Positions 1 to 41,131 of a DNA stretch of 41,131 nt are shown in pieces. Source of the stretch: a virus; the IMG/VR virus record IMGVR_UViG_3300030107_005890, positions 1 through 41,131 of that record; one strand, given 5' to 3'. Position 1 is the first letter of the stretch. Each line of letters starts with the position of its first letter. Below the pieces are notes generated by a model that was not told the DNA's origin, ran no database searches, and saw nothing but the letters and a program-made list of their open reading frames with translations. Both the position numbers and the translations under genes were made by a program.

Positions 1-3000
1 TGGTCTGGAATTAGATTCATAGATAAATCTATTGGCATTACTATCTATTGTTGCAGGAATAATAATATTATCAGTTGTAGAATCTAATGCATGGAAATAG
101 TAACTATCCTGTTCTACATCCTTTGTTCTATCCTGTCCTTTATTTTCAAGATAACCTAATACAGCAAAGTGTCTAATTGGACTTTCATTTTCATAATATC
201 CTCGGAACCAACCATAGACACCTTTACCAATGTCTCTAATATACTCTGCAGCAGATGCTGTATCAGTTTCATTGGAATTTACACGAACTTCGATCCAATC
301 AGCATTTGAAGAATCAACAATATCAAGTTTCTTACTCCAGACTCCATCTGATGTTGCTTCGTCTGTAGTTGGAACTGCTTTACTTAAAGCATTAGATAAA
401 CTACTACCAGCAGAATTAAATGTATGAGTAGTAGTGTTTGTTGAACCACCCCCATCAGCACCTTGAGCATTATTTGGAAGAACCTGAACATTAAATGTAT
501 TAGTCGTTTTACCATAAACAGTTAACCAATTATTAAAACCTGGATCAGCCTTACCTTGATTATCACTACCATATATCTTATCGCCAGTTGATCGTGGATA
601 AGTTTTAACACCATCACCAGCACCACAAGTAAATGCCAATGAATTTGCTTTAATCATAACTCTATCACCATCATTTAATCCATGCCCATTAGCAGTGATT
701 GTTAGTCTACCATTAGAAGGATCATATGCAGCACTACCAATATCCATATAACCAGCAGTTCCACTAGTTTGCCATGTCCTGTCAACAAAAGAAGTATCAT
801 TAGAATCCATCATAGGATCAGTTGAACGAGGATAATTATGCGTAGTAGCATTATCATCCAATGAGCAAGTAAATGCAAATGACTCTTTCTTAAGTCTAAT
901 TACATCTGTTCCAGCAGTTAATCCATGACCAGTAATTCCAATTTTTAATCTACCAGTAGCAGAATTATATGATGTATTTGCTGATGTAACATTCTTCAAA
1001 GCTGAACCATCATCAGTAGTAACATTTCCAGTAACTGCTCCACCTGTATAGGTATGAGATCCAACATAAGTTACTAGAGGAAGTTTTACTTTAACTGGTT
1101 TACCTCTTTTTCCAAGATTATAATTACCATCTTTAGAGAATGGATTTGCTTCGATAGTAACAGAAGAAGCATCACCTTCACTAGTTGTTGTTACTATTGA
1201 GTCTGTTTGGAAAATAGGAGTCTTGACAAAATCAAGTTGAATAACCTTAGGACCATTAGAACCAGTAGAAAGTCTAGTTGGATACACCTGAGTTCTATTT
1301 CTCACTGTTCTACCAGTGCTACTTTGAATGAAATCTCTACATTTAAGTCCAATAACTGGTGTTTTACGATCAGCAATAATATAAATCGTTTGAGATCCAC
1401 CAATAGTATTAATTGATTTGTTTAAGTATAATTTGTGAGTAGTACCTCTTTCAATAGAATCAATCTTAATATTTTGATCTAATGGATCTGCAGTAATAAT
1501 CTTTGATCCAATATAGAATGAACTTCCAACACCTGCAGCTGCTCCAATTTCAATATAAGGATCCACAGTAGCTGATCCAGCATTAGTTAATGATATTGCA
1601 CTATTTGAACCAGATGGACTACCAGTGGTATATGATCGTTTTGATCCATATACGTCCACATTTGTAGGAGTAGCATGACTGAACAATTTAACAGTTCCTC
1701 TATCTCCACCATCAATGTAATATGAAGCACCATACTTAACTATATTTTCAGAATATGATTCATTTCCAAGAGCATCAGTGAATTGAACAAGTCTATTTAC
1801 AGTATCGTAACCATAACTCTTGCTTGGACCACCTCCACCATATGCCATATATGTAATAGGTAGCGTCGCATTGCCCAAGGAAGACACCTTAAGTTGGTTA
1901 GATGCCCTGAGATGGTGAACACGCACCCAACGTGCCTCTCCGTTGCTTACAGGGACGTATGCAAGGAATAAAGCACCAACAGCACCATACCATGAGAATT
2001 CAATCTTATACATGGTAACCTTGTCAAATTCAAGATCCCAAATACTAATATCTTCTGCTGCTTCACCAGTGCTAGTATCAAGAACTGCATCACCAGCTCT
2101 TCTTGTATCTACAACATCACTATATTTTAATAAATCTGTTTTACCATCCAATCTATCACCACTAAATCTAGAACGTGGAACACGATATTCATACACATTC
2201 CAATAATCCATAGCAACGTTCTGATTAATCCAATTATCATAAAACTCATTTACGTTATCAATTTGAGTTTTTAAATCAGCAGCAGTTATTGTATTTGATG
2301 TGTCAATATAACCTTCCTGAGATGTGCCAACAGTATACATGTATGGGAACATTCCTGTTCCTGCACTTTCTGCTGCTTCCTTATTAGTTCTTAATGAAGT
2401 ATACTTTGTAAGTCCACTATTAATCTTAGTTGAATCAACAGGTTGAACAAAAGGAACAGGAGTAATTAATTGATGTGGAGCATCTATTGCAGAAGCTGTA
2501 TAATCACTACCAGTAAGAGATTGATTATCTTTATTAACATCCAGAAGTTTTATTGTACAAATTCCAGTACTAAATCTTTCATCATAAACAACCTCTCGAA
2601 CTCGATAAATTCCTTTATCTTCCAGACCATTAATAGCAGAAGCATTTGTAGTTTTTGAATATCTTACATATTGATCATTTGTAAGACCTATACAAATTCC
2701 TCTCATTCCAGCAGTAGTGAAATAATTTGTTGGAACAGTAGAAACACCAGCATTAACAGTAAATGACTTACTATTATTAACTTTAACAACATTAAAACCA
2801 GTATTTCTATTAGGATAATCTTTGATAAGTATCAAAGCACCATCAGTTGCACTTACAAATGTATGTGCAGTTGTATTAGTAGAAGCAGCTCCACCTGGAG
2901 GTAGAACCAAAAGATCTATGGTTTTATCGGTAGAATTCTTATTTTCAATTACTAGTGTGTTATTGTATGCAGGGTCAGGTCCACCACCAGCATTACCATC

Positions 3001-4305
3001 TCCCTGTTGACGAGGATAAGTCTTATTTCCACCACTACCATGAGTACATGAGAATGTTATGGAATTTGCCTGTATCATTACCAAATCACCGTTTGATAAT
3101 TTATCAAATGTTCCTGCTCCTGTTATAGGATCAGAAACTTTAATTCTAATACGACCAGTTGCTAAAGCTCCTCCAGATCTTATAGTAGAAGGTAAACTAC
3201 TTGCAGCCATATTAGAGTTAGTAGGATTATATCCAGCTTCAGTAATATTACAATAACTATACTCACAAGTCATACCAATACCTGCAAGAGTCAAATACTT
3301 ACCTACATTATATCCATGATCTTCAGAAGTGGTTATATCCATTAAACCACTTGATATATTATAAGTTGCATTAGTAATTGTTCTACCTAATCCAACAACA
3401 GTAATTGAATCTGCTGATGCATCAGTCTCTGAAATTTTATTAAGTGTTTCTTCTTGAAGTAATGATGGATCATACACACCAGCATGAGTCATCATTAAAT
3501 TATCTCTTAAAACTACAAGATCACCAAATTTCTTTGGTCTTGCAGCTGTATTTTTCTTTGCAGTAGCATTACTCTCGTTTTCAGATCCCCTTATTCCTGT
3601 TGGATCTAAAGGATTTATTCTTCCATAATCCTGAGTTTGTTCACCAGTATTTGTTCCATAATCAAGTGGGTTGTCATATATAAGTGATTGCGTTCTTCTA
3701 ACTACAGAGAAATTATCTCCTGCTCCACTACCTCTTGTCTCCCAATAATATCCATCATAATTATCAAATATACCATATTTACGAACAGTAGGGTTATGAA
3801 CATTTGCACCAGTTACTGAAGTAGAGAACCCTGAAGTTTTTACACCAAATGTAGCAGCAGAAACACGACCTGGTTGATATCTAAAAAATCTTTTTGAAGT
3901 GAGAACAGCAGTTTTATCTATAGGAGCTTCCAAAAGTGCACCAGACTCTTCTGGAATATGAGTCAATCCCCATCCATATGTTCCACCAACACCAGTTGCT
4001 GCTGCTTCTTGATCTACAACAATAGAATAAGCATCTGGAGTAGAAGTCCATTCTGTGGGGTTTACATCATAAGTATTAACATCAGCAAAAATACCAAGAG
4101 CAACTTCTGATCTTGGTATACCAAGAAGTGACAGAGCAACTTCTGATTGAACCTTATTCTGTTCGGCAACAGGAATGGTTGATTGGTCGTTTGCAATAAC
4201 GACTGGAATGGATTTTTCTGCTTTTTGTTGTCCAGGAGGAACTGGAGCAGTTCTACCTACGACTACAACAGCCGAATTAGCATTTACATTAGTGTTATCT
4301 GGCAT
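1..4305 (-). CDS. Giant tail/baseplate structural protein, 3' end outside window
   Basis: The frame is open from the ATG at 4305 to the left edge (1435 codons, no stop), so the C-terminus is missing. It starts 3 nt after the stop of the 2514-residue gene, so the two are co-transcribed. The N-terminus has the phrase IPVVIANDQSTIPV, a pattern I associate with phage virion proteins. A module of about 100 residues occurs at least three times, recognisable by FTC or FSC followed by a YPR motif (coded near 2960-3140, 800-960 and 560-700). Two copies also share STNTT-HTF. No enzymatic motif was seen. By position after the hub, needle and fibre genes it is probably a baseplate or fibre protein; the exact T4 counterpart is not clear. 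Confidence 0.8.
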   Translation of the reverse strand, partial: MPDNTNVNANSAVVVVGRTAPVPPGQQKAEKSIPVVIANDQSTIPVAEQNKVQSEVALSLLGIPRSEVALGIFADVNTYDVNPTEWTSTPDAYSIVVDQEAAATGVGGTYGWGLTHIPEESGALLEAPIDKTAVLTSKRFFRYQPGRVSAATFGVKTSGFSTSVTGANVHNPTVRKYGIFDNYDGYYWETRGSGAGDNFSVVRRTQSLIYDNPLDYGTNTGEQTQDYGRINPLDPTGIRGSENESNATAKKNTAARPKKFGDLVVLRDNLMMTHAGVYDPSLLQEETLNKISETDASADSITVVGLGRTITNATYNISSGLMDITTSEDHGYNVGKYLTLAGIGMTCEYSYCNITEAGYNPTNSNMAASSLPSTIRSGGALATGRIRIKVSDPITGAGTFDKLSNGDLVMIQANSITFSCTHGSGGNKTYPRQQGDGNAGGGPDPAYNNTLVIENKNSTDKTIDLLVLPPGGAASTNTTAHTFVSATDGALILIKDYPNRNTGFNVVKVNNSKSFTVNAGVSTVPTNYFTTAGMRGICIGLTNDQYVRYSKTTNASAINGLEDKGIYRVREVVYDERFSTGICTIKLLDVNKDNQSLTGSDYTASAIDAPHQLITPVPFVQPVDSTKINSGLTKYTSLRTNKEAAESAGTGMFPYMYTVGTSQEGYIDTSNTITAADLKTQIDNVNEFYDNWINQNVAMDYWNVYEYRVPRSRFSGDRLDGKTDLLKYSDVVDTRRAGDAVLDTSTGEAAEDISIWDLEFDKVTMYKIEFSWYGAVGALFLAYVPVSNGEARWVRVHHLRASNQLKVSSLGNATLPITYMAYGGGGPSKSYGYDTVNRLVQFTDALGNESYSENIVKYGASYYIDGGDRGTVKLFSHATPTNVDVYGSKRSYTTGSPSGSNSAISLTNAGSATVDPYIEIGAAAGVGSSFYIGSKIITADPLDQNIKIDSIERGTTHKLYLNKSINTIGGSQTIYIIADRKTPVIGLKCRDFIQSSTGRTVRNRTQVYPTRLSTGSNGPKVIQLDFVKTPIFQTDSIVTTTSEGDASSVTIEANPFSKDGNYNLGKRGKPVKVKLPLVTYVGSHTYTGGAVTGNVTTDDGSALKNVTSANTSYNSATGRLKIGITGHGLTAGTDVIRLKKESFAFTCSLDDNATTHNYPRSTDPMMDSNDTSFVDRTWQTSGTAGYMDIGSAAYDPSNGRLTITANGHGLNDGDRVMIKANSLAFTCGAGDGVKTYPRSTGDKIYGSDNQGKADPGFNNWLTVYGKTTNTFNVQVLPNNAQGADGGGSTNTTTHTFNSAGSSLSNALSKAVPTTDEATSDGVWSKKLDIVDSSNADWIEVRVNSNETDTASAAEYIRDIGKGVYGWFRGYYENESPIRHFAVLGYLENKGQDRTKDVEQDSYYFHALDSTTDNIIIPATIDSNANRFIYESNSRP

Positions 4306-4308
4306 TTT

Positions 4309-7300
4309 TTAAATAACTCCGACTCTTCCTTTAGCGATTGAGAAAACATTCCTTATAGTTATATATCCACTTTCTTGTCCATTAACTGAACTAACAGTAG
4401 TTGGTGTTGGTAAATCCAACCTCAATGTTGCAGTAATAGCACCTACAGTCTTCTGACTAACAGTGCAAGCAATTCCTGTTAAATCTGGAGTAGATTCATG
4501 ATTAACTAATCTAACAATATCACCAGTAGAAAATCCAACATGATCTTCAGAACTACTCAATGTTACTGTATAGTTTGTTGCACCTGCACCAGTTTGATTA
4601 AATGCACCTGTTGTTATACCAACAGAAGTTGTAAATCCAATAGGAACTGATAGATATTCAGTAGCAATAATTGTGTATCCGAGTGCAGATGATCCTGATC
4701 CAACAAGAGTTGAACTCTTAGATAATGGTAACTTAAATTGAACATAACCAAATTGCATTCCTGTAGATGAAGTTGCCTGAGTTGTCTGATCCATCTCTAA
4801 GAAAGTATCTCCAAGAGTTTCATTAGCAGCACCCTCATTAATAATTGTTGCAATACCACAAACTATAGAAGCAGAACTCAAATCATATTCAGAACCATTT
4901 CTAATATATTGATAGACTGGAGTGAAGAAATCAGCATCAGTATCAACAGTAAGGTTGATAGAATTAAAGTCACTATCATAGATATCTGGTGATGGGATAT
5001 ACTCATCAGAAGGTCCAAGAATAATATTATTAGTAGTTGTTAACTTACCAGCTGCATATATCTTAATACCAGTTCCACAATTACGAACTATATTACCACC
5101 AGTAGAAACAACTTCTGTTGCTGATAAATCAACTGCTCCAGGATAATTTTCAAATAAACAATCATTAACTCTAAGAACTTTAGAACTAGAAGCATCTAAA
5201 GGTTGGAAAGGTTCTCTATCAGATAAACATCCATCAACAAATGTAGAATTTTCTATAGAAACTCTATTCGAATTTGCAATATATAATCCACCTCCAGGAG
5301 AATTTCTAACCTCAGTAGCTTTAACTAATGAAGATTCAACACTATTTAAATTAATAAGATAATTTGCATCCTTGACAGTAGCATCATCATAAAGAATATT
5401 ATTACTACTTGTTCCATCAATAGTAAAATTATTTAAAGTAACATCTTTACCATTAGTTACTGCAATTCCAATAAAGTTACCATCAGAAGTAGATAGAGGG
5501 AAACCAGCACTTAATTTTGCAACATTGGTTCCAGATCCAGCAAATGAAGTATCTAAAGTAATTACATTAGTAGATGTATTAATATTACTAATTTTTACTC
5601 CTGAAATCAAACTTAAATTACCAGAACCACTAATATTATTATCATAATTAACAACCATACCTACAGATAATTTACTAATATCATCAGCACTAATATTAGT
5701 AATTTGATCTGATGCACTAATATTTCCTGCAAAATTAGGAACTGCATGATCATCCAAACTATTAGAATAATATTGTTGCTTTAATATACTATTCTTACCA
5801 TTTCCAGAAATAGTAAATCCAGAAGGAATAGTAACACCTTCAGTAAGATACGTTCCACTTGGTAAGTCAAGATAATTTCCACCAGATGCAACAGTATTAT
5901 CAATTGCTTTCTTTATATTATAAGTGTTGTCATGAACAATACTACATTCACTAGTTACTCCAAATCCAACAAAAGCAGTTTTATCATCATTGAATTTATA
6001 AGCATTTCTAACATAAATGGTTCCAATACCTATCTTCACAACCTCATCAATTCCCCATCCCTTTCTATGTCCAGTAGTTGCAATAGCAGGGAAATGAATT
6101 TCATCTTCATCAAAATTATTATAAGCACCCTTAGTTGACCATGTAGTCTGATCATAGTTTCCATAATCTTTCCAAACAATATCAGTTAAAGATGATCTCA
6201 ATTCTTTAGGACCAAGAATAGCAATTAACTTAGCATCACTTATATCTGCTGTGTCATCTACATCAATATATCTTCCTGTTGATCCAGGAGCCTGAACTGT
6301 TGTTCCACTAGTATCATGAGCAACAGGTGATCTTAAAGTAATAACCTTCTGTGCTGTATTAATACTCTGAACAGTATTAATACCTGCAGAATTTGGATAC
6401 TTAGGATTAGTAGGGTCAATAATAGCAGGATATACACTCAAAGAAGAAAATCCAACAATTTCATCATTTACTTCAATACCAGTAACACTTGTCAATTTAA
6501 CTGTGCTAACACCAGTAATAACAGGATGATTTGCAGCAATTTCTATATCAAATGCTGGATTATTACCTTTAGCATCTTGACGATAGATTAATAATCCAAC
6601 ATTCGTAGAAGATCTTCGTAAAGTTAACTTGATTAAATTGTCACTATTAAAATCTTTAGGACTTGTATGACCAACCCCTGCTGGTCCAGGATTGGTTAAT
6701 CCTATCTGTGAACTAAATCCAACACTTCCTGTGTTCAGATCATATTCACTAACCCAATATCGATAAGTGAATATTGTATCAGAATAACCAACTCTTTCGA
6801 ATTGTTGTCCAGACATCGCATCAGGAGCTAAGACATTTGCTTCTGATGCACCAAAAATTTTAATAGATTCACCAACAAAGAATTTAGAAGTATTAATACC
6901 AGTAAATGCTGCTTTAGTGGTGCTACTAATACCCAAACTAGCAGTAGTACCAACACCAACATAAACAGTTGGATCATCACTAATACCTAAACTTCTAAGT
7001 TTATATGCTTCTAAATCATGAACATCCACTAATTCATAACCTGTTCCATCATCATTAACTTTTAAAACACGATTTCTTGCAAATGTTACTTCTTCATCAA
7101 CACCAATAGGTAAATCTTCTAATTCAAAAGATTCATATGCTTGTGCACGTATAGTTCCATCAATATCCAATTCGTATTGTGGATCATCTGTTCTAATACC
7201 AACATTTTGAGTATCTTCATTGACTACTAATGATGGACTAGTATCATTTCCAACTTGGAAGAATGGTTGTGTAGTAGATGTTCCTTTAAGGATCAATTTA

Positions 7301-10300
7301 ATTGCTAATATTCCATCTTCAGAAGTTGATGTAATCTTATTTGAGAAGTTAACTGGTCCTCTAAATTGAGATGGAAGAATACGATTTGGTCCACCACCAA
7401 CTACTAATGTGTTTCGAATATATACATCATCAAATACAGCAGTTAAATCATCACCACTATCTCCAAAGAAATTTTCTCTTGGTTTAATTCTTTCACCACT
7501 AAAGAAATCACCACGATCATTCATTCCAGAATAGAATACAATACCACCATTTTCTTCTTTAGCTATTGATATTAACTCATCTTCAAGAGAAATTGTCTTT
7601 TTACGTCTCTGTGGAAGAGCAGTAGAGTAGTTACCTGGACCATATCCAACATATTCAAATGTATGCCCAGATGCACGAATACTTGAGAATCTACGAACTT
7701 CTGATGGAATTACATCAAGTTTTCTTGTTACTGAATTTTTTACATGTGGAACTGTTTTAGTTCCTAAAAGACCTCTAACAACAACCAAATTACCAGCAAT
7801 AGAATCGTAAGATCTTACTCTCATAATCTCATCATCAATTTGTAAATAAGAACCAGTGGTAAATCCAACCGTGCCGATACCTAAAGTCAAAGTTGTTGCT
7901 GTATCATTAATTGGAGAAGAAGTGGTTGTTCCAATTCCAACACTGAGAGGAATTAAATTACCAGCAATCTTTTCAATACCCAATAAGTTATCTTGACCAA
8001 ATGCACCTAATCCATACTTATAAACTTCTGCAGAAGTTAAAGCAGAAGTGGCAGTAGTAATTCCATAATTTGGTAAAACTGTAAATGAAGTTAATCCAAC
8101 TGTTTCTTGTATGATAAAGTCCGAATTAAATACAGTTGCTGCTGTTCCAGTCACACCATTTATTTTAATTCTATTTCCCATAGATAAACCATGAGATTCA
8201 CCTGTAACTATTGTAGTTATTCCAGAAAGTGTGGTATTTGCAACACCAATTATCTCTGAAACCGAAACAACTTTATCTGTAGGATAGAAAATACCAGTAG
8301 GTGATGTAGTATAAATTCCAGGATTAGTTCCTGTAGAATATTCTACCTTTCTTCTATCTGGAACATTAGTAATTTTATATAAACCATTATATCCACTATC
8401 AATAGTATTAGTTGTAGTACCTATACCAACAACTTGTAATGCATTTCCAATAACGTTATTAATTTTCTCTACTTTTACAACACCACGTTGGCTTCCACTA
8501 CCAACTTTCATTGTACTTCCAACACTATATGCACCACCACCATCAAGTATGGTAACACCAGTAATAGAACCACTTCCATTAACTTTAATGTTTACTGTTC
8601 CATCAGCAGCACCTGTTGAAACTTCATTTATCAAAGGAACAGCATAAATTGTTGTTGAAACACCAGCATAACCAGTACTAGCATCTTCAATAGAAAGTTC
8701 AGCAATTGAATTTAAATTGTGATTTTTTTCACTATAAACTGTTGATATACCAGTTGAACCACCTTCTGCATAAGTAACTCCAAATCCAACACCAATATCC
8801 TTAATATAATTAACTATACCTTCCTTTGTAATACTGTTTAAAGGACTACTTACATTAACTTTACCAATTTTTTCATTTGAAGCAGCAGAAATTGTCTGAA
8901 GGGGATCATTATTTGGATTATCCTTATCAACGGTAGGATATAAATTAAAGGAATCTTGTTTGAATTTTAATTGATCAAATCCAGCATTTGTAGTTGGAGA
9001 AAGATTACCAATCAAACAAGTCAAATAATATACACCATCTTGTTGACCACTAATATATTCTTGTATTTTTTCTACTTTTTGAATAATATATGTAGTATCA
9101 TATTCATTTCTTGCAAAACTTGGTATTGTAGATCCTGATCCTACACTTCGAAGAGAATAACGATTATCAATAAATGTTCCAGCATTATTTACACCAGTGT
9201 AAGTAAATGTCTTAGTATTAGGTAAACTAGTTACTTGATAATAACCATTAAATCCTTCATTGGAAGTAGCAGCAACATTATTACTACTAGAAACATTATT
9301 AATATGAACTTTATCACCAATACTCAATCTATGAGGTTTTTCAGTATTAACTGTTATTAAAGTTCCAGCAGAACTAATTCCAGAAATTACACGAGGATTT
9401 CTATTTCCAGATCCATTATTTGAAATTGTATAATCTTCACTAACAGTTGAAGATTCCTGTAAAACATAATTACTTTCTGGTGCTTTCGCATCAACAAATG
9501 TTTTAGGAACAACATAACGTATTCTATAAGTTCTACTATCTAATTCACGACTTTCAGCTATTCTTTGAATACTTGTTACACCATTATTTTTGTCAATCTT
9601 TTCTGCGTTATCCCCACTATTAAATCCAGAATAAATTTGATTTGATACACCAGAATGACTAAGAATATACCATTGACTATTACTTTCATCCCATTGAATT
9701 GGATGTCCTGGATCTCCTGGATCTTTATCAGTAACATAACTAACAACTTCAAGAATACCGCCCAACTTATTACTAATAGTAATAGTTGTTCCTTCAATCG
9801 CAGTATTATATGATTTTGCTAATTTAATCTTATTTACTGCATTATTAACAACATAATATATTTGATCATGCTCAAGTCCATTTGGCAATACTCCATTATC
9901 AGAATAAATTCTTACAGATTCACCAGTATATAAATTATGATTCTCTGTTAATGTTATTATATCTGAAGTAATATCATTACTTCCATTAGAATCTTTATTG
10001 ACAGTAAATCTCTTAGATGAAGATGGTCCGTCTCCCGTAGGAACATCCATTAAAACTGGACTACTCCATGTAGTTAACGCTCCATCAATATTTACAGTAA
10101 GAGAAAGAATTTCATTATTTTTAGATCCTACCCTAAATCCATTAACAATATTTGTTGGTGGTGTTTCTTTATCACCTTCCTGAAGAAGATATAAATGTGA
10201 ACTAATTCCAACTGCCTTTGTCTTTACAGGATCTAAAACTCTCCAAAGAACATTAAATGGTTTATCTTGTAAATCTTGTGGTGGAATAATATGTGTAATA

Positions 10301-11853
10301 TATCCAGTATCATCACGAGGGAACGATTCTTTTCTAAATCCAGTTGATACTAAAGATCTTGATCCAAAATTAGAGTTAGAGTTTGTAATTGATTGATCAG
10401 CACCGTTCTCAGAAACAAAATGTTCTGCAAATCCAATTGCAAATGTAGAGACTGCTTGTATAACTGCATCATTTGATGCTTTAATATGATGATTTAGATA
10501 AGAATTTCTATATACTGCATCTTGATTAGTATGAAGAGGTTTATCAGTCTCTGCAACATTATCTGCAACTTTATATTGATCAGTAGATTGATCATATAAA
10601 ACAAAAGCATTATTATCTTTTTGTAACCCAATACCAGTATATTGAGCAACAACCATAGATTTAAATCCAGTTGATTTAGATCCATCAGCATGTAAACCAG
10701 ACATACCATAAACAGATCTCAATGAACAGTTGAATATGTATGGTGAAGCACCATCAACATTATCTGCTTCTACAATAACTCTTGAATTTCCAGGAGCAAC
10801 TATAAGATTATTTGGAGTTGAAGGTAACTTATATGTAAATGTTCTTTCACTAGTAATACCAGAAACTAGATATCCTCCATTATAGAATGAAGATGCTGCA
10901 ACACCAGCAATATAGATAGGATCATCTCGATTTAATCCATGTGGTTCAATTGTTGTGATCTGTGCCTCAGAACCACTACTTCTAATATCTTGAATAGAAT
11001 AATCTTTATCTTTTAATTCTCCAACTATTCTATATTCTGGATTATTTGGTTCAAAATCTGATGTGACTGGATAATCTTGAATTCTTCTAATATCACCAAC
11101 ATTATTACCATAAGCATTCATTAACTTGAAATAATACATTTCAAGATCTGTCAATTGTGTAAGAACTTCTTTGTTTACACCATCAGCATATTCAAATACA
11201 GTTAATTTATGATGTGATTTAGATGGAGATGTTTTTACACCAAAATTTCTATTATAATAAACAGCTCTATCTGCATCAAAAATACTAAATTGCCAGAAAT
11301 AACATCCACCAGTTACTCTAAAAATAGCAGATTTTGCGACATCTGCGTCAGCAGCATCAGGAACATAAAGTGGTCTAATTTTTGTTTTTCTCAAATCCAT
11401 ACCAATGATGGATGTTCCTTTCGGAACAATTACACCACCATGAACTGAATTAAACTTATACAATATATTTCCATTATTACCAATATTAAAATCGGAAGTT
11501 GAAGTTAACTCAATATTAGGACTACTAACAATTTGAGCAATTCCATCTACATCTATTTCTTGATATCTTGGATTAACACCATTTGCATCAATATAGTAAC
11601 CTGGTCTATTATCAATTAAATGTTCACCTGGATATAACAATATCGTAGTTTTGTCAAACTTATCATTTTTTGGTCCTGCCTGATATGCAAATCTTGCTGC
11701 CTCTATCAATGCTCTTTGTAGAGTAGCAAAAGGTCTTGTTAAGGAATTTCCTTTATTATCAAAACTATCTGTGGCATCTAAATCGGATGGATTAACATAA
11801 AGAATATTTCCATCAGTATTAATTAGAAAATTTTCTAACCTAGAAAGAGGCAT
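4309..11853 (-). CDS. 2514-residue tail/baseplate structural protein with C-terminal beta-helix
   Basis: This is one uninterrupted frame of 2514 residues. It contains repeated beta modules built on an HGL-x2-G-D/N-x-I-x-I phrase followed by a tyrosine/phenylalanine-rich strand (around residues 300, 640, 840 and 1220). Near residue 1568 is a fibre-like phrase (VGIRTDDPQYELDIDGT). Around residues 1985-2300 is a pectate-lyase-type right-handed beta-helix (LPSGTYLTEG, then IPSGFTISGNG and many short asparagine-rich turns). Cyanophages commonly carry such giant proteins in this place, sometimes annotated VrlC; I treat that name as tentative. The beta-helix could bind or cleave host surface polysaccharide, but no catalytic residues can be assigned. 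Both an early-type and a late-type promoter candidate precede it. Confidence 0.85.
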   Translation of the reverse strand: MPLSRLENFLINTDGNILYVNPSDLDATDSFDNKGNSLTRPFATLQRALIEAARFAYQAGPKNDKFDKTTILLYPGEHLIDNRPGYYIDANGVNPRYQEIDVDGIAQIVSSPNIELTSTSDFNIGNNGNILYKFNSVHGGVIVPKGTSIIGMDLRKTKIRPLYVPDAADADVAKSAIFRVTGGCYFWQFSIFDADRAVYYNRNFGVKTSPSKSHHKLTVFEYADGVNKEVLTQLTDLEMYYFKLMNAYGNNVGDIRRIQDYPVTSDFEPNNPEYRIVGELKDKDYSIQDIRSSGSEAQITTIEPHGLNRDDPIYIAGVAASSFYNGGYLVSGITSERTFTYKLPSTPNNLIVAPGNSRVIVEADNVDGASPYIFNCSLRSVYGMSGLHADGSKSTGFKSMVVAQYTGIGLQKDNNAFVLYDQSTDQYKVADNVAETDKPLHTNQDAVYRNSYLNHHIKASNDAVIQAVSTFAIGFAEHFVSENGADQSITNSNSNFGSRSLVSTGFRKESFPRDDTGYITHIIPPQDLQDKPFNVLWRVLDPVKTKAVGISSHLYLLQEGDKETPPTNIVNGFRVGSKNNEILSLTVNIDGALTTWSSPVLMDVPTGDGPSSSKRFTVNKDSNGSNDITSDIITLTENHNLYTGESVRIYSDNGVLPNGLEHDQIYYVVNNAVNKIKLAKSYNTAIEGTTITISNKLGGILEVVSYVTDKDPGDPGHPIQWDESNSQWYILSHSGVSNQIYSGFNSGDNAEKIDKNNGVTSIQRIAESRELDSRTYRIRYVVPKTFVDAKAPESNYVLQESSTVSEDYTISNNGSGNRNPRVISGISSAGTLITVNTEKPHRLSIGDKVHINNVSSSNNVAATSNEGFNGYYQVTSLPNTKTFTYTGVNNAGTFIDNRYSLRSVGSGSTIPSFARNEYDTTYIIQKVEKIQEYISGQQDGVYYLTCLIGNLSPTTNAGFDQLKFKQDSFNLYPTVDKDNPNNDPLQTISAASNEKIGKVNVSSPLNSITKEGIVNYIKDIGVGFGVTYAEGGSTGISTVYSEKNHNLNSIAELSIEDASTGYAGVSTTIYAVPLINEVSTGAADGTVNIKVNGSGSITGVTILDGGGAYSVGSTMKVGSGSQRGVVKVEKINNVIGNALQVVGIGTTTNTIDSGYNGLYKITNVPDRRKVEYSTGTNPGIYTTSPTGIFYPTDKVVSVSEIIGVANTTLSGITTIVTGESHGLSMGNRIKINGVTGTAATVFNSDFIIQETVGLTSFTVLPNYGITTATSALTSAEVYKYGLGAFGQDNLLGIEKIAGNLIPLSVGIGTTTSSPINDTATTLTLGIGTVGFTTGSYLQIDDEIMRVRSYDSIAGNLVVVRGLLGTKTVPHVKNSVTRKLDVIPSEVRRFSSIRASGHTFEYVGYGPGNYSTALPQRRKKTISLEDELISIAKEENGGIVFYSGMNDRGDFFSGERIKPRENFFGDSGDDLTAVFDDVYIRNTLVVGGGPNRILPSQFRGPVNFSNKITSTSEDGILAIKLILKGTSTTQPFFQVGNDTSPSLVVNEDTQNVGIRTDDPQYELDIDGTIRAQAYESFELEDLPIGVDEEVTFARNRVLKVNDDGTGYELVDVHDLEAYKLRSLGISDDPTVYVGVGTTASLGISSTTKAAFTGINTSKFFVGESIKIFGASEANVLAPDAMSGQQFERVGYSDTIFTYRYWVSEYDLNTGSVGFSSQIGLTNPGPAGVGHTSPKDFNSDNLIKLTLRRSSTNVGLLIYRQDAKGNNPAFDIEIAANHPVITGVSTVKLTSVTGIEVNDEIVGFSSLSVYPAIIDPTNPKYPNSAGINTVQSINTAQKVITLRSPVAHDTSGTTVQAPGSTGRYIDVDDTADISDAKLIAILGPKELRSSLTDIVWKDYGNYDQTTWSTKGAYNNFDEDEIHFPAIATTGHRKGWGIDEVVKIGIGTIYVRNAYKFNDDKTAFVGFGVTSECSIVHDNTYNIKKAIDNTVASGGNYLDLPSGTYLTEGVTIPSGFTISGNGKNSILKQQYYSNSLDDHAVPNFAGNISASDQITNISADDISKLSVGMVVNYDNNISGSGNLSLISGVKISNINTSTNVITLDTSFAGSGTNVAKLSAGFPLSTSDGNFIGIAVTNGKDVTLNNFTIDGTSSNNILYDDATVKDANYLINLNSVESSLVKATEVRNSPGGGLYIANSNRVSIENSTFVDGCLSDREPFQPLDASSSKVLRVNDCLFENYPGAVDLSATEVVSTGGNIVRNCGTGIKIYAAGKLTTTNNIILGPSDEYIPSPDIYDSDFNSINLTVDTDADFFTPVYQYIRNGSEYDLSSASIVCGIATIINEGAANETLGDTFLEMDQTTQATSSTGMQFGYVQFKLPLSKSSTLVGSGSSALGYTIIATEYLSVPIGFTTSVGITTGAFNQTGAGATNYTVTLSSSEDHVGFSTGDIVRLVNHESTPDLTGIACTVSQKTVGAITATLRLDLPTPTTVSSVNGQESGYITIRNVFSIAKGRVGVI

Positions 11854-11885
11854 TGTATTAACACACTAATTTTTTTCTTCTGACT

Positions 11886-11893
11886 TATTTATC
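11886..11893 (-). promoter_or_regulatory. T4-type late promoter candidate (GATAAATA)
   Basis: The minus strand reads GATAAATA, one mismatch from the T4 late element TATAAATA, about 33 nt ahead of the ATG at 11853. Late promoters of this type are recognised by the phage sigma factor gp55 with gp33, and a gp33 gene is present in this window. Confidence 0.5.
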
Positions 11894-11937
11894 ATGCTAG
11901 GAAAAGATATTATATCCTAACAGATAGAGTCAAGTTA

Positions 11938-11965
11938 ATTATATTTAGAAAGGGTATTTTGTCAA
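11938..11965 (-). promoter_or_regulatory. Sigma70-type promoter, TTGACA-16-TATAAT
   Basis: The minus strand has a perfect -35 (11965-11960) and a perfect -10 (11943-11938) separated by 16 nt, in the 169-nt gap between the tail chaperone gene and the 2514-residue gene. Such a site would be used by host RNA polymerase, which is unexpected in front of a late structural gene. The rest of the gap is AT-rich. It contains an 8-bp inverted repeat (CGATTTTT/AAAAATCG) near 11990-12015 but no convincing terminator. Confidence 0.6.
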
Positions 11966-12022
11966 AAAAATTGCTGAGTTTTTTTTGCCCGATTTTTGGA
12001 ATAAAAAATCGATTTTCGTTAC

Positions 12023-12514
12023 CTAAGAAGGTTTTATCGGCCAACTAGAATGCGAATGATCATCTGCTAATTCTTTTGCTGTTAAACCAGAGTCTGCTGC
12101 TATGGTTGCTGGAAGATCTCTTAATGCCTGACGATATGTTGCCCACTCTACTTTTTTATCTGATGTTAATGTAACGTCATCAAGACGAGTCCAATCACTA
12201 ATAGAAAGTAACCAATTCCTATATTGTTTCACTTCGTTTAAATGATTTCTTGCTGCTTCTTTTGCATTTGCTTGAGCAGTTTTTTCATTAGCATGATCTG
12301 TTACTGCCTGTTGCCATTCACCAATTTCAGTAAAATAGGTAGGAAATTTTGTTTCAACATTATATTCAACTTGACCTTTACTTTTTGTACTATCCCACTG
12401 AACAGCATGAACATCCGAAGCAATCCAAGAAAGGTCAACATGATTACATACTACTGCTTCACCATTAATAATAATAGTTTTATCTACTGGAATAATTGTT
12501 AATCTCATGCTCAT
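12023..12514 (-). CDS. Tail assembly chaperone-like protein (Phage_tail_APC type)
   Basis: This is a 163-residue protein. The second half carries the hallmark phrase of phage tail-assembly chaperones of the Phage_tail_APC family: RNWLL-x-SDWTRLDD, followed by WATYRQALRDLPA (about residues 97-135). Members are short proteins encoded next to fibre genes and are thought to help fold or assemble tail components. The central part (residues 60-95) is alanine/glutamate-rich and probably helical. It overlaps the upstream 107-residue gene by 4 nt (ATGA), indicating translational coupling, and lies directly downstream of the collar-domain fibre, its likely client. Confidence 0.75.
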   Translation of the reverse strand: MSMRLTIIPVDKTIIINGEAVVCNHVDLSWIASDVHAVQWDSTKSKGQVEYNVETKFPTYFTEIGEWQQAVTDHANEKTAQANAKEAARNHLNEVKQYRNWLLSISDWTRLDDVTLTSDKKVEWATYRQALRDLPATIAADSGLTAKELADDHSHSSWPIKPS

Positions 12515-12834
12515 ACCTCTGGACTTATGTTATGTAGTTGTTTGGATTGTTGTTGTTGTGCTTTGAGTCTTAGTTCCTCTTGATATATCTCCTGTGCTTT
12601 CATAGTTGATTTCACAGTTTCATTTCTAAAAGATTCAACAGCAGCACCAGTTTGTCTCTGTTGCTGAGAATTTTCTATCAGTAACATAGGCATCCAAGTT
12701 ACAGCACATCCCCATTCATCGACTTCTTCACCTGTTTGTGGATTCATTCCTCTGACTTGGGTAAACCAAGAACATTGCATCTGAATACAATCTTTACCAA
12801 TCAATGGACAAAATTTTCCTTGTTCAAGTTTCAT
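12511..12834 (-). CDS. Conserved phage protein with four cysteines
   Basis: This is a 107-residue protein of unknown function. The first half holds C9, C16, C21 and C43 in the context CPLIGKDCIQMQCSWF and WGCAVTWMP, then LLIENSQQQRQTGAAVESFR, then a glutamine-rich helical tail. The cysteine spacing suggests a bound metal or iron-sulfur cluster; that is inference. I recall very similar short proteins in unrelated tailed phages. It sits between the fibre gene and the tail chaperone and is co-transcribed with both. Confidence 0.7.
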   Translation of the reverse strand: MKLEQGKFCPLIGKDCIQMQCSWFTQVRGMNPQTGEEVDEWGCAVTWMPMLLIENSQQQRQTGAAVESFRNETVKSTMKAQEIYQEELRLKAQQQQSKQLHNISPEV

Positions 12835-12840
12835 AATAAT

Positions 12841-15800
12841 TTAATTCTTAGAACATATTATAACATCAATATACTGAACTCGCATATCAACAGTATCACT
12901 AAAACTGTGATCATGATTACCTATATCATGATCATGATCACTAGGAGAACCAGATCCACTAAAAGTGAAGTTAGAACCACTTATAGCATAGTTAACAATT
13001 GCGTGATAGTGTGTATCACCACTACCAGCACTAGCAACATCATTAGTTCCTGAAGAACCAGAATTCATAGTATCAAGAAAACCATAAGATCCACCAGAAG
13101 TACCACGAGGAACATCATAAGCGTGTTGGTGTGCTGCTAACTGTGCAGTTGATAATGATACTTGAGTAGTATTACCGTTGATATATTGAGTTCCACTACA
13201 ACTTCCACTAATGCTAACAGATCCACTATTATTACTACTGGTAGACCCACTAACACTATTTCCTGTAGTTCCACTAACACTTTGATTAGAGAATACAGTA
13301 GTAAAAGTATTATTACCACCAGAACCACCACCAGAACCACTTACAACTCTAAGTGCTTTATTATTATGTGATGTTGATTTTGTCCATCCAGTAGGAGCAG
13401 CAGACTGATAAAATAACATAACAGTTCCAGATGGTATTGAAGATGTTGTCAAATAAGTATTAGTATCCTCTGTACCATCTGCCTTTAAGAATCCACCACT
13501 ATTAGATGACTTTTTAAAACCAGTAGGAGCAGTTAATTTTCCATCTTGTTCAAAAGTAAAAGTATAATCACCATCACTACCAAGATCTTGCCAGTTAGTT
13601 CTTACTTGTACTGTACCATCACTAATTAATTGAATAGTTTCTGCATCTGCATTAATTTTACTAGGTTTAAACGTATCTCCTACATCTCCATTAGCAAGAA
13701 CCAATGTATCATCAGCAGTTACAAGCATCAATCCACCACGCTTACTAATTTGACTTAAAGATCCAGCACCACCAAAAGTCATAAAGTCATGTGATTGGTG
13801 ACTATTGCTGTATGGAGATTCATCTACATCCCAAGGTAAATTTTGACTTAATTGGAAATGAATCGACCCATTCTTATTAACACCAGTTACGGTTACAACA
13901 ATATTAGCGGCACCGCCACCACCAACAGAAGAATCAGCAATCGTAATTGTTTCATTCTCATTAGGACCATACTGAGTTCCACCAGTTGTAAAACTACTAG
14001 TATCTGCGAGTTTATATGCCCTACCAGGATTTTGTAAGTAAAGTGTTGGGGTTCCATCACTCGCAACCACAACTTTAAATTCTGCGTCTGTTCCAGAAGC
14101 AGAAGCAGTTCCAGTAACATGATTATAAGTTCCTTCTGTTCTATCTGAATCAGCAGTGCCATTATGAGTAAATGAACTTATACCATCTACTAAAGCAGTT
14201 AGTTTGTTTTGAAAAGAATCATTAACATCTGCTTTTAAAAGAGAAGATCCTTTTAATTTAATATCTGGATCGTGTTTGATATAAAGATGATTAGTGCTAT
14301 GACCACTCCAGTTCAAAACAACAAGTGATGCCCACACTGCACCAGTAGTAACAGTATATTCAAACGTATGAGTTACCCAATCAGTTGTTATTGGACCATT
14401 CTCAATATCAGTAGTATTTGTCGCTGATACTGATCCAAAATATACGTAAGCATCTGCGGTTTGAACATAAGCACTTGAATTGCTTGCATTATTACTTTGA
14501 TGTAATGAAACATGAGTTTTACCTGCTGGCAACTCAGAATCTAACTCATATATTCTTCCATAAAATCCATTAGAATTTGCTACATCACCTTTAATAGTTA
14601 AAGATATTACATACGTTTCACCTGGTCTTACTCTGAATGCTTTATATCCTGCTCCAATACTAGCATCCGATGCATTATAAAGGTCAATTGCATGTTCTGT
14701 TTCACTCCAAGTGACATTAGATTCAACACTACTACCATATGCTGGTTGCCAACCTAATGTTCTTGCAAGTTCATATGTTTCTGCTGGTGTGAATGTGAAT
14801 ACACCAGTGCTATTATTATAACTAAGATCTCCACCACCAGATGCAGCTGCATCAGCACCAACAGAAATATCTGTTAATGAAATACCACCACCTCCACCAC
14901 CAGTAGCATCAGTATCATTTACCCATGCGGATCCATTATATTTTAAAACTTGTCCATTACTTGCACTAGTAATAGTTACATCATTAAGTCCATTAAGACC
15001 AGTTGATCCACCTAAAGGAGCATCAATCAGTTCAAGTGCATTACCACTTGAATTAACCTTTATCCACTTATCTGCATCAAATGATGCTGGAGTATCTGTA
15101 AGACCTGTAAAACTATTATTGGTAGTATATGTATTAGAATCTACCGAACCATCTGCCTTTAAGAATTGAGATGATGTTCCAGTTGAAGTAGAAAAACCAC
15201 CAGTAACATTAACACTTCCTGTAACTGACACACCTGTATCTGTAGTTACAAGTTTAATATTATCTCCACTTCCCTTATGATGTAACTTGACAGCAGAATT
15301 AGTAGCATTTCCTGGTTTTAATTCAATACCAGCAATCATTGTAGTATTATGTTGTCCTATAGTAATAGAAGAACCAGTCGTCCACTTAAATAATTCTCTT
15401 ATATAACCACTTGCAGTTCCAACAATTGCTTGTCCAGTATAAAGAGCAATTGCTGCAGTCGATGATGTGTCACTACCAGCATGATCTTCGTCTTTATCAT
15501 ACGGATCATAAGATGAAAGTGTCTCAGCAAACTCTAATGTTCCACGTAAATGTGCTTTACCAACAACATCTAATGTTCTACGTGGAACCATTGTTCCGAG
15601 ACCAACTCTACCACCTTGAGTTATACGGAATTTTTCTCCATCAGCATCAATATCCGATCCCGTACCACCAGTTCCACCAAAACGTACTATAAAATTGGAA
15701 TTAGTTTTTTCTTCATTTACATCAATATTAATAGCAAGATTACCAGCACCAGAATTAGAATCAATCTGTGATTGAACATTAGTATCAGTATCAGTAAGAA

Positions 15801-16845
15801 ATATTCTTGGTTCCGAATGATGTATATGCACTAATGCTAATGGATTTGTAGTTCCGATACCAACGAAACCATTCGAATGTATTCTTGCTTTTTCTCGAAT
15901 ACCGTGAGCAAATGCAAGTGGTTCAGATGAATATGTTCTGATAGTCCATGTTGGATTATCTTCTTCTTGTTCTCTAACATTAATATTAAATCCACCTGTC
16001 CAAGCTTTTGTCATTATATTTAATACATCTTCAGAATGATAAAAATCACCACCACTCCACGTATATGCAGAACCTACTTGACCTCCACCACTTACAAGTG
16101 AAAATCTTTTTCGGAAACCACCATCATAACTATCAAATGGATTTGTAGTTCCTATACCAACATCACCATATGATGTTACATTAAGTATAGGAACTGCATT
16201 TGTAGTGGAGATTCCAACCTCTGGACCTTCAATCTGATATTCATGTGCTTGAAAACGAAGTCTTCTAAATCCTTTATTTACATCAACTCGATTATAAGCT
16301 AAAATTCGAGCACCATGTTTGTCTCCACCAGAATTACTATTTCCATTAAATTCGATTCCACCTACTCTATTATCCTCAGATCCATCAAAATGTATAGCAA
16401 ATGGAGCTGCTGGATTTGTAGTTCCGATACCAATAGAACCATTAAGTCTTATTCTATTCTTATTTGGATTATATGATAAAGTATCTTCAACTCTTATCCC
16501 ATGATTACCAGATGTAGCACTAACAAAACCAATATAATGAGTTACATCTTCATCATTAGTCTCAATTGCTACCTTAGATGCAGCACCAGCAGCAAGATCT
16601 CCTACATTTACCCAATCTACCTGTGTTCCTGTTGACGAAAGAACCTGTCCTGATGATCCTACCTGTCCATCTTTATCATGAACCTTACCTGTAAAATGAA
16701 CAGTATTTAAAAAAGTAGCTACACCACTAATATTAAAATCCGAACTAATACCTACACCAAATGCTTCTTGATCGGCATATTGACCAATAATAGTTTCCTT
16801 TCCCTCTGGTGTATTCTCATTTACAAAGGGATAATAATGCGACAT
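12841..16845 (-). CDS. Tail fibre with C-terminal collar-like domain
   Basis: This is a 1334-residue fibre-like protein. The first third has repeats of the form VGIGTTNP (about residues 138, 231, 331 and, degenerate, 415), typical of phage trimeric fibres. The linker phrase FLKADG-x-D-NTY occurs twice. The C-terminal 200 residues begin with PSGTVMLFYQSAAPTGWT, the signature of the phage tail collar domain, and end with closely spaced histidines (AAHQHAYD, THYHA, DHDHDIGNHDH at about 1240-1313). In T4 gp12 and gp37, HxH motifs bind a metal ion that holds the fibre trimer together, so the same is likely here. It is probably a host-recognition fibre. Confidence 0.85.
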   Translation of the reverse strand: MSHYYPFVNENTPEGKETIIGQYADQEAFGVGISSDFNISGVATFLNTVHFTGKVHDKDGQVGSSGQVLSSTGTQVDWVNVGDLAAGAASKVAIETNDEDVTHYIGFVSATSGNHGIRVEDTLSYNPNKNRIRLNGSIGIGTTNPAAPFAIHFDGSEDNRVGGIEFNGNSNSGGDKHGARILAYNRVDVNKGFRRLRFQAHEYQIEGPEVGISTTNAVPILNVTSYGDVGIGTTNPFDSYDGGFRKRFSLVSGGGQVGSAYTWSGGDFYHSEDVLNIMTKAWTGGFNINVREQEEDNPTWTIRTYSSEPLAFAHGIREKARIHSNGFVGIGTTNPLALVHIHHSEPRIFLTDTDTNVQSQIDSNSGAGNLAINIDVNEEKTNSNFIVRFGGTGGTGSDIDADGEKFRITQGGRVGLGTMVPRRTLDVVGKAHLRGTLEFAETLSSYDPYDKDEDHAGSDTSSTAAIALYTGQAIVGTASGYIRELFKWTTGSSITIGQHNTTMIAGIELKPGNATNSAVKLHHKGSGDNIKLVTTDTGVSVTGSVNVTGGFSTSTGTSSQFLKADGSVDSNTYTTNNSFTGLTDTPASFDADKWIKVNSSGNALELIDAPLGGSTGLNGLNDVTITSASNGQVLKYNGSAWVNDTDATGGGGGGISLTDISVGADAAASGGGDLSYNNSTGVFTFTPAETYELARTLGWQPAYGSSVESNVTWSETEHAIDLYNASDASIGAGYKAFRVRPGETYVISLTIKGDVANSNGFYGRIYELDSELPAGKTHVSLHQSNNASNSSAYVQTADAYVYFGSVSATNTTDIENGPITTDWVTHTFEYTVTTGAVWASLVVLNWSGHSTNHLYIKHDPDIKLKGSSLLKADVNDSFQNKLTALVDGISSFTHNGTADSDRTEGTYNHVTGTASASGTDAEFKVVVASDGTPTLYLQNPGRAYKLADTSSFTTGGTQYGPNENETITIADSSVGGGGAANIVVTVTGVNKNGSIHFQLSQNLPWDVDESPYSNSHQSHDFMTFGGAGSLSQISKRGGLMLVTADDTLVLANGDVGDTFKPSKINADAETIQLISDGTVQVRTNWQDLGSDGDYTFTFEQDGKLTAPTGFKKSSNSGGFLKADGTEDTNTYLTTSSIPSGTVMLFYQSAAPTGWTKSTSHNNKALRVVSGSGGGSGGNNTFTTVFSNQSVSGTTGNSVSGSTSSNNSGSVSISGSCSGTQYINGNTTQVSLSTAQLAAHQHAYDVPRGTSGGSYGFLDTMNSGSSGTNDVASAGSGDTHYHAIVNYAISGSNFTFSGSGSPSDHDHDIGNHDHSFSDTVDMRVQYIDVIICSKN

Positions 16846-16875
16846 ATCCTACTTATTATTAAACCTATTCAAGGT

Positions 16876-16883
16876 TATTTATT
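16876..16883 (-). promoter_or_regulatory. Late promoter candidate (AATAAATA) of the fibre gene
   Basis: The minus strand AATAAATA overlaps the stop codon of the 57-residue gene and lies about 31 nt ahead of the fibre ATG at 16845. Its distance to the start is close to that of the late element before the 2514-residue gene. Confidence 0.45.
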
Positions 16884-17052
16884 CATCAGCAAGAATTATA
16901 TCTCCTCTCAACTCTGCCAACTTAGCAATACACATCGCTTCTAAACATGTCCAGTATGTCTCACCACTCATTTCATTGTCATCACAAAAATATTCGGCCA
17001 TATCTTCATGTAGATGATGCAATTCAACAATTTGATCTTTTGTAATATGCAT
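16879..17052 (-). CDS. Small hypothetical protein, 57 aa
   Basis: An ATG at 17052 opens a 57-codon frame (N-terminus MHITKDQIVELHHLHEDM, C-terminus LRGDIILADE). It fills most of the gap between the 309-residue gene and the fibre gene. The protein is acidic, rich in histidine, glutamate and cysteine, and predicted mostly helical. A promoter candidate lies directly upstream. No family is recognised. The ordinary composition and fit to the gap support a real gene. Confidence 0.6.
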   Translation of the reverse strand: MHITKDQIVELHHLHEDMAEYFCDDNEMSGETYWTCLEAMCIAKLAELRGDIILADE

Positions 17053-17074
17053 TGAACTCTCTAGTTAGAAAACT

Positions 17075-17103
17075 ATCTTATCATACAATACAATATTTGT
17101 CAA
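17075..17103 (-). promoter_or_regulatory. Sigma70-type promoter candidate, TTGACA-17-TAAGAT
   Basis: On the minus strand a perfect -35 (17103-17098) overlaps the end of the preceding gene, and a moderate -10 (17080-17075) follows after 17 nt. It would drive the 57-residue gene and possibly the fibre. It shares the TTGACAAAT context with the promoter in front of gp32. Confidence 0.45.
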
Positions 17104-18029
17104 CTATAATAATCTTTATATGCTGGATCCGTTGCCATTGCTATCTGACTTTCCAATTCTGACTTTCTAGTTTTAAGTTTGTCCCACCCAACATATAAAC
17201 TATAACGTTGAGTATATTTAAATTTAAGTTCTTTTTTTAATTCATTTGCTGTCGTGTTCATAAAATTATTCCTTATCGTTCGTAATGATGCTATTTCTGC
17301 AAGTAATGCAGTTCTTCTTGCTGCATAAGTAGTATTCACAAATCCAGGATATACACTATCATATGCATCACCAGTAGAAATTTCACAAGGATCTCCATCA
17401 CCATCAGTAGAATCACTTTCTTGAGCAAGAAAAGTTCCAGTAGAACCTATGTTTGTATCAACACCGACTCCAAGATTAGCAGTAATAATAGTAGTGGGAT
17501 TTGTTCCTGTTGTCATTTCAGTATTTGCTCCAAAGATAGTAGTTGAATATGGATTCATTCCAACATGAGATATACTTTCAGAATCATTTCTAGCACCCCG
17601 AACAACATCAAAACTTACATTAGGTCCAACGGCATTACCATCACCATCAACAGTTCCACATGCATCTACTCCACCAGAACCAATCAAACCAGTAAGAACT
17701 TGTAACTCTCTTATCTTTGCATTAACTGGAATTGTTAATTCACATACCCTTTTATCAAATTCTGCTGCTGGAACTAATAGATCATCAATATTATCCTGTA
17801 TAGGTTTTTGAATTGGGGGAAGTTTTTCACTTTCTCTATCAAACTCAGAAGGCCAACCTGTTACATCTACCTCCGACTGAGCAGCAACAACTATTTGTTT
17901 TATATCCTCATCATAATTATCTAATACTTCTACAATTGCCGTATTTCTTTCAGAAAAATTTTTTAAGTTATTTTCAACAAGTTGTAATTCTCTTCTAGCT
18001 TCATCAATGATATCTTTTCTAGTCGTCAT
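17100..18029 (-). CDS. Hypothetical virion-associated protein, 309 aa
   Basis: This protein has predicted helical, charged ends (residues 1-50 and 245-309, ending in DPAYKDYYS) around a glycine/threonine-rich beta-like centre (about 115-215) with phrases such as GTVDGDGNAVGPN. The layout, coiled ends with a beta middle, would fit a tail accessory protein. No known family is recognised. It overlaps the preceding gene by 4 nt and lies in the baseplate operon between the adhesin-like protein and the fibre. Confidence 0.65.
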   Translation of the reverse strand: MTTRKDIIDEARRELQLVENNLKNFSERNTAIVEVLDNYDEDIKQIVVAAQSEVDVTGWPSEFDRESEKLPPIQKPIQDNIDDLLVPAAEFDKRVCELTIPVNAKIRELQVLTGLIGSGGVDACGTVDGDGNAVGPNVSFDVVRGARNDSESISHVGMNPYSTTIFGANTEMTTGTNPTTIITANLGVGVDTNIGSTGTFLAQESDSTDGDGDPCEISTGDAYDSVYPGFVNTTYAARRTALLAEIASLRTIRNNFMNTTANELKKELKFKYTQRYSLYVGWDKLKTRKSELESQIAMATDPAYKDYYS

Positions 18030-18835
18030 TTCCTAGCACCTCCTTGTGGCATAATGTCTTCAGGTTCTGGACCTGCTTCATATTCTACTATCAACTTATC
18101 TACATCTTTTCTTTCTGCAAAGATAATATAAAAACATTCGATAGGTTTATCGTCTGCTTCTTTTATAATTACTCTATCAATATTATACTCTACCACATTA
18201 AGATGAAAATGTCTATCACCAATAGGTTGCAATTGAACTGTAATAGTATTCTCATCTACCAAACCTTTCCAATAATCTGGTAATTTAATCTCATTAGAAT
18301 TTTTAAGTTTTCCTCTATGATAAACACCAAGTTCAGGGCCTTCAAGTGATCCATGAGCAAGTCTATGACCTTCTTTTGTTGGATGAGGAATATCAAATAA
18401 CTTAGATGTTCCAACAATAGATCCAGCCCAAAATGCATATAAAGCAAAAAAGTTTCCAGCACATATTGTTGGCCCATTAACATTCAATGATCCATTGATC
18501 ATTTTAGCACCATTAGTAATGTCTAAAGCATTAACTGTGTGCACTCCATTAAAGAATGATACACCAGTGCATGTATATATTCCGAGTTGATTTGTATTTC
18601 CAATAAAATTAGATATACCAATAACTTCAAGAGAAAATGGTGCAGCCAATGCTAATGGAGGACCAATACTTACTGCTGCTCTTGGAACCGCAGTTGGTAA
18701 TGATCCACCAAAAATACTAATACCTGGACAAGTTAAAATTCCAGTTGGTAATACATTAGGAATACCCAACTTAGAAAAATCAGGTGCTCCTATATGGCAG
18801 GCTCCAGTTTGTACTTCTGCATTTCTAATAGACAT
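18026..18835 (-). CDS. Tail/adhesin structural protein with C-terminal SLEGPE domain
   Basis: This is a 269-residue protein. Residues 1-145 form glycine- and isoleucine-rich beta repeats with repeated thr-cys/ile-cys dipeptides (TGACHIG, ILTCPG, YTCTG, TICAG). Residues 148-257 are a domain recognised by IPHPTKEGHRLAHGSLEGPE followed by VYHRGKL, LPDYWK and LQPIG. The same domain ends many cyanophage structural proteins and resembles a domain in bacterial surface proteins. Its ligand is unknown; a role in surface attachment is inference. Downstream of the needle gene, it could be a tip or fibre component. Confidence 0.7.
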   Translation of the reverse strand: MSIRNAEVQTGACHIGAPDFSKLGIPNVLPTGILTCPGISIFGGSLPTAVPRAAVSIGPPLALAAPFSLEVIGISNFIGNTNQLGIYTCTGVSFFNGVHTVNALDITNGAKMINGSLNVNGPTICAGNFFALYAFWAGSIVGTSKLFDIPHPTKEGHRLAHGSLEGPELGVYHRGKLKNSNEIKLPDYWKGLVDENTITVQLQPIGDRHFHLNVVEYNIDRVIIKEADDKPIECFYIIFAERKDVDKLIVEYEAGPEPEDIMPQGGARK

Positions 18836-18841
18836 AATATA

Positions 18842-19447
18842 TCAGGATCCAAAGAATGCTTTTGCTTTGTCAAGCATGTTCATAATTTTATCAGTTACAC
18901 TACCAGCAAAAATTGACTCAGCACCAGATGAAATTTGAACTGGAGCTGCATCAGAATATAAACTTAAATCAGCACCACCCTTTATAAACATCTCTTCTGC
19001 AGCAACTATATTACTATTATCTCCATCCATCTGTATATTACCAGCGTCTACATTAAAACGCTTACCACCATCAATAAAAATTCCATCTTTTTTATCTGTT
19101 CCTACTGCATTTATCTGAATTCTTTTACCTTCTAAAATTAAAGCATCATCTGCCTTGATTTTTATATATCCATTCATAGATTTTATATGAACTGCTGGTT
19201 CTTCATCAGTTGCATCAAACCCAGAATAAATTTCACATGTTTTGTTTGCCTTTGTTTTCATGTTACCTCCATCATAAAAATGTATTCCTTGAGCACTGTC
19301 CGTAGTCAATGAATACTCACTTTCACCATGTCCAGGTACATCATGTCCAGAAGCAACCTCAAAATGAGGATAACATCGTCTATAATATTCACTTACTTGT
19401 TTGGCAGTTTCATCTTCTACTAATTTTTTTATTTCATCTTCAGTCAT
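18842..19447 (-). CDS. Baseplate needle-like protein, similar to gp5 C-terminal beta-helix
   Basis: This is a 201-residue protein. A short helical N-terminus is followed by repeats of alternating hydrophobic residues (GYIKIKADDALILEGKRIQI, residues about 95-120, then further FIDGGKRFNVDAGNIQMDG and MFIKGGADLSLYS). This pattern fits the triple-stranded beta-helix that forms the T4 gp5 spike. Here it is a separate gene, overlapping the OB-fold gp5 gene by 4 nt. Probable role: the membrane-piercing needle under the hub. Confidence 0.65.
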   Translation of the reverse strand: MTEDEIKKLVEDETAKQVSEYYRRCYPHFEVASGHDVPGHGESEYSLTTDSAQGIHFYDGGNMKTKANKTCEIYSGFDATDEEPAVHIKSMNGYIKIKADDALILEGKRIQINAVGTDKKDGIFIDGGKRFNVDAGNIQMDGDNSNIVAAEEMFIKGGADLSLYSDAAPVQISSGAESIFAGSVTDKIMNMLDKAKAFFGS

Positions 19448-21660
19448 TTAACATCCTCCGTAGGGCAATCGATGACGCTCGTTATTCCTACCAATGGTTT
19501 AACAGCAACATCTTTCATGAATTGTCTATTATATGACATAATTGGAGTAAATTTAGCACCAACACCAGTCTCAGTATTTATACGATAATCAGGAATTCCA
19601 GAGAATTGTTGATTATAATCATCAGGTATAATGACATCTACAATTCCACCACCAGGAGTAGTAACAATTGGGAAATTAGTCTGACCAATTCCAATAGTAT
19701 CTCCAGGAGTATATCCAATACCAGGATTCTGTGGATAAATGGCAGTAATTATTCCTACAACGTCTGTTCCTATACCAACCTCACCATCACTATCAATAAC
19801 CTCTCCACAGAATCCATAACCAGAAGCCAAAATTATAACATTCTTAATTACACCATCTTTGATTAATGGTCGGACTCTAACACCACTTCCATGACCTGTG
19901 TTATCAACAATAGCAATAGTAGTTCTTTCATCATACCCAGTTCCACCATTGATAACTTCAACAGAAAATATTCTACTATCATTACCAACTATTGGTTTTA
20001 GAACTGCTCCAGAACCATATCCAATCACTTTTGCAATTGGTGGAATACATCTATCGTATTTGAAACCTGGTCGTGGAGGAATTATAGAATCTTGATCTGA
20101 TGGATTTTCATTCTCTTCATTACATGCATTAAATATTGAATTCTTACCACCAAAGAAAGTAATAGTAGAAACTGCTGCTTCAACTGATCCAAGACCTCTA
20201 TCTAACTGATTTGCAGAATCTCCTCCAGTTAATACATCAACACTTTGAAGAACATCTCTAAGTGGAGTTCCATTAACATCATATTCTGGCACATCTCCTG
20301 TATCTCCAAATACATCATCAATACCTGTACCTATACTAGATGATATTCCCGTAAGAGAATTACTAATTCCTGAAAATACATCAACATTATCCAATACACC
20401 TTGCCAATTATCTCCTGCTCTTTCTATTGGAGCATTCCTACCCGATATCCATTCACTATTCCTAGTACATTTCTGTTCATCACATCCAATAAATGAATAG
20501 ATTGCCTTTGCTAAACTACTAACTTTCTTCAATACTCCAGACACCGCACCAATTCCACCCATCAACCAATCCAATCCACCCAGTATTCCACCAAGAGCAT
20601 CCTCAAGAAAACCAAATATCTTCGCAAATATTCCTGATACAAATTGTTCTGCTGCACATAAAGGTCCATTAACAAGTCTACCAAGTAAATTACGAAACAT
20701 ATTCATAATAAAATTACCAATACTACCAATCACATTTTCAAATATACAAAAGATAAGTTTAAGAATCTGTTTAAAACCTAGATGTAAAATTGAGTCTTGA
20801 AGAAATGATGTTATACCAGTAGGAAGAGTTTTAAAAAGACCTAGAAATTGACCAAACAATTTATTCAAAAAACCCATAAGTTTTTTTCTTATTTGTCTAG
20901 TAACTCCCTGAATAATTCCTGATACTTGTTCCTTTATTTTTCTTAGTTGATACTCCATATCAACTACTTTATTTGTAATAGGATCTATAAACTCCTCACC
21001 AATTTTATCAAAAGTTGATGATAATGCAATAAATTCTTGAAGAATTGCTGTTATTGAACCTATTGCACCCTCTCCACAAGTACTAGGTTTTTCAATTCTC
21101 TGTGTAGTAGCATCAGTAAATTGAGCTGATGCATCACTAGCATTGTTGTCCTTTAAAGTTACTCCTCCATTATTTTTTGGAGACTCACCTTTACTCGTTG
21201 CAATAGATGGTGCTTTACCATCCCACGGATCCCACTTTCTAAATTGACTACTTTCATTACTTGCAATTGAACTTGAATTAACTCTATTTTCTACTACTTG
21301 TCTTGGTCTATTGATCAATCCAAAAATAACTGGTTGCTGTGCTTCTTCTCCATCCAAGAAAAAACCAACAGCAGTTTCTCCACCAAGTAATGCGTGAGTT
21401 TCACCTCTACCGCCACCACCGTCTCCACTCATTGAATCCATCATAATATGGGCCCAAGGTAAATCCTCCTCAGGTAGAATAGCACCATCCCAAGGATGAT
21501 ATCCAATGATACGAACCTTTGCTCGATTGGATATCTCACCATTCTTTGCCATTGTTGCATCTGCTTTTTTCCAAACAGATGCATCAGCAACTCGACCTAT
21601 CCACCAAGTGAATCCGTCTCTACCAGTAACATTCGATTTTAATAAAGATTCATCAATCAT
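19444..21660 (-). CDS. gp5: Baseplate hub gp5-like protein without lysozyme domain
   Basis: This is a 738-residue protein. Residues 1-125 match the gp5 OB-fold (GFTWWIGRVADASVW, then KVRIIGYHPWDG, LPWAHIM, and GVFxDGEEAQQPVIFG-like phrase ending in GLINRP). Residues about 190-400 are a long hydrophobic, glycine-rich helical stretch, where T4 gp5 has its lysozyme; no E-D-T lysozyme motif is seen. The C-terminus (about 540-738) has beta repeats with the phrase NGGTGYDERTTIAI. It lies between the gp27-like hub gene and the needle gene, the same order of function as T4 gp27-gp5. Confidence 0.75.
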   Translation of the reverse strand: MIDESLLKSNVTGRDGFTWWIGRVADASVWKKADATMAKNGEISNRAKVRIIGYHPWDGAILPEEDLPWAHIMMDSMSGDGGGGRGETHALLGGETAVGFFLDGEEAQQPVIFGLINRPRQVVENRVNSSSIASNESSQFRKWDPWDGKAPSIATSKGESPKNNGGVTLKDNNASDASAQFTDATTQRIEKPSTCGEGAIGSITAILQEFIALSSTFDKIGEEFIDPITNKVVDMEYQLRKIKEQVSGIIQGVTRQIRKKLMGFLNKLFGQFLGLFKTLPTGITSFLQDSILHLGFKQILKLIFCIFENVIGSIGNFIMNMFRNLLGRLVNGPLCAAEQFVSGIFAKIFGFLEDALGGILGGLDWLMGGIGAVSGVLKKVSSLAKAIYSFIGCDEQKCTRNSEWISGRNAPIERAGDNWQGVLDNVDVFSGISNSLTGISSSIGTGIDDVFGDTGDVPEYDVNGTPLRDVLQSVDVLTGGDSANQLDRGLGSVEAAVSTITFFGGKNSIFNACNEENENPSDQDSIIPPRPGFKYDRCIPPIAKVIGYGSGAVLKPIVGNDSRIFSVEVINGGTGYDERTTIAIVDNTGHGSGVRVRPLIKDGVIKNVIILASGYGFCGEVIDSDGEVGIGTDVVGIITAIYPQNPGIGYTPGDTIGIGQTNFPIVTTPGGGIVDVIIPDDYNQQFSGIPDYRINTETGVGAKFTPIMSYNRQFMKDVAVKPLVGITSVIDCPTEDVK

Positions 21661-21926
21661 TCGTCATATACCCTACATTCAAAAGCATCTGGATGGTTAT
21701 CACAATACACTTCTAAGTGCTTGTCTTCATGTCTCGTGTGCCAATCATTTATAGTGGCATCATTCTTATCTATTACATCTGATTTATGGTATTCATCATA
21801 TTCTGCATGAACATCCTTTAGATCTTCAACACTATACTCTAACATACCATGATTAATATGTTCCTTATGATCTTTTGGATCAAGATAAACTTCATGTTCT
21901 AGATCGTGTTTGATTTGATTTGTCAT
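21657..21926 (-). CDS. Hypothetical acidic, histidine-rich protein, 89 aa
   Basis: This short protein is very rich in D, E, H and Y (for example EYDEYHKSDVIDKNDATIND) and has two cysteines near the end (YCDNHPDAFECRVYDE). It overlaps the gp5-like gene by 4 nt and follows the gp27-like gene, so it belongs to the hub operon. No family is recognised. It could be a small hub accessory or a chaperone. There is a clear purine-rich site (GGAGATAAAAC) before the ATG. Confidence 0.6.
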   Translation of the reverse strand: MTNQIKHDLEHEVYLDPKDHKEHINHGMLEYSVEDLKDVHAEYDEYHKSDVIDKNDATINDWHTRHEDKHLEVYCDNHPDAFECRVYDE

Positions 21927-21958
21927 AGTTTTATCTCCTAAGATGGAATAATCTTATG

Positions 21959-23263
21959 TTAAGTACCATAGACTCCATAAGAATCTCGTATCAATTTAAG
22001 TGAACTAGTATTTTGATTCTTAGAGAAGTGATGACACACCTCTTTAATCAAGTAGTTTCCACTCCTCTTGGTGTCGATATCCTTTCCTTTGCCAGCTTCC
22101 AAACTAGGAAGTTCACAATGAATAATATCTCCAGCCATTAAATTTATATTACATGGTACAAGAATATTTAGTGACTGTGTAAACAATAAGTTATATCTTG
22201 AGAATGATTTTGCCATATCACTCGCATCTCTCGAAGAAGGATTCTTTAAATTCGTCACTCCATGATCTGTAGTTCTCATAATTTGCCTAGATGGATAACT
22301 CCCAAACATCTCTGATGGTGTATCCATACCATCACCTCCAAGTGTAGCACCCAATTCTTTTGGTAAATCATATTTGTAGTAACTAACTTCATGTGATGCC
22401 ATATTAATACTTACAGTCATATTAGAATACATTCCCACACGTAATGATTTCCTAACATCAATATTTTTATCCAAAGAATAATGAATAATTTGAAAGACAT
22501 TCTCAGAAGAACCTGCTTCTATCGCACCAAATCCTTTGGTAATATACTTTGCTTTATATCCAGTATCACTTCCAACACTAGTATTAGAAACTAAACTTTC
22601 TACACTCTTAAAATTAAATCCATTCCTATTCTGATAAAAAAGATATCCACCAGTTCCTTTTGCTTCTCCAAATTTGGTTCCATCTTCTCCACTATCTCCA
22701 GACTTACTAACAGATACTGGCACAGACTTTGGTGCTAACCATTGAATAACATTAAACGGTTTCCTTGCACTACCATAAAAAGAATAAGAATTTCTAGTTG
22801 TTTCTATATTTTTCTCATCAAACTTAGTTGTATGTAAATTATCCTTTAATATATTTTTTACATGTTCACTTATGGATTGACTATCTTTATACTTTTTAAA
22901 ACACCTAGCAGTTTCATTTGAAAAATTTTCCCTTGTGGTCAAATATAAAGTGAATATTTCACTCTGTCTTTCTGTATTGACATTCCCCACTTTATAAACA
23001 TACATTGCATCTTCACCATCCAGTATAAATTTACCACTAGGTAAACTTAATTCACATGTAACTTTTTCACCACCTCTTATTGGTAACTCACTTACAATAT
23101 TATAAGAAGACATAATATCAATTGTCATTGATACTGCTGGTTCTAAAATATCCTCATAGTAATTAATAGAAACAGTATTTTCAGTGAGATCTATTCCCTT
23201 TCCACCAGAGATAGGTTCAATCTCCAAGTATTCTACTTTAATTGCACCTAATATATTTGACAT
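21959..23263 (-). CDS. Baseplate hub protein, gp27-like
   Basis: This is a 434-residue protein. The N-terminal half has alternating beta strands as in hub proteins of contractile tails (gp27/VgrG type): INYYEDILEPAVSMTIDI followed by LPIRGGEKVTCEL and FTLYLTTRENFSNE. The centre holds NVIQWLAPKSVPVS, and the end has GDIIHCELPS and SGNYLIKEVCHHF, like the last hub domain. T4 gp27 is 391 residues. Its place immediately before the gp5-like gene supports the call. It joins the 415-residue gene by a 1-nt overlap. Sequence similarity to T4 gp27 itself is weak, so this is a functional assignment. Confidence 0.65.
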   Translation of the reverse strand: MSNILGAIKVEYLEIEPISGGKGIDLTENTVSINYYEDILEPAVSMTIDIMSSYNIVSELPIRGGEKVTCELSLPSGKFILDGEDAMYVYKVGNVNTERQSEIFTLYLTTRENFSNETARCFKKYKDSQSISEHVKNILKDNLHTTKFDEKNIETTRNSYSFYGSARKPFNVIQWLAPKSVPVSVSKSGDSGEDGTKFGEAKGTGGYLFYQNRNGFNFKSVESLVSNTSVGSDTGYKAKYITKGFGAIEAGSSENVFQIIHYSLDKNIDVRKSLRVGMYSNMTVSINMASHEVSYYKYDLPKELGATLGGDGMDTPSEMFGSYPSRQIMRTTDHGVTNLKNPSSRDASDMAKSFSRYNLLFTQSLNILVPCNINLMAGDIIHCELPSLEAGKGKDIDTKRSGNYLIKEVCHHFSKNQNTSSLKLIRDSYGVYGT

Positions 23264-24510
23264 TAGTAACCGTCCAACTTATTAATTAATAGTTCATCGT
23301 ACATATTATTTAATGGATTATCTATTGGGTAATCTATACCAATTCCATTTTCATCAGAGAAAGAAGTTCCAAAAGGAATTGATGATTGACTATTATCAAT
23401 CACATTTCCACTATCAGAAGAAAATGGAACAATAACATTTTGAGGAGAATTATTTTCATTCAGTGTTTTAACATCATTATTCTTACTCTTAGCTTCCATT
23501 TTATTAAAAGCACCAGTTATTCGATCTGCAATATGACCAAAAGTTTTTCTACCAATATGTGATCCAGCGAATCCTCCTGCTACACCACCAGCAAGTACAG
23601 AAAAACCATAAAGAGGTCTTGCACCAGGAAAAGGAGCAAGTAATAATGGAGATGCTACTTTTGCTGTAACTGCACTACCTAATTTAAATCCTCCCCCAAA
23701 TCCATACCAACTACCAACTCCTTCTGCTACTGCACCAGTAACTGCTTGATCTACACTCTGACCTTCCTGTAATCTATCTACTGTTGTATGTGCAACATCA
23801 GCAACCGCAAGAACCCCTCCAACCTTAGTCGCAGTACCTCTAAGAAATCCCTTAAATCCTTTGGTTAGTTTTACTTTCTTAAGAGGATTCTTCTTTAGTA
23901 ATTTCTCTGTCTTTACTTCTATTTTCTTGGGTATCGAAGGTGCTTTTCCAAGATTCTTTGAAGAAGTAATCTTACCCTTATCAATTTTTACCTTACCAGG
24001 TTTAGTTCCTTTATTTACTTTCTTTAATGACTTACTCTTAATTTTTGTCTTCTTAGTGGGACCACCAGTCTTTACTTTCTCTATCTTAAACGTTTTATTC
24101 TTTGGTAAATCAATTTCTGTTGGCATTCTACCACTAAAGTTAGTAATAGTACGAATTTGATCTTGCCCTAATGTTTTTTGAATATTATCAATCCTTTGAT
24201 CTCCCTCACCTTCAGCATTTTTAATAGCGTTATTAATACCTACTCCTGCTGCGACTCCACCAATACCAAGTAAAGCAAGTAACCAAGGGAACCCACCACC
24301 ACTCTTAGATCCTTCAGAAAGTTTCGTTATTTCTCTTCTAGATGGTGCCTTTATCTTCTTTAATGTTCTATTACTAGACTCAATCCATTTTAAAAAAGTT
24401 TTAAGATCAGATTTCTTTCTAAACTTAAGTGCAGATACAACAGGAGTTGAAGGAACTGTTCTAAATTTCCTAGACTGGGCTTTTATTGAAGGTTTCTTTA
24501 CTTTAGCCAT
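23263..24510 (-). CDS. Candidate tape-measure/hub-associated protein B, 415 aa
   Basis: A basic N-terminus is followed by a hydrophobic glycine-rich segment (residues about 70-95, FPWLLALLGIGGVAAGVG) and a very lysine-rich stretch (about 140-230). A second glycine/alanine-rich hydrophobic region (about 235-335) ends in GGVAGGFAGSHIG. The tail contains IVPF and SIPFGTSF (378-384). The neighbouring 417-residue protein has the same kind of ending (IVPFDTSF), suggesting related architecture. Position between the gp26 chaperone-like genes and the hub gene is where tailed phages keep the tape measure. No direct family match is recognised. Confidence 0.6.
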   Translation of the reverse strand: MAKVKKPSIKAQSRKFRTVPSTPVVSALKFRKKSDLKTFLKWIESSNRTLKKIKAPSRREITKLSEGSKSGGGFPWLLALLGIGGVAAGVGINNAIKNAEGEGDQRIDNIQKTLGQDQIRTITNFSGRMPTEIDLPKNKTFKIEKVKTGGPTKKTKIKSKSLKKVNKGTKPGKVKIDKGKITSSKNLGKAPSIPKKIEVKTEKLLKKNPLKKVKLTKGFKGFLRGTATKVGGVLAVADVAHTTVDRLQEGQSVDQAVTGAVAEGVGSWYGFGGGFKLGSAVTAKVASPLLLAPFPGARPLYGFSVLAGGVAGGFAGSHIGRKTFGHIADRITGAFNKMEAKSKNNDVKTLNENNSPQNVIVPFSSDSGNVIDNSQSSIPFGTSFSDENGIGIDYPIDNPLNNMYDELLINKLDGY

Positions 24511-24515
24511 AATTA

Positions 24516-25769
24516 TTATCCAATTATATTAGCATGAATTTTCATTCCAAAAGTCTTGGCATCAAAATTACTTGAAGCAATCCATCTCACTCCTGGATTA
24601 CCACCACCAGAAGTAGAAGGAACAATACCATCTCCACCACCAGAAGTATTTCTACTTGCAAATGAAGTATCAAATGGCACTATATTAGTATTAGATGAAG
24701 CACTTCCATCTGTCTTACTCAATTCATCAACCTGTCTTATAAGTTTGCTCTGATCTACTTCTATACTATTCAAATTTTTAATTTTATTATTTTCCTCTAA
24801 TCTGATCTTTTTTTCTGCTTCAAGAACTTGTCTTCTAGTCTCTCTATTATACGCACTCAACTTAGGATTGAAAGGATCATCATTCATCATGTCCTTAAGT
24901 TCCTGTGGCATATTTTTCATTCTCCTCAATCTAATACTTCTCAATGATTCATCCTTTCTTTTATTAAATCCACTACTCAAAGAATTAACTTTTTCACGTT
25001 CTGCCTCTACTTCTTCAAATATTTTTTGTTGCTCTTCTGTTCTACCACCACGCCTACTAGTTCTCATCTCTTGTCTACTTCTATTCTCAGCTATACCTTT
25101 AGTATTCATTCCAGCATCTATCAATCTCTGATCCAATTCATCATGTTTCTTACTATATTCTTCTCCTCCAGTAATGACGTTATCTCGGAAAGCTCCTCTA
25201 GTATCTGTTATCCATTTTGGAAGTAAAGCCTTTATATTATTCCACAAGTAACCAACTATTGTGGAGGATGATTCTCCAATGAATTTAAATACTGCCTCTC
25301 TTAACTTTGGATTATTCAGTAAAGCAAGAAAAGATCCTGCTGCAAGCAATGCTAACACTATAGGATTAGTCAACAAATCAGTCAAACCACCTATCAATCC
25401 AACTATTCCACCAAGTCCACCTAATATTCCACCACCTCCAACACTTCGGCCTTTAGTCTTTAATCCATCTACAATATCTCCCAATGCAAGTTTAACAAGT
25501 TTAGCAGTTTCAAAGGTATTGACTAATGAATCTCTAATCATTTTCAAATTACTTCTCAGTAACTTTGCAGTTCTCTTTGATCCAAAAACTTTCAAATAAT
25601 TAGATACAAATGTTCCCTCATCTTCACTATCTGATTTCTCTAATTTTGCTGGTAATAAAGACTTCATCCTACCAACAACAGAACTTCCCACATTCTTAAC
25701 ACCAGATGAGAAACTCTTTGCTCCCATCTTGGTTCTTGAAAATAAATTGGGTTTAATAAAAGACTGCAT
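24516..25769 (-). CDS. Candidate tape-measure/hub-associated protein A, 417 aa
   Basis: Residues about 1-110 are helical and basic. Residues about 113-155 are strongly hydrophobic and glycine-rich (GGILGGLGGIVGLIGGLTDL, then IVLALLAAGSFLALL). Residues about 195-345 are highly charged and predicted coiled coil, and the end is glycine-rich with IVPFDTSF (363-370). A hydrophobic patch plus a long helical part is typical of tape-measure proteins. It starts 5 nt after the short gene downstream of gp26, which fits the usual order chaperone then tape measure. The assignment rests on context and composition, not on a family match. Confidence 0.6.
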   Translation of the reverse strand: MQSFIKPNLFSRTKMGAKSFSSGVKNVGSSVVGRMKSLLPAKLEKSDSEDEGTFVSNYLKVFGSKRTAKLLRSNLKMIRDSLVNTFETAKLVKLALGDIVDGLKTKGRSVGGGGILGGLGGIVGLIGGLTDLLTNPIVLALLAAGSFLALLNNPKLREAVFKFIGESSSTIVGYLWNNIKALLPKWITDTRGAFRDNVITGGEEYSKKHDELDQRLIDAGMNTKGIAENRSRQEMRTSRRGGRTEEQQKIFEEVEAEREKVNSLSSGFNKRKDESLRSIRLRRMKNMPQELKDMMNDDPFNPKLSAYNRETRRQVLEAEKKIRLEENNKIKNLNSIEVDQSKLIRQVDELSKTDGSASSNTNIVPFDTSFASRNTSGGGDGIVPSTSGGGNPGVRWIASSNFDAKTFGMKIHANIIG

Positions 25770-25774
25770 GTTAC

Positions 25775-25951
25775 TTATGAATTCTGTTGTTGAATTTTTG
25801 CATTCTCTTCTTCAATATACTGATTTAATAATGTGAGATAGATATCTCTTTCCCACGGCATCATGTTTTCAATCTCTGTTAATGAGTATTTATGGTGTTG
25901 CATCAAAGAAAAATTAATTTTAAAGTATGACTCAAGATCAATATGAGACAT
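25775..25951 (-). CDS. Short -1 frame gene after gp26, probable frameshift extension
   Basis: This 58-codon frame (begins MSHIDLESYFKINFSL, contains MMPWERDIYLTLLNQYI) starts 2 nt after the gp26 stop, in the -1 frame relative to gp26. Its frame stays open upstream through the slippery heptamer at 25969-25963, so it can be translated as an extension of gp26 (301 residues in all). No Shine-Dalgarno sequence precedes the ATG. The PWERDIYL phrase resembles C-terminal parts of tail-assembly chaperones. It occupies the slot of T4 gp51, but I cannot show homology. Confidence 0.7.
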   Translation of the reverse strand: MSHIDLESYFKINFSLMQHHKYSLTEIENMMPWERDIYLTLLNQYIEEENAKIQQQNS

Positions 25952-25969
25952 ACTTAAGCGAAAAAATTT
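25923..25969 (-). promoter_or_regulatory. Predicted programmed -1 ribosomal frameshift signal
   Basis: The mRNA reads A-AAU-UUU (25969-25963) in the gp26 frame, a canonical X-XXY-YYZ slippery heptamer, at gp26 codons 238-239. After a 7-nt spacer a hairpin follows (25955-25923): 7 bp AAGUAUG/CAUACUU, one U-U mismatch, 4 bp CUCA/UGAG, and a 9-nt loop. Slipping back one base reads TTT CGC TTA AGT and then the ATG of the short gene without a stop. The arrangement matches the G/G-T frameshift that makes tail-assembly chaperones in many tailed phages. Confidence 0.75.
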
Positions 25970-26679
25970 CCCAATCCCTCCAATGTCACTTCACTTTCTA
26001 CTTCAGTATTTGGATTGGTCACTGTTAATGTATGAGTTAACTTAGGCATTGTCTCAAAGAAAGTTTCAATCTCTTTAAATTGAGATGAATTTAAACTCTC
26101 AAGCCATTCTCTAAGTTCTTTTTTGGTGCAATCAGATGTAGCCCATGAATCATCACTACTATAAACCATTTCCATACATGATGCGATAACATCAAATGAT
26201 TGATCTAACTCTTCAAGTTTATTGTCTGATACCTCAAAATTATTTGAAATGAATTCATCCATTGAAGGATACTTCATACGCAAAGTTAATTCATGATCTA
26301 ATACAATATCTTTATTATGTCCTTCAGGTTTTATAACATTGATTTCATCAATGTAAACTTTTACAGGAACAGTAGTCTCATTATCATCAGGACAAGTAAC
26401 AACCAAATCTAATGCTTCACCAATAGATTTTCCACGAATATTTAAAAATAGATATTCAATATCAAACGTAGGTAATTGCTCAATCTTTACTCCTCTAGTA
26501 GTAATACAATCCTTTAATATTTTTTTAATAGCATTTGCAATACTTTTAGTATCCTGACTTTCTAAAGCAAGGATAAGAACCTTCTCTTCTCTAACTAAAA
26601 AAGGACGATACTTTACTTTCTTACCAGTAGAAGGTAACTCCAACTCATAAGTTGGAGTGGAAATTTTTGGTAAAGGCAT
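25954..26679 (-). CDS. gp26: Baseplate hub assembly protein gp26 (probable tail chaperone)
   Basis: This 241-residue protein matches the T4 base-plate protein family (gp26): the N-terminus YELELPSTGKKVKYRPFLV followed by EEKVLILALES, a middle LPTFDIEYLFLNIRGKSIGE, and a cysteine-containing strand VVTCPDDN. T4 gp26 is 208 residues and is required for hub assembly. The C-terminal region (about 150-235) is acidic and helical. A frameshift signal at its last codons could extend it by 62 residues. It is preceded by a CTAAATAA late-promoter candidate and a 33-nt gap. Confidence 0.85.
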   Translation of the reverse strand: MPLPKISTPTYELELPSTGKKVKYRPFLVREEKVLILALESQDTKSIANAIKKILKDCITTRGVKIEQLPTFDIEYLFLNIRGKSIGEALDLVVTCPDDNETTVPVKVYIDEINVIKPEGHNKDIVLDHELTLRMKYPSMDEFISNNFEVSDNKLEELDQSFDVIASCMEMVYSSDDSWATSDCTKKELREWLESLNSSQFKEIETFFETMPKLTHTLTVTNPNTEVESEVTLEGLGNFFA

Positions 26680-26702
26680 AATTCTTAATACACTTCAGTG
26701 TC

Positions 26703-26710
26703 TTATTTAG
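26703..26710 (-). promoter_or_regulatory. Late promoter candidate (CTAAATAA) before gp26
   Basis: The minus-strand octamer lies in the 33-nt gap between the tube-like gene and gp26, with its first base 31 nt from the gp26 ATG. The same octamer occurs at a similar distance (27-31 nt) before three other genes in the window. Confidence 0.4.
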
Positions 26711-26712
26711 CA

Positions 26713-27423
26713 TTAAACTTCAGACAAATGTTTTTCAACAGTATGACGTAAAAACATAAAGTTTACTGTCAATTCTAAAACAGTACTTCCTTCATATGTT
26801 AAAGGAACTGTGTTAATAGATTCTGGAAAACAATCAATAAATCTATATGTTAATAGTGGAACATTATTTAATATACTATTAGGATCATTTGGATTCCTCA
26901 CAAGATCTCTTTCAAATTTAGTGATAGATATATCTCTCTTATAAGAATCAGGATATCTAAGACGATAATGAGAAGATCTATCTCTATAAGTATTCAATTG
27001 ACCTTGCTTTTGTCCTTCATATCTTCCAGTAGTATCATAGATTGGATTAATATAATTAACCCACTCTTCAAATAAACGAACTACATTATAATCCCTATCA
27101 ACATAAAAAGTTAAACCAAACATATCATAGACACGAAATGTAGGAAACCTTTCTATAGTTCCTTGACGACTTCCTCTTTCCTCACCATAAAATAATTGGG
27201 AACTCGGTAGAGCTGCTTGGGAACAAAGAAAATCATAACTCTCTCCAGTACTATCAACACTATCAAATATACCACAACGAGTTAAATAACTAAGTAAGTC
27301 CTGATCACCCGTATTTCTATTGAGATTTAATGATACTTTAAATTGACTTGATATTGCAACCTTCGTAAGAATATTGCTTACATCATTCATATTAATATAT
27401 AAAGATTCAGTGGATACAGACAT
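26713..27423 (-). CDS. Tail-tube-like baseplate protein (probably gp54, tube initiator)
   Basis: This is a 236-residue protein. The layout resembles a tail-tube fold: FKVSLNLNR strand, CSQAALPSSQLFYGEERGS loop, FRVYDMFGLTFYVDRDYNV followed by RLFEEWVNYINPIYD, then SITKFERD and FIDCFPESINTVPLTY, and finally LTVNFMFLRH. The pattern of a target strand, a lipid-like FYVD strand and the FEEWVN helix is seen in gp19/gp48/gp54 tube-related proteins. The nearby gp48 and gp53 genes favour gp54, the platform on which the tube starts to polymerise. It diverges from gp4 over a 36-nt intergenic region. Confidence 0.65.
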   Translation of the reverse strand: MSVSTESLYINMNDVSNILTKVAISSQFKVSLNLNRNTGDQDLLSYLTRCGIFDSVDSTGESYDFLCSQAALPSSQLFYGEERGSRQGTIERFPTFRVYDMFGLTFYVDRDYNVVRLFEEWVNYINPIYDTTGRYEGQKQGQLNTYRDRSSHYRLRYPDSYKRDISITKFERDLVRNPNDPNSILNNVPLLTYRFIDCFPESINTVPLTYEGSTVLELTVNFMFLRHTVEKHLSEV

Positions 27424-27459
27424 CTAAATACTTTTTAACCTAGTTCTACTAATATATGT
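27424..27459. promoter_or_regulatory. Divergent intergenic region between leftward and rightward blocks
   Basis: Only 36 nt separate the starts of the tube-like gene (leftward) and gp4 (rightward). The plus strand begins with CTAAATAC, close to the late-promoter octamer seen elsewhere. The minus strand has TATATTAG in the right half. Both directions must be driven from here or by read-through. Confidence 0.4.
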
Positions 27460-27900
27460 ATGTCCTATAGTGGAAAATATTACCCAAGACACCCTAGTAA
27501 ATATAAAGGAGACCCAACTAACATAATATACAGGTCACTTTGGGAAAGAAAATTTATGAATTACTGTGACTTAACCGAAAGTATAAGTCAATGGCAGTCA
27601 GAAGAATTCTGGATTCCTTATCGTTCACCATTAGATAATAAAGTGCATAGATACTTTCCCGATTTCTTTCTGAAATATAAAGATACATCAGGAAAAAGAA
27701 GATCAATGGTAGTGGAAGTTAAACCAAAGAAAGAAACAAAGATGCCACCAACCAATCCAAAGAAAAGAACAAAGTCGTGGGCATACTCTGTAAGAACATG
27801 GGCAATCAATCAAGCAAAATGGAAAGCAGCAAAGGAATATTGTAAAGATAGAAATTATGAATTTAAAATTATGACTGAAGATGATCTAGGTATCAAATAA
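27460..27900 (+). CDS. gp4: Head completion protein gp4 with nuclease-type fold
   Basis: This 146-residue protein matches T4 gp4 (also called gp50/65), needed to finish DNA-filled heads before tail joining. The sequence has the layout of a TnsA/PD-(D/E)XK nuclease: E29 in SLWERKF, D68 in YFPDFFL, E86 and K88 in VVEVKPK. This active-site set looks intact. The tail is basic (KPKKETKMPPTNPKKRTK). It is the first gene of the rightward block and its stop overlaps the next ATG by 1 nt. Confidence 0.85.
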   Translation: MSYSGKYYPRHPSKYKGDPTNIIYRSLWERKFMNYCDLTESISQWQSEEFWIPYRSPLDNKVHRYFPDFFLKYKDTSGKRRSMVVEVKPKKETKMPPTNPKKRTKSWAYSVRTWAINQAKWKAAKEYCKDRNYEFKIMTEDDLGIK

Positions 27901-28433
27901 TGCCAAGGAAAACACTCAAACAAAGACAAGAAAGAGATGCTGCTCGTGCTGCAACTGCAACCATTGGTGGTAGAATCAGAGCAAAAGCAGAAGTGTCTGG
28001 TGGAACTGATCCTGACTGGTATGCTAATGAATTGTATGCAGAACTTTCTGAAGTAGCAGAGATACGATTCCCAAAGATAGGAGAGTTATGTTACTTCTCA
28101 TACTCTGCTGCATATCCAGATAAATATCCTCATTGGGATAGAAGACCACTCGCATTTATACAATCATATGAAGAGGATAAGATCCTTGCATCTAATTTAC
28201 ATTACCTAAGTCCTAACTATCGTGGAGCAGTTGCAAAAGGCTTGATAAATAAAGTTAGTGTTAATTTACCAAAGAAAACATTACATAGGTATTTCTTTAC
28301 TAATATGGGAGATACATTCATTATACCCAATGATTCTGAAGAATGGGAAAGTGTTGCAGAACTGGTAACTGAGAATTTTGTTAATAAATATGGTCAAAAG
28401 GTCGAATTACAAAAAGTTTGGGATAGTATCTAA
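27900..28433 (+). CDS. Conserved phage protein of unknown function, 177 aa
   Basis: The N-terminus is basic and helical (MPRKTLKQRQERDAARAATA). The rest contains KIGELCYFSYSAAYPDKYPHWD, then PLAFIQSY and ASNLHYLSPNYRGAV. The NLHYL-x2-NxR phrase occurs in several T4-type phage proteins of undetermined role. It sits between gp4 and gp48 with 1-nt overlaps on both sides, so a role in virion assembly is likely by context only. Confidence 0.65.
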   Translation: MPRKTLKQRQERDAARAATATIGGRIRAKAEVSGGTDPDWYANELYAELSEVAEIRFPKIGELCYFSYSAAYPDKYPHWDRRPLAFIQSYEEDKILASNLHYLSPNYRGAVAKGLINKVSVNLPKKTLHRYFFTNMGDTFIIPNDSEEWESVAELVTENFVNKYGQKVELQKVWDSI

Positions 28434-29854
28434 TGTCTCTCAAAAGAGTAGGAAGCATAACTAGTGATAAATCATTATACTTTAATGGTGAAAGTGGTGA
28501 CTGGGAAATAAGAAAACTAAAAAATATTGGAACTCAATATCAAGATAGTAATAATTCATATGATGTAATTTATGCCAATGGATCCTTTAAAGCAGGGTTT
28601 GATTCATCAACATTAACTGATACTCAAATAAACGTAGCAGAAACTAAATTAAAAGGATTGTTACCACACAATTATAAAGTATCACCTAAAAATATAGAAA
28701 CCAGTACACCACAAACAAACGTTTTGGAGACTGAAGCAGATGGAACAATGACAATGACTGTCATTGGTGAAAGAGAAGATGATAGTAATTGGTGGGAACC
28801 CAATACAACTGATATACAATTTGGATTAGCAGATGACATACTAAAATCATTTGGATTAATGAAATATCCAATTGATGCACAATACGCAAACTCACAAGAT
28901 CATATTAAAATAACACAAAGAAAATATAATCCACCCAAAAGAGATATTTTTTCTGGAGATTCAAATCCTTGGGAAACACTTAAAAATGGTATTGAGAGAG
29001 GAAATCCAGCAGGAGAAATTATTAATATAGTTAAACTACCAATGCCCAATAATCTAGCAGATAGTAATGGGGTTTCTTGGGGTGCAGATTCAATGAATGC
29101 ATTAACTGCTGCAGCTGCAGGTGCAGTAACAAATACTGTAAACACAGAAAGTATAGGTAACCTATTAAATGCCCTCAAAACTCCATTAAATACACTAGGT
29201 GATGCAGGTAATGCAGTTAAAGGAGCAATTAAAAATAGAGAAAAGATAATATCAGATATTACTACACAACTTACTAATGCTTCCAATAACCCTAATATGA
29301 ATACTGCTGCCAATGCAATGCTTGGTTCTGCAGCATTAAACATGTTAAATTTTAATGTAAGTGCAGAATCAATTCTTGCAAGAGGAAAAGGTATAATACC
29401 AAATAGCAATTTAGAATTATTATTACGTGCCCCTACACTTAGAAAATTTGGTTTCGCATGGAAGTTAAGTCCCAGAAGTAGAGATGAAGCAACCATTGTA
29501 AATCAAATCGTGAGATCATTCAAACAAGGAATGGCAGTCAAGAAACAAAATAACGTTAGTGGTAGTGCATCATACTTCTTAGGAACACCAAATATATTTG
29601 ATGTTCAATTCCAATCATCTTATGGAGAAGAAATTGATGGTGTTATGAGAATAAAAACTTGTGCATGTACTTCTGCTGCTGTCTCATATGCACCTGATGG
29701 TCAATGGTCTGCATATGAAGAAGGTCAACCAACTTCAATTACATTGAATCTTTCATTTGAAGAGTTAGAACCTCTATATGACACTGATTATAATGACTTC
29801 ATACCAACAACCTCTGGTTTAAGACCAGTTTCTAATAGTTCAGTAGGTTACTAA
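28433..29854 (+). CDS. gp48: Baseplate tail tube cap gp48
   Basis: This is a 473-residue protein. The C-terminal half carries the gp48 hallmark: NSNLELLLRAPTLRKFGFAW followed by LSPRSRDEA (about residues 322-352), then IVRSFKQGMA, and further on the strand SITLNLSFEELEPL. T4 gp48 (364 residues) caps the baseplate dome and starts the tail tube. The extra length is in the alanine/asparagine-rich centre (about 215-305). It joins its neighbours by 1-nt overlaps. Confidence 0.85.
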   Translation: MSLKRVGSITSDKSLYFNGESGDWEIRKLKNIGTQYQDSNNSYDVIYANGSFKAGFDSSTLTDTQINVAETKLKGLLPHNYKVSPKNIETSTPQTNVLETEADGTMTMTVIGEREDDSNWWEPNTTDIQFGLADDILKSFGLMKYPIDAQYANSQDHIKITQRKYNPPKRDIFSGDSNPWETLKNGIERGNPAGEIINIVKLPMPNNLADSNGVSWGADSMNALTAAAAGAVTNTVNTESIGNLLNALKTPLNTLGDAGNAVKGAIKNREKIISDITTQLTNASNNPNMNTAANAMLGSAALNMLNFNVSAESILARGKGIIPNSNLELLLRAPTLRKFGFAWKLSPRSRDEATIVNQIVRSFKQGMAVKKQNNVSGSASYFLGTPNIFDVQFQSSYGEEIDGVMRIKTCACTSAAVSYAPDGQWSAYEEGQPTSITLNLSFEELEPLYDTDYNDFIPTTSGLRPVSNSSVGY

Positions 29855-30528
29855 TGGCATATTTTGCAGAACTACCAAACATATCCTACATTTCTCGTTT
29901 AGCAAACTCAAGTAGAAATGATGAAAGGATTTTAGTTAAAAATTTATTTAAAAGAGCAAAGATAAGATCAGATATCGATTCTATCTTTACTGCATTTACA
30001 TACTACCAAATCCAAGAAGCAGAAAGACCAGACATTCTTGCTAAAAAAATATATGATGATCCAGAATTAGATTGGATAATACTATTAACAAATAATATTA
30101 CAAATATTAGACATCAATGGCCTTTAAATAATAATGATTTGAATAATTATATAATGGATAAGTATTCAAATCAAGCATCAACAATTCATCATTATGAAAC
30201 AAATGAATTAAGAGATTCCTCTAGTAGATTACTTTTAAAGAAAGGATTAGAAGTTGGATCCGACTTTACATTCACATACACATATAAATTAGGGGATACG
30301 TGGCAGGAAAAAACAATCCAATCTGAAAAGGCAGTTGCTCCTGTTAGTAATTATGAATATGAACAAAGATTAAATGAAGAAAAGAGAAGAATAAAATTAC
30401 TAAAAAAAGAATACATATCAGTCGTCATTACTGATATGAGAAACATGATGAGATATAATAAATCATCTTCGGATTATATTTCTAAAGATATAAAGACGAC
30501 ATACAATCCAAGAATATATGGAGTATAA
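29854..30528 (+). CDS. gp53: Baseplate wedge protein gp53
   Basis: This 224-residue protein matches gp53 throughout: MAYFAELPNISYI, NLFKRAKIRSDI, TYYQIQEAERPDILAKKIYD, ELDWIILLTNNI, then HQWPLNNNDL and YIMDKY. T4 gp53 (196 residues) locks wedges together around the hub. The N-terminal 110 residues are best conserved; the C-terminal part is charged and helical. It is the last gene of the rightward block and runs straight into a terminator. Confidence 0.9.
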   Translation: MAYFAELPNISYISRLANSSRNDERILVKNLFKRAKIRSDIDSIFTAFTYYQIQEAERPDILAKKIYDDPELDWIILLTNNITNIRHQWPLNNNDLNNYIMDKYSNQASTIHHYETNELRDSSSRLLLKKGLEVGSDFTFTYTYKLGDTWQEKTIQSEKAVAPVSNYEYEQRLNEEKRRIKLLKKEYISVVITDMRNMMRYNKSSSDYISKDIKTTYNPRIYGV

Positions 30529-30557
30529 AAAAAGACCCCTCTGAGAGGGGTCTTTTT
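30527..30557. terminator. Bidirectional rho-independent terminator between gp53 and gp32
   Basis: A stem GACCCCTC/GAGGGGTC with a TGA loop (30534-30552) is flanked by seven A on the left and five T on the right, so it works for both convergent transcripts: the rightward gp4-gp53 block and leftward gp32. Confidence 0.9.
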
Positions 30558-30559
30558 GT

Positions 30560-31465
30560 TTAGGAGTTAACTAACTTCGAAAAGTAACTCAGTGAATCAT
30601 CTTCTTCATCTTCTGATGAAGGAGTAACTGCTACTGGTTCAGGAGTTGGTGCTGCCGATTGATATGGAGCACGTCCTGTATCTTCATCATCTAACTCTTC
30701 ATCTATAACAACAGATTTCTTAGGTTGATTCAATCCAAGAACATAATCAAGACGTTTCTTCAAATCATCATAAGACTTGAACTTGTCTGGTGCAGAAAAT
30801 TCATTGATATCATAAAGTGACTCATAAATTTTCTCCAACTTGTCATCATCATCAAAGAGAGGACTAGGAGCAGAAAACTCAGACTTATCATAGTTCTGAT
30901 AACCTTCGACTCTACGAATCTTCAACTTGAAGTTTGCACCATTCCAAAAATCAAATGGATTGATTGGTTCTTCGTCAGCAAATTCAGGTTGCATTGCTTC
31001 TGAAATTTTATCAAAGATCTTCTTACCATATCTGAATAAGAATACCTTGCCTTCATTCTCAGGATTAGAAGGATCACTCACAACAAAAATGTTACTGTAA
31101 TAAGATAACTTACGCTTTTGCTTACGTGCAATCTGCTTATTAGAATCAGAACCAGAGTTCCACAACTGTGTATTATGTTCTGATACAGGATCTTTTTGTC
31201 CTAATGTGGTTAGAGAGTTTTCAATAAACCAACCACCAGGCCCTTGGAATGCATGTGAATAAAGTCTTGTCCAAGGTAGATCACAACCTTCTGGTTCAGG
31301 AAGGAAACGAATTATTGCATAACCATTACCAGATTTGTCAACGGATGGTTTCCAAATACGTTCATCAACATTGCTTCCCTTATCATTAAGTTTTTCAACT
31401 TGTTTGATTAATCTATCAGTAAGGGAACCTGATCTGGATTTCTTCTTTAAATTTGCGAATGACAT
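30560..31465 (-). CDS. gp32: Single-stranded DNA-binding protein gp32
   Basis: This 301-residue protein matches gp32. It has a basic N-terminus for cooperative binding (NLKKKSRSGSL), a core with IWKPSVDKSGNGYAIIRFLP, then WTRLYSHAF, SNIFVVSDP and FLFRYGKKI, and an acidic C-terminus (EDEEDDSLSYFSKLVNS) for binding replication partners such as gp59. Only one cysteine is visible, in place of the T4 zinc site (one His, three Cys), so this gp32 probably binds no zinc. No Shine-Dalgarno sequence precedes the ATG; instead a long G-free leader does, suggesting translational control. Confidence 0.95.
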   Translation of the reverse strand: MSFANLKKKSRSGSLTDRLIKQVEKLNDKGSNVDERIWKPSVDKSGNGYAIIRFLPEPEGCDLPWTRLYSHAFQGPGGWFIENSLTTLGQKDPVSEHNTQLWNSGSDSNKQIARKQKRKLSYYSNIFVVSDPSNPENEGKVFLFRYGKKIFDKISEAMQPEFADEEPINPFDFWNGANFKLKIRRVEGYQNYDKSEFSAPSPLFDDDDKLEKIYESLYDINEFSAPDKFKSYDDLKKRLDYVLGLNQPKKSVVIDEELDDEDTGRAPYQSAAPTPEPVAVTPSSEDEEDDSLSYFSKLVNS

Positions 31466-31697
31466 GTAGATTTTTGAGGATTAAGTGTTTTGTGAGGGGT
31501 GGGAGGTTGGATTCATGTTTACCAACAAGTAAGGGGCATTGCTACATTGAGTAGATTTTTACCTTACTATCTGAGACCCGACTGGTAGGTCGATTCTACT
31601 CTTAAGAGCAGCAGCACCACCTGTGTCTCATCACCTTAACTAGCCTTATGCCAGCAAGTTTATTCAGTCACTCCCGTGTTGAGTTCGTCAACCCAAC
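31466..31697 (-). promoter_or_regulatory. Structured 5' leader of gp32, candidate autogenous operator
   Basis: The leader is about 230 nt. It holds a 5-bp hairpin at 31692-31678 and a compact three-way element at 31630-31572. The latter has an outer stem UGAGAC/GUCUCA, hairpin CUGCUC-UUAA-GAGUAG and hairpin CGAC-CUACCA-GUCG, whose loop can pair with UGGUG at 31619-31615 as a pseudoknot. A 7-bp stem AGUAAGG/CCUUACU and a GUUGG/CCAAC stem follow. The last 48 nt before the ATG (31513-31466) contain no G and no ribosome binding site. In T4, gp32 represses its own mRNA through a pseudoknot plus an unstructured tract; a similar function is inferred. Confidence 0.55.
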
Positions 31698-31703
31698 AAA
31701 GAT

Positions 31704-31732
31704 ATTATATACCACTACTATTTATTTGTCAA
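31704..31732 (-). promoter_or_regulatory. Consensus sigma70 promoter of gp32, TTGACA-17-TATAAT
   Basis: The minus strand has a perfect -35 (31732-31727), a 17-nt spacer and a perfect -10 (31709-31704). The -35 lies in the last codons of the DUF1825 gene. Inside the spacer is AATAAATA (31726-31719), a late-promoter-like element, so gp32 may be transcribed in both early and late phases. Transcription should begin near 31697. Confidence 0.8.
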
Positions 31733-32054
31733 GCGTAGACTCTAAATTTTTAATAGTTTTGTCCAATCGATCAAAAAACATATCCATTCCATTGATCTCG
31801 TTGAACCCAAACATCTTTGCTGCTTCAAGAACCTTCTCTTTAATCTTAATTGCATCTGGATCATCAGACAATGATACCCTAAAGAAAAATAATTTCTGTT
31901 TTTCTAAAAATGTTTTTAAATCTTCTATATGTTTTCTCTTCTGATCATTATCAAATCGAGAAAGATTCATCATATCATTGCCCAATTTTTGTTGAAGTTC
32001 TGTCATCTCAATAATAGAATCCTTAACCATATCAGACTGAAAAAATCCACTCAT
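31722..32054 (-). CDS. DUF1825 family protein, cyanobacterial type
   Basis: This 110-residue protein resembles the DUF1825 family, found in cyanobacteria and cyanophages: MSGFFQSDMVKDSIIEM, then FDNDQKRKHIEDLKTFLEKQ and FFFRVSLSDDPDA, all predicted helical. The function is unknown. It starts within the stop of gp59 (1-nt overlap) and lies between gp59 and gp32, so it is expressed with replication proteins. A host origin is likely because the family is otherwise cyanobacterial. Confidence 0.7.
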   Translation of the reverse strand: MSGFFQSDMVKDSIIEMTELQQKLGNDMMNLSRFDNDQKRKHIEDLKTFLEKQKLFFFRVSLSDDPDAIKIKEKVLEAAKMFGFNEINGMDMFFDRLDKTIKNLESTLDK

Positions 32055-32653
32055 TAATAATACCTCTCTTTTACTCTTTGAACTAAGTAGTTTTTATACT
32101 CACCTACATCAATATTTAGAAATGGCTTATACTTCTTAATTTTTAAACTGACGGTTTCCCACACAGGATCAAGAAGTTGTTTATCATAATTTTTGACGTA
32201 TGAAAATACTTTATCATAGATTACCAATTCTTCAATAGAGAGTTTACCACCCAAGTATTCTTTCAGTATAGGTGGATGACCTTTCTTACAATCAAAGAAC
32301 TCATCATAATCATAACTGTCCATCATATCTTCAGAGTTATTTTTAAAACTCTCAAATAAATTATCTTTATGTTCTACCCATTGGTTATATACTTTCTCTC
32401 CACCATCAATGATAGGGCCTATCCAAACAGTGTTACAATCTGATGCCTGACTAAAATTTGCAAGGAAGAAATTTTTAATTTCATCGTCACTCTTCTTACG
32501 TGACATTCTCTCAAAGAAGTAACGATCCTTTCTTTTATTAAATGCACCTTCCGATGCTCGTGATCTACCACCATACTTGAAGTAATCATACTTCTCTTTG
32601 GTGAAATGATTCTTAAATGCTAAGTAACTTTTGTATACCTCAAGAGGTTTCAT
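32054..32653 (-). CDS. gp59: DNA helicase loader gp59
   Basis: This 199-residue protein matches T4 gp59 (217 residues), which loads the gp41 helicase onto gp32-coated forks. Recognisable parts are YKSYLAFKNHFTKEKYDYFK, then RKDRYFFERMSRKKSDDEI and FFLANFSQASD in the N-terminal half, and LLDPVWETVSLKIKKY in the C-terminal half. It overlaps gp33 upstream by 4 nt and the DUF1825 gene downstream by 1 nt. Confidence 0.9.
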   Translation of the reverse strand: MKPLEVYKSYLAFKNHFTKEKYDYFKYGGRSRASEGAFNKRKDRYFFERMSRKKSDDEIKNFFLANFSQASDCNTVWIGPIIDGGEKVYNQWVEHKDNLFESFKNNSEDMMDSYDYDEFFDCKKGHPPILKEYLGGKLSIEELVIYDKVFSYVKNYDKQLLDPVWETVSLKIKKYKPFLNIDVGEYKNYLVQRVKERYY

Positions 32654-32907
32654 AAAGGTAACTTGGCACGAGATGTTTTCTTCATAAAGTTAAGTTCTAT
32701 AGCATCACACTTTAACTTTTCCTTTAATGGTTTAGACATCAATTTAGAGACTGCTTCAATCTCTATCTTATTCTCATCACAGAATGTTAAAATAGCATCA
32801 ATGTAATTAAACTTACTAGTTTTAACTAATTGTTCTATCTCTTCTGCAAATTTAGATTGACATAAAAATTTATCTTTAATTATATCATCTACATGTTTTT
32901 TATCCAT
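32650..32907 (-). CDS. gp33: Late transcription co-activator gp33
   Basis: I choose the ATG at 32907 (85 residues, MDKKHVDDIIKDKF) because it has a strong ribosome binding site (AGGAGA, 5 nt away). A longer frame reaching 33006 would extend into the nuclease gene. The protein has the gp33 core: FAEEIEQLVKTSKFNYIDAI, then VSKLMSKPLKEKLKCDAIEL, and ends in a hydrophobic LPL, equivalent to the T4 clamp-binding tail. In T4, gp33 bridges RNA polymerase to the sliding clamp at late promoters. It overlaps the nuclease gene by 8 nt. Confidence 0.85.
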   Translation of the reverse strand: MDKKHVDDIIKDKFLCQSKFAEEIEQLVKTSKFNYIDAILTFCDENKIEIEAVSKLMSKPLKEKLKCDAIELNFMKKTSRAKLPL

Positions 32908-33577
32908 ATTCTCCTGTTTTGTGATTGACAAATTTTTGAATGTACCTGGTAAGAAGTTTAATATACTCACCTTTGTTTCGTTTTTCATAGACAACGCACT
33001 CTCCATTTTCGGCCACCATAATAGTAATCAATTTTTTGACTGGAATACCAGTCATTTCATAATACATACATGCGTATGCAGTTTCTTGGACAAAGTAATT
33101 CTCTATCCACTTCTCTGGTTTAATCTTTGTTGAAGTCTTAAAGTCTATGACTGCAAGTTCTCCATCGTATTCTGCTATGCAGTCAACTCTACCAGCAAGA
33201 CCAAGGTAATCACTATATAGTGACTTCTCTAATGCGTGTATGTTATCTATACGATCAAGATTTTCCTTCGATTGTAGGAATAAAAACTTAGTGGATGGAA
33301 GCATTTTACAACCATCAATAGATCCATTCCTAATATAGTATTCTACCACATCATGATACTTTGTGCCACGAAAGGTAGACTCTCTAGTAATCCTGTTTGC
33401 CTCTTCATCTCCAACCTTCTTTCTCCACTTAACGAAGACTTCACGATTGTAGAAACTAGTCACAGAAGTTATTGAAGGATACATCTTACCAGAAGGAACC
33501 TTATAATATCTGGTTCCTTCTATAGTTTGTGCTTCAAGATCAACTTCTTCTTTTAAATAATCAAGAAAGGTAAACAT
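32900..33577 (-). CDS. PD-(D/E)XK family exonuclease (RecB/Cas4-like)
   Basis: This is a 225-residue protein. Active-site residues are in order: H75 (GTKYHD), D132 (GRVDCIA), D145 and K147 (AVIDFKTST), and Q164 (VQETAYACMY), the set typical of RecB-type nucleases. N-terminal phrases YPSITSVTSFYN and FRGTKYH occur in short phage exonucleases of this kind. It probably processes DNA ends in recombination or host DNA breakdown. It sits between phoH and gp33 in the replication cluster. Confidence 0.8.
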   Translation of the reverse strand: MFTFLDYLKEEVDLEAQTIEGTRYYKVPSGKMYPSITSVTSFYNREVFVKWRKKVGDEEANRITRESTFRGTKYHDVVEYYIRNGSIDGCKMLPSTKFLFLQSKENLDRIDNIHALEKSLYSDYLGLAGRVDCIAEYDGELAVIDFKTSTKIKPEKWIENYFVQETAYACMYYEMTGIPVKKLITIMVAENGECVVYEKRNKGEYIKLLTRYIQKFVNHKTGEYG

Positions 33578-34344
33578 TACATACCAAGAGCAATTTTAGT
33601 GAGAAGATAATTTCTGACTAATCCAGAACGAACTATATCATCAATACCAAATTCAATAGATTCAAAATCATCAGTCATTGATAGAATAATTTTTTTGAAA
33701 TCTAGAATTCCATTCCTCTCATTGGTTTTAATAAGATCAGTTTGTGCAGCATCACCACAGAAAACAATCTTAGTATTTTCACCAACTCTTGTTATTATAC
33801 TATCTAATTCATGAAAATTCAAGTTTTGCATTTCATCTACTAATAAAATTGCATTATCCATTGTAGTTCCACGAATAAATGATGTAGACCAGAAACCAAT
33901 TGTTTCCTGAGTTTTCAATGCACCATACAACATTTCAAAATCTGCATCAGATGGCATTTCAAACATGTATTTGACCATGTTCTTATATGGTATCTGATAT
34001 AAAAAAGACTTGTCCTCATGATCTCCTGGTAAGAAACCAATCTCCCTAGTAGATACTAAAGAACGAACAATATATACTTTCTCATATGGAGTAAGTGGAT
34101 TTAATACATCTCTTAGTGCCAAATAAAGTGCTACAAAAGTTTTACCTGTTCCAGCAGCACCATATGAAAATATATTTTTTCCTTTACCATATGCATCAAA
34201 AAACTTTTTTTGATTATCAGTCAATGGTTTAATATCAACCATTGAATCACTATGAATTGGTTTTTTTCTTTTAAGTCTCTTGGCACTCATACTTCCAATT
34301 CCACTTACAGAATTACCATTTCCATTTCTTTTTTTAGCTGGCAT
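33577..34344 (-). CDS. phoH: PhoH-like ATPase
   Basis: This 255-residue protein matches PhoH. It has Walker A GAAGTGKT (residues 62-69), Walker B ILLVDEMQN (166-174, D170 and E171), and a sensor-like FCGDAAQTD (196-204). The N-terminal 40 residues are basic and low in complexity. PhoH proteins are RNA-helicase-related ATPases; cyanophages nearly always carry one, and its role in infection is not settled. It ends with a 1-nt overlap onto the nuclease gene. Confidence 0.92.
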   Translation of the reverse strand: MPAKKRNGNGNSVSGIGSMSAKRLKRKKPIHSDSMVDIKPLTDNQKKFFDAYGKGKNIFSYGAAGTGKTFVALYLALRDVLNPLTPYEKVYIVRSLVSTREIGFLPGDHEDKSFLYQIPYKNMVKYMFEMPSDADFEMLYGALKTQETIGFWSTSFIRGTTMDNAILLVDEMQNLNFHELDSIITRVGENTKIVFCGDAAQTDLIKTNERNGILDFKKIILSMTDDFESIEFGIDDIVRSGLVRNYLLTKIALGM

Positions 34345-34353
34345 AGGATTTAA

Positions 34354-34602
34354 TTAGAGTTTTTTAACTGTAGCACCAGGTGCTTTAGATGCTTTATGTA
34401 AAATATCATTCCATCCAGGTTTAGTTTTTCTTAACTTATCTCTCCAATCACCAACATCAGCAGCCATAGGGCATGTAGATGGGTCACTCCAATCTCTTTT
34501 CCAATCTGGATTATCTTCGCACCATTTATTCCACTCTAATATACTCATCTTTACTTCTTTTTGTTCACCACTTTCTTTATGAATAACAGGATAGGTTGCC
34601 AT
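34354..34602 (-). CDS. FmdB-related small phage protein without the zinc ribbon
   Basis: This is an 82-residue protein (MATYPVIHKESGEQKEVKMS, then WNKWCEDNPDWKRDWSDPST and KPGWNDILHKASKAPG). Such proteins are common in cyanophages and pelagiphages. The N- and C-terminal phrases recall the FmdB regulatory family, but the paired cysteines of its zinc ribbon are missing (only two single cysteines). The function is unknown. It follows thyX after 24 nt and has its own late-promoter-like octamer. Confidence 0.6.
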   Translation of the reverse strand: MATYPVIHKESGEQKEVKMSILEWNKWCEDNPDWKRDWSDPSTCPMAADVGDWRDKLRKTKPGWNDILHKASKAPGATVKKL

Positions 34603-34622
34603 ATGTAAATTAATGTGTAGTT

Positions 34623-34630
34623 TTATTTAG
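34623..34630 (-). promoter_or_regulatory. Late promoter candidate (CTAAATAA) before the FmdB-like gene
   Basis: The octamer includes the thyX stop codon, with its first base 28 nt from the ATG at 34602. It is one of several identical octamers at similar spacing. Confidence 0.35.
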
Positions 34631-35259
34631 ACCCACTCAAGGGCTTCTGATACTGCAGGGAACTGTTCGGTAAACACCTTCCTACATGCTTCTGCAATCT
34701 CCATATGTTCTTTCTGAGTTCCATGTGCAGATCTTAGATTAATATAATGTATCCAAGAACGACAAGAACCAGTCATATAGATTCTGGTAGGAGTGCATAA
34801 AGGTAATACCATTCTAGCACACTCTTTAGCAACACCTTGACTAAGCATCTGTTCATATAATGATTTAGCAGAACTAAACAAAGTGATCATTTGCTTATTA
34901 AACTTTTCTATCATTTCAGGATCCAAATCATCAGTAGAATTTTGACGATTCTTTACATCCTGCCTACGAAGTTCTGGTAAATCAATATCACCAAGTGCAG
35001 TGCTTGCAGCATATCTTTGTGAGAACTCTTGGAATGTAAAACTTCTATGTCTTAATACCTGTGCAGCAATAGCACGAGTAGTCTCAATCTCTAATGTCAT
35101 AGAGGATTGTTCAAACACAGACCAATGGTTATGTTTTATACAATACTTCAATAGTCCTGCATACTTCTCATTATCCTGATTAGATGGATTAGATACTCTG
35201 GCAACATACGCCATGAGTTGCTCCGCATCAGGAGTAACAGTAATAAGTTTTACATTCAT
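34627..35259 (-). CDS. thyX: Flavin-dependent thymidylate synthase ThyX
   Basis: This 210-residue protein matches ThyX, which makes dTMP from dUMP using FAD, NADPH and methylene-tetrahydrofolate. The ThyX signature RHR-x7-S is present at residues 70-80 and continues to QRY (83). The second substrate-binding region reads SCRSWIHYINLRSAHGTQKE. The length is normal for the family. It supplies thymidine nucleotides for phage DNA synthesis. It lies 3 nt after the stop of the preceding small gene. Confidence 0.95.
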   Translation of the reverse strand: MNVKLITVTPDAEQLMAYVARVSNPSNQDNEKYAGLLKYCIKHNHWSVFEQSSMTLEIETTRAIAAQVLRHRSFTFQEFSQRYAASTALGDIDLPELRRQDVKNRQNSTDDLDPEMIEKFNKQMITLFSSAKSLYEQMLSQGVAKECARMVLPLCTPTRIYMTGSCRSWIHYINLRSAHGTQKEHMEIAEACRKVFTEQFPAVSEALEWV

Positions 35260-35262
35260 AGT

Positions 35263-35442
35263 TTAATCAGGGTAACCATCATCGTCATCATGAACAGCAT
35301 CATATGTTTTTACTCCAGAAAATGCTTTAGAATTTGTGTAAGCATCTATATCTGAATAGACTTCTGATTTCAAGGAGTCAACTAACAATTCCATATTACG
35401 AATTATTAGTTTTAATTTTCCCTTATCCATGTGAATTTTCAT
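35263..35442 (-). CDS. Small acidic-tailed hypothetical protein, 59 aa
   Basis: The start is taken at the ATG 35442 (MKIHMDKGKLKLIIRNMELL), because a longer frame would begin inside the terminator at 35460-35487. A second in-frame ATG at 35430 is possible. The protein is helical with an acidic end (HDDDDGYPD). A TATAAT element ends only 8 nt ahead of the ATG, so the mRNA may be leaderless. The function is unknown; it is coupled to thyX. Confidence 0.55.
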   Translation of the reverse strand: MKIHMDKGKLKLIIRNMELLVDSLKSEVYSDIDAYTNSKAFSGVKTYDAVHDDDDGYPD

Positions 35443-35449
35443 TTTATTT

Positions 35450-35478
35450 ATTATAGCACAAAAAAAGGAGGGTAGCAA
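35450..35478 (-). promoter_or_regulatory. Promoter overlapping a terminator, TTGCTA-17-TATAAT
   Basis: An extended -10 (TGCTATAAT, 35458-35450) is preceded after 17 nt by TTGCTA (35478-35473), which lies in the loop and arm of the terminator at 35460-35487. Transcription of the thyX operon may restart exactly where the upstream operon ends. Confidence 0.5.
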
Positions 35479-35487
35479 CAACCCTCC
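35460..35487 (-). terminator. Rho-independent terminator after the DUF4278 gene
   Basis: On the minus strand a stem GGAGGGT/ACCCTCC (35487-35467) with loop TGTTGCT is followed by seven T (35466-35460). It closes the small-gene operon before thyX. Confidence 0.85.
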
Positions 35488-35509
35488 CTTTATCTTTATT
35501 CAGTTGTAA

Positions 35510-35632
35510 TTAAGCAGCAGTGAGTTCTTTTTCAAACTTAATACCACGGTAGGTCTCTTGAACCTTCTGTGATTTTACTTGCTTGCTGTCGTTAGTGTCA
35601 TACTGGACACCACGATAAGTGACTTGTGCCAT
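35510..35632 (-). CDS. DUF4278-type protein, 40 aa, cyanobacterial origin
   Basis: The ATG at 35632 has a good ribosome binding site (TTGGAGAAAGCC). The protein reads MAQVTYRGVQYDTNDS and later VQETYRGIKFEKE, so the TYRG motif occurs twice. This matches DUF4278, a family of very short cyanobacterial proteins whose function is unknown. It ends 23 nt before the terminator. Host acquisition is likely because the family is otherwise cyanobacterial. Confidence 0.7.
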   Translation of the reverse strand: MAQVTYRGVQYDTNDSKQVKSQKVQETYRGIKFEKELTAA

Positions 35633-35672
35633 TGGCTTTCTCCAAAGTAGTAGGGATTTTGGCCCCGTTCCT

Positions 35673-35846
35673 TCAGTCGGCTTTTGCGTCCCAACAACCT
35701 GGTTCAGTGTTTGCTTTGATAACTTCTGTTAGTTCTTTTTGAGCATCCTTTGAAAGATCACTGTTACTTACAGCATTCTCCAAGAGATGATCAGCACCTT
35801 GACAGGTTAGAACTAAAGTACCAAAACTAGCAATGAGTAGATTCAT
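35673..35846 (-). CDS. Small protein with hydrophobic N-terminus, 57 aa
   Basis: The ATG at 35846 gives MNLLIASFGTLVLTCQGADH, a hydrophobic stretch of about 14 residues, then a helical acidic part ending in GCWDAKAD. It may be a signal-anchored or membrane-associated peptide; the VLTC phrase is not a good lipobox. An alternative GTG start at 35921 is unlikely because its extension lies in a leader with short hairpins. The function is unknown. Confidence 0.5.
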   Translation of the reverse strand: MNLLIASFGTLVLTCQGADHLLENAVSNSDLSKDAQKELTEVIKANTEPGCWDAKAD

Positions 35847-35928
35847 GAGATGAACGATTCCGTTCCGAGTCGGCTTACTTGCGACCTCTTGTGAGGTTGA
35901 ACGTTGTGTTAATACTAACACATTTCAA

Positions 35929-35936
35929 TTATTTAG
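35929..35936 (-). promoter_or_regulatory. Late promoter candidate (CTAAATAA)
   Basis: The minus-strand octamer lies 83 nt before the ATG at 35846, further away than the other copies. The leader between them contains the short inverted repeats GTTAGTATTAAC and CCTC-ACAA-GAGG. Confidence 0.3.
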
Positions 35937-35965
35937 TCAAGTAGTTTTGTATTTTGTGATACAGT

Positions 35966-36187
35966 TTACATCAATGCTTCAGAATCAATACCATATTCTT
36001 TGATCAATTTATCAATATATGTTTCTTCTCCTGCCAATTTTCTTGCTTCATATATTGAAGATTTTTGATATTTTTTTAATTGCTTATACTCTTTAGTTAT
36101 CTGAGCAATTGCTTTCTTTCTAATTTTCAATCTAATATTATCATTAGAATCTTCTTTTTTTACAGACCCCTTAAAACCTTCACTCAT
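35966..36187 (-). CDS. Hypothetical basic helical protein, 73 aa
   Basis: The protein is lysine-rich and probably one long helix (IRKKAIAQITKEYKQLKKYQ), ending in YGIDSEALM. A strong GGAGGATTT ribosome binding site and a 4-nt overlap with the preceding gene support the ATG at 36187. No family is recognised. It is the last gene of the overlapping small-gene chain. Confidence 0.6.
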   Translation of the reverse strand: MSEGFKGSVKKEDSNDNIRLKIRKKAIAQITKEYKQLKKYQKSSIYEARKLAGEETYIDKLIKEYGIDSEALM

Positions 36188-36369
36188 TGTAAATCCTCCA
36201 AAAAATCAGGACATAATAATGCACCAGCTAATTCTCTTGCTGCTTCATTCTTCTCACATAATTTATTCATCCATATTCTTTCATCTAAACTCACTTCAAC
36301 TCCATCAGTAGTTATCATACGACAACATATATCTATAAGATCATTTCTATATCTTTTTCTTAAATGCAT
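36184..36369 (-). CDS. Conserved small cyanophage protein, 61 aa
   Basis: The protein reads MHLRKRYRNDLIDICCRMIT, then VSLDERIWMNKLCEKNEAAR and ends LLCPDFLEDLQ. I associate the phrase DERIWMNKLC and the CPDFLE ending with other cyanophage small proteins, but the function is not known. Four cysteines are spread along the chain. It starts 2 nt after the stop of the preceding gene. Confidence 0.6.
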   Translation of the reverse strand: MHLRKRYRNDLIDICCRMITTDGVEVSLDERIWMNKLCEKNEAARELAGALLCPDFLEDLQ

Positions 36370-36371
36370 AA

Positions 36372-36524
36372 TTAGGTCTCTCTAACTACTTTTAAATCTT
36401 TAGGATTAAATCCTTCCGAAATTAATGCATTCAATCTTTTTGAAGCATCTTCTTTAGTTAGATTTTTTGAAACATCAGTCCAACCTTGTGTTGCAAATTG
36501 TTGCACACTATATAATGTTTCCAT
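36372..36524 (-). CDS. Hypothetical protein, 50 aa
   Basis: The ATG at 36524 directly follows the stop of the 49-residue gene and has a GGAGGA site 7 nt ahead. The protein (METLYSVQQFATQGWTDVSK, later ISEGFNPKDLKVVRET) looks like a small folded domain with the phrase LTKEDASKRLNALI, as seen in short phage proteins. The function is unknown. Confidence 0.6.
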   Translation of the reverse strand: METLYSVQQFATQGWTDVSKNLTKEDASKRLNALISEGFNPKDLKVVRET

Positions 36525-36674
36525 TTAATTATCCTCCGTAGATGAATTGTAAATAATTTCAATTTTATTCCAAGATTGTCTAGCACTATTAGTGCATGAA
36601 ACAAATTTTATTTTGCCTTCTAATTCCTCTGTCAATTTTTGCAAAGAATTTTTTTGTTGTTCAGTCAGTAACAT
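36525..36674 (-). CDS. Hypothetical protein, 49 aa
   Basis: The frame begins MLLTEQQKNSLQKLTEELEG and continues with a beta-like segment KIKFVSCTNSARQSWNKIEI. A GGAGGA ribosome binding site precedes the ATG, whose first base directly follows the stop of the 88-residue gene. Close packing with both neighbours supports a real gene. No family is recognised. Confidence 0.6.
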   Translation of the reverse strand: MLLTEQQKNSLQKLTEELEGKIKFVSCTNSARQSWNKIEIIYNSSTEDN

Positions 36675-36941
36675 TTAATGTCCTCCAAATGGATCTTCAA
36701 GTTCATCAGAATATTCTTTGCTATCTTGTCTAGAAAAGAACTCCTTTAATGATGATTGGCAATCGGGTGGTTCAGGATCTTTATATCCATTTCTCTTCTT
36801 CCATTTATTATACATTGCTTGCATCAGCCATGATTGAGAAAGACTTTTAGGACCATTCCTCAATAGTTCTTCTTGCCTACCAGTGTGGTATGGAAGAGAC
36901 TCTTCTCTCCAATTAGAATCATCGTAAGGTTTTTTATTCAT
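36675..36941 (-). CDS. Hypothetical protein, 88 aa, with WKKRNGY motif
   Basis: The ATG at 36941 (MNKKPYDDSNWREESLPYHT) is chosen because AAAGGAGGAAGGG precedes it; a longer frame to 36980 lies inside the upstream gene. The centre has MYNKWKKRNGYKDPEPPD, and the end is acidic. The MY-x-KWKKR-x-GY phrase also occurs at the end of the neighbouring 65-residue protein, hinting at a duplicated element. The function is unknown. Confidence 0.6.
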   Translation of the reverse strand: MNKKPYDDSNWREESLPYHTGRQEELLRNGPKSLSQSWLMQAMYNKWKKRNGYKDPEPPDCQSSLKEFFSRQDSKEYSDELEDPFGGH

Positions 36942-37131
36942 ATCCCTTCCTCCTTTTCCAATCAGCATAAAGACGACCATACATCATTCCTTCATGTGCT
37001 TTTAAATCATCACCAGTTAAGATTTGCTCTTCTCTTTGAGATACCTGAATACCTTTCATAGTAAGATACTCATTTTCCCAATTAGGAACTTCTTTTACCA
37101 TTTCTGAATAAGATAGTTTAGGGGATTCCAT
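36934..37131 (-). CDS. Hypothetical protein, 65 aa, with WKRRKGY motif
   Basis: The protein begins MESPKLSYSEMVKEVPNWEN and ends MMYGRLYADWKRRKGYE. The final motif is shared with the gene downstream, which it overlaps by 8 nt. No family is recognised. The ATG is preceded by TGTGGTATA rather than a good ribosome binding site. Confidence 0.55.
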   Translation of the reverse strand: MESPKLSYSEMVKEVPNWENEYLTMKGIQVSQREEQILTGDDLKAHEGMMYGRLYADWKRRKGYE

Positions 37132-37144
37132 TATACCACACTTT

Positions 37145-37417
37145 TTACTTTTTTCTCTTTTTTCTTACAGGTTTTTTATCTAACCCATAATTATACATCT
37201 TTGGATTTACATTACCTTGAGTCCAATCGATACCTTTAACAGCATCTTTACCATATGTATCACAGTAATGATCAAATATTTCTACTGCAGAACCTGCTCT
37301 TGTAATATCATACAGTATATTATTTTCAACTGAATAAGTTACCAAGAAAGCATCTGTTGGTAACTTATGATCAAGAGATTGATCTTTATCACATTTCTCA
37401 TGTATTACTTCAGCCAT
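37145..37417 (-). CDS. Hypothetical protein, 90 aa, basic tail
   Basis: I choose the ATG at 37417 (MAEVIHEKCDKDQSLDHKLP), which lies 2 nt after the stop of the DUF6433 gene and has GGAAGAAG upstream. The longer frame to 37462 would overlap that gene needlessly. The middle is globular (FLVTYSVENNILYDITRAGS, then IFDHYCDTYG), and the end is strongly basic (KKPVRKKRKK), suggesting nucleic-acid binding. The function is unknown. Confidence 0.6.
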   Translation of the reverse strand: MAEVIHEKCDKDQSLDHKLPTDAFLVTYSVENNILYDITRAGSAVEIFDHYCDTYGKDAVKGIDWTQGNVNPKMYNYGLDKKPVRKKRKK

Positions 37418-37419
37418 AA

Positions 37420-38055
37420 TTAACTTCTTCCACCCCATACAATATCTGGATATGCATCGCATACAATATCCTGTGGAATATTATACTGATCAGTCAATTT
37501 CTTGTCCTTCACAAGGAAAAGTAATTGTGCTTCTAATGGATGAAGACCTTGAAGGATTTGAATAAACATGGTTTCTCTACGAAGAGCTTTCAATGTATCA
37601 TTACCACCTTTAATAAAATTATAAAACTTAACATACTCTTTACGAATAGAAGTGCGTCCTTGTTTTAGATTATCACTACTACCTAATGCTTGAGATTGAT
37701 TAAATCTCATAGTATCAGTTTGTTGATTTATTTTGGTAGTAAGAGTTCCACTAGTGTTTTGTTCTTCTTCCAAACTAGAATAAGGAACCTCACCAGGTGG
37801 TAACAAAGTTATTACAGTTGGATCAAAATTCCATATAAACAATGCTTTCAAAGAAGGATGCTCATATTTTTTTAAATACTCAATCTTCTTTGCTTTCGAT
37901 CTTTGTTTTGATACTAATTCAAAAACCTCATGTGCAAAAGGATTTGGTGGAAGTGTAACTAAAGTTTCAGCATTTGTTTTTACCTTTGGTTTTGCTTTTG
38001 CTCTAGGTTTGGTCGTCTTCCTCTTCTGAGTTGTCTTCGGTTTCGGTAAAGTCAT
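37420..38055 (-). CDS. Conserved phage protein, DUF6433-like, 211 aa
   Basis: The N-terminal 35 residues are lysine/proline-rich and disordered (TLPKPKTTQKRKTTKP). The rest is a well-conserved T4-type phage protein: LPPNPFAHEVFELVSKQRSK, ALFIWNFDPTVITLLPPGEV, EYVKFYNFIKGGNDTL and RRETMFIQILQGLHPLEAQL, ending in YPDIVWGGRS. I associate it with DUF6433, of unknown function. The ATG at 38055 lies inside the membrane-protein gene (53-nt overlap); a TTG at 38061 would be the other choice. Confidence 0.7.
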   Translation of the reverse strand: MTLPKPKTTQKRKTTKPRAKAKPKVKTNAETLVTLPPNPFAHEVFELVSKQRSKAKKIEYLKKYEHPSLKALFIWNFDPTVITLLPPGEVPYSSLEEEQNTSGTLTTKINQQTDTMRFNQSQALGSSDNLKQGRTSIRKEYVKFYNFIKGGNDTLKALRRETMFIQILQGLHPLEAQLLFLVKDKKLTDQYNIPQDIVCDAYPDIVWGGRS

Positions 38056-38245
38056 TTTCAAATCGAACGGCTAAAATTTCATCTGGTAATAAATTACCAT
38101 TTTGGTCATACATCTCTGGATGTAAATACGTTGTTAGTGCTTTTACTCTGTGATCATTGACCATATAACCAATTATACCACCAACAATCATAAAAAGCAA
38201 TGTTAACAAAGAAAAAATTGTTAAAACGGATGCAGATGCAGTCAT
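38003..38245 (-). CDS. Small single-pass membrane protein, 80 aa
   Basis: The protein reads MTASASVLTIFSLLTLLFMI followed by VGGIIGYMVNDH, one clear membrane helix (about residues 5-28). A soluble part follows with HPEMYDQNGNLLPDEILAVRF and a very acidic end. The ATG overlaps the preceding stop by 4 nt. The same pair, membrane protein plus DUF6433 gene, is familiar from other cyanophages. The role is unknown; the acidic tail may face the cytoplasm. Confidence 0.7.
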   Translation of the reverse strand: MTASASVLTIFSLLTLLFMIVGGIIGYMVNDHRVKALTTYLHPEMYDQNGNLLPDEILAVRFENDFTETEDNSEEEDDQT

Positions 38246-38457
38246 GATTCTTCTCCACAAGATTTCTTTTTAATTAAAAACGAAACCTCAAAGTTAAAAT
38301 GAATCTCTCTATTAAAGAAGGAGACCATTTGTTCAAACCTTATTCCTAAAGGTTTTTCCTTTTGAGGTTTTGGTCTACCTCCCAATACTAATTCTACTCC
38401 TCTATTTATTGGAAGTTCAGACAAGTTTTTTTTCTTGGAGGTATTTGATTGTGTCAC
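38242..38457 (-). CDS. Hypothetical protein, 71 aa, GTG start
   Basis: It starts at GTG 38457, preceded by a near-perfect AGGAGGA site 4 nt away, inside the end of the glutaredoxin gene. The protein has RGVELVLGGRPKPQKEKPLG and then FSFF-type hydrophobic strands ending FLIKKKSCGEES. Cyanophages often carry a homologue at this position. The function is unknown; it is translationally coupled to both neighbours. Confidence 0.6.
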   Translation of the reverse strand: MTQSNTSKKKNLSELPINRGVELVLGGRPKPQKEKPLGIRFEQMVSFFNREIHFNFEVSFLIKKKSCGEES

Positions 38458-38695
38458 TGCATCCTCCTAATTTTGTTCCGTTAAAAAGTATTTGAGGGAA
38501 AGTTGACCCTTGACCAAACTCTCCATAAAATTCAGGTCTTTCAAAATCACGACCTAATTTATATTCAACATATCTTACTTCTGCTAATTGAAGAACTTGC
38601 ACTATCTTAGTACAATATGGGCATCCGTCTTTTGAATAGACAGTAAAGTTGTTAGGGAACATAACTTTTTCTTCTGGTTCTAAATTTCCATGCAT
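38417..38695 (-). CDS. nrdC: Glutaredoxin
   Basis: This is a 92-residue thioredoxin-fold protein with the active site CPYC (residues 25-28) in the context FTVYSKDGCPYC. The cis-proline region reads STFPQILFNG and the glutathione-binding end GGCSDTIKYL. It delivers electrons to ribonucleotide reductase in T4-type phages. Length is normal. The N-terminus is a little long; an internal ATG at 38662 is possible. It follows talC by 21 nt. Confidence 0.9.
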   Translation of the reverse strand: MHGNLEPEEKVMFPNNFTVYSKDGCPYCTKIVQVLQLAEVRYVEYKLGRDFERPEFYGEFGQGSTFPQILFNGTKLGGCSDTIKYLQEKKLV

Positions 38696-38716
38696 AATTT
38701 ATAAATCTCCGAAATT

Positions 38717-38724
38717 TTATTTAG
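38717..38724 (-). promoter_or_regulatory. Late promoter candidate (CTAAATAA) before glutaredoxin
   Basis: The octamer includes the talC stop, with its first base 29 nt from the glutaredoxin ATG. A TATAAATT lies closer to the ATG, so either may be the functional element. Confidence 0.3.
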
Positions 38725-39385
38725 TTGCTATTGCATTAGCATAATCTTTATCAAAGATTTCAATACCAACATCAGTAAGAACATGGTCATACATCTTAGC
38801 AAAGATTGCTGGTGGCATTGTTACGATGTCTGCACCCTGTGCAAATGAGTGCTCAACGTCTCCAACAGATCTTATAGATGCAGATAGTATCTCAGTCTCC
38901 TCATAAGGATTAAAGTCCTTCCAAGTTGGACTCAAGACCTCTCTAATTCTCTTGATCAAATTACACCCACCAAATCTCTGATCATCTACACGACCAACGA
39001 ATGGAGATAGGTATCTTGCACCTGCTTTAGTTGCTAATACTGCCTGAGATACACTAAAAATCAAAGTAACATTAACCTTAATTCCTTCATCTGATAAATC
39101 CTTACACACTTCCAATCCATCTGGTGTGCAAGGAACTTTAACAGTGCATTGTTCTCCAAACTTATCATATAATCTCATACCTTCATCAAACATTTGCTTG
39201 TTATTACCAACAACTTCCATACTAATATCAGGAATACCAAGTTCAATTAATTGACGGTATACATCTTCTGGTTGTTTACCACTCTTTAAAATGAGACTAG
39301 GGTTAGTGGTAATACCATCAATTAGTCCTGTTGTAAAATGTTTTTCAATTAATTGAGTATCAGCAGTATCTAAGAAAATCTTCAT
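38717..39385 (-). CDS. talC: Transaldolase (TalC/FSA type)
   Basis: This 222-residue protein matches the short transaldolase family. FLDTAD (residues 4-9) is at the N-terminus and GITTNPSLI near 24-32. The Schiff-base lysine is K83 in VKVPCTPDGL. VNVTLIFS and SPFVGRVDD follow. In cyanophages TalC steers host carbon into the pentose phosphate pathway to make NADPH and ribose for phage DNA. It belongs with psbA among host-like metabolic genes. A TTGACA-18-TATACT promoter candidate precedes it. Confidence 0.95.
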   Translation of the reverse strand: MKIFLDTADTQLIEKHFTTGLIDGITTNPSLILKSGKQPEDVYRQLIELGIPDISMEVVGNNKQMFDEGMRLYDKFGEQCTVKVPCTPDGLEVCKDLSDEGIKVNVTLIFSVSQAVLATKAGARYLSPFVGRVDDQRFGGCNLIKRIREVLSPTWKDFNPYEETEILSASIRSVGDVEHSFAQGADIVTMPPAIFAKMYDHVLTDVGIEIFDKDYANAIATK

Positions 39386-39411
39386 GAGAAAATAGTGACT
39401 AAAGTATCTAT

Positions 39412-39747
39412 CTATATGTCTAAGTATACCACAGCATTTTTGAGGATGTCAATATTATATTTGAATTCTCTCAAACCTTTATTACAATTCTGACATATAT
39501 CTTTCTTCAATTTCTTATTGGATATACCGCATACCTTACATGTTCCCAGTTTATATTTCTGTTTACTTCGTTTCTTTATACGTTCTGATGTGCAAATCTT
39601 ACATTCATAAGAATATGAAGAAGCAAGGCTTGCATTCTTACGATTTTTATAATAATCAGCAAGAAGACTCTTAGATACACCACAAGTTCTACATATCCTA
39701 TCTTCCAAAAGAAGATGTTCTGTATCTAATTGATCTTCGAAATCCAC
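39412..39747 (-). CDS. Four-CxxC zinc-finger protein, degenerate endonuclease VII-like
   Basis: This 111-residue protein starts at GTG 39747. Four CxxC pairs are at C19/C22, C49/C52, C70/C73 and C85/C88. The last reads ICQNCNKGLREF followed by NIDILKNAVVYL, as in the T4 endonuclease VII family (CxxCN-x-GL plus a helix). However, only 11 residues separate C73 and C85, and the DH catalytic pair of endonuclease VII is absent. It is therefore probably a non-catalytic relative or a DNA-binding zinc protein. Its gene overlaps the preceding stop by 1 nt. Confidence 0.6.
   Translation of the reverse strand: MDFEDQLDTEHLLLEDRICRTCGVSKSLLADYYKNRKNASLASSYSYECKICTSERIKKRSKQKYKLGTCKVCGISNKKLKKDICQNCNKGLREFKYNIDILKNAVVYLDI
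39423..39452 (-). promoter_or_regulatory. Promoter candidate of talC, TTGACA-18-TATACT
   Basis: On the minus strand a perfect -35 (39452-39447) and a five-of-six -10 (39428-39423), spaced by 18 nt, lie in the final codons of the zinc-finger gene, about 38 nt before the talC ATG. Confidence 0.5.
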
Positions 39748-39911
39748 TACTCTTCTATAATTTCATTATCTCTATCTATCTGTTCTGCTAATTTTTGCTT
39801 TGCTGCAATAACTGCTGCCAATCTTTGCTCAAGTCTATCAGCAACACGAGTATACATCTTCATTTGAAAATCTCTGTATTCTTTAATTGTCTTTTTTACT
39901 TTACAGAACAT
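39747..39911 (-). CDS. Small helical hypothetical protein, 54 aa
   Basis: The ATG at 39911 gives MFCKVKKTIKEYRDFQMKMY, followed by an alanine/glutamate-rich helix (RLEQRLAAVIAAKQKLAEQI) and an acidic end. It is probably a coiled coil. A perfect T4 late promoter lies 23 nt ahead. The stop overlaps the GTG of the zinc-finger gene by 1 nt. No family is recognised. Confidence 0.6.
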   Translation of the reverse strand: MFCKVKKTIKEYRDFQMKMYTRVADRLEQRLAAVIAAKQKLAEQIDRDNEIIEE

Positions 39912-39933
39912 TTTAGTTAATAGAACTTAATAA

Positions 39934-39941
39934 TATTTATA
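39934..39941 (-). promoter_or_regulatory. T4 late promoter, perfect TATAAATA
   Basis: The minus strand reads TATAAATA, the exact T4 late consensus, between the tRNA and the 54-residue gene, 23 nt ahead of its ATG. It is the best late promoter in the window. Confidence 0.65.
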
Positions 39942-39961
39942 TCTATAAATAAATTTTTAAA

Positions 39962-40047
39962 CTGTGAGGGAAGGAGTCGAACCTTCAAGTCCCGCCAGAG
40001 ACATCAGTTAAACAGACTGACACGTTTACCAATTTCGTCACCTCACA
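39962..40047 (-). tRNA. tRNA with long variable arm and GUU anticodon (Asn-type decoding)
   Basis: This is an 86-nt cloverleaf on the minus strand. The acceptor is TGTGAGG/CCTCACA, discriminator G, no encoded CCA. The D arm has stem ACG/CGT with a GG-containing loop. The anticodon stem is TCAGT/ACTGA with loop CTGTTTA (anticodon GTT, decoding AAC/AAU). The 17-nt variable region folds into a 5-bp stem GTCTC/GGGAC. The T arm GAAGG-TTCGACT-CCTTC is standard. The long variable arm and Leu-like D arm make it class II, whereas ordinary tRNA-Asn is class I. U1-A72, G73 and the anticodon fit asparagine identity. It lies 9 nt behind the synthetase-like gene. Confidence 0.85.
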
Positions 40048-40056
40048 AAGGAATCC

Positions 40057-40857
40057 CTAGTCAGGGATTGCTTGCATGATACGTGTGACTCCTATTCCTC
40101 CACCACTTCTAGGGAAGAAATCAAAGTCAAGGAACTCTTCTAGTTCTTTCTCTACTCTTTCCTTACCAAATAATTTGTAAAGTAAGTCAGCATATCCACC
40201 ATCAGAGATAGTATGGAATGTATCACGCATCTGTTTCTTATCAGTGCTGCGTTCTGCACTACCAATAGTTTCCATACCATTTAAGATTACATCAATCTTC
40301 TTACTGGTTCCGTCGTCATTTCTTGACATGTTCCAGAAAGGTGATGTCCACTCAGGGAACTTAGTAATCATACCACGACCAATTTTCTCTTCATGTTCGT
40401 GCTCAAGTTCTTTAGTATTATACTGATTAGTCCAATCATCATAAGTGTTGATGTTCTCTGGATCTAATGGTATTCCAAGATGTTCGCATAATTCTATTTC
40501 CATTTTTTCAAGTTCTTCTACACCTCCGTGCATTTCAAACTCAAACATGGGGAAGATCGTTTCGTGTCTACCTGGTACTGGATTTGGTTCTGCTCTATAT
40601 GAAGTTGATAGGCAGAAAAATCCTGGTGCTTCAGGGTTTTTGAGCAATTCATATTCCAACCACATCTGTCCTGTCTGTGGTAGTGGCCACACATCGCCAC
40701 TGTAATTATAAGTTGCTACTGTTTCTGGATCTTCACAAGCAGCAAGGATACTTAAACGGTTCTGAGTATGAACTTCGTAAAAACCTTTAGACAAAAAAAA
40801 TGACCTTAATAGGTCAAGTGTTTTGGTATATTTTTTTGGGTCAATGAGACTTGTCAT
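40057..40857 (-). CDS. Class II aminoacyl-tRNA synthetase core, Asp/Asn type, no anticodon domain
   Basis: This is a 266-residue protein. Motif 1 lies at about 13-35 (RSFFLSKGFYEVHTQNRL). Motif 2 lies at about 80-110 (FFCLSTSYRAE with R88, loop PGRHE, then FPMFEFEMHG). Motif 3 lies at about 252-263 (GGGIGVTRIMQA, R259). The NGMETIGSAERSTD phrase resembles the amino-acid pocket of AspRS/AsnRS. Full-length enzymes have an N-terminal OB domain that reads the anticodon; here it is missing. It could be a tRNA-charging enzyme, an AsnA-like asparagine synthetase or another ligase. A tRNA with an Asn anticodon follows on the same strand. Confidence 0.8.
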   Translation of the reverse strand: MTSLIDPKKYTKTLDLLRSFFLSKGFYEVHTQNRLSILAACEDPETVATYNYSGDVWPLPQTGQMWLEYELLKNPEAPGFFCLSTSYRAEPNPVPGRHETIFPMFEFEMHGGVEELEKMEIELCEHLGIPLDPENINTYDDWTNQYNTKELEHEHEEKIGRGMITKFPEWTSPFWNMSRNDDGTSKKIDVILNGMETIGSAERSTDKKQMRDTFHTISDGGYADLLYKLFGKERVEKELEEFLDFDFFPRSGGGIGVTRIMQAIPD

Positions 40858-40876
40858 TATTTTTGGTCAAACTGAT

Positions 40877-40884
40877 TTATTTAG
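40877..40884 (-). promoter_or_regulatory. Late promoter candidate (CTAAATAA) before the synthetase-like gene
   Basis: It lies between the psbA terminator and the ATG at 40857, with its first base 27 nt away. There is no other gene in this gap, so an element here is needed to start the synthetase-tRNA transcript unless psbA reads through. Confidence 0.4.
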
Positions 40885-40886
40885 AC

Positions 40887-40912
40887 AAAAAAAAACCCAC
40901 CCGAAGGTGAGT
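40887..40912 (-). terminator. Rho-independent terminator of psbA
   Basis: On the minus strand the stem ACTCACC/GGTGGGT (one T-G pair) closes a TTCG tetraloop (40912-40895), followed by a run of T (40895-40887). It lies 24 nt after the psbA stop. Confidence 0.9.
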
Positions 40913-40936
40913 CTTAATTTGGTTGTTAGTTATATC

Positions 40937-41131
40937 TTAACCAACAGAAGGAGCAACAAGTGCAACCTCAGATGTCTCAGCAGATGCTAAGTCAAGTGGG
41001 AAGTTGTGTGCATTTCTTTCATGCATAACTTCCATACCAAGGTTTGCTCTGTTTAGAACGTCACCCCAAGTAGGAACAACCTTACCAGATGAGTCTACGA
41101 CAGACTGGTTGAAGTTGAAACCGTTAAGGTT
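40937..41131 (-). CDS. psbA: Photosystem II D1 protein, C-terminal 64 residues (5' end outside window)
   Basis: The frame is open at the right edge. The peptide begins [20 protein letters not shown] and includes [14 protein letters not shown], the D1 manganese-binding end. Numbered as D1, His332, Glu333, His337, Asp342 and Ala344 are all present. A 15-residue extension after Ala344 ([15 protein letters not shown]) is the part removed by the host CtpA protease. Cyanophages express psbA to replace photodamaged D1 and keep photosynthesis running. The rest of the gene lies beyond 41131. Confidence 0.97.

Follow-up and report, generated by a model that had tools for sequence, protein, structure and literature searches.

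A conserved U UUU UUC heptamer predicted to direct -1 frameshifting from gp26 into gp51 in T4-like phages

Introduction

The DNA considered here, called the window, is the whole stretch of 41,131 nucleotides of IMG/VR record IMGVR_UViG_3300030107_005890. It belongs to a marine T4-like phage. On its minus strand, gp26 and the 58-codon frame of gp51 very probably constitute a single tail-assembly chaperone unit, the long form of which would be produced by -1 frameshifting at the heptamer U UUU UUC. Sequence comparison shows support for this prediction in the conservation of the motif, its phase, the -1 relation of the two frames, codon bias, the loss of gp51 start codons and the fact that T4 gp51 is homologous to the fusion. 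We infer the occurrence and frequency of slippage in infected cells, the part played by the stimulators and the action of the proteins as chaperones. An earlier note on this DNA had proposed a chaperone pair expressed by -1 frameshifting; the comparison of motif, phase and codon bias strongly supports this idea, but the heptamer then named was the wrong one.

Organization of the gp26/gp51 locus

The genes follow one another on the minus strand in the order tail-tube-like gene, gp26, 58-codon ORF, 417-aa ORF and 415-aa ORF. The features relevant to translation are the following.

26713..27423, minus strand: tail-tube-like gene, upstream of gp26 (PF23849, E 9e-17; phrog_45, E 7e-31)
25954..26679, minus strand: gp26, 241 aa, zero frame, predicted short chaperone isoform (TAC-N) (PF12322, E 1e-73; phrog_150, E 9e-79)
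25977..25981, minus strand: probable stimulator GGAGG, resembling a Shine-Dalgarno sequence and placed 10 nt before U UUU UUC (codon bias)
25963..25969, minus strand: A AAU UUU, the heptamer of the earlier note, in phase (canonical X XXY YYZ in 5/217 relatives)
25960..25966, minus strand: U UUU UUC, the slippery heptamer conserved among relatives, read as (AA)T TTT TTC in the zero frame (T6N in phase at 217/221 junctions)
25923..25955, minus strand: downstream hairpin of 7 bp, U.U and 4 bp with a 9-nt loop, possible stimulator (MFE, z)
25775..25951, minus strand: gp51 frame, 58 codons from ATG, -1 frame, predicted C-terminal part of the long isoform (phrog_634, E 2e-28)
24516..25769, minus strand: 417-aa ORF in tape-measure position, with one hydrophobic segment (hydrophobic peak at residue 132)

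The last codons of gp26 are TTG GAG GGA TTG GGA AAT TTT TTC GCT TAA. As had been noted, the next ORF lies exactly in the -1 frame and stays open through the heptamer: this frame is open from 25990 to the gp51 stop codon and is bounded upstream by a TGA at 25993-25991. It was also correctly pointed out that gp51 has no ribosome binding site, a Shine-Dalgarno sequence being absent directly before its ATG. The description of a "short ORF" holds for its 58 codons but falls short of its identity, since it belongs to the recognized gp51 family. In addition, gp51 matches columns 241-278 of the 282 columns of phrog_150, the gp26 family (E 1e-6). This match gives a first hint that some members of the gp26 family may carry both parts in one chain.

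Frameshifting would proceed as follows. Most ribosomes would terminate at the gp26 stop codon and release the 241-aa short form. A minority would slip back by one base at U UUU UUC (25966-25960), where two tRNA-Phe would re-pair, thereby bypassing the zero-frame stop codon located one codon later and continuing into gp51; the resulting long form, gp26-gp51, would have 301 aa. The slip rate would probably be raised by pairing of GGAGG, 10 nt upstream, with the 16S rRNA tail, and probably also by the downstream hairpin. The mixture of short and long forms would then assist tail-tube subunits in assembling around the tape measure. Recomputation of the predicted fusion (240+3+58 = 301 aa) gave the length and the junction peptide, NFFRLS, already proposed; the junction is the same for either heptamer.

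Conservation of the slippery heptamer

Junctions between gp26 and gp51 were gathered from IMG/VR and from named phages, yielding 221 distinct cases. T TTT TTN is found in the -1 slippage phase at 217 of them, a count to be read with the shared, hence non-independent, ancestry of the relatives in mind. The variants are TTTTTTC (211), TTTTTTT (4), TTTTTTA (1) and TTTTTTG (1). The in-phase motif occurs in Caulobacter phage Cr30, Pseudomonas phage pf16, Stenotrophomonas phage YB07, Aeromonas phage Ah1 and Vibrio phage D481, as well as in Rhizobium and Ochrobactrum phages, and it is kept where the identity of gp26 to the query is as low as about 23-36%. The four junctions without the motif are L067, L118, L135 and that of Vibrio phage K469 (L175). 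The first three were set aside as counter-examples because their gp26 frames stop before the junction, which leaves K469 as the sole true lack of the heptamer among the 221; the -1 relation is still present there.

Two of these exceptions may be described further. In K469 (L175, 2402-3405), gp26 ends with ACG CTT TTT GCG TAA and the downstream ORF overlaps it by TAATG, possibly reflecting a switch to translational coupling. At L118, near position 1900, gp26 is deprived of its last residues and of the slippery site, and gp51 is intact thereafter; either an assembly error or a real deletion would account for this.

Codon choice at the site was examined in a non-redundant set of 99 sequences (<80% identity). 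The Phe-Phe pair of the site is written TTT-TTC in 93/99 sequences, as compared to 1/100 elsewhere in the same gp26 genes, and the codon preceding it always has T as third base. Neither the TTT-TTC choice nor the T-ending codon is called for by protein coding alone. Of the 24 genes checked in the window, no other has an in-phase T6 heptamer at most 33 nt from its stop codon.

The earlier note had placed slippage at A AAU UUU. This heptamer is indeed in phase (A AAT TTT, 25969-25963), but the conserved one is T TTT TTC, which overlaps it and lies 3 nt further downstream (25966-25960). A AAU UUU was rejected as the operative site on the grounds that its phase is canonical in only 5/217 relatives; it is almost certainly not the main heptamer. 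Alignment across relatives, the check suggested at the time, thus recovers an in-phase slippery run at 217/221 junctions, though in the form T TTT TTN. Loss of the heptamer or of the -1 relation in close relatives had been named as contrary evidence: the -1 relation is kept in 217/217 motif-bearing loci, and A AAU UUU is mostly absent.

It may be added that the window contains three overlapping in-phase slippery heptamers at 25960-25972 (minus strand), G GGA AAT, A AAT TTT and T TTT TTC. Relatives generally retain only the last one.

A Shine-Dalgarno-like element upstream of the heptamer

A spacer of 10 nt separates T TTT TTC from the GGAGG that precedes it in the window. The conserved Leu-Glu-Gly that precedes the heptamer is coded in such a way as to yield GGAG. 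The Glu codon at the site is GAG in 70/89 cases, whereas in gp26 bodies GAA outnumbers GAG by two to one. Leu-Glu pairs read GGAG in 46/81 cases at the site versus 5/81 control pairs (Fisher p 1e-12, uncorrected for ancestry). GGAGG is favoured beyond codon usage and is a probable stimulator. In E. coli dnaX, -1 frameshifting likewise involves a Shine-Dalgarno-like stimulator about 10 nt before the heptamer, the same kind of spacing as here, together with a downstream hairpin. The dnaX case differs by its A AAA AAG heptamer, by concerning a host gene and by a frameshift product that is shorter, not longer.

The conserved homopolymeric T6 run could also be envisaged as a site of RNA polymerase slippage, whereby mRNAs would lose one base or gain two. 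However, T6 is a short run for such slippage; it is followed by C in 211/217 loci and is seldom longer, and the preference for GGAG ahead of it speaks for slippage by the ribosome. Moreover, where the PRFect paper (PMC10885494) paraphrases the other mechanism, it speaks of a separate fused gene. Polymerase slippage is therefore a highly improbable origin of the long form.

The downstream hairpin

The hairpin of 7 bp, one mismatch and 4 bp reported earlier was confirmed at 25955-25923, the mismatch being U.U. Its MFE is -11.7 kcal/mol, with z between -4.0 and -4.2 relative to dinucleotide shuffles, at most 1/200 of which are as good. The spacer had been given as 7 nt; counted from the conserved T TTT TTC, it is 4 nt to the stem and 6 nt to the first G-C pair.

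Among relatives, this hairpin is only partly conserved, so that it does not stand as a defining element of the signal. Across 68 relatives, about 77% of the cells of the stem are paired, and the stem is lost or replaced in several lineages, some of which carry other hairpins in the same place. The covariation score of the stem is higher than in all 500 shuffles. Compensatory changes, which had been proposed as a check, exceed column shuffles (22 cells versus 8.5) but not slid controls. RNAalifold gave no consensus fold over the 68 sequences and a search of Rfam returned chance-level matches only. The idea of a universal hairpin was abandoned in view of the RNAalifold result and of the equal double changes in slid controls. 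The hairpin may possibly stimulate slippage; in our view, the upstream element is the better supported candidate stimulator of the two.

As a separate observation, the long stem is lost at L047, L050, L051, L059, L061 and L070, where a short palindrome immediately follows the heptamer (e.g. GGTTCATATGAACC, GATCCATATGGATC).

Access to gp51 with and without a start codon

The gp51 frame is the -1 frame in all 217 motif-bearing relatives. It remains open for 58-71 codons beyond the heptamer, except at L003 (33) and L074 (48), the two loci where it ends short. An ATG in this frame is present near the junction in 194/217 loci, generally 2 nt past the gp26 stop codon; only GTG or TTG is available in 8, and none of these in 15. 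In the latter 15/217 loci, which include ACG-2014b, ACG-2014d, Methylophilales phage Melnitz-3 and Rhizobium phage IC12, ATG, GTG and TTG are all absent before the conserved gp51 core. Because the core is kept there without such a codon before it, frameshifting is the likely route to gp51 in these loci.

Where the ATG is kept, a separate gp51 could be produced as well. One may even imagine that this separate protein is the sole form of gp51, produced by translational coupling: after terminating at the gp26 stop codon, ribosomes would re-initiate on the ATG located 2 nt further on, which the hairpin would hide until gp26 is translated. The frequency of a gp51-frame ATG near the junction (194/217), the TAA-GT-ATG spacing, suited to re-initiation, and the location of the ATG within the 5' arm of the hairpin all agree with this model. 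Yet it leaves unexplained the T6 motif, the synonymous bias (93/99 versus 1/100) and the exact phase; it also has to face the 15 loci lacking a standard start before the gp51 core, and T4 gp51, in which the gp51 domain is fused to a gp26-like domain. Exclusive coupling is thus improbable, and -1 frameshifting at U UUU UUC remains the preferred reading.

In the records of S-CAM1, S-WAM2, ACG-2014b, ACG-2014d and S-PRM1, gp51 is unannotated. None of the annotated phage records examined that contain a gp26/gp51 junction carries a frameshift mark.

Chaperone function and the tape-measure position

T4 gp26 and gp51 have been reported to figure among the chaperones of hub assembly, and gp51 to be required although absent from the final particle (PMC3004832). 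By analogy with related systems, where this function is established, gp26 and its extended form would act as tail-assembly chaperones. The predicted fold of gp26 has a mean pLDDT of 81. Its two best PDB matches are to the HK97 tail assembly chaperone 2OB9; they are non-significant (E 0.16 and 0.52; rmsd 15 A) and may serve as a pointer to a chaperone fold, not as proof. A sequence search of solved structures found no related chain, and a fold search with T4-type gp51 gave nothing significant.

The pair lies downstream of a tail-tube-like gene and upstream of ORFs in tape-measure position. The earlier statement that it stands just before the tape-measure gene therefore fits by position, but no sequence match identifies the downstream ORFs. 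The 417-aa ORF has no Pfam or PHROG family above the cut-off, and neither it nor the 415-aa ORF has a clear tape-measure match by PHROG and BLAST. In Cr30, a downstream gene bears a tape-measure annotation.

Two neighbouring observations deserve mention. The 417- and 415-aa ORFs stand in tandem at 23263-25769 (minus strand), each with one hydrophobic segment, and a single ORF of about 1,000 aa occupies their place in relatives such as S-CAM1 and S-RIM14; the two are possibly a split tape measure. Besides, the tail gene cluster includes an ORF of 89 aa (21657-21926, minus strand) that encodes a CP12 domain (Pfam E 8e-8) and overlaps the gp5-like gene by 4 nt.

Relation to known systems and to T4

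The slippery heptamer of phage lambda is G GGA AAG, against U UUU UUC here. The lambda gpG/gpGT and P2 gpE/E' pairs likewise associate a short form with a -1 frameshifted long form (Levin 1993; Christie 2002; Xu 2004). Their genes lie between those of the tail tube and the tape measure, the latter being assigned here by position only. The lambda and P2 proteins belong to another family by sequence, and it is in gp26 loci that a Shine-Dalgarno-like upstream element is favoured. In Pseudomonas phage Adele (Vandenendeviridae), the TAC locus described in PMC12846349 also combines a conserved poly-T (GTTTTT) with an open -1 frame, in 56 alleles; this is another phage family, and the case is inferred there by the same kind of comparison.

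The earlier view that such frameshifting is undescribed for T4-like gp26 cannot be maintained. Both the PRFect paper (PMC10885494) and the Adele paper (PMC12846349) cite Vladimirov et al. 2022 for the identification of tail-chaperone genes in T4-like phages. In the former's account, frameshifting is replaced in some T4-like phages by a short gene together with a fused one; in the latter's, poly-T stretches are known -1 signals of T4-like TAC-N genes. We read the short and fused genes of Vladimirov, Gautam and Davidson (2022) as gp26 (TAC-N) and gp51 (TAC-NC), in agreement with the T4 genes described below; the T4-like chaperones of that work would then belong to the same two families as those of the window. 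Since the Adele paper credits poly-T -1 signals to that work, the predicted gp26/gp51 frameshift is a well-supported further case of a signal type already reported for T4-like phages. What is added here is the corrected slippery site and the newly quantified upstream element, perhaps already published.

T4 itself has two distinct genes, 26 and 51, with divergent orientations. PF12322 is common to the window gp26, T4 gp26 and the N-terminal part of T4 gp51 (residues 1-201, E 4e-52), and residues 210-246 of T4 gp51 match the marine gp51 domain (hhalign E 2e-6). Both parts of the predicted fusion are thus homologous to T4 gp26 and T4 gp51. T4 gp51 being made of a gp26-like domain followed by a gp51 domain, T4 encodes the predicted long product as one gene, whereas the phage of the window would need a frameshift. 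Aeromonas phage Ah1, also a member of the Straboviridae, retains the T6 motif. It may be proposed, with about even chances of being right, that the U UUU UUC frameshift and its Shine-Dalgarno-like stimulator are ancestral in T4-related phages and obligatory in lineages with a start-less gp51, T4 gene 51 being a derived duplication that replaced frameshifting.

Concluding remarks

Frameshifting would explain how, in marine T4-like phages, gp51 is found without a ribosome binding site and often without a start codon or an annotation. The heptamer offers an exact signal for mending gp26/gp51 annotations in phage records. Finally, the frameshift on the one hand and the duplicated gene of T4 on the other would provide a natural contrast for studying what determines the proportion of the short to the long chaperone.
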